From Athalassotoga saccharophila (GTDB taxonomy: Bacteria > Thermotogota > Thermotogae > Mesoaciditogales > Mesoaciditogaceae), in the NCBI RefSeq assembly GCF_009936215.1, contig NZ_AP019551.1, positions 1,078,708 through 1,142,707 of the forward strand: DNA of 64,000 nt, read 5' to 3'. Positions 1 through 64,000 of this stretch are shown here, piece after piece. Within the stretch, counting starts at the first letter, position 1; every line of letters begins with the position of its first letter. The translations under genes were made by a program, and so were the position numbers. The notes below the pieces were generated by a model. It saw only the letters and a list, made by a program, of their open reading frames with translations. It was not told the DNA's origin and searched no databases.

Positions 1-8
1 ATTTTCAA

Positions 9-821
9 TCAGAATTTATTCAATGGATCTATGAGGAAAAGGTTACCAAAGAATTGAGGATTTCCCCAGTTATTTGGTGACTTCGGAGAAGAACTTATCA
101 TGACATCCTGTGAAAGTGTATTGGGTTTGTTCGTGAAACTTGGAGATACCACAAAGCCCATTAACATTCCGGGTTGAGGATCGACATTTAACAACTTCCA
201 TGGAATTGCAACCTCGAAATTATAACCGGTCGGAGTTTGAACAACTGCCAACTTACACTTTGCAACCTCACTTGCCAAAACGGGTGGAGTCCATACGTAT
301 ATTTCTGGCTTTATGAAATCAAAGTTTCCCGGGCTTATTCCAATCTGGAATATGGCTTTGTTGGGTTGTTTAAGATCGAAATCTTCTTGCATTTGTGTAT
401 CAAACCACAATTCAATATGATCGCCCTGCCACATGTTGGATCCTACCGCCATCTGGACTACAGGTGTTGCGTTGACTTCCATTGCCATGTAAAAGTAATT
501 TTGATCCCATCCTAAGTAATAAACGGCCGATTGCTTTTCCTGCCCTTCCCAGTTTTCTGGCTGGTAACCGACGTCAACGGGTAATCCCAAATAGTATCTT
601 GGACTCAAGTACCATTCATCGCTGAGATTTATCTTTCCGTCTATAACCGGTGGCTGTGGGAAATAAGGAGCGTACTGGGTCCATGTCTCGGTTCTCAATT
701 TCAAAGTTTGGGTGCTCGCAGGAGAACTACTTGCGACGTTTAGAGTCACAGAATCAGCGAATGCTAAAGACCCTAACACTACCAAGGTTAAAATCGACAA
801 AATCACAAGTGCCCTTTTCAC
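9..821 (-). CDS. Secreted CBM9-like carbohydrate-binding protein
   Basis: The 270-residue product opens with a clear signal peptide (MKRALVILSILTLVVLGSLAFA), so it acts outside the cytoplasm. The rest resembles the CBM9/DOMON-like sugar-binding fold: an early PPVIDGKI segment (about residues 58-65), a YLGWDQNYFYMAMEV strand (about 101-115) and a GDHIELWFDTQ segment (about 132-142) are typical of carbohydrate family 9 binding domains. No catalytic domain is attached, so a glycan-capture role for the neighbouring ABC importer is inferred. The start is a GTG with GAGAGGTG nine bases upstream. It is the last gene of the sugar operon, 32 bases after the solute-binding protein gene. Confidence 0.72.
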   Translation of the reverse strand: MKRALVILSILTLVVLGSLAFADSVTLNVASSSPASTQTLKLRTETWTQYAPYFPQPPVIDGKINLSDEWYLSPRYYLGLPVDVGYQPENWEGQEKQSAVYYLGWDQNYFYMAMEVNATPVVQMAVGSNMWQGDHIELWFDTQMQEDFDLKQPNKAIFQIGISPGNFDFIKPEIYVWTPPVLASEVAKCKLAVVQTPTGYNFEVAIPWKLLNVDPQPGMLMGFVVSPSFTNKPNTLSQDVMISSSPKSPNNWGNPQFFGNLFLIDPLNKF

Positions 822-853
822 AACTTATCACCTCTCCCTTTAATCAGTGAAAT

Positions 854-2098
854 TTATTTTAAAGCCCTATCCAATATCTTCTGACAACTTTGCTGTGCTA
901 TTGAAGCGGCTCTTTCTGGGCTCATGGTGTTGGTCCATGCGTATTCCAATGTACTTTCCAACATGTTTTCCCATTCATACCATGAAAGCGTAAAAGGAAT
1001 GTCGCGTAAAATAGATGGATCCTCATTACTCCTGTTCAATATATCCAAAAGCCCGCTTGCCTGAGGAAAATTGTCAAAGTAAACTGGGACTACACTTTTT
1101 AAAGCAGGTATAGCCTGACCATTTTCAGCCATTATCTTCTGCCCTTCAGGACCTATCAAAAATTTTATGAATTCCCAGTCAGCCTGAATGTTCTTTGATT
1201 GTGCTGATACAACGTAAGATAACTGATTTATGCTCATATATCTTCCTGCGGGCCCTTTTGGAATAGGAGCAATCCCCCATTTGAATGGAAGGCTCTTGTA
1301 TCCGACAATGCTCGACGAAATTCCAAGAACTGTACCGAAGTTTCCAGTCATAAATGGATCCGAAAGGCCCTGCATGTAAGATTCAGAAGGATTCACGTAG
1401 TATTTATATCTGACATCGTACATGAATTGAAGACCTTTTAAAGTGTCTGGATTCGTGAGCGTGAACTGCGTTTTACTGCTGTTTAAAATGTCACCTCCGG
1501 CTTCCCATATTATCTGGTAAAGCCCTCCTTCACCATAGGTGGGTATGTACATTCCCCATTTATTTGCATCAATGTTTGTTAATTTTTTGGCCGCATCGAG
1601 CCAGTCTTGCCATGTCCAATCCCAGTTTGGATAAGAAAGCCCAGCCTTGTCAAAAAGATTCTTGTTGTAGTAAAGAATTCCACCTATAGTTATATCTTTA
1701 GGTGCTCCATAAACGATGCCATTGTATTCACAAACAGTAGGTTCAAAATAGTACTCGTTGAGATTTACACTTTTCATAAGGTTAGTTAGGTTATAAAACA
1801 CACCTTCTTTGGCGAAATTGTCAAAATATGCTCCATCCATTACAAAGACATCTGGTGCATTATTTGCGGCAATTCTATTTTGCAACGTTTGAAAGTAAGC
1901 GCCCCACGAAGTTGATTGAAGAGAAACAAAGATGTCCTTTTGAGATTGATTGAATTTGTCCACCATCTTTTGATAGGCCTGGATTTCGAAGATGTTTCCC
2001 CAAACCATGAAGGTTATATTCGTCTTTCCGAAAGCCGTAATAGATATGGCAAAAGAAAGTAGTAAGACTAAAAAGATCGACATAAACCTAAATTTCAT
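854..2098 (-). CDS. Sugar ABC transporter, extracellular solute-binding protein
   Basis: This is a family 1 (MalE/UgpB-type) binding protein of 414 residues with an N-terminal signal peptide beginning MKFRFMSIFLVLLL. The first mature strand NITFMVWGN and the following IFEIQAYQKMVDKFNQSQ helix are characteristic. It should bind an oligosaccharide or sugar derivative outside the membrane and deliver it to the two permeases encoded just upstream. An ATG five codons earlier is open, but that stretch itself contains the GGAGGGG ribosome site, so the start at MKFRF is preferred. No ATPase gene is in the operon; a shared MsmK-type ATPase encoded elsewhere is likely. Confidence 0.9.
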   Translation of the reverse strand: MKFRFMSIFLVLLLSFAISITAFGKTNITFMVWGNIFEIQAYQKMVDKFNQSQKDIFVSLQSTSWGAYFQTLQNRIAANNAPDVFVMDGAYFDNFAKEGVFYNLTNLMKSVNLNEYYFEPTVCEYNGIVYGAPKDITIGGILYYNKNLFDKAGLSYPNWDWTWQDWLDAAKKLTNIDANKWGMYIPTYGEGGLYQIIWEAGGDILNSSKTQFTLTNPDTLKGLQFMYDVRYKYYVNPSESYMQGLSDPFMTGNFGTVLGISSSIVGYKSLPFKWGIAPIPKGPAGRYMSINQLSYVVSAQSKNIQADWEFIKFLIGPEGQKIMAENGQAIPALKSVVPVYFDNFPQASGLLDILNRSNEDPSILRDIPFTLSWYEWENMLESTLEYAWTNTMSPERAASIAQQSCQKILDRALK

Positions 2099-2123
2099 TT
2101 GGATCCCCTCCATTCGTTAACAT

Positions 2124-2951
2124 TCATTTAATTCCTCCTTGAAGTTCTATGCCACTTATGATCCATTTTTGGGCTATTAAGAAAAGAACTATCACCGGTA
2201 ATATGGCCAGTGTAGATCCAGCCATTATGTAATTCCAATATCCAAGAGCCTGACCGCTCAAGAAACTTAAACCGGAAACTATTGTCATTTTTGATGGAGT
2301 GTTTAGATATATCAAAGGCCCCAAAAAGTAATTCCATGTATTTATAAATGTCAGCAATCCCACGGTGACAAGGACTGGATATGACAAGGGAATGAATATT
2401 TTATAAAAGATCTGCCAGTAATTAGCACCATCAACTTTTGCTGCGTCTATGTAACTTGTCGATATAGTCTTGAAAAACTGCCTTACGAAAAAGATCATGT
2501 AAGCGGCTCCAAAAAAGGATGGCACCCACAAGGGATATAAAGTATTTATCCATCCAAAAAAATTGAACAAGATGTATTGTGGTATCATAACAGCCTCAAA
2601 TGGAATCATCATAGTCACAAGTAATAGTGTGAATAAGAAATCTTTTAATTTGAAATTTAAAGCCACAAATCCGAACGCTACCAGTGAAGATGAAACTATA
2701 ACACCTATCGAGTTCATAACTGATAAAAAGATCGAGTTTAAAAACCAGTCTTTTATTGGAACAAGGCTAAAAAGTTCTGTGTAATTTTCCCATCTTATCG
2801 TTTTGGGAAAAAAATCCGGAGGAAAGACCATCGTATCGCTAAGGGACTTAAAAGATGTCGAAACCATCCAGACAAAAGGCAGGATCATTGGAATTGCGCC
2901 TATTAAAATTATTACGAAAGCGATTAAAGTTATCAATTTGGACTTCTTCAT
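2124..2951 (-). CDS. Sugar ABC transporter permease, MalG type
   Basis: The 275-residue protein has the six-helix layout of MalG-type inner-membrane permeases. An EAA-loop (DAAKVDGANYWQIFYKIFIP, about residues 168-187) contacts the ATPase. The N-terminus carries the usual GAIPMILPFVWMVSTSFKS helix. It is normal in length for the family and has no insertion, unlike the MalG-like protein at 51558-53258. The gene starts at an ATG with AAAGGAG upstream, 12 bases after the MalF-type gene. Substrate is inferred from context to be an amino sugar or related carbohydrate. Confidence 0.92.
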   Translation of the reverse strand: MKKSKLITLIAFVIILIGAIPMILPFVWMVSTSFKSLSDTMVFPPDFFPKTIRWENYTELFSLVPIKDWFLNSIFLSVMNSIGVIVSSSLVAFGFVALNFKLKDFLFTLLLVTMMIPFEAVMIPQYILFNFFGWINTLYPLWVPSFFGAAYMIFFVRQFFKTISTSYIDAAKVDGANYWQIFYKIFIPLSYPVLVTVGLLTFINTWNYFLGPLIYLNTPSKMTIVSGLSFLSGQALGYWNYIMAGSTLAILPVIVLFLIAQKWIISGIELQGGIK

Positions 2952-2963
2952 GTCTTTCTCCTT

Positions 2964-3830
2964 TTATTGGTAAAAGACTAACTTTTTTTCGGCCTGCAAT
3001 TCGAACAAAGTTATCAAAAAGATGATCCCTGTTAATATCCAAGCCAATGCCGACGCCTCTCCTATATGGAAATACTGAAAACCAAGTTGATAAATGTATT
3101 GAACTAAAGTTATATTGTAGTAAGAGGTAACACCGTTGTTCGTCATGTAAGCAAGATCGAAGACCTGAAATGACCATATGACAGATGTGACGGTAACAAA
3201 AAAGATAGTTGGAGAGATAAGGGGAACTGTGATTCTAAAAAAAGTTGAGATCGAATTCGAACCATCTAAATACGCCGCTTCATATATACTCTTATCGATG
3301 GATTTCAAACCCGCAGTAAAGAGGATAGAGTTATATCCAATACTTCCCCAGATACTTATCATCATCAACGTTGGAATGTAAAGATTTGGATCGGAGAACC
3401 ATCCGGGCCCTTCTATGTTAAACCAGTTTTTCAAAGCGTTGTCCACAACACCGTAAGATGGCTGCAAAAGCCATATCCATACGGCAGCATTTGCAACGGC
3501 AGGTGTTACAGAAGGTAAGAAGTATATTAATCTAAAAATAGACGACCCAGGGATCCTGTTCATTAAGACAGCAACTATTAAGGATAGAATCACAGAGATT
3601 GGAACATACAAGGTGAAAAATGCCGTGTTTCTAAGTGCCGACCAGAAAAAAGTTGAATGAAGAATATTCCAAATGTTTTCAAGACCGACAAATTTCAACG
3701 GACCTATTAAGTTCCAACTTGAAAATATCAGGGCAAAGGAAAAAACTATAGGTCCTATGGTGAATACTAAAAGTCCGATGATCCATGGAGATATGAAAAT
3801 GTAACCGAACAATCCTTCTTTTTTATTCAT
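2964..3830 (-). CDS. Sugar ABC transporter permease, MalF/UgpA type
   Basis: This 288-residue membrane protein is the partner permease of the importer. It shows the N-terminal GYIFISPWIIGLLVFTIGPI helix common to UgpA/LacF-type subunits and the EAA motif EAAYLDGSNSISTFFRITVP (about residues 184-203). It overlaps the upstream oxidoreductase gene by four bases (ATGA), and GGAGAAGAG inside that gene supplies the ribosome site, so translation of the two is probably coupled. Confidence 0.92.
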   Translation of the reverse strand: MNKKEGLFGYIFISPWIIGLLVFTIGPIVFSFALIFSSWNLIGPLKFVGLENIWNILHSTFFWSALRNTAFFTLYVPISVILSLIVAVLMNRIPGSSIFRLIYFLPSVTPAVANAAVWIWLLQPSYGVVDNALKNWFNIEGPGWFSDPNLYIPTLMMISIWGSIGYNSILFTAGLKSIDKSIYEAAYLDGSNSISTFFRITVPLISPTIFFVTVTSVIWSFQVFDLAYMTNNGVTSYYNITLVQYIYQLGFQYFHIGEASALAWILTGIIFLITLFELQAEKKLVFYQ

Positions 3831-5116
3831 GACTCTTCTCCAAAGATCTTTTTGTACACCTTATCGATATTTTCAGATCTGTAATTTTCCATATCTATAA
3901 CTGTATTTTCTAACCTTGCATTTTCTGCAGCCCACGCCATTAAATGGCTTTCGAGCGAATCTCTAATAGACGTGGAAATACTTTCATAATTTGGATCTTC
4001 AAGCATTTTGACAAAATCATCGAGCATATAAAAATCACCGCCTGCATGTCCTAATGTGTCTATATCTCCGCTTTCAATTTGAATTTTTTCCTTTTCTTTC
4101 CCAAAGAGTAAGACATCGATCTCGCTTTTTCCAAAATGACCTTGGATCTCGCCCTTTGAACCAAAGATTCTTATTCTTCTATCCATTTCAAACGTAAAGG
4201 CTTGCATGGTAAAACTAACGCTTATTCCTTCAAAATCCATAGAAACAACCTGATGATCTACGACATCATTATCACAAGCATAAACACATCTACCGTAAGG
4301 TCCTTCCCTTAAGGCTTTTAATCTTCCTTCGTACGATAGATCCTCCGATATCACATTTTGTGGCCAACCCGTTTTGGAATTGAGGTATATCTTTAAAGCA
4401 GAATACGGGCATGTGTCTTCTACCTTGCAGTCAAGGCAACGTTCTGCCGCACCTTCTGGCATTTTTTCCCTTCTGAAATACATCAAATTACCAAATGAAG
4501 AAATCTTTGAGCATTTCTTTCCTATGATCCAGTAAATTATGTCCATGTCATGGCATGATTTGGTCAAAATCATCGGGGCCGTTTCTTCCTTTGACCTCCA
4601 ATTTCCTCTCACAAAACTGTGAGCCATATGCCAGTATCCAACATTTTCTTTGTGTTCAATGCCTATAAGATCGCCAATCGTTCCACTCCAGACAAGTTCA
4701 CGAACTTTTCTGAAAAATTTCGTGTAGCGTAAAACGTGTGCAACCATAACTCTTCTTTTATATTTTTGAGCATACAGATATACCTTTATTGCCCCATCGA
4801 GAGTTCTGTCTATTGGCTTTTCAAGTAAAATATCGTAACCTGCTTTCAAAAACTCTACAGCAGGTTCCACGTGAAGATTATCCATAGTTGCTATAATAAC
4901 GCCATCTGCGATTTTGCCGACAGATAGAAGATCTTTCCAATCTCTAAATCTTCTGTTGGACGGTATCTTAAGTCTTTCTGCTAAGGAATTTCTTCTTTGA
5001 TCATTGGGCTCGGCTAACGCCACGATATCCATTTTTGACGTTTCCAAAGCGTAGGCACCGTAAATATCTCTTCCCCTGCTTCCAGCACCAATTAAGATAA
5101 CCTTAGGACCTGCCAT
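3827..5116 (-). CDS. Gfo/Idh/MocA family oxidoreductase with a five-cysteine insert
   Basis: An NAD(P)-dependent sugar dehydrogenase of the Gfo/Idh/MocA family, 429 residues. The N-terminal Rossmann fold begins KVILIGAGSRGRDIYG, the EKP segment at about residues 99-101 carries the conserved lysine, and TKSCHDMDIIYW (about 185-196) holds the usual active-site His/Asp. Between the two domains is a cysteine cluster (CLDCKVEDTC near 227-236, then CVYACD near 277-282) that could bind zinc. Such clusters occur in some family members; their role is not known to me. The substrate is unknown; context suggests a sugar or sugar acid imported by the same operon. The ribosome site AAGGAGAG precedes the ATG. 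Confidence 0.85.
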   Translation of the reverse strand: MAGPKVILIGAGSRGRDIYGAYALETSKMDIVALAEPNDQRRNSLAERLKIPSNRRFRDWKDLLSVGKIADGVIIATMDNLHVEPAVEFLKAGYDILLEKPIDRTLDGAIKVYLYAQKYKRRVMVAHVLRYTKFFRKVRELVWSGTIGDLIGIEHKENVGYWHMAHSFVRGNWRSKEETAPMILTKSCHDMDIIYWIIGKKCSKISSFGNLMYFRREKMPEGAAERCLDCKVEDTCPYSALKIYLNSKTGWPQNVISEDLSYEGRLKALREGPYGRCVYACDNDVVDHQVVSMDFEGISVSFTMQAFTFEMDRRIRIFGSKGEIQGHFGKSEIDVLLFGKEKEKIQIESGDIDTLGHAGGDFYMLDDFVKMLEDPNYESISTSIRDSLESHLMAWAAENARLENTVIDMENYRSENIDKVYKKIFGEES

Positions 5117-5136
5117 TTTTTTCTCTCCTTATCTAT

Positions 5137-5901
5137 TCAAATAATCTCGACTCTCAAATTTAAACTTTTGATTTCATTCATGAATTCTTTAGAAAGAGAA
5201 TCGGTTATGATTCCATCGATTTCGTTGAATTCAAAAGTTCTTATATGTTTTACAACTCCAAATTTCGTGTGATCGGCTATAACGTAAGTTTTACGGCTAT
5301 GAGAATGTACCTCTCTTGCTATTTCAGCCTCTTCCATATTGGAAAAAGTTATACCGCCTTCTATCGAGATGCCATTTACTCCCACGAAAAATTTATCTAT
5401 GTTGAAGTTTCTAATGACCCTAAGTGCGATTTCACCGACACATTCATAAGTTCCCTTTCGAGGAGCGCCTCCGGTTAAAATAAGTTTAAAATCCTTTACG
5501 CTCTCGATGACAAGTGTAGATATGTTCACCGAATTTGTAAGAATGGTAAGATTCTTAAGAGGAGAATCTATTATCTCTCGCGCAAGCATGTAAGAGGTTG
5601 TCCCTCCGCTTAAGGCTATAAAATCGTTATCGCTTATCAACTTAATGGCCTTTCGTGCGATCATTTGCTTTTCGTTTTTCATGAAGTTGTAGTTGACTAT
5701 AAAATTTCCTTCAGTGTAAGGAGTATTTACGATCGCTCCACTGTGAGTTCTCCTGATAAGTTGTTTACTTGCAAGGTATTCAAGATCTCTTCTTATGGTA
5801 CTGCCAGACGCGTTGAATTTTTCTATCAATTCCTCTGTTGTGGCACTTGTTTTGCTTTTTAAATATTCAAATATCTTCATTCTTCTTTCTTCAGATAGCA
5901 T
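5137..5901 (-). CDS. DeoR-family transcriptional repressor
   Basis: A 254-residue regulator with an N-terminal DeoR winged helix-turn-helix (TTEELIEKFNASGSTIRRDL, about residues 21-40) and a C-terminal sugar-phosphate sensing domain with the family's GGTTSYMLAREI, LTGGAPRKGTYECVG and VNGISIEGGITFSNMEEAEIA segments. Family members bind phosphorylated sugars and release operators. Its place in the middle of the sugar operon suggests that it controls this operon through the palindrome at 8861-8889. It follows the aldolase gene by ten bases. Confidence 0.92.
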   Translation of the reverse strand: MLSEERRMKIFEYLKSKTSATTEELIEKFNASGSTIRRDLEYLASKQLIRRTHSGAIVNTPYTEGNFIVNYNFMKNEKQMIARKAIKLISDNDFIALSGGTTSYMLAREIIDSPLKNLTILTNSVNISTLVIESVKDFKLILTGGAPRKGTYECVGEIALRVIRNFNIDKFFVGVNGISIEGGITFSNMEEAEIAREVHSHSRKTYVIADHTKFGVVKHIRTFEFNEIDGIITDSLSKEFMNEIKSLNLRVEII

Positions 5902-5911
5902 TTTCTGATCC

Positions 5912-6847
5912 TCAAATGATCTCTATGTTTTCAAATCCACCAAAATAAGGCACGTTAAAAAATGGTACGGCCTTTTCCGAAGAATGTTTTATCAAATTCA
6001 AGTTATAAGTACCAGTATGCTTTAGATGCAAATCCATCTCTTCTGTATCATCAACGCTTGATACAACTTTTTTCCATATTGCTCTACCGGCCAAAAATCC
6101 AGAAGCGCCAATTCGACAATTCAAATCCAAAATTTCCGCGAATTTTTCGGCATCCATTCCCTCGCTTAAAACGACCCATGGCTTGCCTCTGGTTGTTCTG
6201 TAGATGTCTTCCGATCTTAGATTATCCTTGGCATCTGTGACTATTGGCTCCACTTTGAATAGATCTACTTTGTATTTCCCCTCGCTAAAGGTCTCGAGTG
6301 CTTTCAATATGGCATCTGATCTCGTACCGCTTACGTTATAAGTCAGAATCTCGAGAATGTAAAGGATATCTTCCCTTTCACATTCCCTTCCAAGTTCCTC
6401 GACAATTTTCATCTGATGCGACTTTGTGCTATCGGAGGAATTTTCAGACCAGTAAATAAGCAATTTAACTGCATCCAATCCAGCATCTTTTGCAATACTT
6501 GCAACTCCCTCGCGATACAATGAACTCAGCCTGTCACTGGGATGAGAAGGATCTATCGAATATCCACTTTTTTCGGCGGATAAAATTATCCCGGAATTCC
6601 TCGAGACATATCTTAGATTTTGGGGAAATCCGTATTCTCCATCTACAAGAACTGCTGTGACTTTATCGGACAAGTTTTTCAATATCGATCTTTTTATTCT
6701 CACAAGATCTTCAGGATCGACACTTCCTTTTACATCTTTTACCATCTTCTCGATAGAATTCCTTTGATCAAGCGCTAACATCTGGAATTGTCCTATTTCA
6801 TTAGAAATTTTGATAAATCCTCTATATTTCCCGGATTGTATTTTCAT
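5912..6847 (-). CDS. LacD-type class I aldolase (tagatose 1,6-bisphosphate aldolase family)
   Basis: The 311-residue protein matches the LacD/YihT class I aldolases: MLALDQRNSIEKMV near the N-terminus, VLVDGEYGFPQNLRY, DAVKLLIYWS, and KVDLFKVEPIV, whose lysine corresponds to the Schiff-base lysine of LacD. LacD cleaves tagatose 1,6-bisphosphate into dihydroxyacetone phosphate and glyceraldehyde 3-phosphate; related enzymes cleave other 1-phosphorylated ketoses, so exact substrate is open. A GTG four codons upstream is possible, but the ATG here overlaps the kinase stop as ATGA and has AAGGAG 11 bases ahead, so I chose it. Confidence 0.85.
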   Translation of the reverse strand: MKIQSGKYRGFIKISNEIGQFQMLALDQRNSIEKMVKDVKGSVDPEDLVRIKRSILKNLSDKVTAVLVDGEYGFPQNLRYVSRNSGIILSAEKSGYSIDPSHPSDRLSSLYREGVASIAKDAGLDAVKLLIYWSENSSDSTKSHQMKIVEELGRECEREDILYILEILTYNVSGTRSDAILKALETFSEGKYKVDLFKVEPIVTDAKDNLRSEDIYRTTRGKPWVVLSEGMDAEKFAEILDLNCRIGASGFLAGRAIWKKVVSSVDDTEEMDLHLKHTGTYNLNLIKHSSEKAVPFFNVPYFGGFENIEII

Positions 6848-7812
6848 CGTGACAGCCACTCCTTTTCATTTTTGTTCAAACCATTGTAGAAACTTAAAAA
6901 CTCATCCTGGTTCAAAACACTCTTTGCAGCCATAATTAAAGATCCAATGTACGGAGGAAATTCAGGTCTGACTATCTCGATTCTTTTAACTTCTTTCATA
7001 GTGGATATAAATTCATTTTTAAAGTATTCACAGTTAAAAAGCCCTCCTGCGTAGGCAAGTTTCACGGGTTCAAAATCGAGTTTATTCAAAAGTGCCTTTA
7101 CACTTCTTTTTAACTCTTGAACCGCAATGGAAATCACTTCGGATGCCACGTAAATTCCATTCGTGGCCCCAAGACAAGCAATTTTTGAGAAACTGGCAAT
7201 ATACGTTCTAACATTTTGTCCCTTGCATTTTGTCAAAATCTCTCTTAAATCCGATACATTCGCAAAATCCTTAACCATTTTCAAAAGAGGACTTTCTTCC
7301 CTTCTTCCGTCATATTCTTCGAAGGATCTCTGAAGTATCATTCGACCGACGAAATATCCGCTTCCAAGATCTCCGGCATATTCTCCCCAACCGTCTACTC
7401 TAAAAATCCTTTCTTTGATATCTTTGGCCATTGCCATCGATCCTGTGCCTGCAAGTAATATCATCCCGGGAGATTTAGGAAGAGCGCCTTCAAGTGCTAC
7501 CCTTACATCATTGACGACCATGCTTTTAGGTAATATGTCTTTTACTATCTTCTCGATCTCTTTCTCCGTTCCCGGAACATCTCCGAAAGTAGACATTCCA
7601 AAGCACGAAAAAGAAATATCTTCGATCTCTATTTTGGCCTTAGACAAAGATTCATCTATCGCTTTTTTTAGTTTGTTTTTAACTTCTTCTTGAGGAACGT
7701 TCAGTATATCAACCGAATCTGTCTTTGACAATCCAATTACTTTTCCAGATTCATTGGCTATTGCGACGATAGTTTTTGTTCCTCCACCGTCTACACCAAG
7801 GAAGTACTTCAT
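6844..7812 (-). CDS. BadF/BadG/BcrA/BcrD-type sugar kinase (N-acetylglucosamine kinase-like)
   Basis: An ASKHA-fold ATPase of 322 residues, the right size for N-acetylhexosamine kinases. The phosphate-1 loop is FLGVDGGGTKTIVAIANESG at the N-terminus, phosphate-2 is LLAGTGSMAMA (about residues 119-129), and YAGGLFNCEYF (about 254-264) is the adenosine segment. Family members phosphorylate N-acetylglucosamine, glucosamine or related sugars in the cytoplasm. It begins directly after the SIS gene stop and overlaps the aldolase gene by ATGA, which points to one pathway: kinase, then isomerase/deaminase, then aldolase. Confidence 0.85.
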   Translation of the reverse strand: MKYFLGVDGGGTKTIVAIANESGKVIGLSKTDSVDILNVPQEEVKNKLKKAIDESLSKAKIEIEDISFSCFGMSTFGDVPGTEKEIEKIVKDILPKSMVVNDVRVALEGALPKSPGMILLAGTGSMAMAKDIKERIFRVDGWGEYAGDLGSGYFVGRMILQRSFEEYDGRREESPLLKMVKDFANVSDLREILTKCKGQNVRTYIASFSKIACLGATNGIYVASEVISIAVQELKRSVKALLNKLDFEPVKLAYAGGLFNCEYFKNEFISTMKEVKRIEIVRPEFPPYIGSLIMAAKSVLNQDEFLSFYNGLNKNEKEWLSR

Positions 7813-8832
7813 TCAAAACCTCACAACCTTCGTAAGATTTTTTGGTGCATCTGGCATTAAACCTTTTTTCAAAGATTTTCTTACGCCTATTATCTGTAAA
7901 GGTATTACCCTGACAAACCAGTCACTGAAATCCCCAAAAGGAAGGACTAACCTATTTTTTATGATCGTATTTTCTTTCGACATGACGATAACGCTGCCTC
8001 CGAGTTGTTCTATTTCTTTTGCCATTTTTTCTTCCTCTGATTCTATGAAATCATTTGCAAGAATAACTGCCAATGTTTTATCGTTCACTTTGGATTTTGG
8101 CCCATGACGGTATTCTAAAGTCTGATAGGCTTCGGCCGGAGTAAGAGAGGTTTCGGAAACCTTTATGACTCCTTCCATTGATGAGGCGAAATATTCATCA
8201 TACCCGAGAAAAACAAAGTGTTCGTAATTTTCGGGCTTTACTTTATCGAACAAATTCTTAGAATTTTCCAAAATTTTACTGGAAATATCTGGGACAGACT
8301 TCATGTAATCTTTTAAATCAAGATCGAAAATATTTCGTATTATCAAGGTCCCTAAAAATGCCATAGATGTAAATGATTGAGTCATAACAACTGATTCTTC
8401 ATTCACTAAATCGAGATTTGCAGAAATATCCGCGATGTTGGCCAATTCGCTTTTTGAATTGCAGGTAATGGCACAGGTTTTAACGCCATTTTCTTTAGCC
8501 CTTCTCAAGGCCAAAATTGTTTCTGAAGATTCTCCAGACCTTGATATACCTATTAAAACTGAATTTTTCTGGAAATTTCTCAGGCCAAATGCAACTTCGG
8601 ACCCGCTGAAATATTTGGAAATAACCTTTCCCTTTGACACACGATTCAGATGGAATGATAATCCCATTGAAAGATAGTAAGAAGATCCACATCCGACAAA
8701 ATCTATCTCGGAGAATTTTTCAATATCTTTCAAAAACGACAAAAGATCACTTGAAATAACTTCATATTGTTCTACTATCTTTTCAAATTTTTCAGGTTGT
8801 TCGCTGATTTCTCTTTCTGTTTTAGTCGTCAA
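7813..8832 (-). CDS. SIS-domain sugar-phosphate isomerase/deaminase (AgaS/GlmS-C like)
   Basis: Two SIS domains are visible in 339 residues: IDFVGCGSSYYLSMGLSFHL with GISRSGESSETILALRRA in the first half, and FVFLGYDEYFAS with EYRHGPKSKVND in the second, the latter being the active-site segment shared with AgaS and the isomerase half of GlmS. The likely reaction is deamination/isomerisation of an amino-sugar 6-phosphate to a ketose phosphate. A GTG nine bases further upstream lies on top of the AAGGAG site, so the TTG seven bases after AAGGAG is taken as the start. First gene of the nine-gene operon. Confidence 0.82.
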   Translation of the reverse strand: MTTKTEREISEQPEKFEKIVEQYEVISSDLLSFLKDIEKFSEIDFVGCGSSYYLSMGLSFHLNRVSKGKVISKYFSGSEVAFGLRNFQKNSVLIGISRSGESSETILALRRAKENGVKTCAITCNSKSELANIADISANLDLVNEESVVMTQSFTSMAFLGTLIIRNIFDLDLKDYMKSVPDISSKILENSKNLFDKVKPENYEHFVFLGYDEYFASSMEGVIKVSETSLTPAEAYQTLEYRHGPKSKVNDKTLAVILANDFIESEEEKMAKEIEQLGGSVIVMSKENTIIKNRLVLPFGDFSDWFVRVIPLQIIGVRKSLKKGLMPDAPKNLTKVVRF

Positions 8833-8847
8833 AGGTCTCACTCCTTA

Positions 8848-8905
8848 ATCATATATAATCATATATAATCATCTAAAATGATTATATATAATTATATATA
8901 GAAAA
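8848..8905 (-). promoter_or_regulatory. Promoter/operator of the sugar operon with a 29-bp palindrome
   Basis: An AT-rich block just upstream of the SIS gene contains ATATATAATCAT (8861-8872), a 5-base spacer and ATGATTATATAT (8878-8889), a perfect inverted repeat with 12-bp arms. The half-site is repeated directly at 8851-8860, and a degenerate copy lies at 8890-8900. TATAAT boxes on the minus strand are embedded in the repeats. A binding site for the DeoR regulator of the same operon is the simplest reading; this is inferred, not shown. Confidence 0.6.
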
Positions 8906-8928
8906 CAAACCCTTAAAAATAAGATAAT

Positions 8929-8946
8929 TTCCCGATTAAACGGGAA
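8929..8946 (-). terminator. Weak hairpin downstream of the ABC exporter operon
   Basis: TTCCCG and CGGGAA form a six-bp stem around a six-base loop, followed on the minus strand by an AT-rich stretch ending TTATTTTT. It lies between the end of the exporter permease gene and the promoter of the next operon. The stem is short, so terminator function is tentative. Confidence 0.4.
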
Positions 8947-9031
8947 GTTTTGCCATTATTCCATTTTAAATCATTAGATCTTAGAATTTCTGCTTTTATT
9001 TATGATTTCTTTACAGTTTCATGCACTCGTA

Positions 9032-9061
9032 ACATGCTCCCACCACTTATAGAAATGGGAG
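9032..9061. repeat. Hairpin repeat with a 17-base copy at 49859-49875
   Basis: The 17 bases ACATGCTCCCACCACTT at 9032-9048 recur exactly at 49859-49875, same orientation. Here CTCCCA (9037-9042) also pairs with TGGGAG (9056-9061) to form a hairpin. Hairpins of this CTCCCAC/GTGGGAG kind are common at ends of IS200/IS605 elements, so this may be a solo end or a decayed element; no transposase or TnpB reading frame is present at either site. Confidence 0.4.
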
Positions 9062-9081
9062 AATTCTTGCTTAAAAGGATG

Positions 9082-9834
9082 TTAAAGTTCAGAGTTTCTG
9101 AAATGAAGGTATTGAAGTGCAAATATAACCAAAGAGATCATCAAAAGAATCAAGAAGGTTATTCCAATGGATTGATTGGTAAGCACATCTTGTCCTGTCA
9201 TGTATTCGAGAAAGTCCAAAAACTTGGTCTGTTTGAATACACCGGCAGTTATTAATCCGGCATAAATTGCTATGTCCAAAAGAATAGGCTTAACCTGCCC
9301 CGAAAAGATCATCGATGTGTACGCGCCTATTTGGAAAAACAGCAAAGAACCTGCCGTGACTCTTAATGTCCATATCAAAACCATATTCAGGTTCAGAGAA
9401 AAACCCATTATCCTCGAGAAGAGGTAATAAAACAATCCTCCAGTGACTACCGTTATGGCTGTCAATATATAGCCGGAAATGACCTTTGATGAAAAGATCT
9501 CCCATCTTGTCCTTCTTCCGCTTATGAGATATATCGTTTTGCGTTCTTTCTCCCTTGCGAATATGGGAAAACTGATCACTATGGCGGCAATTATAGAAAG
9601 TAAATTGTAATTTCCGCCGTACCATTCCGCGTAAGAATAAAAAGTGTAATTGGAAAAGATCGCATTGAAACCTTCGCGCCCTAAAGGGTTATTTTTCAAG
9701 TTTTCCTGAATTTGCGGTGAGTTAAAGATGTCAGTCACAAAGTTATGACTCAAAACAGGCACTACGGAAAGGCCGACCATTATGGCAATTAAAACTATAG
9801 ATCTGAAAAGATTCATCCTCAATTCAAGAGCCAT
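9082..9834 (-). CDS. ABC-2 type exporter permease
   Basis: A 250-residue polytopic membrane protein with about six hydrophobic segments, beginning MALELRMNLFRSIVLIAIMV, followed by a soluble stretch and LLSIIAAIVISFPIFAREKERKTIYLISGR, the last part being the ABC-2 family signature between helices. The substrate cannot be read from the sequence. The gene overlaps the ATPase gene by 11 bases and AGAGGAAG gives its ribosome site, so the two form one export complex. Confidence 0.8.
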   Translation of the reverse strand: MALELRMNLFRSIVLIAIMVGLSVVPVLSHNFVTDIFNSPQIQENLKNNPLGREGFNAIFSNYTFYSYAEWYGGNYNLLSIIAAIVISFPIFAREKERKTIYLISGRRTRWEIFSSKVISGYILTAITVVTGGLFYYLFSRIMGFSLNLNMVLIWTLRVTAGSLLFFQIGAYTSMIFSGQVKPILLDIAIYAGLITAGVFKQTKFLDFLEYMTGQDVLTNQSIGITFLILLMISLVIFALQYLHFRNSEL

Positions 9835-10543
9835 AATCTTCCTCTTTCTTCATCATATCTATGAATATCTTTGAAAAGTTCTTTTCATTTCCTTCTTTTA
9901 ATTCCTTCAAGGTACCTGTGTAAATCGATCTTCCATCCTTTAGGATCAAAAGATTGTCACATACCTCCTCGACCTCGGAGAGAATATGCGAGGAATATAT
10001 AACGGTCTTACCTTCTTTTGCAATCTCGCTTACGAGACCGAGCACTTCGTTTCTTACGATGGGATCGAGACCCCAAGTTGGCTCATCGAGTACGTAGATT
10101 TTAACATCCTGCGATAGAGCAAGAGAAAGATAAAGTTTTGTTCTGTTCCCCTGAGAAAGTGATTTAACCCTTCTTCTATAAGTTAGATCGAGCCTTTTTG
10201 AAATCTTTTGAAATCTGTCTTCTGAAAAATGAGGGGCAAATTTAGAAAAATACGCCTTCATCTTTGATGCCGTCAGCCAATCGTACAAATTTTTTTCCTC
10301 TGGAACAAAAGAAATTTCTTTATCCCCATCTGGAAATGGAGAATGACCAAAGATACTTACACTTCCTTCTGTAGCCTTTATGAATCCCATCATGATCTTC
10401 AGGGTCGTTGTCTTTCCTGCTCCATTCGGTCCAAGGATGGCAAAGACACTTCCCGCTGGAATTTCAAATGATACGTCGTCAAGGGCCTTGACCTTTCCTG
10501 GATAAATCTTTGTAACATTTTCGAACTTAACGAATGATTCCAT
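9824..10543 (-). CDS. ABC exporter ATP-binding protein
   Basis: A 239-residue nucleotide-binding subunit of the CcmA/ABC-2 class. Walker A is GPNGAGKTTTLK, the signature is SLSQGNRTKLYLSLALS (a LSQGN variant of LSGGQ), Walker B is IYVLDEPTWGLDP and the switch histidine is in IYSSHILSEVEE. The ATG at MESFVKF is chosen because GGAGGAG sits five bases ahead of it; the upstream in-frame extension has no family character. It partners the overlapping permease. Confidence 0.88.
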   Translation of the reverse strand: MESFVKFENVTKIYPGKVKALDDVSFEIPAGSVFAILGPNGAGKTTTLKIMMGFIKATEGSVSIFGHSPFPDGDKEISFVPEEKNLYDWLTASKMKAYFSKFAPHFSEDRFQKISKRLDLTYRRRVKSLSQGNRTKLYLSLALSQDVKIYVLDEPTWGLDPIVRNEVLGLVSEIAKEGKTVIYSSHILSEVEEVCDNLLILKDGRSIYTGTLKELKEGNEKNFSKIFIDMMKKEEDYGS

Positions 10544-10574
10544 ACTCTCCTCCATCTTAAAAGAGGTTCGATAT

Positions 10575-10623
10575 ATTATACTATACTTAAATAACCACAC
10601 GCCACATGCTCTTATGATATAAT
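10575..10623. promoter_or_regulatory. Divergent promoters between the ABC exporter and the EEP-protein operon
   Basis: On the minus strand a TATAAT lies at 10575-10580, 32 bases before the ATPase start. On the plus strand TGATATAAT (10615-10623) is an extended -10 box 24 bases before the EEP-protein start. Neither has a good -35 box. The two transcripts would start about 40 bases apart and face away from each other. Confidence 0.5.
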
Positions 10624-10647
10624 TTGATGGCATCGAATGGAGGTCTT

Positions 10648-11697
10648 ATGTTATACATCTTGAGCATTTTATCAATCATTTTGGGATTCATAATCTTTTC
10701 CGAGATAACTATGTACAGGCCTCCTAAAATTGAGAAAGTCACAGTTTTACGTAAGATCAAAGGTGAAAAATTTCGCCGTGAATTTTCGATCTTGACTTGG
10801 AATGTAGGTTACGGCGGTCTTGGAAAGAATGCCGATTTTTTCATGAGCGGAGGTAAAACCTCAAAACCAGCAAACAAAAGGGTCGTGGAAGAAAACATGA
10901 ATTCGATTCTTTCCTTTTTATATGATCAAAAATTTGATTTCATTCTTTTGCAGGAAGTTGACTTAAGATCATCAAGGACTTACAAAATAAATGAGGTGGA
11001 GTTATTCTCAAGATTGCCTTACCTTTCTTACTTTGCGATGAATTATAACGTACAATTTGTACCTGTACCTTTACTCTCTCCAATCGGCAAGGTAAAATCC
11101 GGAATTATGATGCTTTCAAAGTTTGAGCCATACAGGGTTGAAAGGTATGCCCTGCCCGGTGATTTAGAATGGCCAAGAAAACTTTTTGAACTCAAAAGAG
11201 CCTTTTTGCTTACGAGGTATCGTGTGGATTCCCATGATTTGCTGATATTGAATCTACATCTTTCGGCCTTTGACGATGGGAAGTTGAGAATGAAAGAACT
11301 TGAATACATCAAGAGTTTCATCTTAAAGGAATATGAGAAAGGTAATTACGTAATAGTTGGTGGAGACTGGAATTTGATAATGCCAGGCCTTTCGAAAAAG
11401 CATTTTGAATTCACAACTTCCGAAAAGTATTTGAAAAATTATCTCGAATTTCCCCTTAACTGGACACAACCAGGATGGCAGTGGGCATTTGATCCGAATA
11501 CTCCTACCAATCGATCTAACGAGAGGCCGTTTGTAAAGGGAGAAAATTTTGTAACAGTCATAGATGGTTTTTTAGTCTCTCCAAATCTCGAGATGATTTC
11601 TGTAAAAACGATTGATTTGGGATTCGAAAATAGCGATCATAATCCTGTACATTTAAAGATTAAACTTAAAGGAGAGTTTAATGGAAGAAAGAACTAA
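10648..11697 (+). CDS. Endonuclease/exonuclease/phosphatase family protein, membrane-anchored
   Basis: The 349-residue product begins with one hydrophobic helix (MLYILSILSIILGFIIFSEI), then an EEP/DNase I-like fold with all expected active-site segments: LTWNVGYGG (Asn), LLQEVDLRSS (Glu), LNLHLSAFD, GGDWNLI (Asp/Asn) and SDHNPVHL (Asp-His). It is a metal-dependent phosphodiesterase or phosphatase; nucleic acid, phospholipid and inositol phosphate are all possible substrates. GGAGG four bases before this ATG decides the start over an ATG 24 bases earlier. It overlaps the CDF transporter gene by 17 bases. Confidence 0.82.
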   Translation: MLYILSILSIILGFIIFSEITMYRPPKIEKVTVLRKIKGEKFRREFSILTWNVGYGGLGKNADFFMSGGKTSKPANKRVVEENMNSILSFLYDQKFDFILLQEVDLRSSRTYKINEVELFSRLPYLSYFAMNYNVQFVPVPLLSPIGKVKSGIMMLSKFEPYRVERYALPGDLEWPRKLFELKRAFLLTRYRVDSHDLLILNLHLSAFDDGKLRMKELEYIKSFILKEYEKGNYVIVGGDWNLIMPGLSKKHFEFTTSEKYLKNYLEFPLNWTQPGWQWAFDPNTPTNRSNERPFVKGENFVTVIDGFLVSPNLEMISVKTIDLGFENSDHNPVHLKIKLKGEFNGRKN

Positions 11698-12574
11698 GCA
11701 GAGCCTAAAGACTGTGAAGATCGGAATTTACGGTAACGCAATACTCGCAATATTCAAAGTACTTCTCGGAATCATAAGTGGATCTATCGCTTTGATAAGT
11801 GACGGAATAGACACGATTATGGACGTTGCAAAATCCATCTTGGCTTATCAGGGCATAAAGGTCGCAGGCCGTCCGCCAGACATCGATCATCCATACGGCC
11901 ATGGTAGGGCCGAAACAATAGTCGCGAATATAATTGGAATTTCGGTCATTTTCGCGGGTTTTATTATTGTTCAGGAATCATTTATCGACCTTGGTCATCA
12001 CGAGGTTATCGCGACTATAATGATCGTAGGCGCATCTATAAGTATAGTGGGAAAGTTCTTTCTTTCTTATTACATGTTCAAAATGGGAAAAAGATTTTCA
12101 AATCAGGCCGTCATTGCAGACGCAAAGGATTACATGAGCGATGTTTTTGCCTCAGTCGCCGTTCTTGTGGGTGGAGTACTTGTCATGATAACTGGAATGA
12201 CGATCTTCGATCCTATCGCTTCTATAGCCGTGGCAGTTTTGATAGTCTGGATGGGCATAGACGTTATAAAGACTGGTCTTCCAGAACTTATGGAAAAACG
12301 TGATCCGGCCATGACAGACCTGATAGAAGAGATCGTTAAAAAGCAAGAATATGTTTTCAACCCCCATCTTATAAGGGTTAGAAAACTCGGATCGTACTAC
12401 ATAGTGGACATGCACGTGGAGATGCCGGGCAAGATGCGCCTTCAACATGTTCACACTATAATGACGTCTATAGAAGACGAAATAAAGAAGAAATTACCAG
12501 AGGTAAAGGAAGTCACGATCCACGCCGAACCGATAGGTGGTGGAGAGGACGAATGGCCGGATATAAAAGAGTGA
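11681..12574 (+). CDS. Cation diffusion facilitator (divalent metal efflux)
   Basis: A 297-residue CDF transporter. It has the two-metal site motifs SDGIDTIMDVAKS in helix 2 (DxxxD) and DIDHPYGHGRAE, a second HxxxD-type pair in ADAKDYMSDVFAS, and a cytosolic C-terminal domain with conserved histidines (VDMHVEMPG, HVHTIM, VTIHAEPIG). The family exports Zn, Fe, Mn or Co in exchange for protons; the exact metal is not decidable here. AAAGGAGAG precedes the ATG. Confidence 0.92.
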   Translation: MEERTKQSLKTVKIGIYGNAILAIFKVLLGIISGSIALISDGIDTIMDVAKSILAYQGIKVAGRPPDIDHPYGHGRAETIVANIIGISVIFAGFIIVQESFIDLGHHEVIATIMIVGASISIVGKFFLSYYMFKMGKRFSNQAVIADAKDYMSDVFASVAVLVGGVLVMITGMTIFDPIASIAVAVLIVWMGIDVIKTGLPELMEKRDPAMTDLIEEIVKKQEYVFNPHLIRVRKLGSYYIVDMHVEMPGKMRLQHVHTIMTSIEDEIKKKLPEVKEVTIHAEPIGGGEDEWPDIKE

Positions 12575-13481
12575 TTTAAATGGAAGAGGATCTCAAAAGA
12601 AGAATAAGGCATGTCATTTTGGCATTTTCTCTTGTTGCCGGAGTTTTTGTCTTCGGCGTTCTCGGTTACATGATAATAGAAAAATGGGATGTCGTCGATG
12701 CACTTTTTATGACCGCAATGACACTGTCAACGGTAGGTTACGGTCTTCCAAAACCTCTCGATTACAACGGTTATCTTTTCACAACGATCCTTATAGTTAT
12801 AGGAATATCCACATATCTTTACGCTATAGGAGTTGTCACCTCATTTTTCTTAGATGGAGATTTAAGAAAATACATGAGATTGAGAAGGATGATGCGTATG
12901 ATAGAAAAAATGGAAGGACACTGTATAGTAATGGGTGGAAGTGAGATAGGAAAGTACGTCGTAAGACAACTTGCAAACAGGAAATATCCATTCGTTTTTG
13001 CAACGCCGACGCCTTCGAGAGTCGATGAAGTAAAGCGTGCAATCTCTGATGTCATGAAAGAAGAAGATTTAATGTACGTCGTCGGAGACGCAATGGACGA
13101 GCAAACTCTTTTAAAGGCTGGCATAAGCAAAGCCTCAACTTTAGTTATTACCCTTTCTGATGACTCCCTTAACGTTTACGTCTCTTTGATGGCAAGAAAT
13201 ATGAACAAGGGATTAAAGATCATAAGCGAGGCCGATAATGTAACTGCCATAAAGAGACTAAGGTATGCCGGCGTAGATAACGTGCTCTCCGCAACGGAGA
13301 TCGTTGGATCGAGGATAGCCTCTCTTGTGCTTAATCCCGCTCTCCAATCCTTTATGGACATAATTCATCAGTCGAACAACATTCACCTTAAAATGGAAGA
13401 AGTTCTCGTCAACGTTAAAAGCCCCTTGGCAGGTAAAACTTTAAAAGAGGCTCAGATAACCCACATTTCGCACATCTTTGA

Positions 13482-15077
13482 TCAGAAATAATATTTTTCA
13501 TATTCAACTCCCAAAAGTCTTATCACTTTGATCTGCAAATCTTTTAAATTCGCTATCTGTGTGGTTGTTTGCCCATCTGTAACCACATTTACAACGGTTA
13601 TGTTCATGAAGTTCTGACATATCCACCTGAATGTCGGCCTGTTTGTCGGCTTTTTCAACTGATTCGGAAATGTTTGCCCTGTCTCTTTCAATGTGCGCCT
13701 TATTTCCCATTCCGAAAGCGAGTACACCAATAACGTCAATACCATTATCATCACAAGTGCCTGAATCCGTCCGGGCTTTTTCAGATACACATCGCTTACT
13801 CCGAAACTTTTGTCTTTCAAAAACCTGAATCCTCTTTCGACCGTTGTCTGGTTTTTGTAATATTCGAGCACTTTTTCATCTTCAAGTTCAATGTCGTTCG
13901 TTGAAAGTATGAATCTTCCGAGTTTTGCTTTGGCCTTTTCAACCGCTTCTTCATTCAGACCTATCTCAGCATCTATTTCATACATTTCTATCGTCGGATC
14001 CCCATCTTTAGGCCTTCCTCTTTTCCCGTCAGTTCTGACTCTTACGCTCTTTATCTCAAACTTGTCGTATTTGAAAAGAGGATGAGCTTCCATCCATTGT
14101 CTGGACTTGTTTATTCCGTCTTCAGAACAAAAATACCGTTCTTTCGTCACAGTCTTTTTCAATGACTTTTCCGCTTCTGTCTTGCTTTTTTTCAAATGCC
14201 TGTCAAATGTTTTCAGTTCCTGTTCTTTAAGATATTTCGAATTCACCATTATCCATTTTTGTTTTATCCCGCCGTAATTGCTTATTTCGGAATACACTTC
14301 ATATCCTTCAATTTTGGTCGGACGAAATTCAACTTCTTTATTTAGCATTTCTTCAGCCTCTTTTATCGTAGACGGCACATGGCTTATCCAGTATGTTGTT
14401 CTGAGTTCGCTAATGTTTTCCGCAGTGTAGAAAGCACTGTCTGCCACATGATAGACTTTCTTGTCTTTGTCAATGTTCTTCCTGATTGCTTTGACCATTT
14501 CTTTGATCGACTCTTTATCCGATTCGTTCCCGTTGTATGTTTTGGCAAACATCGGCATTCCATGCTGATTTACAACCATCCCTATCACGAATTGTTTCAA
14601 ATCCTGTCTGTGATCTTTCGAATGACCGAAGGTGATCTTAAAACCATTCGTCCCGTCTTCCATCTCGTAATTGCCGCTTACACTCACGCTTGTGGTATCG
14701 GTGTGAACGAGGTGAACATCCATTTCAAGTTTGTTCAAAGCGTGCGCCGCTATCTCTTGAAATAATTCCGTTGGACCGTAATCATAAATCTTGTCAAGCA
14801 CTCTGCCGAGAGCGTCATCGTTAAGATCTTCCGGTTTAGTTCCTTCGCCTAAAAGTTTCTCAACATCCCAGTTCTCAAAATAACTCCCTGCAAAGTACAA
14901 TCTCCTGTCAACAAAACCAAGCCCGAGTATGATCATCGCTTTTATTATCGCAGACGTTGAAAGATTGAAGTTCCGGACTTTCGGTATTCTCTTTTCAATG
15001 ACCTCTCCCATTTCAAATTTATCAAATGTCCCAGCCACAAGTCCATGGTGATCAAGTTGCTTTGTAGTGATTTCCAT
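13482..15077 (-). CDS. IS1634-like (IS4-superfamily) transposase
   Basis: A 531-residue DDE transposase. The N-terminus (MEITTKQLDHHGLVAGTF) resembles the DUF4277 region of IS1634-type enzymes; the catalytic aspartates are likely in VHTDTTSVSVSG and YHVADSAFYT, and the glutamate in TTVERGFRFLKDKSF. GGAGG before the ATG sets the start; a longer in-frame extension upstream has no ribosome site. Nothing suggests inactivation, so the element may still be mobile. Confidence 0.9.
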   Translation of the reverse strand: MEITTKQLDHHGLVAGTFDKFEMGEVIEKRIPKVRNFNLSTSAIIKAMIILGLGFVDRRLYFAGSYFENWDVEKLLGEGTKPEDLNDDALGRVLDKIYDYGPTELFQEIAAHALNKLEMDVHLVHTDTTSVSVSGNYEMEDGTNGFKITFGHSKDHRQDLKQFVIGMVVNQHGMPMFAKTYNGNESDKESIKEMVKAIRKNIDKDKKVYHVADSAFYTAENISELRTTYWISHVPSTIKEAEEMLNKEVEFRPTKIEGYEVYSEISNYGGIKQKWIMVNSKYLKEQELKTFDRHLKKSKTEAEKSLKKTVTKERYFCSEDGINKSRQWMEAHPLFKYDKFEIKSVRVRTDGKRGRPKDGDPTIEMYEIDAEIGLNEEAVEKAKAKLGRFILSTNDIELEDEKVLEYYKNQTTVERGFRFLKDKSFGVSDVYLKKPGRIQALVMIMVLTLLVYSLSEWEIRRTLKETGQTFPNQLKKPTNRPTFRWICQNFMNITVVNVVTDGQTTTQIANLKDLQIKVIRLLGVEYEKYYF

Positions 15078-15161
15078 TTTTCTACCTCCGCTGTCTTTTT
15101 CAAATAGATCATAGCAGCAGAAAGGCATAAATCAATGGACTCTATCCGAAACGGTAAATAG

Positions 15162-15170
15162 TGGTATAAT
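15162..15170 (+). promoter_or_regulatory. Possible outward promoter in the insertion sequence
   Basis: TGGTATAAT is an extended -10 box on the plus strand, near the right end of the element and pointing to the cut-off 3' part of the channel gene. The same TGGTATAAT form precedes several genes in the window. No good -35 box is present, so activity is uncertain. Confidence 0.3.
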
Positions 15171-15469
15171 CTTTGTGATGTGCGTCAAGGTTACAGCAAA
15201 TGCTTCTTTGGCTATTACTGACTCTAATCATTTCCCACTTTCAATTTTAAAACATGAGTTTCAAATAAATCCAAAAAACTGTTTTTTATCTGCGGAAAGT
15301 GGGAGATAAGAGAAAAAACAGGACTTTTGGTTGTTGCCATCCAAAGCGGGACTGATTTCAAATTCAACCCCCCATCTGACATGGTTATAAATCCGGGAGA
15401 CATTTTAATTGTGATAGAAAGTAGCGAAAACCAATCGAAGAAATTGAGAGAAATTGCAGAAGGATAAAA

Positions 15470-16843
15470 TCAGGGAATGTAAGGTTTTATCTCTATCTTG
15501 TCGTTTGAAATTTTTGCGATAGACGGTCCAAATTCCTTGTCGATTATCATCCTTCTTCCACCAATTATTATTTCAGTGGATGGATGGATTTTCGATAACG
15601 CTATTATCATGCTATCGTTGGCGTAAGTCGAAATATTTTCTTCGAGTTCCTTAACCTCTGCTATCATCTGAGAAAGGCTTTTGTATATCTCAAGCCTCGA
15701 GGATTTCGCCTGATCGTATTTTTCGGCTTTATCTGCCGGAAGAAAATTATTGTTTTTCTTTTTGGTATCTTCGAGTAATTTTATAAGGCTGGAAAGTTTT
15801 TCAAGGTTTTGTTTCTGAACGTATATCTGAGATGAGAGCATCTTTATTCTATCTCTTATTTTCGGATTAACGCCAACTTCTACCCTTGTTGTTACCGCCA
15901 TTTCGCTTCCTATCTCTTTTGCCATGACGATCAAACCAGCCATAACGTTGGATCCGACTATTTGACCTACATTCCCGGTGACTTCAACCTTTCTTCCAGA
16001 TCTTACTCTGCTGTTTACTATCGATCCATCAACGTAAAGATCCCCATCACATTCAACTATCGCATTTTCAAGAAACTTTACCTTTATATCTCCCTTTGCC
16101 GTAATAAGTCCTTTTCCTCTCCCTTTGACGCCTAAACATTCTATATTTCCACCTGCACTGACATCGGCAGCCTCGATGACTCCTTTTATCTTTATATTTC
16201 CACTTGCTTTAACATAAAAGGTGGGGGAGACACCTCCTCTTATCTCAACATCGCCGGGGAAGTCTATATTTCCAGTCGAATAGTCCACATCTCCCTTTAT
16301 CTCTAACAACTGACTTACCTCAAGAATGCCGTCGTGAATAAGTGGTATTCCGTCTTTTTCGGCTATCGCCTTTGATCCATCTACAATCGAGACGTTTTTG
16401 CCTACGATTAACCTTACGTCTTTCCCATCTTTTGCAGGTATATCATTTCCAAAAACGTCGCGCCCATTCCTACCTTTGGTTGGAGGGATCTTTATTGCAA
16501 GTACATCTCCGGCTTTGACTATTTTAAAGACCTTTACGTCCTTGTAATCTACGGTACCGTCATCGAGGACCAGGGGCCTTCTTTCTTGAGTTCCTTCTTC
16601 GAGTTTGTATTCTATTTTTGCATCTTCTCCATTGACAGGCGGAACTCCACTGGCCACAAGCAGTGGCTCTTTTAAAATTGGATTTTTGACTATCTCTTTT
16701 ATTTTTGCATCGGCAATCCCGAACTTTATTCCCCCGTTATCGAGAACGAATTTTATCTCGCTTTCAGATACATCTTTGTCATTTAAAACGATAAAGGCGT
16801 TTAACTTATCGGCATCAACTTTCAATTCTATCTTTGTATCCAT
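15470..16843 (-). CDS. DUF342/FapA-like polymer-forming domain protein
   Basis: A 457-residue protein of the DUF342 (flagellar assembly protein A domain) family. After an N-terminal region with KAGDVLAIKIPPTKGRNGRDVFGN and PAKDGKDVRLIVGKNV segments, residues about 185-325 form a right-handed beta-helix-like run with repeated glycine/valine rungs (GDVEIRGGV, GNIKIKGVIEA, GGNIECLGVKGRGKG). A coiled coil (KMLSSQIYVQKQNLEKLSSL onward) follows. Function of the family is poorly defined; localisation or envelope scaffolding is a guess. It overlaps the HAD gene by 29 bases; the ATG with CGGAG before it is chosen over one two codons earlier. Confidence 0.8.
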   Translation of the reverse strand: MDTKIELKVDADKLNAFIVLNDKDVSESEIKFVLDNGGIKFGIADAKIKEIVKNPILKEPLLVASGVPPVNGEDAKIEYKLEEGTQERRPLVLDDGTVDYKDVKVFKIVKAGDVLAIKIPPTKGRNGRDVFGNDIPAKDGKDVRLIVGKNVSIVDGSKAIAEKDGIPLIHDGILEVSQLLEIKGDVDYSTGNIDFPGDVEIRGGVSPTFYVKASGNIKIKGVIEAADVSAGGNIECLGVKGRGKGLITAKGDIKVKFLENAIVECDGDLYVDGSIVNSRVRSGRKVEVTGNVGQIVGSNVMAGLIVMAKEIGSEMAVTTRVEVGVNPKIRDRIKMLSSQIYVQKQNLEKLSSLIKLLEDTKKKNNNFLPADKAEKYDQAKSSRLEIYKSLSQMIAEVKELEENISTYANDSMIIALSKIHPSTEIIIGGRRMIIDKEFGPSIAKISNDKIEIKPYIP

Positions 16844-17447
16844 CACCATCTCCGATCAAAACGAATTTCATTCCAACTTTCTGGCATGCACCGTCGAGAA
16901 TCGGATCATTTCCTATCATGGTACACTCTACAGGATCAACCTTTATCTTTGACGCTATCTCGATGAAATACTTTAGATTTGGCTTTAGATAATGAGAATT
17001 TTCCATGAAGGTTATAAGATCGAATTCTTCCTCTCTTAATCCGGCCCATTTCATCCTTTCTTTTATGGCAATCTCCGGAAAAAGAGGATTTGTGGCAAGT
17101 ACTTTTATGCCATCTAAATTCCTCATTTTCTCTATCAACTCACGATTTGGAAGCGTTAGGGATTTCAAAAGTTTGAATTTCCCATTGTAAAAATCAATAA
17201 ATCTTTTTTCGAACTCAGAAGGATCCCTTTTAAACCTTGACCCTATCTTGTCCATGAACTTATGGTAATTGTCTCTGAGATCATCCTGAACGGTCATCTC
17301 TTTTATTATCTCATTTATGGCTTTGACGAACTCGTGTGGTTCAAATTCTGAAAATTCTGAAGAAACAAGTTTAAAATAATTCTCGTAAAAGATATCTTCG
17401 TCTGAAAGTAGAAGCGTACCATCAAGATCGAACAAAAAAGCCTTCAT
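16815..17447 (-). CDS. HAD-superfamily hydrolase
   Basis: A 210-residue HAD phosphatase-like protein. Motif I is FLFDLDGTLLL at the N-terminus (catalytic aspartates), motif II is VLATNPLFPE, the motif III lysine is probably in HYLKPNLKYF and motif IV is CTMIGNDPILDG. The C1 cap is helical. The substrate is unknown. It overlaps alaS by four bases (ATGA) and the DUF342 gene by 29, so it is made from the alaS transcript. Confidence 0.8.
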   Translation of the reverse strand: MKAFLFDLDGTLLLSDEDIFYENYFKLVSSEFSEFEPHEFVKAINEIIKEMTVQDDLRDNYHKFMDKIGSRFKRDPSEFEKRFIDFYNGKFKLLKSLTLPNRELIEKMRNLDGIKVLATNPLFPEIAIKERMKWAGLREEEFDLITFMENSHYLKPNLKYFIEIASKIKVDPVECTMIGNDPILDGACQKVGMKFVLIGDGDGYKDRIES

Positions 17448-20023
17448 TTCAATGACTCCTCAAGAATCTTTTCTACCTTTCCCATATCTATCTTGCCGTT
17501 CCAACCTCCTTGGGCCATTTCTCCCTTTCCACCACCTTTGCCACCGAAATGTTTAGAAAGATTGGAGGCTATTTCATTTGCATTGTTAAGGGTGGATTTC
17601 ACGATCAATGTTACTTTCTCTCCATTCTCCTGCAAAATGACGACTGCCCCTTTTCCAAAAATCCTTAAGGCATCATCGGCCACATCCCTTAGATCTGAAG
17701 AGTTTAAATTTTCCACCCTTATGGCTACGAATTTTTTACCGCTTTTTCTCGCATTTTCACACATTTCTTTAACATTTTGAAGAATCAAACTCTTTCTAAG
17801 AGCACCATTTTCGCGGATCAACTCCTGATTTTCATCTATCAAGGCCTTGACTTTATTTTCTATTTCTTCCTTCTGACATGAAAGTTTTGAGGAAAGATTT
17901 TCTATCATTTTAAATTGATCGAGGAGGATTTTCAAAACGTTAATTCCAGTCGTTGCCTCTATGCGTCTGACGCCTGCAGAGACACCTCTTTCGCTGGTTA
18001 TCATAAAGATGCCTATTTCTCCGGTATTTGAAACGTGCGTTCCTCCGCACAATTCTTTGCTAAAGTTATCAACCAAGACGACTCTCACCGTGTCTGAATA
18101 TTTTTCTCCAAACAAAGCCATCGCGCCAATTCTCTTTGCCTCTTCAAGTGGCATGATCTTAGTTTTGACCTCGTCGGCCTTCAGTATCTCCTCATTTACC
18201 ATCATTGTTATTTTCTCGATCTCTTCAGATGTCAAAGGAGAATTGTGTGTGAAATCAAATCTCAATTTTTCGGGGCCGACGTAAGATCCAAATTGCCTCA
18301 CATGATCGCCAAGTACCTTTTGCAAAGCGGCTTGAAGTAAGTGAGTTGCTGTGTGATTCCTCGCTATAGACTTTCTTCTCTTTTCATCAACGATCAATTT
18401 GACATTCATTCCGATTCTTAAAGTACCGCTCTCAACTTTTATTTTGTGTATGTGAAGATTTGCCTTTTGATAGGTATCGATTACAATCGCATTCCCTCCA
18501 GAAAATTCACATCTTCCTGTGTCACCGATCTGCCCTCCCATTTCGGCATAGAAAGGGCTTTTATCGAAGATAACCTCGGCCTCGTTTCCGTTTGGGACAC
18601 TGCCAACTTCCTCTCCATTCGAAATCATTGCAACAACCCGCGATTCCGATTCAAGGCTTTCGTATCCAACGAATTCCGTTTTGAAATTCGAAATCGATTC
18701 GTAAATGCTATCAACAAATGATTGAACACCGAGACTTTCTCTCGATCTGTGCTTTTGTTCTTCCATGAGTTTGTTAAAGCCTTCAACATCAACTCGAACA
18801 TTTTTTTCATTCGATATGTCCAACAAGATATCGAGAGGCATCCCGTATGTATCGTAAAGTTTGAAAGCCTCTTGACCGAATATGTTTTTGGACGTTGAGA
18901 TGATTTTTTCAACCATTGCAAGACCCTGATCGAGAGTCTTTAAAAATCTCTCTTCTTCACTTTTTATAGTTTCAACTATAAAAGCAGATCTTTCAATTAT
19001 TTCTGGATAACTCTTTCCCATTATTTCTTGAACGGTTGAAACGTACTTGTAAAGGAAAGGTTCATTTGCCCCCATCAATTTTCCATATCTTACGGCTCTC
19101 CTTATCAAACGTCTCAGTACATATCCACGCTCTGTATTGGAAGGAGAAACTCCATCGGCTATAAGAAAGGTCGCGGCTCTCGCGTGATCTGCGATTATTC
19201 TCATCGAGATATCGTTACTCTCTTGTGATCCGTACTTTATTGAAAAGATATTCTCTGATTTTCGAATCAACGGCATGAAAAGATCTGTCTCGAAATTGCT
19301 TTTTACTTTCTGTAAAACAGAAGCGATCCTTTCAAGTCCCATTCCTGTATCGATGTTTTTTCTTTCAAGTTCGCCAAGATTCCCATTTTCATCCTGGTAA
19401 AGACCGGTGAATACAAGATTCCATATCTCCAAAAATCTGTTGCAGCCGCACGCTGGCGTGCACTCATCTGATGAGCATCCTTCAATAGGTCCGAGATCGT
19501 AAAATATTTCCGAATCAGGTCCGCACGGTCCACTTGGTCCCACCGGACCCCAGAAATTGTCTTCTTTACCCATCCTGACTATTTTTTTAGGATCAAGTCC
19601 TATGTCCTTTGTCCATATTTCAAAGGCTTCATCATCATCTTTGTATATGGAAACCCACAGCCTTGATGGATCTATTTCAAGTCTTTGTGTGAGAAATTCC
19701 CACGCATACTCTATAGCCTCTTTTTTGAAATAATCTCCAAATGAGAAATTGCCAAGCATTTCGAAAAACGTATGGTGCCGTGGCGTTCTTCCAACATTCT
19801 CTATGTCATTCGTCCTTATACATTTCTGAACAGTTGCGACTCGCGGGTATTTGGGATCTTCAAGTCCCCAAAAGATCTTCTTGAAGGGCACCATCCCGGC
19901 AACTGTGAATAAAAGTTGAGGATCGTCAGGTATTAAAGAAATACTCGGTAAAATTTCATGACCTTTTGATTTAAAAAATTCCAGAAATTCCTTTCTTATC
20001 TGTTCGGAGGAAAGATTTTTCAC
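17444..20023 (-). CDS. alaS: Alanyl-tRNA synthetase
   Basis: A full-length AlaRS of 859 residues. The class II catalytic core includes RTPRHHTFFEMLGNFSFGDY, the editing domain has ARNHTATHLLQAAL and ELCGGTHVSNTGEIG (zinc-binding His/Cys), a coiled coil follows and the C-Ala domain ends with FGGKGGGKGEMAQGGW. It charges tRNA-Ala and edits Ser/Gly. The start is a GTG preceded by AAAGGAG; an in-frame TTG lies six codons upstream. Unusually, it follows four secreted-protein genes with only 18 bases between, and no promoter is evident in that gap. Confidence 0.97.
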   Translation of the reverse strand: MKNLSSEQIRKEFLEFFKSKGHEILPSISLIPDDPQLLFTVAGMVPFKKIFWGLEDPKYPRVATVQKCIRTNDIENVGRTPRHHTFFEMLGNFSFGDYFKKEAIEYAWEFLTQRLEIDPSRLWVSIYKDDDEAFEIWTKDIGLDPKKIVRMGKEDNFWGPVGPSGPCGPDSEIFYDLGPIEGCSSDECTPACGCNRFLEIWNLVFTGLYQDENGNLGELERKNIDTGMGLERIASVLQKVKSNFETDLFMPLIRKSENIFSIKYGSQESNDISMRIIADHARAATFLIADGVSPSNTERGYVLRRLIRRAVRYGKLMGANEPFLYKYVSTVQEIMGKSYPEIIERSAFIVETIKSEEERFLKTLDQGLAMVEKIISTSKNIFGQEAFKLYDTYGMPLDILLDISNEKNVRVDVEGFNKLMEEQKHRSRESLGVQSFVDSIYESISNFKTEFVGYESLESESRVVAMISNGEEVGSVPNGNEAEVIFDKSPFYAEMGGQIGDTGRCEFSGGNAIVIDTYQKANLHIHKIKVESGTLRIGMNVKLIVDEKRRKSIARNHTATHLLQAALQKVLGDHVRQFGSYVGPEKLRFDFTHNSPLTSEEIEKITMMVNEEILKADEVKTKIMPLEEAKRIGAMALFGEKYSDTVRVVLVDNFSKELCGGTHVSNTGEIGIFMITSERGVSAGVRRIEATTGINVLKILLDQFKMIENLSSKLSCQKEEIENKVKALIDENQELIRENGALRKSLILQNVKEMCENARKSGKKFVAIRVENLNSSDLRDVADDALRIFGKGAVVILQENGEKVTLIVKSTLNNANEIASNLSKHFGGKGGGKGEMAQGGWNGKIDMGKVEKILEESLK

Positions 20024-20041
20024 AATTGTTTCTCCTTTCAA

Positions 20042-21166
20042 CTACTTTAAAGAAGCCATCTCTGTTAGGTTGTTCATAACTATTTTTATTTTATGTTCTC
20101 CGGAAAAAGGCACAACAATGTAAAAATCTGGAGATTTACCGTAAATCTGCGTTGGGACTCCATCGATGTAAGCAGATATATCATTTATTCGAGGATATGC
20201 GGAAGCAAAAAATGGAACTATCGTCGTTGTTGAAGAAAGGCTTACTGGCGGAATATAGACCACCCCTGTCGATCCCTTTGAAGCGACAAGGAATGATTTC
20301 GTTATAATCTCAGATTTTCCAATGCCATCGACAAAGGTACAGGTTGCAGTGTAAAGACCGCTTTTTACATCGGGGACTTTGAAATTAAATGTATAGGTAT
20401 TGCTTGCATTTGAACCTATATTTTCATCTACGCCGGCAAAATCGAAGTTCACACTTTTAATCCCATTTGGAGAATAAGCGTAAAAAGTCACCGTCGAATC
20501 TGATCCGGCCATGAAAAGTTGAGGATAATTTAGAATTTGCACGTAAGGCATGGCATTTGAAGGTTTTACAACGTCTATATTAAAAGTCGGGGTTGCTATC
20601 AACCCCTGACCATTCACGGCCGTTATCGTTATCTCTTTTATACCCGTTTCTTGGAAAGAAAGATCGAAAATATTCGAGTTAAAAGGAACATTTTTACCAT
20701 CTATGTTCATGGAAACAGATTGTATCCCACTTTCCGGATCGTAAACGTCTATTTTAACTGGAAATACAACTCCCTGTGCTATTGTAGAAGGGTAAAGGGC
20801 TTTTACAATTGGAGGAGTAGAATCTTTAACAAAAAATGTATCTGTCTTTGTCGCAACCATTCCACCGGGATTAACGGCAAAGACAGTTATCTTGTGCTTT
20901 CCATAAACGCCGACCCAATCTGCAACGTAAGTCGAGGTCCCCACGAGATTTGTCGGTAATGGGGAGTTGTCAAGATCGAAGACAACCTGCGGTAACTGGC
21001 CTTCGGACAGGATCTTTGCGGAAAACTCTATGTTATATCCAGAAAGCAATGTTGCCGATTTCGACAGATCAAGTATCATAGGCTTCGAAGAGCCTTTTAT
21101 AAGCATACAAGAAGATAGCACCAAGATCAATACAAGAATCGAAAAAACAAGTAAAAATCTTTTCAT
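20042..21166 (-). CDS. Lipoprotein with Ig-like repeats
   Basis: The 374-residue protein has a lipoprotein signal (LVLILVLSSCMLIKG) with the lipidated cysteine at about residue 20. The mature part is several beta-sandwich, Ig/CARDB-like modules marked by VFAVNPGGMVATKTDTFFV, VKALYPSTIAQG, ITAVNGQGLIATPTF and a further unit near the C-terminus. These resemble modules of the 1141-residue protein in the same operon, so the two probably act together at the cell surface. No enzyme motif is seen. Confidence 0.72.
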   Translation of the reverse strand: MKRFLLVFSILVLILVLSSCMLIKGSSKPMILDLSKSATLLSGYNIEFSAKILSEGQLPQVVFDLDNSPLPTNLVGTSTYVADWVGVYGKHKITVFAVNPGGMVATKTDTFFVKDSTPPIVKALYPSTIAQGVVFPVKIDVYDPESGIQSVSMNIDGKNVPFNSNIFDLSFQETGIKEITITAVNGQGLIATPTFNIDVVKPSNAMPYVQILNYPQLFMAGSDSTVTFYAYSPNGIKSVNFDFAGVDENIGSNASNTYTFNFKVPDVKSGLYTATCTFVDGIGKSEIITKSFLVASKGSTGVVYIPPVSLSSTTTIVPFFASAYPRINDISAYIDGVPTQIYGKSPDFYIVVPFSGEHKIKIVMNNLTEMASLK

Positions 21167-21646
21167 TTAAAATGCCAGTCCCAGTCCAAATCTCCACTCT
21201 GTTATATTTGAAAAAGATGTTATGTTAGTGGTTATATTGTAAATACCCTGACCTTCTGCAAAGGCAGAAAGAGCGCCCAAAAACATATCAATGCCTACAT
21301 GGTAATAAAGCGGCGTGATCGAAACTGGACCAAATCCACCATTTGGTGAAAATGTCGTCATTATACCAAGACCGGCATAAGGTCTTATCTCTCCGGTCGG
21401 CAACGATACAAGAAGCGTCGGGTAAAGATACCATTTAGATATATTTCCTATCTGAGAAAGATCTGTCAGATTGTTAACCGTTCCCTCCACTGTGAGTTCA
21501 AATCCCATGGTACCTATGGATTTAAAGGTCAATCCAACAGCGTACCCGCTGGATGGAAGGCCAACGCTTCCATTTACAGAAGTAATTGCGAATGAGGAAA
21601 TTGCTAAAATCGGTATTAAAATCAAAAACAGAATTGATATTTTCAT
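21167..21646 (-). CDS. Small secreted beta-barrel-like outer membrane protein
   Basis: A 159-residue protein with a signal peptide (MKISILFLILIPILAISSFA), then alternating amphipathic strands rich in Gly, Tyr and Phe (YLYPTLLVSLPTGEIRPYAG, ITPLYYHVGIDMFLG, EWRFGLGLAF) and a C-terminal phenylalanine, as in outer membrane beta-barrels. About eight strands would fit. Recognition is by pattern only; no named family is claimed. It stops directly before the lipoprotein start codon. Confidence 0.6.
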   Translation of the reverse strand: MKISILFLILIPILAISSFAITSVNGSVGLPSSGYAVGLTFKSIGTMGFELTVEGTVNNLTDLSQIGNISKWYLYPTLLVSLPTGEIRPYAGLGIMTTFSPNGGFGPVSITPLYYHVGIDMFLGALSAFAEGQGIYNITTNITSFSNITEWRFGLGLAF

Positions 21647-21657
21647 ATCTTCCTCCT

Positions 21658-22632
21658 TTATTTTAAGAATGTAAGAAAGATCACTCCCAAAGTGAAAGCC
21701 AAAATAACAAGCGGAATTACAAATGACTGATTATTCTGAACTACAAAACTGTAAACTCTCGACATCCCTGAGACGTCCGATACATTCACTTCAAAGGTTT
21801 TAGATCCCGCAAACTCGTTGATGATGAATTTTGTCTCTTTATTCGCCGGTAAGGTCGATAAAAGTGTGCTTTCATTCCCGTTCTTAACGTACAAAGAAAT
21901 ATCTTTCAATGGAATGGCACCAGTTGCCTTTACCGTTATCTCGTATTTCCCGCTTAAGAAAATATCTTTTCCTATGAATGATACCACTTTCGGGCCATTA
22001 TTGTCGATACCTATGTAAGCATTTGAACTTAGAGACTGTCCGGTTACAAGATTTTCTCGAGTTGAGAAGAGATGAAATCCATCCTTTAAATTTTTAGTAT
22101 CAAAATTAAATCCAAATACCTTTGGAGAATTATCAAAAGGAGAGATCTGCCACTCAAAGATCCTGTTGTCATCGACGAGAATAGAAAGACTTTCCCTTCC
22201 GTATCCCGGCTGCGCAATTACGTAAATGTGTTCATCTCCTCTCATGTAACCATTATAGGATGGATAAAAATACACATCTGAATCGGTTTTTTGTAAATTA
22301 TAAGAGATCACAAGCGCAGTCGCAAAAGACGTGAGATATCCAGACCGGCTTTCAAAAGTGATGTAGGCATACGACATAGTTGATGGAAGCGTAAAGGTAA
22401 AGGTCCATTGTTTGTCTACGGTACTTTTCGTCTCACCATTGAAATACGCGCTAAGAGTTATCGGGCTTCCGTCTTCTGAAAAACCGCCCACCTGAAAATG
22501 ACCGTCAGGACCGGCAATGACTATGCCGGGAGATATCTCAAAGGCCGGCCCGCTCCCAAAGGAGCGGACCACACCCGCCTGTACCAGGCTTACGGCCAAA
22601 ACAAGAAGAAGCACAAAGAAAAACTTCGACAT
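21658..22632 (-). CDS. Secreted Ig-like protein with C-terminal membrane anchor
   Basis: 324 residues: a signal peptide (MSKFFFVLLLVLAVSLVQAG), a beta-rich extracytoplasmic part with short Ig-like units (YEITVKATGAIPLKDISLYV, KTFEVNVSDVSGMSRVYSFV), and one C-terminal transmembrane helix (FVIPLVILAFTLGVIFLTFLK) at about 303-324 with only a lysine after it. It could anchor the large Ig protein, whose gene ends three bases upstream. I do not recognise a named family. Confidence 0.6.
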   Translation of the reverse strand: MSKFFFVLLLVLAVSLVQAGVVRSFGSGPAFEISPGIVIAGPDGHFQVGGFSEDGSPITLSAYFNGETKSTVDKQWTFTFTLPSTMSYAYITFESRSGYLTSFATALVISYNLQKTDSDVYFYPSYNGYMRGDEHIYVIAQPGYGRESLSILVDDNRIFEWQISPFDNSPKVFGFNFDTKNLKDGFHLFSTRENLVTGQSLSSNAYIGIDNNGPKVVSFIGKDIFLSGKYEITVKATGAIPLKDISLYVKNGNESTLLSTLPANKETKFIINEFAGSKTFEVNVSDVSGMSRVYSFVVQNNQSFVIPLVILAFTLGVIFLTFLK

Positions 22633-22635
22633 GAT

Positions 22636-25600
22636 TTAGAACTCCCATATCGAATAATTGTTCATGAGAGGATTACCATCGTTGTCTGTTATTCCATTTA
22701 CGATCACGGTGTAAGGACTGTAAGAAACGCTAACATTCTTTACAATTAGAGTCTTCGAAGAGATGGTGGCCTGACCAAGATCGAATACCTCTCCATTCAG
22801 ACTTTCAAGTTTGACATAAGGTGTGCCTTGGATATCTTTGTCAAAAGAAATCTCCAAGTTGCCATTCACAATTCTAACATCAGTTATTTTAGGACCAACT
22901 GTATCGACGTAGATCGTGTTTTTAAGTGAGTTGATATTTCCTGCCATGTCAACTGCTTTTAATTCAACATTCACATCTTTTCCTTCTATGCCTGCAAAGA
23001 TCTTTCTGAGAGAGATCGTATACATTCCATTCTCATCGAAGATTTTGAAGTAAAGTGGATGATCATTCAAAGTTATGCCAAGAATTGCATATCTTAAATC
23101 CTTTCCGTTGATGTTAAGAGTAAAGGTCGCGTATGAGGTCATATTCACGGTAGAAGGTCCGTAAAATTCAATTTGAGGAGATTTCGGATCGACGAAGATC
23201 GCGATTTTTGACTCAAAGGTGGAAACTTTACCATTTGCAGGGTTAACGGCTTTGACATTTAAAATTCCTATTCCGGCGAATTTTAAATCGTTAGGCACTT
23301 TCTCGTTGTTGATATACGTTTCAATATCAGGACTTAATTTTCCATCTGTGACGGCTTTGACCGAAATCGTCGGAGTTGCTTTCTCAAATTTGTAGAACTC
23401 CGAACCATTCGATACCTTCTTACCGTTAAGGTAGACGCTTATGACAGGAGGTTCGGTATCGACAAAGTAATTTTTGGTTCCCACACTCGACCTGCCAAGC
23501 CAATCTACGGCCTTTGCAATAAGGGTTGCATCACCACTTTTTTCAAAGTTTTCACTTGTAACAGTTGCAATCCACGTCTCACCTTCATGTTTGGCGACAC
23601 TTCCATTTACGTAAAGATGCTCTACACCGGGTCCCCATGAATCATTGACTTTAACATTCACAACCAAATCCATATTTGGCCCTATAACGTTATGATTCGG
23701 TGAGATATCAGTTATTTTTGGATCAGCGTTATCAAAGGCGAATTTGAAGGTAGCAGAAGTATTAGTGCTGAATTTGTTGACAGGATTTGTTGAAAAGACA
23801 TTTACAGAGTAAGTACCATTTTTGTCTATAGTTATCTTTGTTGAAGATGAGGTCATGTTAAAGGACTTCCCGTTCAAAGTTACAAAACTTTGAGGTGTAA
23901 CCTTTGAATCGGTAGTCGCTACGATCTCTATGTAGGACCTGCCTATGCTCCAGTACACTCCATCTTTAAGGAGCGTGGCAACTGGCGTTATTTTTACGTA
24001 TGGACTCTTTGCGTCGACGAAGAAATGTTGTTCTGTTGCAGAGGACAGGTCAAGCAAATCTGTCGCGGTGGCGATTATAGAGAATGACTTACTTTCAGAT
24101 GTATTTGGAGAGACCAAAGTTGCAACCCATGTCTTTGAATCAATCATGGATGCCTTTGTCCCGTTTACAATAACGTCTTTTATTCCCGGACCGAAATCAT
24201 CATTGGCGCTAACTTTCACGGCAAAAGGCGTTGAAGGTCCTATAAAGTCTGGGAAATTTATTCCTGTTATCTCTGGATTTTTGAGATCGAATTTGATTCG
24301 ATAGGTTACGCTTTCACTTTTAGAAAAACCGTTAACCGTATTCGTTGATATGACCGTTATGGTGTATGTACCGGCAGTTGTTAACTCTATCGAGATGAAA
24401 TTCTTTCCTTTGTAAACTTGAGGATCCTGATTGACAATAACTTTTGTGATCTCAGGACTTCCCGAATCTGTTCTTACATTTATATTCACCCTGAAAGTAC
24501 TCCTGCTCCAGTATATTCCTTTATAATAGATCGATGCAACAGGAGTTATCGATATATATGGAGGATTGACGTCTACATAGTAACTAAAAGTGGCCGGCGA
24601 AGAGGGTTGACCAAAGTAATCGTACGCAATAACGGTAAAATCATGATAACCACTTACTTGAGGACTTGGACTCTTTATATCCGCAATCCACTGCCCATTT
24701 ATCTCTTTTGCCTTAACACCGTTAACAAAAACATTCTCGATTCCTATTCCTTGACCATCTGTTGCCAAGACCGACACAGTCATCGTGCTGTTAGGTCCGA
24801 TGTATTTTGGGTAATAAGCGTATTTTATTTCAGGATTTAGAGGATAATATGCAACGGACACATTCGTTGAAAGGTTAGTCGAAAGTTTATTTACAGGGTC
24901 TACAACTTTCAACGCAATCGGGTAGGCCCCTCTCGAAGGAAATTCAAATGTTAAAATTCTGGCATTGTAACCATCGTATTGGCTAATTACATTTTTTGAG
25001 GGGACATATCCGTTAACGATAACATCGGGCGCTGAATCACGGCACGCCGTCGTGGCAACAAATGTAAGGGATGGGATTGCATATTTTCCCCACAAAACGT
25101 TGTTTTTTATCATCGATGCGTCTTTGGTTATTAACAGATAAGAAGGAGCCTTCCCATCAGAAAAAGCCTCAAAAGACGCGTACCCTTTGTTAGTTGCGGC
25201 GTCGATGGCAGTAGCCTCTATTTTAAATGGCCCCGTCATATCTGGCGTCAAAATGGTAGCCTTCCATGTCGAATCTTTCGAAAGTTCTGCCCGAACTCCA
25301 TTCACAGTGACATTGGCTATCCCGCTTATAGTCGATACAGCCGTTACGTTGACTGGAATGTAAGTATTCGCCGGCAGACATTTTTGTAAATTCACAAAAT
25401 TAACTGTAGGCGTTCCAATATCTATAACGTACGCGGAGATGGATGAGAAGATCTCCCCCGCTATGTTGACGGCTTTGACCGAAAATATGTGCCATCCATT
25501 TTTCAAATGCGTTGTGTCAACGTCAAATGTTCTCGAAAGGTAAACTGTTGCCGCAGGACTTACATTTATCACCGATGCTACGGTGGTATCGACCATGAAT

Positions 25601-26061
25601 TCTACTTTTTCAAGGCCCAATCCTCCGTAGACCTTTACAGGTACCTTTACAACCTTTGTATTTCCTATGTAGGAGTTATTTGAGGGTATGGGTTTTCCTA
25701 TTTGTATAACGGGATTTGCGTTGATCGAAACGGTTATAGTTGATTCTTTGCTGAAGGTTTCACCACTTTGTGATTTGGCGATTATAGATACGGGAAAGTT
25801 TTGCACTGCCTGCGTTATTGAAGGCGCGATGAAATCAAATGAGGCAGTCGAACCTGAGGCCTTTAAAGTAAGACCGTTAAAAGTAGCCGTTATGAAGGAA
25901 ATAGGCTCTCCAGAAGTCGAATATGCGCTTACAAAAACTTTAAAAGGAGCGTTTGCGAGGACCTGCTGGGGATAAACCTGCACCTGCATCTGAATGATCT
26001 GGGCCATTCCAGATAAACCTATGATCATAAAAATCGCGAAAATGAATATAAACTTCTTCAC
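22636..26061 (-). CDS. Giant secreted protein of tandem Ig-like repeats
   Basis: 1141 residues with a signal peptide (MKKFIFIFAIFMIIGLSGMA). A module of roughly 187 residues recurs: FVD-type starts occur near 494 (YYVDVNPPYISITPVA), 681 (FFVDAKSPYVKITPVA) and 865 (YFVDTEPPVISVY), with a diverged copy near 300. Each module holds two Ig-like halves, the second starting IGP (IGPNSTM, IGPSTPF, IGPNMDL). The last 100 residues resemble a bacterial Ig-like domain (LEISFDKDIQ, VNGITDNDGNPL). No enzyme motif or anchor is seen. A surface-sheath (toga) or adhesion role is inferred. Start is GTG after GAAGGGGG. Confidence 0.7.
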   Translation of the reverse strand: MKKFIFIFAIFMIIGLSGMAQIIQMQVQVYPQQVLANAPFKVFVSAYSTSGEPISFITATFNGLTLKASGSTASFDFIAPSITQAVQNFPVSIIAKSQSGETFSKESTITVSINANPVIQIGKPIPSNNSYIGNTKVVKVPVKVYGGLGLEKVEFMVDTTVASVINVSPAATVYLSRTFDVDTTHLKNGWHIFSVKAVNIAGEIFSSISAYVIDIGTPTVNFVNLQKCLPANTYIPVNVTAVSTISGIANVTVNGVRAELSKDSTWKATILTPDMTGPFKIEATAIDAATNKGYASFEAFSDGKAPSYLLITKDASMIKNNVLWGKYAIPSLTFVATTACRDSAPDVIVNGYVPSKNVISQYDGYNARILTFEFPSRGAYPIALKVVDPVNKLSTNLSTNVSVAYYPLNPEIKYAYYPKYIGPNSTMTVSVLATDGQGIGIENVFVNGVKAKEINGQWIADIKSPSPQVSGYHDFTVIAYDYFGQPSSPATFSYYVDVNPPYISITPVASIYYKGIYWSRSTFRVNINVRTDSGSPEITKVIVNQDPQVYKGKNFISIELTTAGTYTITVISTNTVNGFSKSESVTYRIKFDLKNPEITGINFPDFIGPSTPFAVKVSANDDFGPGIKDVIVNGTKASMIDSKTWVATLVSPNTSESKSFSIIATATDLLDLSSATEQHFFVDAKSPYVKITPVATLLKDGVYWSIGRSYIEIVATTDSKVTPQSFVTLNGKSFNMTSSSTKITIDKNGTYSVNVFSTNPVNKFSTNTSATFKFAFDNADPKITDISPNHNVIGPNMDLVVNVKVNDSWGPGVEHLYVNGSVAKHEGETWIATVTSENFEKSGDATLIAKAVDWLGRSSVGTKNYFVDTEPPVISVYLNGKKVSNGSEFYKFEKATPTISVKAVTDGKLSPDIETYINNEKVPNDLKFAGIGILNVKAVNPANGKVSTFESKIAIFVDPKSPQIEFYGPSTVNMTSYATFTLNINGKDLRYAILGITLNDHPLYFKIFDENGMYTISLRKIFAGIEGKDVNVELKAVDMAGNINSLKNTIYVDTVGPKITDVRIVNGNLEISFDKDIQGTPYVKLESLNGEVFDLGQATISSKTLIVKNVSVSYSPYTVIVNGITDNDGNPLMNNYSIWEF

Positions 26062-26096
26062 AATCTTACCCCCTTCACAGTCACATACAATTTATT

Positions 26097-26105
26097 ATTA
26101 TACCA
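26097..26105 (-). promoter_or_regulatory. Extended -10 promoter of the Ig-protein/alaS operon
   Basis: Read on the minus strand this is TGGTATAAT, 35 bases before the GTG of the 1141-residue protein gene. A TTGACG lies closer than the usual spacing, so the extended -10 probably carries the promoter. It is the only promoter candidate I see for the seven-gene run that includes alaS. Confidence 0.5.
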
Positions 26106-26192
26106 GATAATTCGTCAAATTTCATTTTAAACCTTTTTAATCAAGAATTTTCGCACTTTTATAATTGGTGGAAGGATGTCACTCTTTCGTAC

Positions 26193-26221
26193 TTGATTTT
26201 TATCTTCAAATGTATTAGAAT
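26193..26221 (+). promoter_or_regulatory. Promoter of the tRNA-Ala gene
   Basis: TTGATT (26193-26198) and TAGAAT (26216-26221) are separated by exactly 17 bases and end 14 bases before the tRNA, a good match to a housekeeping sigma-factor promoter. Confidence 0.65.
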
Positions 26222-26235
26222 ATAAATCGTTATGC

Positions 26236-26308
26236 GGGGTCGTGGCGCAGTTGGGAGCGCGCTTGCATGGCATGCAAGAGGTCGTGGGTTCAAATCCCAT
26301 CGGCTCCA
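26236..26308 (+). tRNA. tRNA-Ala (anticodon GGC)
   Basis: The 73 bases fold into a full cloverleaf: acceptor GGGGTCG/CGGCTCC, D stem GCGC/GCGC, anticodon stem CTTGC/GCAAG with loop ATGGCAT (anticodon GGC, reading GCC/GCU), five-base variable loop, and T stem GTGGG/CCCAT with TTCAAAT loop. The discriminator is A. CCA is not fully encoded (CA follows). A terminator begins a few bases later. Confidence 0.97.
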
Positions 26309-26311
26309 CAG

Positions 26312-26337
26312 AAAAAAAGGGCGAAATCGCCCTTTTT
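26312..26337. terminator. Bidirectional terminator between tRNA-Ala and the cofactor operon
   Basis: GGGCGA (26319-26324) pairs with TCGCCC (26327-26332) and is flanked by seven A and five T, so it can stop transcripts from both sides: the plus-strand tRNA and the minus-strand biotin carrier gene. Confidence 0.85.
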
Positions 26338-26743
26338 ATATTTGATAAAGTGTAACAAGCGGCTGATCTATTTCAACTTGCTGGCCCTCTTTGACGAGAA
26401 TCGATTTTATTTTGCAGTTGAAAGGAGCAAGAATTTCATTCTCCATCTTCATGGCCTCAAGTGTCAGTATCGTCTGTCCGTCCTTTACACTTTCTCCAAC
26501 GTTAACCTTTATTTTCACGATCGTACCGGACATTGGAGCGCGCAATGTTTCTTCATTCGAAGAAATCGTCTCTTCAGGACTGTTCTGAATCTTCTGGGTC
26601 TGCGCGGAATCGACGTGGATTTCTTTTGGTTTTATCTCCTCCACTTTTGGTTTTGAAATATAAGGAATTTCATGCTGATTTTGAACCTCTTCAACTTCAA
26701 CTTCGTAACTCTTTCCGTTAACTTTCACGATATATTTTTTCAT
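26336..26743 (-). CDS. Biotin carboxyl carrier protein (decarboxylase/carboxylase subunit)
   Basis: 135 residues: an N-terminal MKKYIVKVNGKSYEVEVEEV segment as in sodium-pump decarboxylase and propionyl-CoA carboxylase carriers, a charged linker, and a C-terminal biotinyl domain with APMSGTIVKIKVNVGESVKDG and the biotin site LEAMKMENEI. The lysine in AMKM is the biotinylation site. It passes CO2 to or from the carboxyltransferase encoded upstream; the 48-aa gene lies between them. Confidence 0.93.
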   Translation of the reverse strand: MKKYIVKVNGKSYEVEVEEVQNQHEIPYISKPKVEEIKPKEIHVDSAQTQKIQNSPEETISSNEETLRAPMSGTIVKIKVNVGESVKDGQTILTLEAMKMENEILAPFNCKIKSILVKEGQQVEIDQPLVTLYQI

Positions 26744-26746
26744 CGC

Positions 26747-26893
26747 TTACCCCTTCCTAACTCTCCAAAAAACGTAAGGCGTATGGTTAACCCATCTTGA
26801 ACAGGGAATTTCTCTAACACTTACGATTCTCAGATTTCTCTTTTCGTAAGACATTATCGCGGAAATTATGATCGCAACGATCTCTTCATCCAT
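26747..26893 (-). CDS. 48-residue protein like the cytosolic tail of OadG/MmdD
   Basis: A short gene with a good ribosome site (TAGGAGA six bases before ATG), stopping three bases before the biotin carrier start. The product begins MDEEIVAIIISAIMSYEKRN and contains LRIVSVREIPCSRW and a final VFWRVRKG. This order (EE-xxAAI helix, then R-I-x-S-I/V-R, then W) resembles the soluble tail of oxaloacetate decarboxylase gamma and methylmalonyl-CoA decarboxylase delta subunits, and loosely the epsilon subunits of acyl-CoA carboxylases. The usual membrane helix is absent. Its likely role is to tether or assemble the carboxyltransferase and carrier. Confidence 0.7.
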   Translation of the reverse strand: MDEEIVAIIISAIMSYEKRNLRIVSVREIPCSRWVNHTPYVFWRVRKG

Positions 26894-26902
26894 GGTATTC
26901 TC

Positions 26903-28438
26903 CTACAATGGTATATTTCCATGCTTTTTGGCAGGTTTTCCTTCAACCTTTGAAGAGAGGATCTCAAGTGCGCGTATTATTTTTTCTCTCGTTTCAGATG
27001 GAAGAATAACGGTATCAACATACCCTCTCGATGCCGCAACGTACGGGTTAGAAAATGTTTCTGCGTATTCCTTTATCTTTTCAGATCTTGTTTTTTCCGG
27101 ATCGGAAGAATTCTTTATTTCATTTCTGAAGATAATATTAGCGGCACCGTCTGCCCCCATAACCGCTATCTCGGCACTCGGCCAAGCCATCACGAGATCT
27201 GCTCCGAGATGCTTACTTCCCATCGCTATATAGGCACCACCGTAATCCCGTCGAGTTATCACCGTTATTTTCGGAACTGAGGCCTCGCTGTAGGCAAAGA
27301 GTAACTTTGCTCCATGTCTTATTATTCCGCCATATTCCTGTGATATTCCGGGCAAAAATCCCGGAGTATCTGCAAAGGTGAGGACAGGTATGTTAAAGGC
27401 ATCCAAAAATCTTATAAATCTCGCCGCTTTATCCGATGAGTCTATATCGAGGACACCGGCGAGTACTTTTGGTTGATTCGCGACTATTCCAACCACCCTT
27501 CCATTTATCCTTGCAAAACCCGTGATCATGGATCTTGCGAACTTCTGGTGGACCTCAAAGAAGGTTCCGGGATCCACGATTCTATTTATTATCTCGATCA
27601 TGTCGTATGGCTTATTCGAACTCTCCGGAATGATCGAATTTAGCGCTTCGTCCATCGGCAGATACACGGGAGAGGTAACGGAGGGCATCTCCATGTTGTT
27701 TGAAGGCAGGTATGAAAGTATTTTTTTAACTATCTCCATCGCGTCCTTATCGTCTTTTGCTATGAAATGGGCTACACCGCTTTTTGAGTTATGGACCTCT
27801 GCCCCGCCTAAATTTTCCTGCGTTACATCCTCGCCGGTGACGGCCTTTATAACTTCTGGTCCCGTTATGAACATTTTTGAGGTTTTGTCCACCATGATGA
27901 CGAAATCTGTGATCGCTGGAGAATAAACCGCTCCTCCCGCACACGGACCCGCAATGACCGTAATTTGTGGAATGACACCGGAGGCGAGTGTATTCCTGTA
28001 GAATATCTCTCCGTAGCCGTAAAGGGCGTCGACTCCTTCTTGAATTCTTGCACCACCTGAATCATTTATTCCGATAAGAGGTATTCCCATCTTCATTGCA
28101 AGATCTTGAATTTTGACGATCTTCTTTGCGTGCATCTCTCCGACAGATCCACCCTGGACGGTAAAGTCCTGAGAAAAGATCGCAACTTCACGTCCATTAA
28201 CCTTGCCAATCCCCGTGACAACGCCGTCTGCCGGAAAATACTTTTGATCGAGTCCGAAGTACGTGGATCTGTGTCTTATGTGATCGTCAACCTCGAAAAA
28301 GGTTCCATCGTCTACCAAAAGATCTATTCTTTCTCTCGCGGTTAACTTTCCCTCTTCATGCTGTTTTTTTATTCTTTCCGATCCTCCACCGGCCCTTATT
28401 ATTTCACGCCTTTGAAGTAAGTCTTTGTTTTTGTCCAA
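26903..28438 (-). CDS. Carboxyltransferase subunit (methylmalonyl-CoA decarboxylase alpha / propionyl-CoA carboxylase beta)
   Basis: 511 residues of the acyl-CoA carboxyltransferase family: GKLTARERIDLLVDDGTFFE near the start, the first oxyanion segment PLIGINDSGGARIQEGVDAL, and in the second half DTPGFLPGISQEYGGIIRHG and RRDYGGAYIAMGSKHLGADL. It moves CO2 between biotin and propionyl-/methylmalonyl-CoA. No beta (membrane Na+ pump) subunit or biotin carboxylase gene is nearby, so direction is undecided. The TTG directly after the epimerase stop is taken as start (GGAGG ten bases ahead); an upstream in-frame TTG lies inside the epimerase gene. Confidence 0.9.
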   Translation of the reverse strand: MDKNKDLLQRREIIRAGGGSERIKKQHEEGKLTARERIDLLVDDGTFFEVDDHIRHRSTYFGLDQKYFPADGVVTGIGKVNGREVAIFSQDFTVQGGSVGEMHAKKIVKIQDLAMKMGIPLIGINDSGGARIQEGVDALYGYGEIFYRNTLASGVIPQITVIAGPCAGGAVYSPAITDFVIMVDKTSKMFITGPEVIKAVTGEDVTQENLGGAEVHNSKSGVAHFIAKDDKDAMEIVKKILSYLPSNNMEMPSVTSPVYLPMDEALNSIIPESSNKPYDMIEIINRIVDPGTFFEVHQKFARSMITGFARINGRVVGIVANQPKVLAGVLDIDSSDKAARFIRFLDAFNIPVLTFADTPGFLPGISQEYGGIIRHGAKLLFAYSEASVPKITVITRRDYGGAYIAMGSKHLGADLVMAWPSAEIAVMGADGAANIIFRNEIKNSSDPEKTRSEKIKEYAETFSNPYVAASRGYVDTVILPSETREKIIRALEILSSKVEGKPAKKHGNIPL

Positions 28439-28439
28439 T

Positions 28440-28844
28440 TCAATCCTTCCTCCTTTCGACAAGTTCTATCATAACACCATTTGCATCCTTTGGGTGCACA
28501 AAGGTTACTATCGTGTTGTCTGCGCCGGCCGAGGGCTCGGACGTTATTCTATAACCCTGCGCTTTTAAATTTTTAGCAGTCTCGTAAATATCATCAACTT
28601 CGAAGGCTATATGGTTCAATCCTTCTCCACGCTTTTCTATGAATTTGGATATAGTGCCTGCGGGATCTTGATCCTCAAGCAATTCTATCCTTGTATCTCC
28701 AACCCTTATCATCATAACCTTTAGTTTTCTGTCCTCAAGGATCTCTTCCTTTCCTTCGAGGGAAAGCGGCCCTGTGTACAACTTAGAGGCCTGAGAGATT
28801 GATTTTACGGCTACACCGATATGATCGATCTTCTTCACCTTCAC
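28440..28844 (-). CDS. mce: Methylmalonyl-CoA epimerase
   Basis: A 134-residue VOC-fold (glyoxalase-like) protein. The metal-ligand segments are KIDHIGVAVKSI (His), IELLEDQD, GLNHIAFEVDDI (His) and VMIELVERR (Glu), the expected set for the cobalt/manganese site. It interconverts the R and S forms of methylmalonyl-CoA and so links the adjacent carboxyltransferase to a B12-dependent mutase, which is not in the window. It overlaps the radical SAM gene by four bases. Confidence 0.92.
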   Translation of the reverse strand: MKVKKIDHIGVAVKSISQASKLYTGPLSLEGKEEILEDRKLKVMMIRVGDTRIELLEDQDPAGTISKFIEKRGEGLNHIAFEVDDIYETAKNLKAQGYRITSEPSAGADNTIVTFVHPKDANGVMIELVERRKD

Positions 28845-30178
28845 AAGTTTTCCTCCTCCTTTAAAGATCGTTCTGAACTTTTGTAATGCTTAAGGTAAAG
28901 ATCCTGGACAAACCTCTTTAAATCGTTTATCTTTTCTATACCCATCGAACCCTTCCACCAGTAATGTATAAGCGCGCCTTTTAATATAAATGGATCGATG
29001 TCCGAAGGTATTTGATCCCTTTCGATCGCGTCCTTCCAGTCCAAAGATCCGGGTATGAGGGTGTACTCGTTCAAAAAAGGTTTTGCACCGAGTTTCTCTA
29101 TCCTCTCAATGTCTTCGAGAGCCGACTCGAAGGTCTGGCCGGGCAAACCTATTATAAGATAAACTCCTAAATTATCGTAAGTGAAACCAGCGTATTTTAG
29201 AATTTCAATGGCTCTTTCAAAGATTTGATTTGTAACCTTTCCTCCAGTCTTTTTTTGAAGGTACGGATCGCCGGTTTCGTAGCCTATCCTTACAGTTTTG
29301 AATTGCTTTATCATCATCAAAGAGGCTATCTCTTCATCAACGTACGCCGCATGTATCCCATTTGGAAGGTGGTACCTAATACCTTCCGGAAGATTTTTCA
29401 AGATGGTCTTAAATCTTTCTTTGTTAAAAAGAATGGCATCATCGTAAAATGCTATGTCCCTGACATTCATCTTTTTTAAAGAGAGAATTTCCTCTATGAC
29501 AGACTCCACACTTCTCGATTTAAATCCTTTTTGCCACGCTATACAATAAGTACATCTGAACGGGCATCCATAAGTTGTATGAACGACTGCCGAATCGAGT
29601 TCTTTATAAAAAGAGTAGTCTGGCGTTATCTTTTCAAACCAATCTTCGCCAACTACTCTTTCTATTTTTTTGCCGGTAAGTTTTTCTATGACTTCGTAAA
29701 CTTTTGGAATTCCGTCTCCAGCAACGATGACGTCTGCGCCTGAATTTTTGGCATGATCGAAAAGCAATGTTGGATAATTTCCTCCAAGAACGACTGGAGC
29801 ACCGAATTTATCTTTTAGGATCTTTATCGTCTCAAAAACTCCACCGTACCAATAAGTCATCATAGAAGTAACCAAAATCACATCGGGATCGAAGTCGAGA
29901 TCGTCTATGACTTTTAAAGGTGCACCGTATCTCTTGATACGCCTCGGTATACCATATTTCTTCAAATTTCCTATTACCTCGTGGTAAAATTTGCCCGTTC
30001 CATACATTCCTTCGTGGGCATTGTTGCCGGGCAATTTTCTGTCCAAAAGATCGAGTAACCTCACCTCGATGCCGGCCATTTTAAGGGCTTTTGCTATGTA
30101 CAAAAGTCCAACAGGCTTAAGCCAGAAATCGTAGGCCGATACATCGTGAATATATGGATTAACAAGAAGAACTTTCAT
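28841..30178 (-). CDS. B12-binding-domain radical SAM protein
   Basis: 445 residues. Residues about 1-150 form a cobalamin-binding-like Rossmann domain (MKVLLVNPYIHDVSAYDF, KPVGLLYIAKALKMAGIEV, VLGGNYPTLLFDHA). The radical SAM motif follows as YGCPFRCTYCIAWQKG (CxxxCxxC, about residues 204-212), then IAFYDDAILFN and a TIM-barrel rest with KPFLNEYTLIPGS. The substrate is unknown; members of this broad class methylate or rearrange lipids, tetrapyrroles or peptides. It overlaps coaX by 20 bases within a cofactor operon. Confidence 0.85.
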   Translation of the reverse strand: MKVLLVNPYIHDVSAYDFWLKPVGLLYIAKALKMAGIEVRLLDLLDRKLPGNNAHEGMYGTGKFYHEVIGNLKKYGIPRRIKRYGAPLKVIDDLDFDPDVILVTSMMTYWYGGVFETIKILKDKFGAPVVLGGNYPTLLFDHAKNSGADVIVAGDGIPKVYEVIEKLTGKKIERVVGEDWFEKITPDYSFYKELDSAVVHTTYGCPFRCTYCIAWQKGFKSRSVESVIEEILSLKKMNVRDIAFYDDAILFNKERFKTILKNLPEGIRYHLPNGIHAAYVDEEIASLMMIKQFKTVRIGYETGDPYLQKKTGGKVTNQIFERAIEILKYAGFTYDNLGVYLIIGLPGQTFESALEDIERIEKLGAKPFLNEYTLIPGSLDWKDAIERDQIPSDIDPFILKGALIHYWWKGSMGIEKINDLKRFVQDLYLKHYKSSERSLKEEENL

Positions 30179-30932
30179 TTTTATGGCAATAGAAAACGGA
30201 TATTCCGCGCAAAGTCAAGTCGGGATCATACTCTTCTATCTTTGTCGAACTCTTTGATATTTCGGCTCCGTAGCCGCCTGTAGAGATGACTTTGAACTTT
30301 GTCGAAAATTCATCTTCAAAGAGAGAGACAAAACCATCTATCGCAAACATTGTGCCCATCATTATACCGGCCTGAATATTGGTAATCGTGTCTTTACCAA
30401 CTGGAGAATCTGGAAACTTAGCCTCAACTGTTGGAAGTTTTGCCGTATTTGTAAAAAGAGATTGAATGGCAGTTCTCGGACCGGGTAGAATCACACCGCC
30501 TTCATACCTGTCAGTTAGGATATCTATCGTTATTGCAGTTCCAAAATCTACAACTATGACATTTTTGTTGTAAATCTCTTTGGCGGCAATGACATTTGCT
30601 ATCCTGTCGGCACCAAGTTCATTTGGAGTCCAGACATTCCATTCTATCCAGTTAGCATCTTTTATCTTAACAAAGGTTGGACTTTTGTCCATGTATTTTT
30701 TACCGTAGTATTTGAATACTTCATTCAGACTCGGGACGACGGAGGCCACGCATATGTCCTCTATGATAGAAAATCTGTAGCCTGAAAAATCGAGAAAGTT
30801 CTTTATGTGAACTAAAAACTCATCTTCAGTCGATATATTCTTCGTGCTTATTCTCCATGTGTAAAATGATTTGTTTTCATTCATAAGTCCCATGACTACA
30901 TTCGTATTTCCAGCATCAATGGCTAAGAGCAT
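30159..30932 (-). CDS. coaX: Type III pantothenate kinase
   Basis: 257 residues with the CoaX ASKHA motifs: LLAIDAGNTNVVMGL (phosphate-1), ANVIAAKEIYNKNVIVVDFG (phosphate-2 region with DFGTAITID) and GGVILPGPRTA. It makes 4'-phosphopantothenate, the first step to CoA. Length is typical. It overlaps both neighbours, pdxT upstream and the radical SAM gene downstream. Confidence 0.95.
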   Translation of the reverse strand: MLLAIDAGNTNVVMGLMNENKSFYTWRISTKNISTEDEFLVHIKNFLDFSGYRFSIIEDICVASVVPSLNEVFKYYGKKYMDKSPTFVKIKDANWIEWNVWTPNELGADRIANVIAAKEIYNKNVIVVDFGTAITIDILTDRYEGGVILPGPRTAIQSLFTNTAKLPTVEAKFPDSPVGKDTITNIQAGIMMGTMFAIDGFVSLFEDEFSTKFKVISTGGYGAEISKSSTKIEEYDPDLTLRGISVFYCHKNESSSC

Positions 30933-31494
30933 TTTCTACCATCCTCTTGAAAAATTCATGGATTCTCGTGTCTTCTGAAAGTTCGGGGTGAAAGGTTGAT
31001 GCGATTACATTTTTATCCTTGACAAAAACGGGTTTTCCCCCATATGTACCGATGACTTCGACATGTCCAACACTCGTTATTATCGGTGCCCTTATGAATA
31101 CGGCGTCGAAGAGGTCACCGTCGAGTATAGACAATGGAATCATGGCATGGAAAGAGTCTATTTGCCTTCCATATCCATTTCTGCTTACAGCGACATCTAA
31201 AACTTTCAAAGAGTCCTGAACCGGGTTTGACACTTCATTTGCAAGCAGAATAAGACCAGCACACGTTCCGTAGACTGGGAAACCATTTCTTATTTTTTCT
31301 TTCAGAAGATCAAAAAGTCCGGTCAATTTGAGTAGTCTTAACATGGTGGTACTCTCTCCGCCAGGCATTATGAGTCCATCGACCTCTTCAAGAGTTTTCA
31401 CCGATTTAACACGAACTCCTTCTACACCTATTTTTGACAGCATGGCAAGGTGTTCTTCTATATCACCCTGCATTCCGAGAACGCCTATTTTCAT
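30916..31494 (-). CDS. pdxT: Pyridoxal 5'-phosphate synthase, glutaminase subunit
   Basis: 192 residues, a class I glutaminase: IGVLGMQGDIEEHLAML at the N-terminus, GLIMPGGESTTMLRL, the nucleophile elbow YGTCAGLILLA (Cys) and the ASTFHPELSED His/Glu pair. It feeds ammonia from glutamine to PdxS. It starts ten bases after pdxS, the normal pairing for the DXP-independent PLP pathway. Confidence 0.96.
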   Translation of the reverse strand: MKIGVLGMQGDIEEHLAMLSKIGVEGVRVKSVKTLEEVDGLIMPGGESTTMLRLLKLTGLFDLLKEKIRNGFPVYGTCAGLILLANEVSNPVQDSLKVLDVAVSRNGYGRQIDSFHAMIPLSILDGDLFDAVFIRAPIITSVGHVEVIGTYGGKPVFVKDKNVIASTFHPELSEDTRIHEFFKRMVENALSH

Positions 31495-31504
31495 TTGTGA
31501 GTTT

Positions 31505-32383
31505 TCACCAGCCTCTTTCCTGCAATTTTTCGGACAAAGTCGCTATTTCCTGACCTTCCATTGCCATACCTATATCTTCACTTATTCTTACAAGTTCATC
31601 TGGATCATCATAATGTAAAACTGCCTGAACTATCGCGCTGGCCATCTTGGATGGATTTGAAGATTTGAAAATTCCAGAACCTACGAAAACTCCGTCTGCA
31701 CCAAGTATCATCATCAAAGCGGCATCTGCAGGTGTCGCAACTCCACCTGCGGCAAAATTGACAACTGGTAATCTTCCGCGATCCTTTACCATTCTAACTA
31801 TTTCAACTGGAGCACCGATCTCTTTTGCATAATTCACGAGTTCCTCGTCGGCCATGCCTTTGACCATTCTTATAGCATCCATAACGGCACGCATGTGCTT
31901 GACCGCTTCAACGATATTTCCAGTTCCCGCCTCGCCTTTCGTCCTTATCATTGCGGCTCCTTCTGCTATCCTTCTTAGGGCCTCTCCCAGATCTCTCGCA
32001 CCGCAAACAAATGGAACTTTGAATTCATGTTTGTTTATATGGAACTTATCATCGGCAGGAGTTAAAACTTCACTTTCGTCTATGAAATCTACCCCGAGCG
32101 CTTCGAGGATCTTAGCCTCTGCTATGTGGCCTATCCTGACCTTGGCCATAACGGGAATAGAAACGCTCTCCATTATTCTTCTGATAAGTCCCACATCTGC
32201 CATTCTTGCAACCCCGCCGGCCTTTCTTATATCTGCCGGGACCCTTTCAAGAGCCATCACGGCCACCGCTCCTGCATCTTCGGCAATCTTTGCCTGTTCT
32301 GGAGTTGTAACATCCATAATGACTCCATTTTTAAACATATCGGCAAAACCTTCTTTTATTACCCATGTTCCTTTCTCGACCAT
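31505..32383 (-). CDS. pdxS: Pyridoxal 5'-phosphate synthase, PdxS subunit
   Basis: 292 residues, a strongly conserved TIM-barrel: [78 protein letters not shown] and [14 protein letters not shown]. It builds PLP from ribose 5-phosphate, glyceraldehyde 3-phosphate and ammonia. AGGAGG before the ATG at MVEKGTW fixes the start; an ATG six codons earlier overlaps the pncB stop region. Confidence 0.97.
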
Positions 32384-32397
32384 ATCAAAACACCTCC

Positions 32398-33678
32398 TCA
32401 TAAAATAACCTTTTCAAGTCTTGAAAGATCTCCTTTTTTTCTTCCCACCTTTGCACAAGGCTTTCCATCAACCTCTACTATATCGGCAGTTATGTCTATT
32501 TTTTCTCTCAAAAGTGAAGATCCTACACCGTAAGAATCGACAGGAACTCCTAATTTTTCGAATAAAGCGATCTTTTCGGCGTTGAACCCTCCCGAGACGA
32601 CTATCTTGAGATTGTTCATTCCCATCTTATCGAACTCTTGCCTTGCCTTCCATACAAGTTCGGGACAGACACCCAAAGAGTTCTCGTTGATAGGTGTAAC
32701 TGATTTATCTCTGAGAGTTCCAGATGTATCAAATCTGACTCCCCATATTTTACCTTTCCCACTTCCTATGACTGTATTCAAATCGGAAGAAGGAGAATAT
32801 TTTTTGCCTGTGACGTGCTCGTAAAAATCGATCATCATTTTTTTAGTCGTCCCTATAACATCGTTGTCCCAATCTACGAGAATTATCCTGTTAACATCTG
32901 GCGGAACGTGCTCGTCAAATTTTATTGCGGCCATAGATGTAGAACCGTGGTAGGCGGCTATCAATGCATGAGGTACGGTACCTATACCCTTGGCGCCCCA
33001 GTAATCGGCATTGGCATCCGTTGAGACGACGTTGGCGCCGGCCTTAAATGCGGCGTAACCATCTGTGGCCTGAACCCAGTAATGATCAAACCTTGCAGAA
33101 AAGAAAAGGATCTGTTTTCCATTTGCGGCCTTGACCACGCGTCTGACGGCCGTGGCAGAGGAAGTGCCGCGTGCTATCACTCCAAGCAATACGGTCTCGA
33201 GATATCCAAAATAAATCGGATCTCCTTCCACTGTCATTATTGGCTCCATTTCCCTTGCTTCTTCTCCATCGTAGAGTGCCTTTATCTCTATTTCGTTGAA
33301 CTTATCAACCCACAGTGCGTTCATAGCCTCGCGAAGATCCCATCTTTTTCTGTTTATCTTTTCTAAGTCTTTTCTGTTCATGTCAAGGACGGCATTTTGA
33401 AGTTCCCTCTCTGCCACAAGCAATTCTTCAAAGAGTCTTTGTGCTTTTTCTTCGTCTTTAAAGTATCCAGTACACAACTTCAAGATCGCAAGTGCCTCGT
33501 CTATTCCAACGATTACGGCATCTTTTCGTGGAAAGAATTGGTAAAGCACGCGTGGATGGTGGTTATCTTTTTTCAAAACTTCTACATATCTCGTGAAATA
33601 CTTGTCTGAATAGTATCCCGCACGGATTCTATCTATAGGAACCTTAAAAACCCTTGGATCAAGTCTTTCACCGCGCAT
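32398..33678 (-). CDS. pncB: Nicotinate phosphoribosyltransferase
   Basis: 426 residues in the NAPRT family: the N-terminal [20 protein letters not shown] segment, [39 protein letters not shown] (with the conserved histidine), [13 protein letters not shown] and [20 protein letters not shown] as the phosphate-binding part. It converts nicotinate and PRPP to nicotinate mononucleotide. The nicotinamidase gene lies just upstream, so the pair forms a nicotinamide salvage route to NAD. Confidence 0.9.
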
Positions 33679-33682
33679 CAGC

Positions 33683-34219
33683 CTACCTCCATTTCTCTAC
33701 TCGAGCGCCAAGGACATTTTTCATCTGGTCAATGGCGAATAGATGTAATTTCTCGTCGTAAGTGCCGGTGGCATCTTCGTAAACTAAAACATCGTAATCC
33801 CTGTTCTTTAATTCCTCAACCGTGTACATAACACATATATTCGTATCGACGCCACAAATTTCTATTTTGAAAGGAGAGAGTTTTTTTAAAATCTCGTCAA
33901 GATTCGTTCCAAAAAAGGCCGAAAAACGTCTTTTTAGAATGAAGATTGAATTCTCATAATCTTTTATGGTCTCTTTCAAATCATCGAAGAGTTCAGAACC
34001 GTAGGTGTTTTTAACGCAATGGGGTGGAAAACGTTTGAATTCAAGATCATCTTTATCGTGCCAATCTTTTGTGAAGATAATGGTGTAATCCTTTGAGATT
34101 CTATCCCTTACAATATCAAGCACAGCAGGCTTTACAAACTCGGCCTTTTCAAAATAAAGCGCACCTTTTTTTGTGACAAAGTCATTTTGCATGTCTATAA
34201 CCATAAGCAAATCATTCAT
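33683..34219 (-). CDS. pncA: Nicotinamidase / isochorismatase-family hydrolase
   Basis: 178 residues with the cysteine-hydrolase triad: Asp in MVIDMQNDFVTKKGAL, Lys in TIIFTKDWHDKDD, Cys in ICGVDTNICVMYTVEEL; KDWHDKDD and the following RFPPHC resemble the metal site of nicotinamidases. It deamidates nicotinamide to nicotinate for PncB, whose gene starts four bases after its stop. First gene of the ten-gene cofactor operon. Confidence 0.88.
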   Translation of the reverse strand: MNDLLMVIDMQNDFVTKKGALYFEKAEFVKPAVLDIVRDRISKDYTIIFTKDWHDKDDLEFKRFPPHCVKNTYGSELFDDLKETIKDYENSIFILKRRFSAFFGTNLDEILKKLSPFKIEICGVDTNICVMYTVEELKNRDYDVLVYEDATGTYDEKLHLFAIDQMKNVLGARVEKWR

Positions 34220-34232
34220 TAACTCTCACCAT

Positions 34233-34260
34233 GTTATATTTTAACACAATTATGAACAAA
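34233..34260 (-). promoter_or_regulatory. Promoter of the cofactor operon
   Basis: On the minus strand TTTGTT (34255-34260) and TATAAC (34233-34238) are 16 bases apart, ending 13 bases before the pncA ATG. The leader would be very short. Confidence 0.45.
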
Positions 34261-34296
34261 GGCATCCGTCGTGTGTGCATATACTTCACACGGCTA

Positions 34297-34325
34297 TTTA
34301 TAATTTGAATTTTGTTTGGTATAAT
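34297..34325 (+). promoter_or_regulatory. Extended -10 promoter of the rubrerythrin/ABC operon
   Basis: TGGTATAAT ends at 34325; its -10 hexamer TATAAT (34320-34325) is 17 bases from TTTATA (34297-34302). It lies 38 bases before the ATG of the rubrerythrin-like gene. Confidence 0.6.
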
Positions 34326-34363
34326 AAAACGAATGTCAATTTTTTTCACAAGGAGGGTTAACC

Positions 34364-34837
34364 ATGAATGATATGTACGCTCCAAATGAGATTTTTGAAA
34401 TGGCTGTCAAAATAGAAAAAGATGGTGAAAAGTTTTACTCTTACCTTGCCAAAAGTTTCGAAAACCCGGCAAAAAAAGAACTGTTCTCGTATTTAGCAGC
34501 CCAGGAGGCACAGCACGCGAAGGATTTTGAAAGAATATCCAAAGAAATAATAGATGAAATAGATCCCGAGTTGTGGGCCGAAGCAAAACCTTACCTTGAA
34601 AGTATCGTAAATGGAAGGATCTTCCCCTCGTTGGACGAGATGGTATCAAAATCAAAATACATGGACATGAACGAGATCGTTGATTTCGCGCTTTCCATAG
34701 AAAAAGAAACCATCGTCTTTTACGATCAAATACTCGATACATCAAAAAAGCCAAAGGTACGTGAGATTCTTGAAAAAATAATTCACGAGGAGTTAGGTCA
34801 CGTTCAGAGGTTATTGAAGATAAAGGGTGAGATATGA
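34364..34837 (+). CDS. Rubrerythrin/ferritin-like diiron protein
   Basis: 157 residues of a four-helix ferritin-like bundle. The diiron ligands are visible as EKDGEKFYSYLA, EAQHAKDFERI (ExxH), EKETIVFYDQIL and HEELGHVQRLL (ExxH). The rubredoxin-like iron site of classical rubrerythrin is absent. Peroxide reduction or iron handling is likely. AAGGAGG precedes the ATG, and the stop overlaps the ABC ATPase start (ATGA), an uncommon partner. Confidence 0.85.
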   Translation: MNDMYAPNEIFEMAVKIEKDGEKFYSYLAKSFENPAKKELFSYLAAQEAQHAKDFERISKEIIDEIDPELWAEAKPYLESIVNGRIFPSLDEMVSKSKYMDMNEIVDFALSIEKETIVFYDQILDTSKKPKVREILEKIIHEELGHVQRLLKIKGEI

Positions 34838-35592
34838 CGGAACTTGTAAAAGTTTCAAATTTAAAGAAGAATTTTGGAACCTTTACAGCCGTTAAATCCA
34901 TAAATTTTAGCGTAAAGTCGGGAGAAATCTATGGTTTCTTAGGTCCAAATGGTGCCGGTAAGACTACGACTATAAGGATGCTTACCGGCATTCTTACGCC
35001 CACAGGCGGGAAGATAGAAATATGCGGCCTCGATCTTCTAACGCATCCTTTGGAGGTTAAATCACAAATAGGTGTTGTCCCGGATGAGCCAAAACTCTAT
35101 GAAAATCTTACCGGACAGGAATTCCTTGAATTTGTGGGATCTATCTTTTCGATGGACAAAAATGAGATGAAAAAAAGAATAGAAGAACTCTGTGATGCGT
35201 TCGAAATAAATTTCTTAGAAAAGTTCATAGGCGATTATTCTCACGGCATGAAACAAAAATTGATGCTCACTTCTGTACTCATGAGAAGGCCAAAAGTGAT
35301 TTTTTTGGACGAGGCAACGGTGGGTCTCGATGCGAAAAGCGCAAAGATTTTGAAGATGCTTTTGAGAAAGTATGCAGATGAAGGATCGAGCATTTTCATG
35401 ACCACACATGTGCTCGAGATCGCAGAAAAGATGTGCGATAGAATAGGCATAATAAATGCCGGAGAGATAATAGCCGAAGGTACTCTTTCAGATCTCAGAA
35501 ATGAATCTGGAAAGCAATCTCTCGAAGACATCTTCTTACAGTTGACAGGTTCAACGGACGAAGAGGTAAGGGAAATAATACAAAATCTATGA
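34834..35592 (+). CDS. ABC exporter ATP-binding protein
   Basis: 252 residues with Walker A LGPNGAGKTTTIRML, signature DYSHGMKQKLMLTSVL (SHGMK variant), Walker B VIFLDEATVGLD and switch MTTHVLEIAEKMC. These are features of CcmA/NatA-like export ATPases. It overlaps the diiron gene before it and the permease gene after it by four bases each, so the three are made together. Confidence 0.9.
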   Translation: MTELVKVSNLKKNFGTFTAVKSINFSVKSGEIYGFLGPNGAGKTTTIRMLTGILTPTGGKIEICGLDLLTHPLEVKSQIGVVPDEPKLYENLTGQEFLEFVGSIFSMDKNEMKKRIEELCDAFEINFLEKFIGDYSHGMKQKLMLTSVLMRRPKVIFLDEATVGLDAKSAKILKMLLRKYADEGSSIFMTTHVLEIAEKMCDRIGIINAGEIIAEGTLSDLRNESGKQSLEDIFLQLTGSTDEEVREIIQNL

Positions 35593-37184
35593 ATAAACTA
35601 ATGCTTTTGATAAGATACAAACTAAAGATGTGGTCCAATATACCCTTGAGAAGGGGAAAAAGAAGAATTCCGCTTTCTCTCTACATTTTGATTCTTTCTG
35701 GTGTCTTCATTGGCATAAGTGTGCCTCTTTATCTATTTACTCTGGATTTATTTAGAAATTATTCTACCATAATTTTCAACGGGATAAGTCTTGCGGATCT
35801 TTTTGTCGAAATATCGATGATAGGCATCTTTGTACTTGTCATTGTTACCGATACCCCTGCCATAGCCCTCAACGTTTTCATGAGCGAAGATGTGGACTTT
35901 TTACTGTCTCTTCCGATCAAACAATCAACTATATTCATTTCGAAAAACCTTGAGACGATAATTCAAGGTGGTTTCCCCGCACTTTTTGTAATACCTCTAT
36001 TGATTTCTTACGCAAATGCAACGATGATGCCGTGGTACAGGATAATCGTGATGTTTTTAATGTACATAATTTATTTCATGATAATTAATTCCCTCTCGTC
36101 AATGATAGCACTTGGCGTCTCTAAGGTTGCGTCAAGATCCGGTACCCAGCGTTTCATGGTCTTTACATCTTTGATCGTCTATGTGCTGTCCATTCTTTTG
36201 ATGAGTACAATTGGATCTCTTCCAAATGAAAAGAACTTAACGGAAGCCTTTGCAAGTTACATAAACACAATAAATCTTCCATTTCTTCCTTCGACGTGGT
36301 TTATCAATGCCGTAAATCTCCGGATTGACGGGATCTTACCATTGATAATCACATCTGCCATTTTAGTCTTTGTAACTTACAGGATCTCTTCTTCTGGCAT
36401 ATTATCTGGATACTCTCAAATGAAGAGCGCAACCAAGCATGTCAAAAGGAGAAATTACAATTTAAAGAGTCCAACTCAGGCCTTTATATCGAAGGATTTA
36501 AAATTGATGAGAAGGGAACCTTCTATCCTCTTTTTGCTCATCTATCCGGCAATCTTTCCATTCTTTTTACTCATTGGAGGGCTTATGAGAAAGGGCGAGG
36601 GTTCGATCGCCAATGCCCTGACGGGTGGTATCCTGATATCCATCTTTATCTCTTCCATGTATACCATTATCGCCACGGCAAGTTTGATCTCGATAGAGAT
36701 AAAGGTTGGTGAATTCATAAAAACATTGCCAGTGGGAAATAGAACTCCTTTGTGGAGTAAAGCCTTTGTCATTACCGGTGCCTTTGCCATCGTCATGATG
36801 ATAACTTTCTTTATCCTCTCGGCATTTTTTGGTGGTTTGATCTTATCCGTTATCACGGTTCTTCTATCCATTCCTGTGCTTTTAATACTTTCATTTTTTG
36901 GAGTTTACGCGACAGTCAAATGGCCAAATTCAATCGGTGGTGCGAGACGTCCGCTCAACACTACGGGGAATTTTGTAAGTATGGGAATAGGCTTTCTTGG
37001 AGCGATGATTGCCACATCTGAAGGCCTTTATTTCTCGGGAAACAGAATATTGTTTTCTCCAGTCTATGAATTTTTGATCTTTCTTGTAGCGCCTATCGTT
37101 GGCGAAATCATCATGGCCTTTGTGATCTTCAAATTGTTATCGAAGATCGACTGGGCCAATCCTTACGAGATCGAAAATAAATGA
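35589..37184 (+). CDS. ABC exporter permease, large ABC-2-like
   Basis: 531 residues with about 12 predicted membrane segments, twice the number in a usual ABC-2 half, as if two permease units were fused. A SEDVDFLLSLPIKQSTIFISK segment (about residues 98-118) resembles the coupling region of putative ABC exporters, and a second such segment, VGEFIKTLPVGNRTPLWSKA, occurs near 375. The cargo is unknown. It is paired with the overlapping ATPase gene. Confidence 0.75.
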   Translation: MNKLMLLIRYKLKMWSNIPLRRGKRRIPLSLYILILSGVFIGISVPLYLFTLDLFRNYSTIIFNGISLADLFVEISMIGIFVLVIVTDTPAIALNVFMSEDVDFLLSLPIKQSTIFISKNLETIIQGGFPALFVIPLLISYANATMMPWYRIIVMFLMYIIYFMIINSLSSMIALGVSKVASRSGTQRFMVFTSLIVYVLSILLMSTIGSLPNEKNLTEAFASYINTINLPFLPSTWFINAVNLRIDGILPLIITSAILVFVTYRISSSGILSGYSQMKSATKHVKRRNYNLKSPTQAFISKDLKLMRREPSILFLLIYPAIFPFFLLIGGLMRKGEGSIANALTGGILISIFISSMYTIIATASLISIEIKVGEFIKTLPVGNRTPLWSKAFVITGAFAIVMMITFFILSAFFGGLILSVITVLLSIPVLLILSFFGVYATVKWPNSIGGARRPLNTTGNFVSMGIGFLGAMIATSEGLYFSGNRILFSPVYEFLIFLVAPIVGEIIMAFVIFKLLSKIDWANPYEIENK

Positions 37185-37194
37185 GGTGATCGAA

Positions 37195-37632
37195 GTGAAG
37201 ATATCAATCGGAAGCGACCATGCAGGATTTGAATTAAAAGAACATGTGAAAAAGTATTTAGAATCTAAAGGTATAGAGGTTGTAGATGAAGGGACTTATT
37301 CATCCGATTCCGTTGATTATCCAATCTTTGCCGGGAAGGTTGTAAAAGATCTACAGAACAAAATGGCAGATTACGGGATATTGATATGTGGAACTGGCCT
37401 TGGAATGTCTATAACGGCAAACAAATTCAAAAATATATACGCCGCGCTCTGCCTTTATCCGACTATGGCGAAATATGCGAGAATGCATAACAATGCCAAT
37501 GTGCTTGTGATGGCAGGAAGATTGATGGGACCAACGCTTGCCGAGGAGACAGTGGACACATTTCTATCGACAAACTTCGAAGGAGGTCGTCATCAGAGAA
37601 GAATAGACGAAATAAAGGAAATAGAGAAATGA
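37195..37632 (+). CDS. rpiB: Ribose 5-phosphate isomerase B
   Basis: 145 residues, typical RpiB/LacAB fold: ISIGSDHAGFELKEHVKKYL at the N-terminus, YPIFAGKVVKDLQNK, GILICGTGLGMSITANKF (Cys of the active site) and NNANVLVMAGRLMG. It interconverts ribose 5-phosphate and ribulose 5-phosphate. GAGGTG six bases before this GTG selects it over a GTG three codons upstream. Confidence 0.94.
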   Translation: MKISIGSDHAGFELKEHVKKYLESKGIEVVDEGTYSSDSVDYPIFAGKVVKDLQNKMADYGILICGTGLGMSITANKFKNIYAALCLYPTMAKYARMHNNANVLVMAGRLMGPTLAEETVDTFLSTNFEGGRHQRRIDEIKEIEK

Positions 37633-38471
37633 TAAAGTTTATCGGCATAGATTTAGATGGCACGTTACTCGATTCCGAAAAGAAAATATCTGAAAAAAAT
37701 TTAAAAGCAATCGAAATGGCCGAAAAGGCCGGCATTAAAGTGACAATCTTTACCGGCAGATCGCTAATAGCCGCGGAAGAATATCTCGACGCCATTTCAT
37801 CTGACATACCCGGCGTCTTTCAAAATGGTGCTTTCATTTCCACGATAAAGTCGAGAAAGGTTATCAAGAAAATCACACTTTCTCACAGATGCGCTCGGGA
37901 GATAATATCTGCGGCCAAAAAATACGATCTGTTCGTCATTTTATTTACGAATTTTACAGAAACGCCAGACATGATCTACGATAAAGAATGGCCAGAGGAT
38001 TCAAATTACACGGGATATTTTGAAAGAAATGCCTACAGGATGGTGAAAGTTTCCGACATCGCCAATTGTGTAGGTGAGGAGGTAAGCGAGATCTCAATCG
38101 TTGGAGATTTTGAAAAAATAAAGTCCATGCAAAAAGAGATAAGGTGTACGGATTACACGATGATCCTCAGCACTCTTTTTTCAAATAACAACGAAGCCTT
38201 TGTCGAATGCTTTGGTCCCGGATGTGGAAAAGAAAAGGCTTTTGAATTTCTAATCGAATCTCTCGGCGTGAAGAGATCAGATACGGCCTTTATAGGAGAC
38301 AATTACAACGATCTTGAGGTATTAAAGATCACCGGCTACCCAGTTGTGATGGGCAATTCGTATGTTCCACAAGAACTTCTTAAGATAGCAAAGTACGTAA
38401 CATCCTCAAATGACGAAAATGGGGTTGCAAAGGCAATAGAACACATGGTGAGATACTCTCACCACTTATAA
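37629..38471 (+). CDS. Cof-type HAD phosphatase
   Basis: 280 residues of the Cof/IIB HAD subfamily: FIGIDLDGTLLDSEKKIS (motif I), VTIFTGRSLIAAEEYL (motif II), GPGCGKEKAFEFLIESLGV (motif III lysine) and AFIGDNYNDLEVLKITGYPV (motif IV), with an alpha/beta C2 cap between. It should hydrolyse a sugar phosphate or FMN-like substrate. It overlaps rpiB by four bases. Confidence 0.88.
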   Translation: MIKFIGIDLDGTLLDSEKKISEKNLKAIEMAEKAGIKVTIFTGRSLIAAEEYLDAISSDIPGVFQNGAFISTIKSRKVIKKITLSHRCAREIISAAKKYDLFVILFTNFTETPDMIYDKEWPEDSNYTGYFERNAYRMVKVSDIANCVGEEVSEISIVGDFEKIKSMQKEIRCTDYTMILSTLFSNNNEAFVECFGPGCGKEKAFEFLIESLGVKRSDTAFIGDNYNDLEVLKITGYPVVMGNSYVPQELLKIAKYVTSSNDENGVAKAIEHMVRYSHHL

Positions 38472-38553
38472 TGAAAGCATTTTTACCGAGTCGCAGCAAT
38501 GACAGATAATGGCACGTAGCGCATGACGGATTTGATAAAAGCGGGTGTTATCG

Positions 38554-38913
38554 TTAAATCTTTAAAGATAGAGAAAGAATCTCCTCAAGTCTTTCAGATC
38601 TGCCGGCAAGAAAAAGATATCCTATAACGCTTTCTAAGGCGGTAGCTTTTCTGTAAGATGGATCTTTACTTCTCGGACTTTTTAAATTTCTTCCTCTCAT
38701 CGCTATTTCTTTTTCATCTTCATGCAAGAATGGCTCGATAAAATCGTACTTGATTGCTTGCGACTTTGCATTGACGTGCGCTTTGACTGTCTTACTGTCA
38801 AATGAAAAGGATAACCTGCAATAAAGTTCAAAGACCGCATCTCCGATGTAGGCAAGATCTTTCGTTGATATCTCTCTTAAATCTTTTTTAAATTCAATTC
38901 CAAATGCCTTCAT
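38554..38913 (-). CDS. mrnC: Mini-ribonuclease III
   Basis: 119 residues: a single RNase III catalytic domain without a dsRNA-binding domain. TKDLAYIGDAVFELYCRLSF carries the catalytic Asp/Glu region, VNAKSQAIKYDFIEPFLHED and KATALESVIGYLFLAGR (Glu) the rest. MrnC matures 23S rRNA. It overlaps pth by four bases and is the last gene of the valS operon. Confidence 0.92.
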   Translation of the reverse strand: MKAFGIEFKKDLREISTKDLAYIGDAVFELYCRLSFSFDSKTVKAHVNAKSQAIKYDFIEPFLHEDEKEIAMRGRNLKSPRSKDPSYRKATALESVIGYLFLAGRSERLEEILSLSLKI

Positions 38914-39464
38914 GGTAACTTTAAAGAATTGTATCTGTTCATAGCCACGTCTATACCATCCTTGAATATAACTATCGCCGCCTCAACGGCGCGATCGATT
39001 ACACTATCCACGATTGAGAATTCTTCATCGCTAAATCTTCCGAGTACATGTTCAATGGCGTCTGATCTTTTTGGACCTATGCCTATTCTAATCCTTGGAA
39101 AGTTCTGTGTCCCGAGGTGCTCGATTATCGATTTAACACCGTTATGTCCTCCTGCCGATCCTGAAGGCCTTATTCTCATCTTTCCAACTTCGAGATCGAG
39201 ATCGTCGTATACAACCAAAGGAGGATCTACAACATAGAGAGAGTTAAAGATCAATCCGCTTTGATTCATAAAAGTTAAAGGCTTTACCAAAGAGATTTCG
39301 AGACCTTCCGCAATCGTAGAATAAAGAAGGTAATCCACCTTTTGAACCGTTTCAAAAGGTGGATATTTTTTTAGAAACTTATCGACAAAGATAAAACCTA
39401 CATTGTGACGTGTAAGAGCATATTTTTTGCCGGGATTGCCGAGACCAATTATAAGACTGGACAA
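38910..39464 (-). CDS. pth: Peptidyl-tRNA hydrolase
   Basis: 184 residues with the Pth signatures IIGLGNPGKKYALTRHNVGF (catalytic His), VKPLTFMNQSG, VYDDLDLEVGKMRIR (Asp) and GSAGGHNGVKSIIEHLGTQN. It releases tRNA from dropped-off peptides. Start is a TTG adjacent to the rplY stop, with GAGGAGAAG ahead of it; the rplY-pth pair is conserved widely. Confidence 0.96.
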   Translation of the reverse strand: MSSLIIGLGNPGKKYALTRHNVGFIFVDKFLKKYPPFETVQKVDYLLYSTIAEGLEISLVKPLTFMNQSGLIFNSLYVVDPPLVVYDDLDLEVGKMRIRPSGSAGGHNGVKSIIEHLGTQNFPRIRIGIGPKRSDAIEHVLGRFSDEEFSIVDSVIDRAVEAAIVIFKDGIDVAMNRYNSLKLP

Positions 39465-40124
39465 TTACTTCTCCTCTGCTTCTGCCTCTTCTTCTTTCTT
39501 ACCCTTTGTCTTTATGGCTTCAGGTTCAGAAGTCTCGGCACTTTCTGCGGGTGCAGGAGCGGCAACCTCTTCGGCCCTCGGAGCCTTTATGGTCGCTATG
39601 ACATCTTCTGGATCGTGAAGTATCTTTACGCCTTCCGGAATCTTCAGATCTTTGACTCTTAATGAATCTCCTATCTTCATGGAAGAGATATCGATCTTTA
39701 TCTCTTCGATTATGTTCGAAGGTAGGGCCTCACCTTCAACATCTCTTAAAAGCACGTCGAGAATTCCTCCGGCTTTGACTCCTTCGGATTCGCCAGAAAG
39801 TTCTACAGGCATTTTGAATCTCATCGGTTTGGCCGGATCTGGTTCATAAAGATCAACGTGAATTATCTTTCCGTTTACCTTATGAAATTGAACAGATTTT
39901 ACAAAGACATTTCTTTCTTCGGTACTTCCATTGAGATCTACGGTAAGACGCACAGGAGTCGTTTCCTTTGCTTTGGAAATAAGAGATTCGATCTCTCCCT
40001 GAAGTAGTTGAATTTCAAGATTTTCACGATTCGGGCCGTAAACAATGGCAGGAATCTTACCTACCTTGACGAGGTTTTTTGCTTTTCCCTTTTCTCTTGC
40101 GCTGGCTTTGAGTTGGACAGCCAT
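39465..40124 (-). CDS. rplY: 50S ribosomal protein L25 (Ctc form)
   Basis: 219 residues: an N-terminal L25 domain (LKASAREKGKAKNLVKVGKI, VYGPNRENLEIQL) binding 5S rRNA, and a C-terminal TL5/Ctc beta domain (IHVDLYEPDPAKPMRFKMPV, VRDL-like KDLKIPEGVKIL). The tail after residue about 185 is low-complexity, rich in Ala and Glu. AAGGAGG precedes the ATG. Confidence 0.95.
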   Translation of the reverse strand: MAVQLKASAREKGKAKNLVKVGKIPAIVYGPNRENLEIQLLQGEIESLISKAKETTPVRLTVDLNGSTEERNVFVKSVQFHKVNGKIIHVDLYEPDPAKPMRFKMPVELSGESEGVKAGGILDVLLRDVEGEALPSNIIEEIKIDISSMKIGDSLRVKDLKIPEGVKILHDPEDVIATIKAPRAEEVAAPAPAESAETSEPEAIKTKGKKEEEAEAEEK

Positions 40125-40136
40125 TTAAATTCCTCC

Positions 40137-41078
40137 TTACTTGAACAATATGCTAACTGATAAACTTTTTCTTATCCTTATCATTGCCTCTCCGAACAAA
40201 GAGGCAACGGAGACGATCTTTATCTTATCGGGCAATTCATCGTGTGCTATGGTGTCTGTAACGTAGACGGTGTCTATGTCTGATTTATCGAGCATTTCAA
40301 GCGCATTTTGAGAAAAAAGACCATGAGTTGCGCAGGCGATAACCTTTGTAGATCCTTTTTGCTTCAAAAGTTTTGCACCCTCTATCAAAGTTCTACCGGT
40401 GTCTATCATATCATCAAACATTATAGATGACATGCCTTCAACATCACCTATGACATGAAGTATCTCTGCAACATTCTCCTTTGGTCTTCTTTTGTCGAGA
40501 ATGGCGATCGGTAACCCCATCTTCTCCGCGAATTTTCGGGCACGCTTTACTGCCCCTACATCGGGAGAAACTACAACTGTTTTATCTTTATCTATACATT
40601 CATGTTTCTTAAGGGCCTCAACAAAAACTGGAAAAGACTGTAAATTATCCACGGGAATATCAAAAAAGCCTTGTATTTGCTCGCTGTGCAAATCCATCGT
40701 CAAAATTCTCGAGGCACCGGCGACGGTCAACAAATTTGCAACGAGTTTGGCCGTTATAGGATCTCTTCCGCGCGCTTTTCTATCCTGCCTTGCGTATCCG
40801 TAATATGGGATGACCACTGCTATAGATCCTGCCGATGCACGCTTGAGAGCATCTATTAGTATGAGCAACTCCATGAGATTGTCATTGACCGGAGGAGAGG
40901 TTGATTGAATTAGAAACACATCGTGCCCTCTCACAGTTTCCTCTATCCTCATGTTTATTTCTCCATCGGCAAACCTCGAAATCTCAACATGAGTTGGACT
41001 TACGTTGAGATACGAACATATCTTCTCAAGCAACGGCCTGTTAGAGGAACCACCAAGGATCTTCATGTCATTTTTCAT
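40137..41078 (-). CDS. prs: Ribose-phosphate pyrophosphokinase
   Basis: 313 residues of PRPP synthetase: LLEKICSYLNVSPTHVEISR, VIPYYGYARQDRKARGRDPI (ATP site), MDLHSEQIQGFFDIPVDNLQ, VVSPDVGAVKRARKFAEKMG and the PRPP loop DDMIDTGRTLIEGAKLLK. It makes PRPP from ribose 5-phosphate and ATP. It overlaps glmU by 11 bases, the gene pair seen in many bacteria. Confidence 0.97.
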   Translation of the reverse strand: MKNDMKILGGSSNRPLLEKICSYLNVSPTHVEISRFADGEINMRIEETVRGHDVFLIQSTSPPVNDNLMELLILIDALKRASAGSIAVVIPYYGYARQDRKARGRDPITAKLVANLLTVAGASRILTMDLHSEQIQGFFDIPVDNLQSFPVFVEALKKHECIDKDKTVVVSPDVGAVKRARKFAEKMGLPIAILDKRRPKENVAEILHVIGDVEGMSSIMFDDMIDTGRTLIEGAKLLKQKGSTKVIACATHGLFSQNALEMLDKSDIDTVYVTDTIAHDELPDKIKIVSVASLFGEAMIRIRKSLSVSILFK

Positions 41079-42411
41079 CAGATTCTCTCCTTTTTACCCA
41101 TTCCTCTTTGTTAACCTGCCTTGCTCTTCCGAGGGCAAGGGCATTGGGCGGAACATCTTCTGTTATAGTCGAACCGGCCCCAACAAAGGCATTGTCCCCA
41201 ACCTTAACTGGAGCAACAAGTGCCGTATTCGAACCTATGAAAGCATTCTTGCCTATGAAGGTCTGATTCTTCTTGACCCCGTCGTAATTGCACGTTATGG
41301 TTCCCGCCCCTATATTCGTGTTTTCCCCTATCGTTGCATCTCCAAGATATGTAAGGTGCTGTGCCTTAACGTTGTTAAAAAGATGTGAATTCTTCACCTC
41401 AACATAATTTCCAACCTTCACGTTATTTTCTATGACAGTTCCGGGTCTCAAACGCGAAAATGGTCCTATTGAACAATTTTCTCCAATAATCGCACCGTTA
41501 CAATCAGAACTTATGACTACGCTCTTACTTCCGATCTTACAATCCAATACAACCGCATAAGGACCGATCGTAGATCCGGAAGATACTTCGGTCTTTCCGT
41601 ATATAAAAGTGAATGGTTTTACAGTTACTCCAGGTTCTATTTTAGCATCGGGACCTATAAAGGTGGTGTCGGGATCTTCGATGGTAACACCAGAATCCAT
41701 AAGGGAAAAGTTTATCATTTCTCTCGCACGTCTTATCAAAGAAGCGAGTTCACGCTGCGTGTTCACTCCCATCACGGTGTCTGGATCGGACGTTTCGATC
41801 GTTTCAACCTTAAAATCGCTGTTTGCAAGTATCTCTATAGAATCGGTAAGATAATATTCTGCTTTTTTATTGTCATTCTTTATCCTTTCAAGAGCGTAAA
41901 GTAATGCCTTTGAGTTAAAAACATAAACGCCGCTATTTACCTCTTTTATAGATCTTATCTCATCACTTGCGTCTGCCTCTTCGACGATTTTTTCAATTTT
42001 TCCATTCTTTCTCAAAACTCTTCCGTATCCAAATGGATTTGAAAGGGAAGCCGTCAAAACTACCAAATCCGCTTCCGAATCAAAGAGTTTTCTTAATATT
42101 TCGGCAGGGATCAAGGGCATGTCTGCGTAAAGGATCAAGATCCTTCCGTCCAAAAAAGGCAATGCCGATTTTACCGCATCGGCCGTTCCAAGTTGTTCTT
42201 TCTGAACGAATACCTTTACATCTTTAAGAAAAGGGTATATATCTTGGGCCGAATGGCCGACCACCACTCCTATTTCATCGGCTCCGGCCGATCTTGCGGC
42301 ATCAATGACCCAATTTATAAGAGGTTTTCCAAGTACCTCATGAAGAACTTTTGGCTTCGGAGAGTTCATTCTTTTTCCAAGTCCTCCGGCCAAAATAAGC
42401 GCCTTATTCAT
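41068..42411 (-). CDS. glmU: Bifunctional GlmU (GlcN-1-P acetyltransferase / UDP-GlcNAc pyrophosphorylase)
   Basis: 447 residues. The N-terminal uridyltransferase has LAGGLGKRMNSPKPKVLHEV and ADMPLIPAEI, and the C-terminal left-handed beta-helix shows hexapeptide rungs (IGPFSRLRPGTVIENNVKVG, LGDATIGENTNIGAGTITCN, KNAFIGSNTALVAPVKVGDN). It makes UDP-GlcNAc for peptidoglycan. It starts 42 bases after ruvA. Confidence 0.96.
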   Translation of the reverse strand: MNKALILAGGLGKRMNSPKPKVLHEVLGKPLINWVIDAARSAGADEIGVVVGHSAQDIYPFLKDVKVFVQKEQLGTADAVKSALPFLDGRILILYADMPLIPAEILRKLFDSEADLVVLTASLSNPFGYGRVLRKNGKIEKIVEEADASDEIRSIKEVNSGVYVFNSKALLYALERIKNDNKKAEYYLTDSIEILANSDFKVETIETSDPDTVMGVNTQRELASLIRRAREMINFSLMDSGVTIEDPDTTFIGPDAKIEPGVTVKPFTFIYGKTEVSSGSTIGPYAVVLDCKIGSKSVVISSDCNGAIIGENCSIGPFSRLRPGTVIENNVKVGNYVEVKNSHLFNNVKAQHLTYLGDATIGENTNIGAGTITCNYDGVKKNQTFIGKNAFIGSNTALVAPVKVGDNAFVGAGSTITEDVPPNALALGRARQVNKEEWVKRRESDEK

Positions 42412-42453
42412 TCCCGATCACCCATCACATTATACAACTTTTTCAACATTAAT

Positions 42454-43014
42454 TCATACCTTTCTTAAAATGGAAAGGGCACCTTTAACGATTTCCTCAA
42501 GATTTTTTCCATTGACGGCCGCTTTTTCAACGGCCACAAATGCGTCGTTACGAGAAAATCCCAAAGCGATAAGCGTTTCAACAGCCTCTCCAAGATTTGG
42601 ATTCAGTTGGGAGGACTTTATCTTTCCGGAAAGTTCAAGTATTATCCTTTCGGCAGTTTTCTGACCGATGCCCGGCAAAGAACTGAGAAATTTTATATCC
42701 TTCGTTTCAACGGCAGAAGAAAAATTTTGAAGATCAAGAACTTCCATTATTCTTAAAGCATTTTTCTTCCCGATACCGTTAACGCTTGTTAAAACATCGT
42801 AAAGATATCTCTCTTCTTCACTTAAAAACCCCACAAGTTCTACCGGTTCTCCCTCTTTTACGTCTTCACGTACATACACAAGCAACTCTTGACCTTCATT
42901 TAAAAATTCCAAATCTTTTGAAGTCATGACAACATCATAGAGTATATTCCCGGTGTCAAGGACGATATGGTTTGAGTCTTTTTTGAATATTTTTCCACGT
43001 AATGCCCATATCAC
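42454..43014 (-). CDS. ruvA: Holliday junction DNA helicase RuvA
   Basis: 186 residues, the family's usual length: domain I begins MIWALRGKIFKKDSNHIVLD, the two helix-hairpin-helix units are LTSVNGIGKKNALRIMEV and LSSLPGIGQKTAERIILELS, and domain III (LNPNLGEAVETLIALGFSRN) contacts RuvB. The GTG overlapping the folC stop as GTGA is chosen, because a longer in-frame extension into folC has no family similarity. Confidence 0.92.
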   Translation of the reverse strand: MIWALRGKIFKKDSNHIVLDTGNILYDVVMTSKDLEFLNEGQELLVYVREDVKEGEPVELVGFLSEEERYLYDVLTSVNGIGKKNALRIMEVLDLQNFSSAVETKDIKFLSSLPGIGQKTAERIILELSGKIKSSQLNPNLGEAVETLIALGFSRNDAFVAVEKAAVNGKNLEEIVKGALSILRKV

Positions 43015-44324
43015 GTTTCGGACTTCACGCCCCTTAAAAAACTCCTCGCAAATCCAACCGTGTAAAAGGATCCGGTTATAACCGAGATCGCGTTTTCCTT
43101 CTTGGAGATATTCGTACAAAGATCAGTTGCTTCTTCAATTTCCTTTACAAATCCTATGTTGTCGTAATGCCTTACGGCCCAATCGTATATCTCAAATGGA
43201 TTCTTCGCACGTTCATTTCTCGGTGACGTCAAATAGATCCTTCTAAACACGGGAGCAATTATCTCTATCATACGTTTGTAATCTTTATCATTCAGAATAC
43301 CAACTACCGCGTTCATTTGTCGGGATGGGAAATAGATTTTAAGATTTTTCTTGAGCATTTCCATTGCAGGCGCGTTATGGGCTACATCCAAAATTATAGT
43401 CGAATCGGAAGGGAACCATTCAAATCTCCCTTCCCACGGTATCGTGAAGATCGTTTTGTAAATTTTGTCCTTGTCTATCTTTATAAACCCTATCTCATCG
43501 AGGTATTCAATAACCTCCAAAGATATGGCAATGTTGTTTATTGCCGCAAGGCCATTCATTCTCGTCTCGAGAGAGAGTTTTAACCTTTTTCCGACAAAGT
43601 CAAAGGCATTTCTTGCGAATTCTATCCTTTTAACGATGTATCTGAAATCTTTACCTATTCGTCTAACCTCAGAATTCAATTCTTTTGCCCTGTTCGTTAT
43701 AACTCTTAAAGGTTCTGCTTTGTACTCGCCCGTTATAACCGGTGAGTGAGCCTTTATTATCCCGGACTTTTCAAATGCTATCTGGGAAAGTGTATTCCCA
43801 AGGACATTCATGTGATCGTAATCTATTATCGTTATGACCGAGCAAAGAGGATCATCGACAACATTTGTCGCATCAAACCTTCCGCCCATTCCCACCTCTG
43901 AAACGACGACATCCACTTTTTGATCTTTGAAGTACAAAAAGGCCATGGCCGTAACAATTTCAAAAAAGGTCGGCTTCATCATAGGATCTGCAGACATCTC
44001 TTCAGCCTCTTTTATAACCATTTCGTAAACATCGACTGCCCGATCTTCAGGTATAAAGACATCGTCTATTCTAATTCTTTCTCTGAAAGTTTCAAGATGC
44101 GGAGAAAAATAAGTTCCAACCTTAAGGCCATGCGAAGTCAGAAGTTTTCCGATCGTTCTCGTGACAGTTCCTTTACCATTTGTACCAGTTACATGGATGT
44201 ACTTGAAACTTTTTTGGGGATTTCCTAACCTATCGAGTAACCTTTCTATTCTGTCAAGGCCAAGTCTTATTTTTGCCTCCGGATGAAAGGAGAACAATCT
44301 GTTTATCATCTCTTCGTAATTCAT
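43011..44324 (-). CDS. folC: Folylpolyglutamate synthase / dihydrofolate synthase
   Basis: 437 residues of the Mur ligase-like family: the P-loop VTGTNGKGTVTRTIGKLLTS, SPHLETFRERIRID, VVSEVGMGGRFDATNVVDDP, IIDYDHMNVLGNTLSQIAFE (carbamylated-Lys region) and VAHNAPAMEML near 300. It adds glutamate to folates. It lies four bases after valS. Confidence 0.93.
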   Translation of the reverse strand: MNYEEMINRLFSFHPEAKIRLGLDRIERLLDRLGNPQKSFKYIHVTGTNGKGTVTRTIGKLLTSHGLKVGTYFSPHLETFRERIRIDDVFIPEDRAVDVYEMVIKEAEEMSADPMMKPTFFEIVTAMAFLYFKDQKVDVVVSEVGMGGRFDATNVVDDPLCSVITIIDYDHMNVLGNTLSQIAFEKSGIIKAHSPVITGEYKAEPLRVITNRAKELNSEVRRIGKDFRYIVKRIEFARNAFDFVGKRLKLSLETRMNGLAAINNIAISLEVIEYLDEIGFIKIDKDKIYKTIFTIPWEGRFEWFPSDSTIILDVAHNAPAMEMLKKNLKIYFPSRQMNAVVGILNDKDYKRMIEIIAPVFRRIYLTSPRNERAKNPFEIYDWAVRHYDNIGFVKEIEEATDLCTNISKKENAISVITGSFYTVGFARSFLRGVKSET

Positions 44325-44328
44325 ACGA

Positions 44329-46908
44329 TCATTCCTTTAACTTTCTCAATGTGCTATCAAGCCGTCTTAAAGTCTTTTCGAGTTCAGTCCTTTCTTCCCT
44401 TGCCTTTTGGACAACCTCTTCTGAAGCCTTCTTGACGAACTCTTCATTTGATAATCTTGCATTCAACTTTCTAAACTCTTCGGTGGCTTTAACTATTTTG
44501 GAATTAAGTCTCGCTATCTCGCTGTTGAAGTCAAAATGCTCGTCCATCACCACGAATATCTCGGCCTCAGAGTTAACAGCGGCAGTCATTCCCTTTTTGG
44601 GCTTTATTCGAGAAAGATCGACATTTAGAGCGTTTGTAAGTTTAGATATATATTTGTCGACAGGTGAATCCTTTGGCCATATATTCTTTGTCATTACTAT
44701 GTTTATCTTGGTCGAAGGCGGAAGGTCAAGATCCGATCTTACATTTCTTATTCCCCTTACCGTCTCCATGAAGAAGTTGAAGTTATCGTCTTCAAAATAA
44801 AATTCTTCTGCTGCTTGTGGCCATTTCGACGTTATCAAAAGACCATCAAAGAAGTTGGACCATATTTCTTCGGAAATAAAAGGCATAAACGGGTGCAAAA
44901 GTTTTAAACTCACGTTCAAGACGTAAAGTAGAACATATTTTGTATTTTGATTCAATTGTGGATCTTCGAGTTGAACCTTTGAAAGTTCTATGTACCAGTC
45001 GCAAAAATCTCCCCAGAAGAAATCGTATATCTCATGGGCCGCTATGTTGTAATCGTAAGAATCGATCGAATCCGTAACTCTTTTTATAACCTCATTTGAT
45101 CTCGAAAGGATCCATCTATCGGCCATCGTAAGTCCTTCCGGCCTTGACATTTTTGTATCCTTCGTGTTCATCTCGACGAATCTGCTTGCATTCCATATCT
45201 TGTTTGAAAAATGCATGTAAGATTCAAAGACTCGCTCGTCCAAACTTATGTCCCTTCCTTGGGCGGCGAGCATCGCCAAAGCCATCCTCATGGCATCGGC
45301 TCCGTATTTTGAAATGACTTCATTCGGATCTATTCCGTTTCCAAGAGATTTTGACATTTTCCGGCCAAATTTGTCCCTTACGAGTTGGTGAATGTAAACG
45401 TCATGGAAGGGTACATCTTCCATAAACTCTAATCCCATTACAATCATACGCGCAACCCAGAAAAATATTATATCGAATCCCGTAACGAGCAGATCCGTGG
45501 GATAAAATTTCTCGAGATCTTCCGTTTTCTCGGGCCATCCAAGTGTCGAAAATGGCCAGAGAGCCGATGAAAACCACGTGTCAAGCACGTCTTTATCCTG
45601 ATGAATATGTGTAGAACCACATTTTTCACATCTGTCCGGTGTCGTTTCGGAAACCGTTAAATGTCCACAATCGTCACAGTACCATACGGGAATTCTATGA
45701 CCCCACCAAAGTTGGCGCGAGATACACCAATCGTGGACATCTTCCATCCAGTTAAGATAAACCTTCTCCCATCTTTCCGGATGAAACTTTACCTTTCCAT
45801 CTTTAACGGCCTTGATGGCAGGCTCGGCGAGTTTTTTCATGCTTACAAACCATTGATCGGACAATTTGGGTTCCACCACCGTGTGGCACCTGTAACAATG
45901 TCCGACGGAATGATTGTAATTCTCTATCCTGACAAGATAACCATTGATTTCAAGGTCTTTTACTATTTCCTTTCTTGCCTCTTCTCTTGTCATTCCGTTA
46001 TAACGTCCTTCAAATTTTATATGTGCATTGTCATCGAGCACTTCTACGAATTCGAGATTGTGCTTTTTGCCAATTTCAAAGTCATTAGGATCGTGTGCCG
46101 GGGTAACCTTCAAAGCCCCCGTCCCGAAGGACATATCAACGTAATCGTCCGCTATCACAGGTATAATTCTTCCGACAAGAGGCAGGATAGCATGCTTTCC
46201 TATGAGATCTTTGTACCTTTCATCTTTTGGATTTACCGCTACAGCCGTGTCTCCAAGCATTGTTTCGGGTCTGGTGGTCGCTATGATGATGCTTCCACCC
46301 TCTTTAATTGGATATTTTATATGGTAAAGTTTGGAATTCTCATCTTCGTACTCGATCTCTTCATTTGAAAGGACGGTACCGCAACTTGGGCACCAATTTA
46401 CCATGTATTTACCTTTGTATATTAATCCCTTTTTGTAAAGAGAAACGAAGACCTTTCTTACGGCCCTGCTTAATCCCTCGTCGAGAGTGAACCTTTCCCT
46501 CGACCAGTCACAAGAAGCACCCATCGCCTCAATCTGAGACCTTATTTTTTGTCTGTATTCCCGTGCCCACTCCCACGTTATTCGGACAAATTCATCGTAT
46601 CCGACATCTTCTTTTGTCTTGCCTTCGGAGGAGAGTTGCTTTACGACCATATTTTGTGTCGCAATTCCCGCATGATCTTCGCCGGGAAGCCACAGTGTTT
46701 CTTTTCCATTCATTCTTTGATATCTTGTCACGATATCCTGAAGGACTATGTTAAGCGCATGTCCCATGTGCAATACATTCGTTATATTGGGAGGGGGGAT
46801 TACTATTGAGAATTTGCCATCGCCCGGTCTGGGCTTAAAAGCCCCGCTTTCTTCCCATTTCTTATACCATTTTTTCTCACTTTCGTAAGGAGAATAAAAT
46901 TTATCCAC
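44329..46908 (-). CDS. valS: Valyl-tRNA synthetase
   Basis: 859 residues, class Ia. PPPNITNVLHMGHALNI holds HIGH-like HMGH, GRKMSKSLGNGIDPNEVI the KMSKS loop, the CP1 editing domain has TTRPETMLGDTAVAVNP, and a zinc-like CDDCGHLTVSETTPDRCEKC insert is present. A C-terminal coiled coil ends the protein. The start is a GTG, the only candidate before an in-frame stop. GAGGTG is almost on top of it; a stronger GGAGGA lies 22 bases ahead, across a hairpin (see the leader entry). Confidence 0.97.
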   Translation of the reverse strand: MDKFYSPYESEKKWYKKWEESGAFKPRPGDGKFSIVIPPPNITNVLHMGHALNIVLQDIVTRYQRMNGKETLWLPGEDHAGIATQNMVVKQLSSEGKTKEDVGYDEFVRITWEWAREYRQKIRSQIEAMGASCDWSRERFTLDEGLSRAVRKVFVSLYKKGLIYKGKYMVNWCPSCGTVLSNEEIEYEDENSKLYHIKYPIKEGGSIIIATTRPETMLGDTAVAVNPKDERYKDLIGKHAILPLVGRIIPVIADDYVDMSFGTGALKVTPAHDPNDFEIGKKHNLEFVEVLDDNAHIKFEGRYNGMTREEARKEIVKDLEINGYLVRIENYNHSVGHCYRCHTVVEPKLSDQWFVSMKKLAEPAIKAVKDGKVKFHPERWEKVYLNWMEDVHDWCISRQLWWGHRIPVWYCDDCGHLTVSETTPDRCEKCGSTHIHQDKDVLDTWFSSALWPFSTLGWPEKTEDLEKFYPTDLLVTGFDIIFFWVARMIVMGLEFMEDVPFHDVYIHQLVRDKFGRKMSKSLGNGIDPNEVISKYGADAMRMALAMLAAQGRDISLDERVFESYMHFSNKIWNASRFVEMNTKDTKMSRPEGLTMADRWILSRSNEVIKRVTDSIDSYDYNIAAHEIYDFFWGDFCDWYIELSKVQLEDPQLNQNTKYVLLYVLNVSLKLLHPFMPFISEEIWSNFFDGLLITSKWPQAAEEFYFEDDNFNFFMETVRGIRNVRSDLDLPPSTKINIVMTKNIWPKDSPVDKYISKLTNALNVDLSRIKPKKGMTAAVNSEAEIFVVMDEHFDFNSEIARLNSKIVKATEEFRKLNARLSNEEFVKKASEEVVQKAREERTELEKTLRRLDSTLRKLKE

Positions 46909-46915
46909 CCACCTC

Positions 46916-46939
46916 GTGACTTAAGTCACTTCCTCCTTT
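46916..46939 (-). promoter_or_regulatory. valS leader: palindrome between ribosome site and start codon
   Basis: AAAGGAGGA (46931-46939) is followed by the perfect 14-base palindrome GTGACTTAAGTCAC (46916-46929) and then the GTG start. Folding the palindrome (five-bp stem, TTAA loop) would bring the ribosome site to about nine bases from the start. It may be a structured spacer or a protein site. Confidence 0.4.
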
Positions 46940-46983
46940 CAAGGCAATCACATCATCGATCTAAAAGGCGATTGGGTATGTGA

Positions 46984-47001
46984 AATTGACAATTGTCAAT
47001 T
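46984..47001. promoter_or_regulatory. 18-bp perfect palindrome upstream of valS
   Basis: AATTGACAATTGTCAATT is its own complement and contains a TTGACA -35-like box on both strands. It lies in the 135-base gap between the MFS gene and valS. No matching TATAAT is found at the right distance toward valS. An operator is possible; the regulator is unknown. Confidence 0.35.
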
Positions 47002-47043
47002 GTATCCATTCATCTTGTCGATCGTTATTTTCAGTATATTCTA

Positions 47044-48378
47044 TCATAGTTTTTCCTGACTGGCCAAATTTTTATCCTTAAAATTTTTATTTACATCTTT
47101 TCCACTCTTGGGCAAAAGATTTTCTTTCGGAATAGGCCTAACAACGTTTAATTTATATATGAACCTTTCTCCAAAAAATAAAAAGATTATTCCCAGCACA
47201 AAGGAGGTTATATATCCAAAGTTCAGGGCTATGTAGCCAGATATAAAGGAAGCCGCTATGACGGCAAAATTGATCGTAACGTTGAAAAGTCCTATTATAC
47301 GTCCCCGATCCGTTGGAAGAGCAAGATCTGTAACATGGACAGTCGTTGGAATGTAAAAGAACGGCCATGTGAAGCCCACTATAAGGAAGGCAATAACGGT
47401 TATAAACACACCAAATGGGAGGAAATATCCAGATATCGCTATAGACGAAAAAAGAATGATACGTGTCCACAAAGCACTTCTGACGATGAGAGCGTCTGGA
47501 AGCCTTTTGGTAACTGGATTTGTAAGGAAATACGCAACATTCGTGAGAATATTGTTTGTTCCGTAAATGATGAAGATAGTACCGCTACTTATTTTCAAAA
47601 CTTCGGCAAGGTATATGGAGAAGATGGAAAAGATCATGTTTGCCCCGAAAAAGATCATGAAAATGCTTCCCATGTACTTCCCGGTTCCCGGTTTGAATCC
47701 TCTCGAACTTATAGAAAGAATTATGTTGTGCGGAATGGAGGCTACATGATCTGCAAGAGAGTGCATATTTGGAAGAAATCTTTTACTTTTAAAGGTTTTA
47801 AAGAATTCCCTTCTTTTTATGTATCCACCCGAAAGTATTATCGCAACAATAAGCAGAAATGAGGCAATGAAAAATACAAATCTCATCTTTTCAGTTCCAT
47901 TAGACATGAATGGAAAATAAGAAAGCCACAATCCTCCAACGAATGTACCTATTGTGACGCCGACGCTGTTGAAAAGATTCATCGTGTTTATATTCTTCCT
48001 GTAAAGTGATTCATCGAATTTCTTGTTAAGGTATATCGTTATGGAGGGGCCCATCATGGCCGCAAAGGTACCCAATGTAAGTGCTAAGCCATAGTAAATG
48101 TAGAGGTTATTTGTGAATGACATAAAAACACTTACAGCGGCGTCTACCACGACACTTACAAAGACAACCTCAAAAAAACGCTGGTATTTATCTATGATTA
48201 TCCCAACGATCATCGACCCAAGAAGGTTTCCGAGGGCATAAAAAGCCGAAGCCACGCTGCCATTTGCAACGTTTCCTCCGAGGACTATAACTACAAAGAG
48301 ACTTATTATTACGCCTATCGCTCCAAAAGCGGCGCCTTGAAATCCAAAGGCTATAAAAAGTTTTCTAAGTTCCTTCAA
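47044..48378 (-). CDS. Major facilitator superfamily transporter
   Basis: 444 residues with about 12 hydrophobic segments in two halves separated by a loop of charged residues (about 190-230: GYIKRREFFKTFKSKRFLPN). Loop 2-3 has VGIIIDKYQRFFEVV, a degenerate MFS motif A (GxxxDRxGRR). DRGRIIGLFNVTINF marks the loop in the second half. Substrate unknown. Start is TTG after AAGGGG. The terminal 40 residues are polar and lysine-rich. Confidence 0.82.
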   Translation of the reverse strand: MKELRKLFIAFGFQGAAFGAIGVIISLFVVIVLGGNVANGSVASAFYALGNLLGSMIVGIIIDKYQRFFEVVFVSVVVDAAVSVFMSFTNNLYIYYGLALTLGTFAAMMGPSITIYLNKKFDESLYRKNINTMNLFNSVGVTIGTFVGGLWLSYFPFMSNGTEKMRFVFFIASFLLIVAIILSGGYIKRREFFKTFKSKRFLPNMHSLADHVASIPHNIILSISSRGFKPGTGKYMGSIFMIFFGANMIFSIFSIYLAEVLKISSGTIFIIYGTNNILTNVAYFLTNPVTKRLPDALIVRSALWTRIILFSSIAISGYFLPFGVFITVIAFLIVGFTWPFFYIPTTVHVTDLALPTDRGRIIGLFNVTINFAVIAASFISGYIALNFGYITSFVLGIIFLFFGERFIYKLNVVRPIPKENLLPKSGKDVNKNFKDKNLASQEKL

Positions 48379-48451
48379 AATGCTATCCCCTTGAAGATTC
48401 TTTTACAACGATATTCTAACTTTTTATGATTAACTTAATTTGAAGGACCTT

Positions 48452-49477
48452 TTACGCTAACTTTTGAAAGTATTTCTCAACACTTTCGATAACGTAATAT
48501 ATATCGTCACGCGTAACATCCTTGTTAGTCACAAACCTGTACTCGCCATCTTCCTCTGGATTTATCTTTATGCCACGATTCATCATGTAAGAAACGAAAT
48601 CATCTCCGTCAACCTTGGCTTTGAAAAAGACCATGTTTATATCAAGCCTGTCTTTAAATACCTCTATGCCCTTTATGCTTTCAAGTCCCTTTGCGAGTAT
48701 TTTTGCATTTTCATGATCCTCGCAAAGTCTATCAACCATCTCTTCGAGGGCAACTATTCCGGCAGCCGCTATGATTCCGGCCTGTCTCATCCCACCTCCC
48801 ATCAATTTTCGACCCTTTCTTGCCTTTTCTATGAAAGATTTCGTACCCGCAAGCATGGAACCAATAGGTGCTGAGAGACCTTTGGAAAGGCAGAACATAA
48901 CGCTGTCTGCATATTGTGCTATTTCTCTTGCATCAACTCTTAAAGCGCACGCCGCGTTGAAAATCCTTGCCCCATCGAGATGAATTGGAATATTATGGCT
49001 TTTTCCGATTTCATGTATTTTTTTCATACTTTCTAAGTCTATAACAGTTCCCATACCGTGGGCATTTTCAAGACAGATAAGCCCAGTTCTTGGAAAATGT
49101 ATATTTTCAGATCTTATCAACGATTCTATCTCGCGAGGATCTGGATGACCATTCTTAGATCTGAAGGTTCTAAGTTGCACCCCTGCTATAACTGCCGAAG
49201 CACCTGCCTCATGCAAAATTATGTGTGAATTTGCATCAACTATAACCTCATCGCCTCTTAAAGTATGGGTAAGAAGGGCAAGTTCGTTTCCGAAAGTTCC
49301 AGATGGAACAAACAAAGCCGCTTCCTTTCCAACCCTTTCGGCTGCCATTTTTTCAAGTTTTCTGACTGTCGGATCATCTCCATAAACATCATCTCCAACC
49401 TCTGCGTTGAACATTGCTTCCCTCATTTTTGGAGTGGGAAGAGTGACGGTATCGCTCCTTATATCTATGTATCTCAT
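48452..49477 (-). CDS. ltaE: Low-specificity L-threonine aldolase
   Basis: 341 residues, fold-type I PLP enzyme: IDIRSDTVTLPTPKMREAMF at the N-terminus, VGDDVYGDDPTVRKLEKMAA, HLDGARIFNAACAL (Asp contacts the ring nitrogen) and MFCLSKGLSAPIGSMLAG with the PLP lysine. It splits threonine or allo-threonine to glycine and acetaldehyde, which could feed the glycine cleavage system encoded further on. AATGGAGG precedes the ATG. Confidence 0.93.
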   Translation of the reverse strand: MRYIDIRSDTVTLPTPKMREAMFNAEVGDDVYGDDPTVRKLEKMAAERVGKEAALFVPSGTFGNELALLTHTLRGDEVIVDANSHIILHEAGASAVIAGVQLRTFRSKNGHPDPREIESLIRSENIHFPRTGLICLENAHGMGTVIDLESMKKIHEIGKSHNIPIHLDGARIFNAACALRVDAREIAQYADSVMFCLSKGLSAPIGSMLAGTKSFIEKARKGRKLMGGGMRQAGIIAAAGIVALEEMVDRLCEDHENAKILAKGLESIKGIEVFKDRLDINMVFFKAKVDGDDFVSYMMNRGIKINPEEDGEYRFVTNKDVTRDDIYYVIESVEKYFQKLA

Positions 49478-49494
49478 GTATTCCCTCCATTAAA

Positions 49495-49519
49495 AAAGCC
49501 CGATTTGACATCGGGCTTT
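49495..49519 (-). terminator. Terminator of the cold-shock gene
   Basis: AAAGCCCGAT (49495-49504) and ATCGGGCTTT (49510-49519) make a ten-bp stem around TTGAC; on the minus strand the hairpin is followed by TTTTTTA. It separates csp from ltaE. Confidence 0.85.
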
Positions 49520-49530
49520 AGATTGTTTTC

Positions 49531-49728
49531 TCAAGCGTTTCTTACGTTCGATGCCTGTTTACCTTTTGGCCCTTCTGTGATGTCAAAGACAACTGCTTGA
49601 TTTTCTTTGAGACTCTTGTAGCCATCCATCTTGATTGCCGAGTAGTGAACAAAGATGTCGTTCCCGTCTTCCATCGTTATGAACCCGTAGCCTTTCTTGG
49701 CATCGAACCACTTAACAGTACCCTTCAT
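49531..49728 (-). CDS. Cold-shock protein
   Basis: 65 residues, the standard CspA fold. [20 protein letters not shown] includes RNP1 (KGYGFI) and DIFVHYSAI is RNP2. It binds single-stranded RNA and DNA and melts RNA structure. AGGAGG before this ATG selects it over an upstream in-frame start. It has its own terminator. Confidence 0.96.
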
Positions 49729-49858
49729 TTCCTTGCCTCCTGAAAGAAATTGGTCAAACCACATAAATATTTTATCACCAAATTTTTAAAAATTCAAATA
49801 CACGAACTTATTTAGCGGGTAGCACGTGGCGGTTAGCAGGTAGAAGAAATGAGAAGTG

Positions 49859-49875
49859 ACATGCTCCCACCACTT
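49859..49875 (+). repeat. Second copy of the 17-base repeat
   Basis: Exact match to 9032-9048. Here the CTCCCA half has no TGGGAG partner. It ends inside the -35 box of the Fur-family operon (49874-49879), so it may once have been an element end that now contributes to the promoter. Confidence 0.4.
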
Positions 49876-49927
49876 TACAAATATGTCAGAATGGTCTATA
49901 ATAATTATAGAAAATTATTTTCTATAA
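49874..49927 (+). promoter_or_regulatory. Promoter and Fur/PerR-like operator of the regulator-transporter operon
   Basis: TTTACA (49874-49879) and TATAAT (49897-49902) are 17 bases apart. The -10 box lies inside TCTATAATAATTATAGA (49895-49911), a palindrome that differs from the PerR-box pattern TTATAATNATTATAA only at its outer bases. A second palindrome, TTATAGAAAA-TTA-TTTTCTATAA (49905-49927), overlaps it. Binding here would block the polymerase, which fits autorepression by the Fur-family protein. Confidence 0.7.
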
Positions 49928-49937
49928 GAGGTGGATC

Positions 49938-50363
49938 ATGAAAAAGGAGATAGAAACCTTTATAACAGATACCCTTCATAAAAAGGGAATGAGAATGACA
50001 AAGCCAAAAAAGGAGTTTCTCGATTTTTTTACATCGGAAGAGTATCTCAAAACTCCTCAAGAACTTCTCGAAGATATAAAAAAACATAACATTAACATAG
50101 GTCTTACAACCGTATACAGGATGCTGAATTATTTAATGGAAGCCGGCCTTACAAAATCTTATTCCATAAATGGTGAATTGAGATACATATTCTGTCCTCC
50201 AGATCATCATTACCATATGATATGTGTTAAATGTCTGAGAGTAAAGAATATATTTGACTGTCCTGTAAAAGATGTAAAGGTGGAGGGTTTCAAAATTCAA
50301 AGCCATCAGGTTGATTTTTTTGGCATTTGTGATCAATGTGAAAAAGAAGAGGTGAAAAAATGA
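49938..50363 (+). CDS. Fur-family metal-responsive repressor (Fur/PerR/Zur type)
   Basis: 141 residues with the Fur winged helix (MRMTKPKKEFLDFF, TVYRMLNYLMEAGLTKSYSI) and dimerisation domain. Both structural zinc pairs are present (CVKC near 96-99 and CDQC near 133-136), as well as the PPDHHYHMIC histidine cluster. Which metal or peroxide it senses cannot be told; the operator is PerR-like. AAGAGGTGG precedes the ATG. It overlaps the transporter gene by four bases. Confidence 0.9.
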   Translation: MKKEIETFITDTLHKKGMRMTKPKKEFLDFFTSEEYLKTPQELLEDIKKHNINIGLTTVYRMLNYLMEAGLTKSYSINGELRYIFCPPDHHYHMICVKCLRVKNIFDCPVKDVKVEGFKIQSHQVDFFGICDQCEKEEVKK

Positions 50364-51256
50364 TAGATCTGTGGTCTCCGTCGGCCGGCATGTCAGTCGG
50401 CATGATCATACTGACATCATATCTTTTAGGCCTTGTCCATGGAATAACTCCAGATGAACATACATGGCCGATAACCTTCAGTTATGCCGTTGGAAGTTAT
50501 TCGGCAAGGAAGGGACTAATTGTCGGTCTAATATTTTCTCTTAGTTTTACAGTTCAAAGAAGTTTGATGAGCGAGATTTCATACTTTGCACTTTCAAAAG
50601 TTTTTTCATTGCCCTATTTCAATTACATAATATACATAATAGTTGGAACCGCTATGGCACTTGGAGGAATGTACGTTTTCAAATTCAAAAATGCCTTTCA
50701 TATACATTTCGGAAAGATAGACAGATCTCACCACGCCGCAGCCTTGAAGGGAGAATATCCTGATTTACAACCTCCCACGCCCAAGATGGCCATAGTTCAT
50801 GGCTTTATAGCCGGGTTTGGATTCGGAGCCTTTGCTTTGATAATATACACAGTTCTTGCTCCATCGATGCCAAATGCTTATCTGGGATGGGTTCCCGGAT
50901 TTTTCTTCGGAATCGGCACTGCTACCGTTCAAGGTATCGCTGGATTGCTCTTTGGATCTATCACGACACGTTTGAAGATAAGTCCGGAGATCGCTTCAAA
51001 GATTTCAAGTTTAACGGCCGGCAGAACATTACTTTGGGGGGGCATCGTCTTCGTTTTGGCAGGTATCTTTGGTTTGGCCTTTCCATCGATTGCTGACTTC
51101 CAGATCGTAACCCCGCTTCATGTCCACAACCTTCATTCACTTGGAATAGAATTTGTACTTGTTATCGTGGTTGTTCTTGTAATAGGCACCGGCACGCTTG
51201 TAAGAGAAGTAAGAAAGGCCGTGAAATCTTCTTCAGAGGCAATGGAGGTCAAATAA
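50360..51256 (+). CDS. Polytopic membrane protein, probable metal transporter
   Basis: 298 residues with about seven membrane segments. The first contains LLGLVHGITPDEHTWPITFS; its HxxxxDxH pattern recalls the HxxxxDH motif of NiCoT/RcnA nickel-cobalt carriers. A loop with HIHFGKIDRSHHAAA (about 113-127) and HVHNLHS near 254 add histidines. No exact family is claimed. Co-transcription with a Fur-type repressor makes metal uptake or export the best guess. A bidirectional terminator follows directly. Confidence 0.65.
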   Translation: MIDLWSPSAGMSVGMIILTSYLLGLVHGITPDEHTWPITFSYAVGSYSARKGLIVGLIFSLSFTVQRSLMSEISYFALSKVFSLPYFNYIIYIIVGTAMALGGMYVFKFKNAFHIHFGKIDRSHHAAALKGEYPDLQPPTPKMAIVHGFIAGFGFGAFALIIYTVLAPSMPNAYLGWVPGFFFGIGTATVQGIAGLLFGSITTRLKISPEIASKISSLTAGRTLLWGGIVFVLAGIFGLAFPSIADFQIVTPLHVHNLHSLGIEFVLVIVVVLVIGTGTLVREVRKAVKSSSEAMEVK

Positions 51257-51280
51257 AAAGGCGCCAAACGGCGCCTTTTT
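51255..51280. terminator. Bidirectional terminator
   Basis: AAAAAGGCGCC (51255-51265) and GGCGCCTTTTT (51270-51280) form a perfect 11-bp stem with an AAAC loop. It ends the transporter transcript on the plus strand; on the minus strand it covers the stop codon of the 37-codon gene. Confidence 0.88.
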
Positions 51281-51392
51281 AAAATCTTATTCCATAAAGA
51301 GATGCTTTGATTATTGTTTCAGTCCTTACCTTCTCCGCTAATTTTTTACTCTCTTCTTTATATAATACCTTTTCAATATCCTGCTTTTTCAT
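51279..51392 (-). CDS. Small protein of 37 residues, unknown
   Basis: The frame starts at an ATG with a very strong AAAGGAGGGG site eight bases ahead and a TATAAT at 51420-51425 upstream. The product starts MKKQDIEKVLYKEESKKLAE and ends KASLYGIRF; it is charged and probably helical, with no signal or membrane segment. The stop lies in the terminator arm. I do not recognise it. Its ribosome site is the main evidence that it is expressed. Confidence 0.5.
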   Translation of the reverse strand: MKKQDIEKVLYKEESKKLAEKVRTETIIKASLYGIRF

Positions 51393-51557
51393 AATTGGCC
51401 CCTCCTTTCGAGCATAAAAATTATACAATTCTACTCTTTAGAAGGGGTTTTAAAAGCGATCAATTAGAGATCTTCGAATTTTATCTTTTAATTAACTCTT
51501 ATCAAACCATCCGAAAATACGAAACTTTGTTAAGAACGGAGATTTTACATGTTACGA

Positions 51558-53258
51558 TCATTTTATTCCAGATCTGAAAAACCCGCTCACAAAGTACTTT
51601 TGGAAGAAAAGGAATGCCACGACTACAGGTATCATGGTAAAGGTTGCCGCTGCCATTAACTGGTTGAAAATCGCTCCCGAATCTATTATGAAATTTTGCA
51701 AACCCACTGGCAAGGTTCTCATGTTGGTTGTATCGGTCATTATCAATACCCACAAAAATGAATTCCAACTTCCCAAAAATGTAAGCAATGCACCGGTTAT
51801 CACGACGGGCATGGACAGAGGCACGGCTATAGTCCATAAAAATCTCCACGAAGAGGCTCCGTCTATCTTTGCCGCATCGTAAAGATCATTTGGAATCGAG
51901 TTAAAACTCTGTCTCATTAAAAATATGACGAATGCCGTCGCAGACCATGGGATTATCAAAGCGTAATAAGTGTTTATCCAGCCGAATGAATGGATTATGA
52001 GGTAATCGGCGACAAGCAAGACCTGATAAGGTATCATCATCGTCGCTATTACGCCTATGAAGATTTTGTCCCTTCCCGGAAAGGTAAGTTTTGAAAACGC
52101 GAAGGCCATCATGACGTCAAAGATGATATTCAAAACTGTCGTTGCTACCGCGACAAAGATGCTGTTAAAATAGTAAATTCCAAAAGGTGCCGAATTCCAT
52201 GCGCTAACGTAATTGTCAAAGAAATTGGCAAGTACTTCCCAGAAGTTGTAATGGGCAGTTAATGAGACATCGCTATTTAGAAACCAGACAAAACTCACGT
52301 TTTTGAAATTTATGTATATCTGATCTCCGGAGGTGTAAGCGCTCTCGACTATGGATTGTCCATCTATTATTTTTAACTGATTTGAGTTAGGTATAAATGC
52401 CAATTTTATAGGGCCACTTAATTTTTTGTTTTTCTGCGATTGATAAAATTCATTGAATTCAAGGTATACGTCTATATCGTTAAGATATTTTTCTATCTCC
52501 ATCTTGTCTGAAGGACTTGCCGTCGAAAGAGCGCTTTGCAATATACCGGCCAGTTCCTTGAGTTCTGCCGCAGAAAGAGGACCTACGCCTTTTTTAAAAG
52601 GTGATATCTCATCTTGAAATTTCATCATTCCATTGACGTTAAGCAAATTAGAGATAAAATTTATTCTCGCAAAGACAGGGTTATTTCCGTACAGAAAATC
52701 ATCGTAAAAGTTCAAAATGTATTCTTGCGGATCTGAGGTGTACTGTGAAAGAGAATTCATGATTCCCCTCACGTCGTCTGTAAGGGTCGAAACTGAAGAT
52801 ATCTTCGCAACCACCGAGTTAAAATCGGGCGTGCTAAAGTTGGTCGAATAAGAGGCAAAGCCACCATCTTCACCCATCAATTCGATAGACAGAATTCCAC
52901 GCCTTGGCATGGTCCCGGTTCCCCTGTATCCTGAAGCACCGAGTACGTGAATGGCGAGTGTATCCGGACTTGAGAGAGACGTCTGTTGGTTAGTGGACAG
53001 AGATCCCAAAAGCGCTTCAAGAGAAAGTGATGATGGATTGGCGTTTTGGCCCGCACGTGTTTTCACTATTTCTGCGCTTAGCGTTCTTGAAGGCATGGCA
53101 TTTATTGTGCCCCATTTGGGTGGATAACTCAAAACCTCGGCATTGGTTTTAAAAGAAGTATCGACCATCCAAACAAGAGGACCTATCGCAAAGATCGCAA
53201 GTATCACGGCTGCCACGTAATAAAAAAAGTAAAGTAATTTTTTTCTCGGCTTTTTCAT
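51558..53258 (-). CDS. MalG-type sugar ABC permease with a large extracytoplasmic insertion
   Basis: 566 residues, twice normal. Helix 1 (FFYYVAAVILAIFAIGPLVW) and DTSFKTNAEV are MalG-like; the core resumes near residue 340 (NYVSAWNSAPFGIYYFNSIF) and ends with the EAA loop DAAKIDGASSWRFLWTIAVP. Between lie roughly 280 residues of polar sequence outside the membrane, without cysteine or repeat (LSLEALLGSLSTNQQTSL, MMKFQDEISPFKKGVGPLSA). It may contact the binding protein. The gene overlaps the MalF-type gene by four bases. Confidence 0.85.
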   Translation of the reverse strand: MKKPRKKLLYFFYYVAAVILAIFAIGPLVWMVDTSFKTNAEVLSYPPKWGTINAMPSRTLSAEIVKTRAGQNANPSSLSLEALLGSLSTNQQTSLSSPDTLAIHVLGASGYRGTGTMPRRGILSIELMGEDGGFASYSTNFSTPDFNSVVAKISSVSTLTDDVRGIMNSLSQYTSDPQEYILNFYDDFLYGNNPVFARINFISNLLNVNGMMKFQDEISPFKKGVGPLSAAELKELAGILQSALSTASPSDKMEIEKYLNDIDVYLEFNEFYQSQKNKKLSGPIKLAFIPNSNQLKIIDGQSIVESAYTSGDQIYINFKNVSFVWFLNSDVSLTAHYNFWEVLANFFDNYVSAWNSAPFGIYYFNSIFVAVATTVLNIIFDVMMAFAFSKLTFPGRDKIFIGVIATMMIPYQVLLVADYLIIHSFGWINTYYALIIPWSATAFVIFLMRQSFNSIPNDLYDAAKIDGASSWRFLWTIAVPLSMPVVITGALLTFLGSWNSFLWVLIMTDTTNMRTLPVGLQNFIIDSGAIFNQLMAAATFTMIPVVVAFLFFQKYFVSGFFRSGIK

Positions 53259-54538
53259 ATGTTATACTCAACTCTCTTTTCAGTCGTTCTAAACTGGATC
53301 AAGGTTAAAACCATTATAATTCCAAGTAAAACATACGCCGCGGCAGATGCAAGCCCCATTTGTTGTTCGTTGTAGAAGGTATTGTATATGTAAAAAACCA
53401 TCGTAAGACCGCTGTTTGCGTAGGGACCGGGCATCTGATTGTAAAGGACGTAAACTTGCGTGAAAACCTGAAATGCATTTATCAAAGAGACTACAATGAC
53501 AAAGAAAGTTATAGGGCTAAGTAAGGGCCATGTAATGTATACAAACCTTTGGAATGAATTTGCCCCTTCTATCTCGGCCGCCTCGTAATATTCCTGATCT
53601 ATGTTTTGAAGGCCGGAAAGAAAAATAAGGCCATAATATCCAAAATACTCCCATATACTCAATATCGCGACGGTCGGCATTGTTAAAGAAGCGCTGTTGA
53701 GCCAGTTTATAGGAGGTATTCCAAACCATGAGAGAATGTAGTTCAGTATTCCATAGTGATAATTGAACATCCACAACCACAAAAGGCTTACTGCAACTAT
53801 CGAGGCAACGTACGGCGCAAAAAAAGCCGTTCTGAAAAATGCCTTGAAAAATGGCAAATTTTTCATAAGCAACCCGGCCGCGAGAGATATTGCAATTGTA
53901 AGCGGAACGTCTATTATCACGAAGTAAAATGTGTTCCATATAGACATTACAAATGAATTATTCTGGGCTATATCAAAGAAAAGCAGGTAAAGGTCTATTC
54001 TTTTTCCAATGTAGAATGCCACTATGTAAAGTCCGAGAAGAGATAAAAGAAAAAGAATCGTATGGGATTTGTAGAATTCCATCTTTCTCGTAAAAAAATA
54101 AGATAGAAACCCAATTATGATCCACAAAATGAAAATATAAACATTTCCACCCAGTACGGAGAGTGAAGGATATACAAATATCAGTGCGAAGATCGGAACA
54201 ATTAAGAGTGGAATTAAATTCTTTGAAATCTTCCGACCTTTTTCGATCCATCCAAATATTGCCACAGATATTATGAAGGCAAATGAGAATCTGATCAAAG
54301 AATATTCAAAGGCCATATAAGGAGAATATGGAATCTCTCCCGTTCTAAAAAGATAGGCGTAATTTGAAAGACCAACAAAGATGGCATGACCCACGCTCGT
54401 TGTAGTGTTGAAAAAACTCAAATAAAAAGAATATATCGCGGGCCAGTAAGTAAACAGAATGAAGATCACAAGAGCGGGAATAAGATAAAGATAACCGATC
54501 ACATAATTTCTTTTTTTGTTCAATCTCTTCACCACCAA
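53255..54538 (-). CDS. MalF-type sugar ABC permease with extra N-terminal helices
   Basis: 427 residues. MalF-like features are GYLYLIPALVIFILFTYWPA near the start and the EAA loop EAAEIEGANSFQRFVYITWP. Compared with the 288-residue permease at 2964, it has about four extra hydrophobic segments (about residues 85-180: FAFIISVAIFGWIEKG, IPLLIVPIFALIFVYPSLSV and following). A TTG and two GTG codons are possible starts (54538-54532); none has a strong ribosome site. It follows a hairpin after the binding protein gene. Confidence 0.85.
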   Translation of the reverse strand: MVVKRLNKKRNYVIGYLYLIPALVIFILFTYWPAIYSFYLSFFNTTTSVGHAIFVGLSNYAYLFRTGEIPYSPYMAFEYSLIRFSFAFIISVAIFGWIEKGRKISKNLIPLLIVPIFALIFVYPSLSVLGGNVYIFILWIIIGFLSYFFTRKMEFYKSHTILFLLSLLGLYIVAFYIGKRIDLYLLFFDIAQNNSFVMSIWNTFYFVIIDVPLTIAISLAAGLLMKNLPFFKAFFRTAFFAPYVASIVAVSLLWLWMFNYHYGILNYILSWFGIPPINWLNSASLTMPTVAILSIWEYFGYYGLIFLSGLQNIDQEYYEAAEIEGANSFQRFVYITWPLLSPITFFVIVVSLINAFQVFTQVYVLYNQMPGPYANSGLTMVFYIYNTFYNEQQMGLASAAAYVLLGIIMVLTLIQFRTTEKRVEYNI

Positions 54539-54542
54539 AAAG

Positions 54543-54562
54543 GGTAGGCCGAAAGGCCTACC
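54543..54562 (-). terminator. Intra-operon hairpin between binding-protein and permease genes
   Basis: GGTAGGCC and GGCCTACC form an eight-bp stem with a GAAA loop and a T run on each side. It lies between the binding-protein stop and the MalF-type start, so it probably works as a partial terminator or RNA stabiliser that keeps binding-protein levels above permease levels. Confidence 0.65.
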
Positions 54563-54564
54563 TT

Positions 54565-55818
54565 TTATTTTGCGTTATAACTTGCGTAAGCCTGTTCGGC
54601 CTGTTGTTGAGCCCAGTCAAGGGCCTGTTGTGGGGTCATAGTGAAGTGAACGGCATTTTCAAAGGCCGTTCTTATAGCCTCTCTCGCGTCTGTCCACCAC
54701 GGAAGGTTTGGCGCATAATCTGCAGACTGATCGAGACCTACCATTATCGTGCCGATTCCATTTTGATTTTGGGCAACGAAGTCTTTCCACTGAGGAAGAT
54801 CGGCAACCTGTTTGTTGACGGGGATATACCCAGTTTGCATCGCCCAGTAAAGTTGGATGTCAGGGCTCAAGAGGAACTGGAGATACTTCCATGCGGCCTG
54901 TTGTTGCTCTGGAGTGGCCGTGTTGAATATGGCTATATTTTGACCATGAAGCATGGGCTTGAAAGTAACGTCCGAAGGAATTGGAACCATAACAAGACCG
55001 TCGGACTGACCCGCTATATCTGAAAGGTCGTACGTTAATTCGGCACTTCCGCCAAGCAACATGGCAACAGAAGAAGTTGTAAGTTCGTTGTCGAAATAAT
55101 CGAATTTTGCGTAAGCGTATCCTTCTTTAACAAGATTAACTAAGAAGGTGAGGGCGGCGACATTCTGAGGTGAATTTATCGTTATCTTTCCATCAGGGCT
55201 TATGTAACTTCCTCCAAACTGGTACGCGACGGCCGTGAACTGCCTGTATGTTGTCCTAAATCCAAGACCATATCTGACAGTTTTTCCATTTTGTACAACG
55301 GTTAAAAGTTTTGCGTCTTGAGCCATTTCTTGCATCGTTTTTGGATATGTAAGTCCGGCCTGCTCAAACATTTGAGGCCTTACAAAAAGATCGAAAACAT
55401 CTCTGTTGAATGGAAGCGTGTAAATTTTCCCGTTAAATGTGCCGGCGACAAGCAATGGTGAATAAATTGAACTTGCCAATTGTGTAAAGCCGGGAAATTC
55501 GTAAAGTGGAGCGACTACACCCTTTGATACAAGCATTGCTGCCCAAGGCCCTTTGACCTGAGCCATTGTAGGCAAAGTGTTGGCAGCCAAAGCGGTCAAA
55601 AGTTTTGAATCAACTTCATTTCCACTTCCAAGATAAACGAGATTAACTTGAATATCTGGATTTTCCTTGTTGAAAAGGTTCGTTATTGTTTGAAGAGTTG
55701 TTCCGAGTTTTGCTCCCATCCCTTCCCAGAATGTCACAACCACAGGTTGGGCAAAAACTGGAATTGCAAATGCGAATATCAACGCAAAAGATACTAAAAA
55801 TATTAACTTATTCCTCAT
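54565..55818 (-). CDS. Sugar ABC transporter solute-binding protein (copy 2)
   Basis: 417 residues with a signal peptide (MRNKLIFLVSFALIFAFAIP). The mature part is a family 1 binding protein, VVVTFWEGMGAKLGTTLQTI, and shares long identical stretches with the next gene (NGKTVRYGLGFRTTY, AYAKFDYFDNELTTSS, TPQQALDWAQQQ). It delivers sugar to the MalF/MalG-like pair. An ATG six codons upstream overlaps the previous stop but has no ribosome site; the chosen ATG has AGAAGG. Confidence 0.9.
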   Translation of the reverse strand: MRNKLIFLVSFALIFAFAIPVFAQPVVVTFWEGMGAKLGTTLQTITNLFNKENPDIQVNLVYLGSGNEVDSKLLTALAANTLPTMAQVKGPWAAMLVSKGVVAPLYEFPGFTQLASSIYSPLLVAGTFNGKIYTLPFNRDVFDLFVRPQMFEQAGLTYPKTMQEMAQDAKLLTVVQNGKTVRYGLGFRTTYRQFTAVAYQFGGSYISPDGKITINSPQNVAALTFLVNLVKEGYAYAKFDYFDNELTTSSVAMLLGGSAELTYDLSDIAGQSDGLVMVPIPSDVTFKPMLHGQNIAIFNTATPEQQQAAWKYLQFLLSPDIQLYWAMQTGYIPVNKQVADLPQWKDFVAQNQNGIGTIMVGLDQSADYAPNLPWWTDAREAIRTAFENAVHFTMTPQQALDWAQQQAEQAYASYNAK

Positions 55819-55832
55819 CTTAATCGCCTTCT

Positions 55833-57089
55833 TCATTTACCAAGATATTTTTGTTGCACAATGATAGATTGTTGCTGGGCCCAATCGAGAGCCTGCTGGG
55901 GTGTCATAGTAAAGTGAACGGCATTTTCTACGGCCGTACGTATGTTGTCTATTACACTCGGCCACCAGGGAAGATTTTCAGAATAAGAGATGCCATTTGC
56001 AAGGCCATCAACTATCGCAGAAGGATTGTAGGATGTTCCCTGAGCAAACAAATTCCATTGATCGAGGCTGACCACCGTCTTGTTAAGAGGCGAGTAATTC
56101 GTATTCATAGCCCAGTAAATTTGTACTGCCGGGCTAAGGAGGAATTTGACATATTCCCATGCCGCATTCTGCTGATCCTTCGTTGCCGTGTTGAAGATCA
56201 CAAGGGTTTGTCCCCTAAAGAGCGGTGATTTTTGATCGCTTATTCCAACCGGGAAGGAGGCCATCTCTATGCCGTCTTTTTGGCCTGCTATATCCGAAAG
56301 ATCAAATGGCAGATCGGCCCCCTCTCCTATAAGCATGGCAACAGACGACGTCGTAAGTTCGTTATCGAAATAATCGAATTTCGCGTAAGCGTATCCTTCC
56401 TTGACAAGATTAACTAAGAAGGTAAGGGCGGCAACGTTTTGAGGCGAATTTATTATAAGGGATCCCTCTGGAGTTATGTATTTGCCTCCACCGAATTGTC
56501 TTGCAACGGCTGTCAAAACACCGTAAGTCGTTCTGAACCCGAGACCATATCTGACAGTTTTGCCGTTTTGAACTACAGTTAAAAGTTTTGCATCCTGAGC
56601 CAATTCATCCATGGTTTTCGGAGGCGTTAATCCTGCCTGCGCCAGCATCATAGGTCTGTAGTAGAGAACGTAAACGCTTTGGTTAAATGGAAGCGTGTAG
56701 ACCCTACCGTTTATCTTACTCATATTTATGATAGACGGATAGAGTTGAGATGCAACGGTCGTAAAGTCGGGGAAGGAATCCATCGGCGTTACAACACCTT
56801 GTGCAACGAGAGCGGCTGCCCACGCGGGATATACCTGAGCAATTGTTGGAAGTGTATTTGCCTGAGCCGCAGCGAGAATCTTTGAATCGAGTTGATCTCC
56901 GTTACCAACAAAGACGAGTTTTACATCGATATTTGGATGTTCTTTGTTGAAGATATTTGTTATTGTTTGAAGAGTTGTACCGAGTTTTGCCTCCATTGCC
57001 TCCCAGAAAATGACTTCGGTCTTCTGGGCAAGAGAGATGGAAGCAAGTCCCAAAACTGCAATAATAAGGAATGCAATAACCCTTTTCAT
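55833..57089 (-). CDS. Sugar ABC transporter solute-binding protein (copy 1)
   Basis: 418 residues with a signal peptide (MKRVIAFLIIAVLGLASISL). It is a close paralog of the protein encoded just downstream, with the sugar-binding half diverged most (PMDSFPDFTTVASQLYPSII against PLYEFPGFTQLASSIYSPLL). Two binding proteins on one transporter suggest related but different ligands. GGAGGTAGG precedes the ATG. Confidence 0.9.
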   Translation of the reverse strand: MKRVIAFLIIAVLGLASISLAQKTEVIFWEAMEAKLGTTLQTITNIFNKEHPNIDVKLVFVGNGDQLDSKILAAAQANTLPTIAQVYPAWAAALVAQGVVTPMDSFPDFTTVASQLYPSIINMSKINGRVYTLPFNQSVYVLYYRPMMLAQAGLTPPKTMDELAQDAKLLTVVQNGKTVRYGLGFRTTYGVLTAVARQFGGGKYITPEGSLIINSPQNVAALTFLVNLVKEGYAYAKFDYFDNELTTSSVAMLIGEGADLPFDLSDIAGQKDGIEMASFPVGISDQKSPLFRGQTLVIFNTATKDQQNAAWEYVKFLLSPAVQIYWAMNTNYSPLNKTVVSLDQWNLFAQGTSYNPSAIVDGLANGISYSENLPWWPSVIDNIRTAVENAVHFTMTPQQALDWAQQQSIIVQQKYLGK

Positions 57090-57100
57090 GTCCTACCTCC

Positions 57101-57116
57101 TCTATTTTAAAATAGA
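57101..57116. promoter_or_regulatory. 16-bp palindrome at the head of the binding-protein operon
   Basis: TCTATTTTAAAATAGA is a perfect palindrome. It touches the terminator of the upstream gene on one side, and its last bases (AATAGAGGAGG read on the minus strand) run into the ribosome site of the first binding-protein gene. It could be an operator or a hairpin masking the ribosome site. Confidence 0.4.
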
Positions 57117-57138
57117 AAAAGGGCCTTTAAGCCCTTTT
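57117..57138 (-). terminator. Terminator after the LOG-family gene
   Basis: AAAAGGGC (57117-57124) and GCCCTTTT (57131-57138) pair around a six-base loop. On the minus strand it ends with five T. It covers the stop codon of the LOG-family gene and leaves only 27 bases before the next start codon. Confidence 0.7.
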
Positions 57139-57648
57139 GTTTTCTAACATATTCATCGCATCGTCGACTGTCCATGCGCTTTTTAACTCAACGAGTTTTC
57201 TTTCGTCTAAATATTTTCCCTCTATCAAAACATTGCTTATTCTGTCTGTCCATCCTCCCGTTCCTCTCAATAGAATTATGGGAATTCTCATCAGATAAGC
57301 GGCAAAGATCTCAAGTCCTGTTCCAGCCTTTCCTCCAACGCTTATGACGGCATCGACGTTGTACATCATCAAAACCGATCTCATCGAAGAATCTATACCA
57401 GTTTTCAACTCATAAGAAAGATAAGAATTGCCATTTTCTTTTCCCGGAACGATGCCTATGACCGTTCCTCCATTTTCTTTAGCGCCTTTCGAAACAAGAT
57501 CCATTATTCCGTCCGTTCCTCCGGTAATAAGCACATGATTCCTTAGGGCAATCTTTCTTCCAAGATCTTCGCATATCTCTCTGAGGTATTTGACAGGTGG
57601 TTCATTTATATCTCCAGAATAACCTATAACGCCTATTCTCATGATCAT
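57127..57648 (-). CDS. TIGR00725/LOG-family (lysine decarboxylase-like) protein
   Basis: 173 residues with the Rossmann-like nucleotide-binding fold of the LOG family: RIGVIGYSGDINEPPVKYLR, LITGGTDGIMDLVSKGAKEN, DAVISVGGKAGTGLEIFAAY and IPIILLRGTGGW. Related proteins hydrolyse nucleoside monophosphates (cytokinin-type LOG) or have unknown roles; the PGGxGTxxE of LOG enzymes reads VGGKAGTGLE here, as in the TIGR00725 group. Start ATG after GAGGTATAAG. Confidence 0.75.
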   Translation of the reverse strand: MIMRIGVIGYSGDINEPPVKYLREICEDLGRKIALRNHVLITGGTDGIMDLVSKGAKENGGTVIGIVPGKENGNSYLSYELKTGIDSSMRSVLMMYNVDAVISVGGKAGTGLEIFAAYLMRIPIILLRGTGGWTDRISNVLIEGKYLDERKLVELKSAWTVDDAMNMLENKRA

Positions 57649-57692
57649 CTTATACCTCTATTTCTTTACTTTAGTTTTATCTAAACATTAAT

Positions 57693-57701
57693 ATTATACC
57701 A
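57693..57701 (-). promoter_or_regulatory. Extended -10 promoter of the LOG-family gene
   Basis: Read on the minus strand this is TGGTATAAT, about 45 bases before the ATG; TTAGAA lies 16 bases upstream of the -10. Confidence 0.5.
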
Positions 57702-57797
57702 AATAAAATTGAAATTCTAAATATTCTTTTTGGCAAGATGACACGAGTGAAAAGTTAGTAATATGCACACACCTATGTATTGAAATAGGGCACATTA

Positions 57798-57806
57798 TGA
57801 TATAAT
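57798..57806 (+). promoter_or_regulatory. Extended -10 promoter of the S1-domain gene
   Basis: TGATATAAT with the -10 hexamer at 57801-57806, 51 bases before the ATG. GAAGGGAGGAAAC follows in the leader, with a second purine-rich site (CAGAGGA) nearer the start. Confidence 0.5.
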
Positions 57807-57857
57807 TTAATTATCCAATTTGAAGGGAGGAAACTTCTGGTTTTTCAGAGGATTAGC

Positions 57858-58232
57858 ATGAGTGTTAAGACCGGAGAGATTCTTGAAGGAACAGTTACAG
57901 CCATCAAAAATTTTGGCGTTTTCGTCAAAATTGAAGGCGAAGGAGAGGGGTTAGTTCACGTTTCCAAAATAGCAAACGGATACGTAAAGGACCCCGGAGA
58001 ATACTTAAGTGTGGGTCAAAAGGTCAAAGTCAAGGTATTAAACGTTGGAGAAAATGGGAAGATGGATCTTTCGATCAAAGATGCGGGGGAGGTCATAAAA
58101 AAGAAAGATTCATCCCAGCCAAAAGAAAAAGAAGACAAGCAAAGTGATTTTGAACAAAAGATGTCAAAGTTCCTTAAAGAAAGCCAGCAAAAGTCAAGCG
58201 ATTTGAAAAAAAGATCTGACAGGTATGGATAA
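57858..58232 (+). CDS. Single S1-domain RNA-binding protein
   Basis: 124 residues: one S1 domain at about 5-75 (GEILEGTVTAIKNFGVFVKI, GLVHVSKIANGYVKDPGEYL, GQKVKVKVLNVGENGKMDLS) and a basic, highly charged tail (about 80-124: EVIKKKDSSQPKEKEDKQSD). It resembles the YugI/GSP13-type general stress RNA-binding proteins and the S1 domain of polynucleotide phosphorylase. It probably binds RNA or ribosomes. Its end is four bases from the convergent ispE stop. Confidence 0.85.
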   Translation: MSVKTGEILEGTVTAIKNFGVFVKIEGEGEGLVHVSKIANGYVKDPGEYLSVGQKVKVKVLNVGENGKMDLSIKDAGEVIKKKDSSQPKEKEDKQSDFEQKMSKFLKESQQKSSDLKKRSDRYG

Positions 58233-58236
58233 AGGG

Positions 58237-59037
58237 TTATAAAATTAATCGAGGACGTGCCACAAGTTGGACGTCCCCTTTTGGTTTATTTTTTAGGTTA
58301 AACCCGAAAAAGGCAGAACCAGATCCAGACATCGAAACGTATTCCATATCCGCAAAGGCTTTCATTGCTTCTTCTACTATGTCTGGATACTTTTTTTGTG
58401 CCACTATTTTAAATGTGTTGTACAGATTTTCGCGGACATTTTTTTCATCTTTTCGCTTAATTCCATCGTAAAGCATGTAAGGATCGCAATTTTTGCCCGT
58501 CAAATTCATCTCATCAACGAGATCGTACATTTCCTTTGTTGAAAAGCCTATCTTTGGAAAATAAATCTCTAAATTCAAATCGAGTGGATCTAAATTATGA
58601 ATTCTATCTCCTTTACCTTCAACAACTGCGCACCCGCCGTCGATAAAAAATGGAACGTCGCTTCCGATTTTCGCGGCAATTTCCTTCATTTCGGATATCC
58701 CTTCTCTCTGGCATAGATACCACAAAAGAGCCGCCGCATCAGCGCTTCCTCCGCCCAGACCGGAAGGTGAAGGAATATGTTTTTCAAGTCTTATTTTTAA
58801 ATTATAACTTTTGCCGGTCAACTCTTCGAAAATTTTGAGAGTTTTGTAAAGTGTGTTGGATTCGTTCCATTTGAGATCGGAATTTGTCGAAAAAGACAGT
58901 TCATCGCTCTCTTCTATTTCTATTAAATCGTAAAGGGATATGTTATGCATCAAAGAACAGATGTCGTGGAGACCATCTGTTCTTTTGGAAAGTACTGAAA
59001 GGTTTAAATTTACCTTCGCGTAAGCCTTTATTATCAT
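58237..59037 (-). CDS. ispE: 4-diphosphocytidyl-2-C-methyl-D-erythritol kinase
   Basis: 266 residues of the GHMP kinase family: [20 protein letters not shown], the ATP loop [40 protein letters not shown] and [13 protein letters not shown]. It phosphorylates CDP-methylerythritol in the non-mevalonate isoprenoid pathway. The ATG overlaps the gcvPB stop by ATGA with AAGGTGG ahead, so it is preferred to the GTG two codons earlier. Confidence 0.94.
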
Positions 59038-60464
59038 TTCCACCTTAAAACGAGTTGCTTTGCAGCCCTGACATCATCGAGACGCCTTACCGGTGTTACA
59101 TGCGGCGCTTCGAGGAGTAGTTTTGGATTTTCTTTGGCCTCTTTTGTTATTTTATCTATCACTTCAACGAATTTGTCAAGTGTCTTCTTAGACTCGGTCT
59201 CTGTCGGCTCTATCATCAAATCCTCATGGACTATGAGCGGGAAATAGACCGTCGGTGGATGGACACCGTAATCTAACATTCTCTTGACAAAATCGAGGGC
59301 TTTTACTCCATGATCGAGTAAAGGCTCCGTTGTAGCAACGAACTCATGCATACATGGTTTCGTATCATATGGAACTTTTAATATCTTTGAAATCCTTGCC
59401 TTCAAATAATTTGCATTCAAAACGGCCATTTCACTTGCGCGTTTGAGACCATCCCCACCCATCGTCAAAATATAGGCGTAAGCCTTAACCAAGACCGAAA
59501 AGTTGCCGTAGAAACTTCTTACACGTCCTATTGAATGTTTGTGAGAATAATCGAAGAAATATTTTTCTCCCTTTTTCGAGACGGTCGGGACCGGCAAAAA
59601 TGGTTCGAGGAATTTTTTGACACCTATGGGACCGGCACCGGGCCCACCCATTCCGTGAGGGGTTGAGAAGGTTTTGTGAAGGTTGAAATGAACCACGTCA
59701 AAGCCAAGATCTCCCGGTCTTACTTTACCCATTATGGCATTCAAGTTTGCACCGTCGTAGTAAAGCAAACCTCCCGCATTGTGAACTATCTCTGCAATTT
59801 CGAGTATACGCTCGTCAAAAAGCCCCAGCGTATTTGGATTTGTAAGCATTATGCCGGCAGTTCTGTCACTTACCATTTTTTTCAATTCGTCTATATCGAC
59901 CATTCCATCTTTGTCAGATTTTATCTCGATGGCCTTGTATCCATTCATCGTTGCCGTCGCCGGATTCGTTCCGTGGGCCGAGTCGGGAATTATCATTTCG
60001 TCTCTTTTGAAATCCTTTCTGAACCTGTGATATGCCCTTATGATCGCTATACCGGCGAATTCTCCATGGGCACCGGCGGCAGGCTGAAGCGTCATCGCGT
60101 CCATTCCGCTTATGACCTTCAAATCTTCCTGAAGGTTGTACATGAGTTCAAGGGCACCCTGTATAGAACTCTCATCCTGATACGGATGGATCTTTGAAAA
60201 TCCATCGAAAGAGGCCGCATATTCGTTCAATTTTGGATTGTACTTCATAGTACAAGATCCGAGTGGATAAAATCCGACATCAACTGCGTAATTGAGCCTT
60301 GAAAGATTTGTGTAATGTCGTACAACGTCTCCTTCTGTTACTTCTGGCAACCGCGGAGGATTTGATCTTTTGAATTTATCCGAAAGTTCATAACCTTTAA
60401 CGTCTGATTTGGGAGGAATGAATCCTCTTCTTCCGGCAGTCGAGATTTCGAATATCAATTCCAT
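59034..60464 (-). CDS. gcvPB: Glycine dehydrogenase (decarboxylating) subunit 2
   Basis: 476 residues of the split P-protein, C-terminal half. It holds the PLP lysine in [20 protein letters not shown], with [20 protein letters not shown] and [20 protein letters not shown] around the cofactor. It decarboxylates glycine onto the lipoyl arm of GcvH. The start at MELIFEIS follows GGAGG; one base separates it from the gcvPA stop. Confidence 0.96.
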
Positions 60465-60465
60465 C

Positions 60466-61806
60466 TCATATCGCCTCCACAACAGAAATGAGTTTATCGA
60501 TTTCTTCTTTTGTATTCGCTTCGGTTGCACAGAAGAGTAAATGTTTTTGCATGCCTTTATCTAATTTCGACAGATCGAGAGGACCTATGATTTTGTTTTT
60601 GAAAAGTGTTTTGTAAAACTTTCTTACATCCAAATCTGTCCTCACGACGAATTCGTTGAAGAATTCTCCGTAAAATACCCTTTCAAAATGTCCTGTTTCT
60701 TCAAGTCTATCGAGCAGATAATGGGACTTTGAAAGATTCAACTCGCCTATTTCTTTAAGGCCTGCAGGGCCTAAAAGTGAGAGGTAAACAGATGCGTAAA
60801 GCGTACCGAGAGCATGGTTTGAGCAAATGTTGGACGTTGCCTTTTCGCGCCTTATATGTTGTTCTCTTGCCTGAAGCGTCATTACGAAGCCCCTTTTTCC
60901 CTCGACGTCTACAGTCTCGCCTATTATTCTGCCCGGCATGGTTCTAACGAGTTTTTGATCTTCTCTTATGGCGAAAAAGCCAAAAGCGGGGCCGCCAAGA
61001 TTCATAGGTATTCCGAGACTCTGACCATCGCCAACGACGATGTCCGATCCCAACTTTCCCGGCGCCTCAAGAATTCCAAGGCTTATAGGATTTGCAACGA
61101 CTATGAATAAAATATCACCGATACTTTCCTTGATGCTCTTTAGATCTTCTATGATCCCGTAAAAATTCGGATATTGAACAACGACGCACGCGGTCTCATC
61201 GTCTATCTTAGACTTTAAATCCTTAACAGAAACCATACCCGTCTCATCGTGAGAAAAGTTCTCGATCTTTATTCCGGGTCCGGCAACGTATGTTTTGACG
61301 GTCTCGAGATATTCCGGATGAACCGTGTCGGCGATTAAGGCTTTGTATTTTTGAGTGTATCGAGAAGCCATCAAAACGGCCTCAGCAAGGGCAGATGCCC
61401 CATCGTACATTGAGGCATTTGCTATTCCCATACCTGTTATCTCACATATCATCGTTTGAAATTCGAATAAAGATTGCAATGTTCCCTGTGAGACCTCTGC
61501 CTGATAAGGCGTGTAAGCCGTGTAAAAATCACCACGAGAAACGATCTGGGAAACGGCCGAAGGTATTACATGGTTGTAAATTCCAGCCCCAAGAAAGTAA
61601 GAATATCTGTCAGCGCTCGCGTTCGAATAGGCCATCTTTCTCAATTTAGAGAGAACGTTAAACTCGTCCATTCCATCTGGCAAATCGAGTGAATCTATCC
61701 TTTTTTCGGCCGGAATGGTTGAAAAGAGCGAATCTACATCTTTAACTCCTATTGCCTCAAGCATTTCCTTTACATCTTGATTGGTATGGGGAATATAAGA
61801 GTCCAT
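60466..61806 (-). CDS. gcvPA: Glycine dehydrogenase (decarboxylating) subunit 1
   Basis: 446 residues of the split P-protein, N-terminal half: [20 protein letters not shown] at the start, [60 protein letters not shown] and [20 protein letters not shown]. It forms the catalytic complex with gcvPB. AAGGAGGGG before the ATG at MDSYIPH fixes the start. Confidence 0.96.
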
Positions 61807-61829
61807 CTGAGTCCCCTCCTTAGGATTTT

Positions 61830-62201
61830 TCATTCTGACTCTTTCACAAACTTATCGTAAGCAGCCTTATCAAGCAAATTGTCGAATTCTTTCGGATTCG
61901 ATACCTCTATCTTTGCAATCCATCCATCGCCTTCGGCAGATTTGTTTATCAATTCGGGAGTTGATTCAAGCGCTTTGTTAACTTCTTTTATTTTTCCGCT
62001 GACAGGCGCATAAACATCGCTTGCGGATTTAACTGATTCAACTGAGCAAAAGACCTCTCCCGCTTTGACGGTTTTTCCGACTTCGGGCAGATTTACGTAA
62101 ACAACATCTCCAAGTTGTTCTTGAGCGTGGTTTGATATTCCAACCGTCGCGATCTTTCCATCTAATTCTGCCCATTCATGTGTTTTCAAATATTTTTTCA
62201 T
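61830..62201 (-). CDS. gcvH: Glycine cleavage system H protein
   Basis: 123 residues, a lipoyl carrier: MKKYLKTHEWAELDGKIATV, LGDVVYVNLPEVGKTVKAGE and the lipoylation site SVESVKSASDVYAPVSG. It moves the aminomethyl group between the P and T proteins. AGGAGG before the ATG selects it over an in-frame start inside the gcvT tail. Confidence 0.97.
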   Translation of the reverse strand: MKKYLKTHEWAELDGKIATVGISNHAQEQLGDVVYVNLPEVGKTVKAGEVFCSVESVKSASDVYAPVSGKIKEVNKALESTPELINKSAEGDGWIAKIEVSNPKEFDNLLDKAAYDKFVKESE

Positions 62202-62217
62202 TCCAACTACCTCCTGA

Positions 62218-63315
62218 TCATTTTGATTTAACGCTTCCTCTATAGAAAGGTGTCTTGACAACAGTTGCCTTCACCTTTTTACCGTGTACATCAACAAGGA
62301 CTTCCGTACCTATTTTGGAATATTCATTTTCAACGTATCCCAAAGCGAGAGATCTGTTCAAGGTTGGAGATTTGGTTCCGCTCGTTATATGACCTATCTT
62401 TTTTTCTCCATCGAAGATTTCGTAGCCATGACGCGCTATTCCCCCGTCTATCTCAAATCCTCTCAACCTTTTTGAGACCCCATTTTCTTTTTGTTTTAAA
62501 AGTACCTCTTTGCCATTGAAGACGGGTTTTGTAAAATCAACGGTCCATCCAAGACCGGCTTCGAGAGGCGTTGTAGTATCGTCTATATCATTGCCATAAA
62601 GCATGTATGTTGCCTCAAATCTAAGTGTGTCTCTTGATCCGAGACCGCAGGGCTTTACCTCTTTTCCGCCTATCTCGATCAATTTTCTCCACAAGGCCAC
62701 CGCGGCGTCAGGTTGAAAATACATCTCAAACCCATCTTCGCCGGTATAACCCGTTCTTGAAACTATGCAGTTTATCCCATTTATCTGTCCAAGAGTGAAG
62801 GTGTAAAATGAAATTTTAGAAAGGTCTACCCCGGAAATCTTTTTTAGAATCTGCTCGGCCTTTGGCCCCTGAAACGCTATCTGGGCATAATCACTTGAGA
62901 GATTTTTTACATTGACATTGTAGTTATCTTTTTGGGAAAGAATCCACTCGTAATCTTTGTCTGTATTTGACGCATTAACCACAAGAAGTATTTTGCTTTC
63001 TGAAAATCTATAAGCGAGCAGATCATCGACTATTGTGGCATTCTCGTAGCACATCGGACTATAACATATCTCTCCATTTTTGAGTTTTGAGACGGAATTC
63101 GTTATTATCTTATCGACAAAGCGCAGTGCATCGTGTCCTTCGACAAGGATCTCGCCCATGTGGGAGACATCGAAAATTCCGGCCGATTCCCTGACAGTCT
63201 TGTGCTCTTCGATTATGGAAGTGTACTGAAGAGGCATCTCCCAGCCTCCGAATTCGACCATCTTTGCCCCTAACCTTTTATGTTCGGCCCATAAAGGCGT
63301 TTTTTTCAATTCCAT
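62218..63315 (-). CDS. gcvT: Aminomethyltransferase (glycine cleavage T protein)
   Basis: 365 residues: KKTPLWAEHKRLGAKMVEFG, MPLQYTSIIEEHKTVRESAG, IFDVSHMGEILVEG, RTGYTGEDGFEMYF and LEAGLGWTVDFTKPVFNGKE. It releases ammonia and passes methylene to tetrahydrofolate. The gene follows the kbl-like gene by 18 bases, so no glycine riboswitch fits there; any would be upstream of that gene. Confidence 0.97.
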   Translation of the reverse strand: MELKKTPLWAEHKRLGAKMVEFGGWEMPLQYTSIIEEHKTVRESAGIFDVSHMGEILVEGHDALRFVDKIITNSVSKLKNGEICYSPMCYENATIVDDLLAYRFSESKILLVVNASNTDKDYEWILSQKDNYNVNVKNLSSDYAQIAFQGPKAEQILKKISGVDLSKISFYTFTLGQINGINCIVSRTGYTGEDGFEMYFQPDAAVALWRKLIEIGGKEVKPCGLGSRDTLRFEATYMLYGNDIDDTTTPLEAGLGWTVDFTKPVFNGKEVLLKQKENGVSKRLRGFEIDGGIARHGYEIFDGEKKIGHITSGTKSPTLNRSLALGYVENEYSKIGTEVLVDVHGKKVKATVVKTPFYRGSVKSK

Positions 63316-63333
63316 GATCTTTTCCTCCCCTTT

Positions 63334-64000
63334 TTATTTTATGACTCCGAGTTTTTTACCTATCTTTGCGAATTTTTCAAGGGCAAAGTCGAGAGAGTTA
63401 CGCGTGTGAACTGCGCTTATCATTACACGTATCCTCGCCTTGCCTTTTGGCACCGTCGGATATCCTATAGACTGGGCAAAGACGCCTTCTTCGAATAACA
63501 TCTTGCTAAAATTGGAAGATACCTGAGCATCGTAAAGCATAACTGGCGTTATAGGCGTCTGACTGTGGCCTATGTCAAATCCCATAGATTTCATCTGATC
63601 TTTGAAGTAATTGGCATTATCCCATAATCTTTTCACAAGTTCATCACTTTGATCGAGTATCTTTACGGCCGCAAGAATTGCCCCAACATCTGGCGGAGTG
63701 GGAGCGCTCGAGAATAAAAATGGCCTCGCCTTTTGCTTGAGATAATCGATGAGTACTTTGTTCCCCGCGACGTATCCACCTATAACTCCGAAGGCCTTTG
63801 ACATCGTCCCTATGTCTATATCAACCTGTCCTTCAAGTTTAAAGTGGGCCACTATACCTTTTCCAGAAGGGCCGAGAACTCCTTCACCGTGCGCGTCGTC
63901 GACCATCACGAGGGCATTGTACTTCTTCCCAAGTTCGACGATTCCTTTAAGTGGCGCAATGTCTCCATCCATACTGAAGACTCCATCGGTAACTATTAAT
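63334..64000 (-). CDS. Glycine C-acetyltransferase / AONS-like enzyme, partial (5' end beyond window)
   Basis: The C-terminal 221 residues of a fold-type I PLP enzyme are present; the frame is open to the right edge ([20 protein letters not shown] reads through). [20 protein letters not shown] and [20 protein letters not shown] (PLP lysine) fit 2-amino-3-ketobutyrate CoA ligase and 8-amino-7-oxononanoate synthase. Position before gcvT and after a threonine aldolase locus favours the glycine/threonine role (kbl), by inference. Its start lies outside the window. Confidence 0.85.

Follow-up and report, generated by a model that had tools for sequence, protein, structure and literature searches.

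Athalassotoga saccharophila NAS-01, a thermoacidophile of the order Mesoaciditogales, has its source in a Japanese hot spring. Its genome consists of a circular chromosome of 1,957,762 bp and two plasmids, pATS1 (43,703 bp) and pATS2 (43,534 bp) (PMC7163026). The window, i.e., the whole 64-kb stretch of DNA analyzed here, covers chromosome positions 1078708-1142707 and contains an MthK-like K+ channel gene that is divided by an insertion sequence (IS) at chromosome positions 1092167-1094010. In window coordinates, the locus has the following features:

11681-12574, plus strand: cation-efflux (CDF) gene, 297 aa, whose end lies 5 bp upstream of the channel frame.
12580-13491, plus strand: truncated MthK-like K+ channel frame, 303 aa, with a pore bearing the TVGYG filter, RCK_N (TrkA_N) and the start of TrkA_C.
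13454-13459, no strand: target duplication AGATAA, left copy; the uninterrupted congener orthologue (L043) has one AGATAA at the corresponding position.
13460-15303, minus strand (that of the transposase): IS1634-family insertion sequence, 1,844 bp, structurally complete as judged by transposase profile, ends and nine identical copies.
13460-13475, plus strand: left terminal inverted repeat, CCCACATTTCGCACAT, matching the right end at 13/16 positions.
13482-15128, minus strand: transposase frame, 548 aa from ATG 15128, matching NF033559 and DUF4277 plus DDE_Tnp_1.
15288-15303, minus strand: right terminal inverted repeat, CCCACTTTCCGCAGAT, matching the left end at 13/16 positions.
15304-15309, no strand: target duplication AGATAA, right copy.
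15309-15467, plus strand: detached channel tail, 52 codons of RCK_C and a stop, recognized by PF02080 on its own.

The original prediction described a K+ channel gene split by an IS1634-like element with 13/16 end repeats and a perfect 6-bp duplication, and this description was borne out in each of its structural parts. The AGATAA repeats lie at 13454-13459 and 15304-15309 as proposed, and joining the flanks, 13459 to 15310, gave 1,038 nt that are read as one frame of 345 aa followed by a stop. The joined product passed the cut-offs for Ion_trans_2 (44.5 bits), TrkA_N (81.9 bits) and TrkA_C (PF02080, 56.1 bits; cut-off 27 bits). The RCK_C tail had been called normal; consistent with this, the 52 residues encoded at 15310-15467 scored 30.2 bits against PF02080 on their own. 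Conversely, the 303-aa frame, which had been said to lack an RCK_C domain, reached only 15.6 bits for TrkA_C and keeps positions 1-24 of the 71 in the profile. It ends in the ten junction- or IS-derived residues that had been foreseen, THISHIFDQK, the first codon of which uses the last base of the AGATAA repeat, and its stop codon TAA (13489-13491) lies inside the IS. The truncated product retains the pore and RCK_N and loses two thirds of RCK_C. Two routes to expression of the detached tail were considered and rejected. No ATG, GTG or TTG stands in frame between the nearest upstream stop and the tail, which argues against separate translation; as to a promoter supplied by the IS, promoter-like sites occurred at about the level expected by chance, with none close upstream on the plus strand.

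The transposase matched the NF033559 transpos_IS1634 equivalog at 392.5 bits (cut-off 100) over residues 21-542. An alternative start at ATG 15077, giving 531 aa, is likelier than ATG 15128 because a GGAGG motif lies just upstream. The IS1634 family was split from the IS4 family in ‘IS4 family goes genomic’ (2008, PMC2266710), where it is defined by a length of 1,500-2,000 bp, ends of the form C-----YT, AT-rich duplications of 5-6 bp and a YREK motif without its arginine. The element at the channel locus agrees with this definition in its length of 1,844 bp, in its ends CCCACATT and CCCACTTT, in its AT-rich 6-bp duplication, and in the transposase, whose catalytic-region motif reads Y-KN-Q-TTV-E-RGFRFL-K and in which the arginine of YREK is replaced by Q. 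Unlike the usual 5-6 bp, the duplication measures 4 bp at one copy elsewhere in the genome (L047) and 7 bp at another (L052), departures that are of no importance for the family assignment. A search for a near-identical IS in plasmid records found none, the nearest transposase being 46% identical (Methanosarcina). Among the 124,278 16-mers tested in the 64-kb window, the left IS end was equalled by only one other at 13/16 positions; at 45616, a chance-like resemblance to the IS end was noted, and no element was recognised around it. At the right end of the IS, the tip recurs in inverted orientation within 71 bp (15233-15303; CCCACTTTC ... GAAAGTGGG), and a CCCACTTTCAATTTTAAAAC-like stretch, resembling this right tip, occurs within a longer repeat at C2:35786 and C1:1423921.

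The element is present in nine full copies, 100% identical over 1,844 bp, of which seven are chromosomal and each plasmid carries one. Flanking repeats measured 6 bp at seven copies, 7 bp at one and 4 bp at one, and were mostly AT-rich; because matching repeats of 6-7 bp recur at eight of the nine copies, the element stands far beyond chance. Nine identical copies of 1.8 kb are difficult for short reads, and their identity could have been exaggerated by repeat collapse in the hybrid assembly. Even so, there is next to no chance that the element was misplaced at the channel site by the assembly: every copy has unique flanks with a repeat of its own, perfect over 6-7 bp at eight of them, and the filtered MinION reads behind the published assembly, with a mean of 8.6 kb, exceed the length of the element (PMC7163026).

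At seven of the nine sites, the channel included, joining the flanks gave open frames of 243-408 aa. The frames broken encode the channel, an MFS transporter, TauE, an IS256-type transposase, Cmr3, an ABC ATPase and a protein that matched no Pfam family. The channel is therefore one target among many in a recent IS expansion, and the insertion is not a locus-specific device. Uninterrupted congener orthologues were also found for the three other broken genes examined (MFS, ABC ATPase and Cmr3), and for the MFS and ABC ATPase genes the empty-site alignments to the nearest congener were ungapped as well. The copy in the MFS transporter gene (L047, C1:465174-467017) is flanked by a GC-rich 4-bp duplication, GTGG, instead of 6 bp, and the site joined with these 4 bp aligns gap-free to the congener gene. 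The identical copy that splits Cmr3 of a type III-B CRISPR system (L051) lies at C1:1553071-1554914; a second Cmr3-like frame, open and 34% identical, is located at C1:1563874-1564905. A further copy (L052, C1:1412126-1413969) sits inside a frame-broken, partly deleted remnant of a sigma-70-type gene, near an IS256-type transposase and what by eye is a fragment of a group II intron-like reverse transcriptase; elsewhere, at C1:1695174, the genome has a longer sigma-like frame (396 aa). At the ninth site (L053), no frame spans the joined junction.

Each plasmid also carries a solo left IS end, one of 31 bp and identical (C3:7739-7769) and one of 73 bp at 90% identity (C2:37511-37582). These ends are remnants of earlier copies and record fragmentary losses rather than clean excisions. 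Between two IS-end-like stretches of pATS1 (C2:35000-37582) lie two small adjacent gene pairs that by eye resemble toxin-antitoxin modules, one RelE/RHH-like and the other BrnT/BrnA-like.

The mode of loss bears on the proposal that the allele is a reversible off-switch, with a population that carries IS-plus and IS-minus alleles and restores the channel by precise excision when this is useful. The exact target duplication and the intact tail would permit such restoration, and to this extent the term ‘exactly reversible’ holds in principle, as it would wherever a target duplication flanks an IS. As a description of a switch at this locus, it found no support. Neither a second, IS-free channel gene copy nor an IS-free junction is present in the NAS-01 genome assembly; the solo-end relics of 31 and 73 bp show loss by fragments; and in Sulfolobus, according to a published description, precise excision of ISs is rarely detected (PMC4390865). 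Locus specificity is also lacking, because the same element occupies six other frames and the sigma-factor remnant. We consider a switch of this kind highly unlikely.

To place the insertion among relatives, related genomes were searched for the intact gene, as had been suggested. All three congeneric genomes have an intact 345-aa orthologue with no insertion, so that among these congeners there is no shared insertion with a mutated tail. The orthologues are 90, 87 and 84% identical to the NAS-01 channel over residues 1-293, and in all three a 297-aa cation-efflux frame ends 5 bp upstream. Alignment of the empty site to the nearest congener was ungapped, with one AGATAA. Among the 61 genomes searched, intact-type homologues measured 335-379 aa (one 559), with none near 303, and all 29 channel homologues of relatives that were examined reach into the tail. 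In one congener (G002), IS fragments were 90-98% identical to the element, the two longest left-end pieces at 96-98%. Because these fragments are far closer than the channel gene, which has 76.6% nucleotide identity between the two genomes, the IS appears to have moved between lineages after their split.

The claim that the insertion is recent was upheld, although not on the ground first given: a perfect 6-bp duplication is weak evidence of age and does not prove that little time has passed. Judged from sequence, better indications of recency are the nine identical copies, the undecayed tail and the absence of the insertion from all congeners; the nine identical copies also suggest transposition activity. 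Relaxed selection was also considered as a clock for the insertion. On the NAS-01 branch, codons 1-293 have accumulated 8 N and 30 S substitutions and the tail 3 N and 4 S (Fisher p = 0.34), and this clock was rejected, as it gave no signal and the changes were too few. The lack of relaxed constraint fits a recent insertion and is compatible also with a functional short form.

The 303-aa channel might retain function, in which case it would be a working, deregulated channel and the insertion neutral or favored. Its pore, filter and TrkA_N are all intact, relaxed constraint was not seen in the substitutions, and no second full-length channel homologue exists in the NAS-01 genome (one does in G002), so that complete loss might cost something. 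Nevertheless, recent age by itself would explain the absence of decay, and the tail is kept by all intact-type homologues in relatives. Like MthK-type channels (PDB 1lnq and others), the joined protein has a two-TM pore and, after it, a single RCK domain made up of an N- and a C-lobe, and its residues 17-334 matched MthK structures with E about 6e-30; MthK-type channels are Ca2+-gated, and this likeness need not extend to the gating ligand. Additional Ca2+ sites lie in the C-lobe of MthK, which moves together with its N-lobe (PMC9440719), whereas the present allele is without most of this lobe. AlphaFold models were given little weight, being built on four-row alignments (pTM 0.39 and 0.46). 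Residues 238-303 of the truncated product were predicted with pLDDT <50 on a shallow alignment, suggesting a poorly ordered stub; the last 40 residues of the intact orthologue averaged about 60-65, except for a poor stretch near 296-308. These weak models agree in direction only, with tail strands that may be somewhat better ordered in the intact orthologue. On balance, a working short channel is unlikely.

Taken together, these results very probably reflect the transposition of a recently expanded IS1634-family copy into an MthK-like channel gene, as an ordinary loss-of-function or deregulating insertion. In this reading, the element entered the 3′ part of the gene and duplicated the 6-bp AT-rich target AGATAA. 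The present allele would then make, if anything, a subunit that has the pore and RCK_N and lacks most of RCK_C, most likely unable to form a normal gating ring and so misassembled or deregulated, and the allele would in effect have lost its ligand-controlled function. Precise excision would be possible at the usual low, host-mediated rate, with no sign of any having occurred. That K+ control in this thermoacidophile is affected, either by a functional deregulated truncated channel or by coexisting IS-plus and IS-minus cells that flip often enough, appears decidedly improbable. Beyond the gene losses in this strain, the case is an ordinary insertion mutation, another IS1634-family copy, here in a gene of familiar type. 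Its value is as a record that IS1634 has recently expanded in the type strain of a deep-branching lineage of Thermotogota, where seven frames are broken, among them that of a conserved K+ channel. Where NAS-01 is used as the reference for this lineage, these gene losses should be read as strain-level and not as lineage-level.
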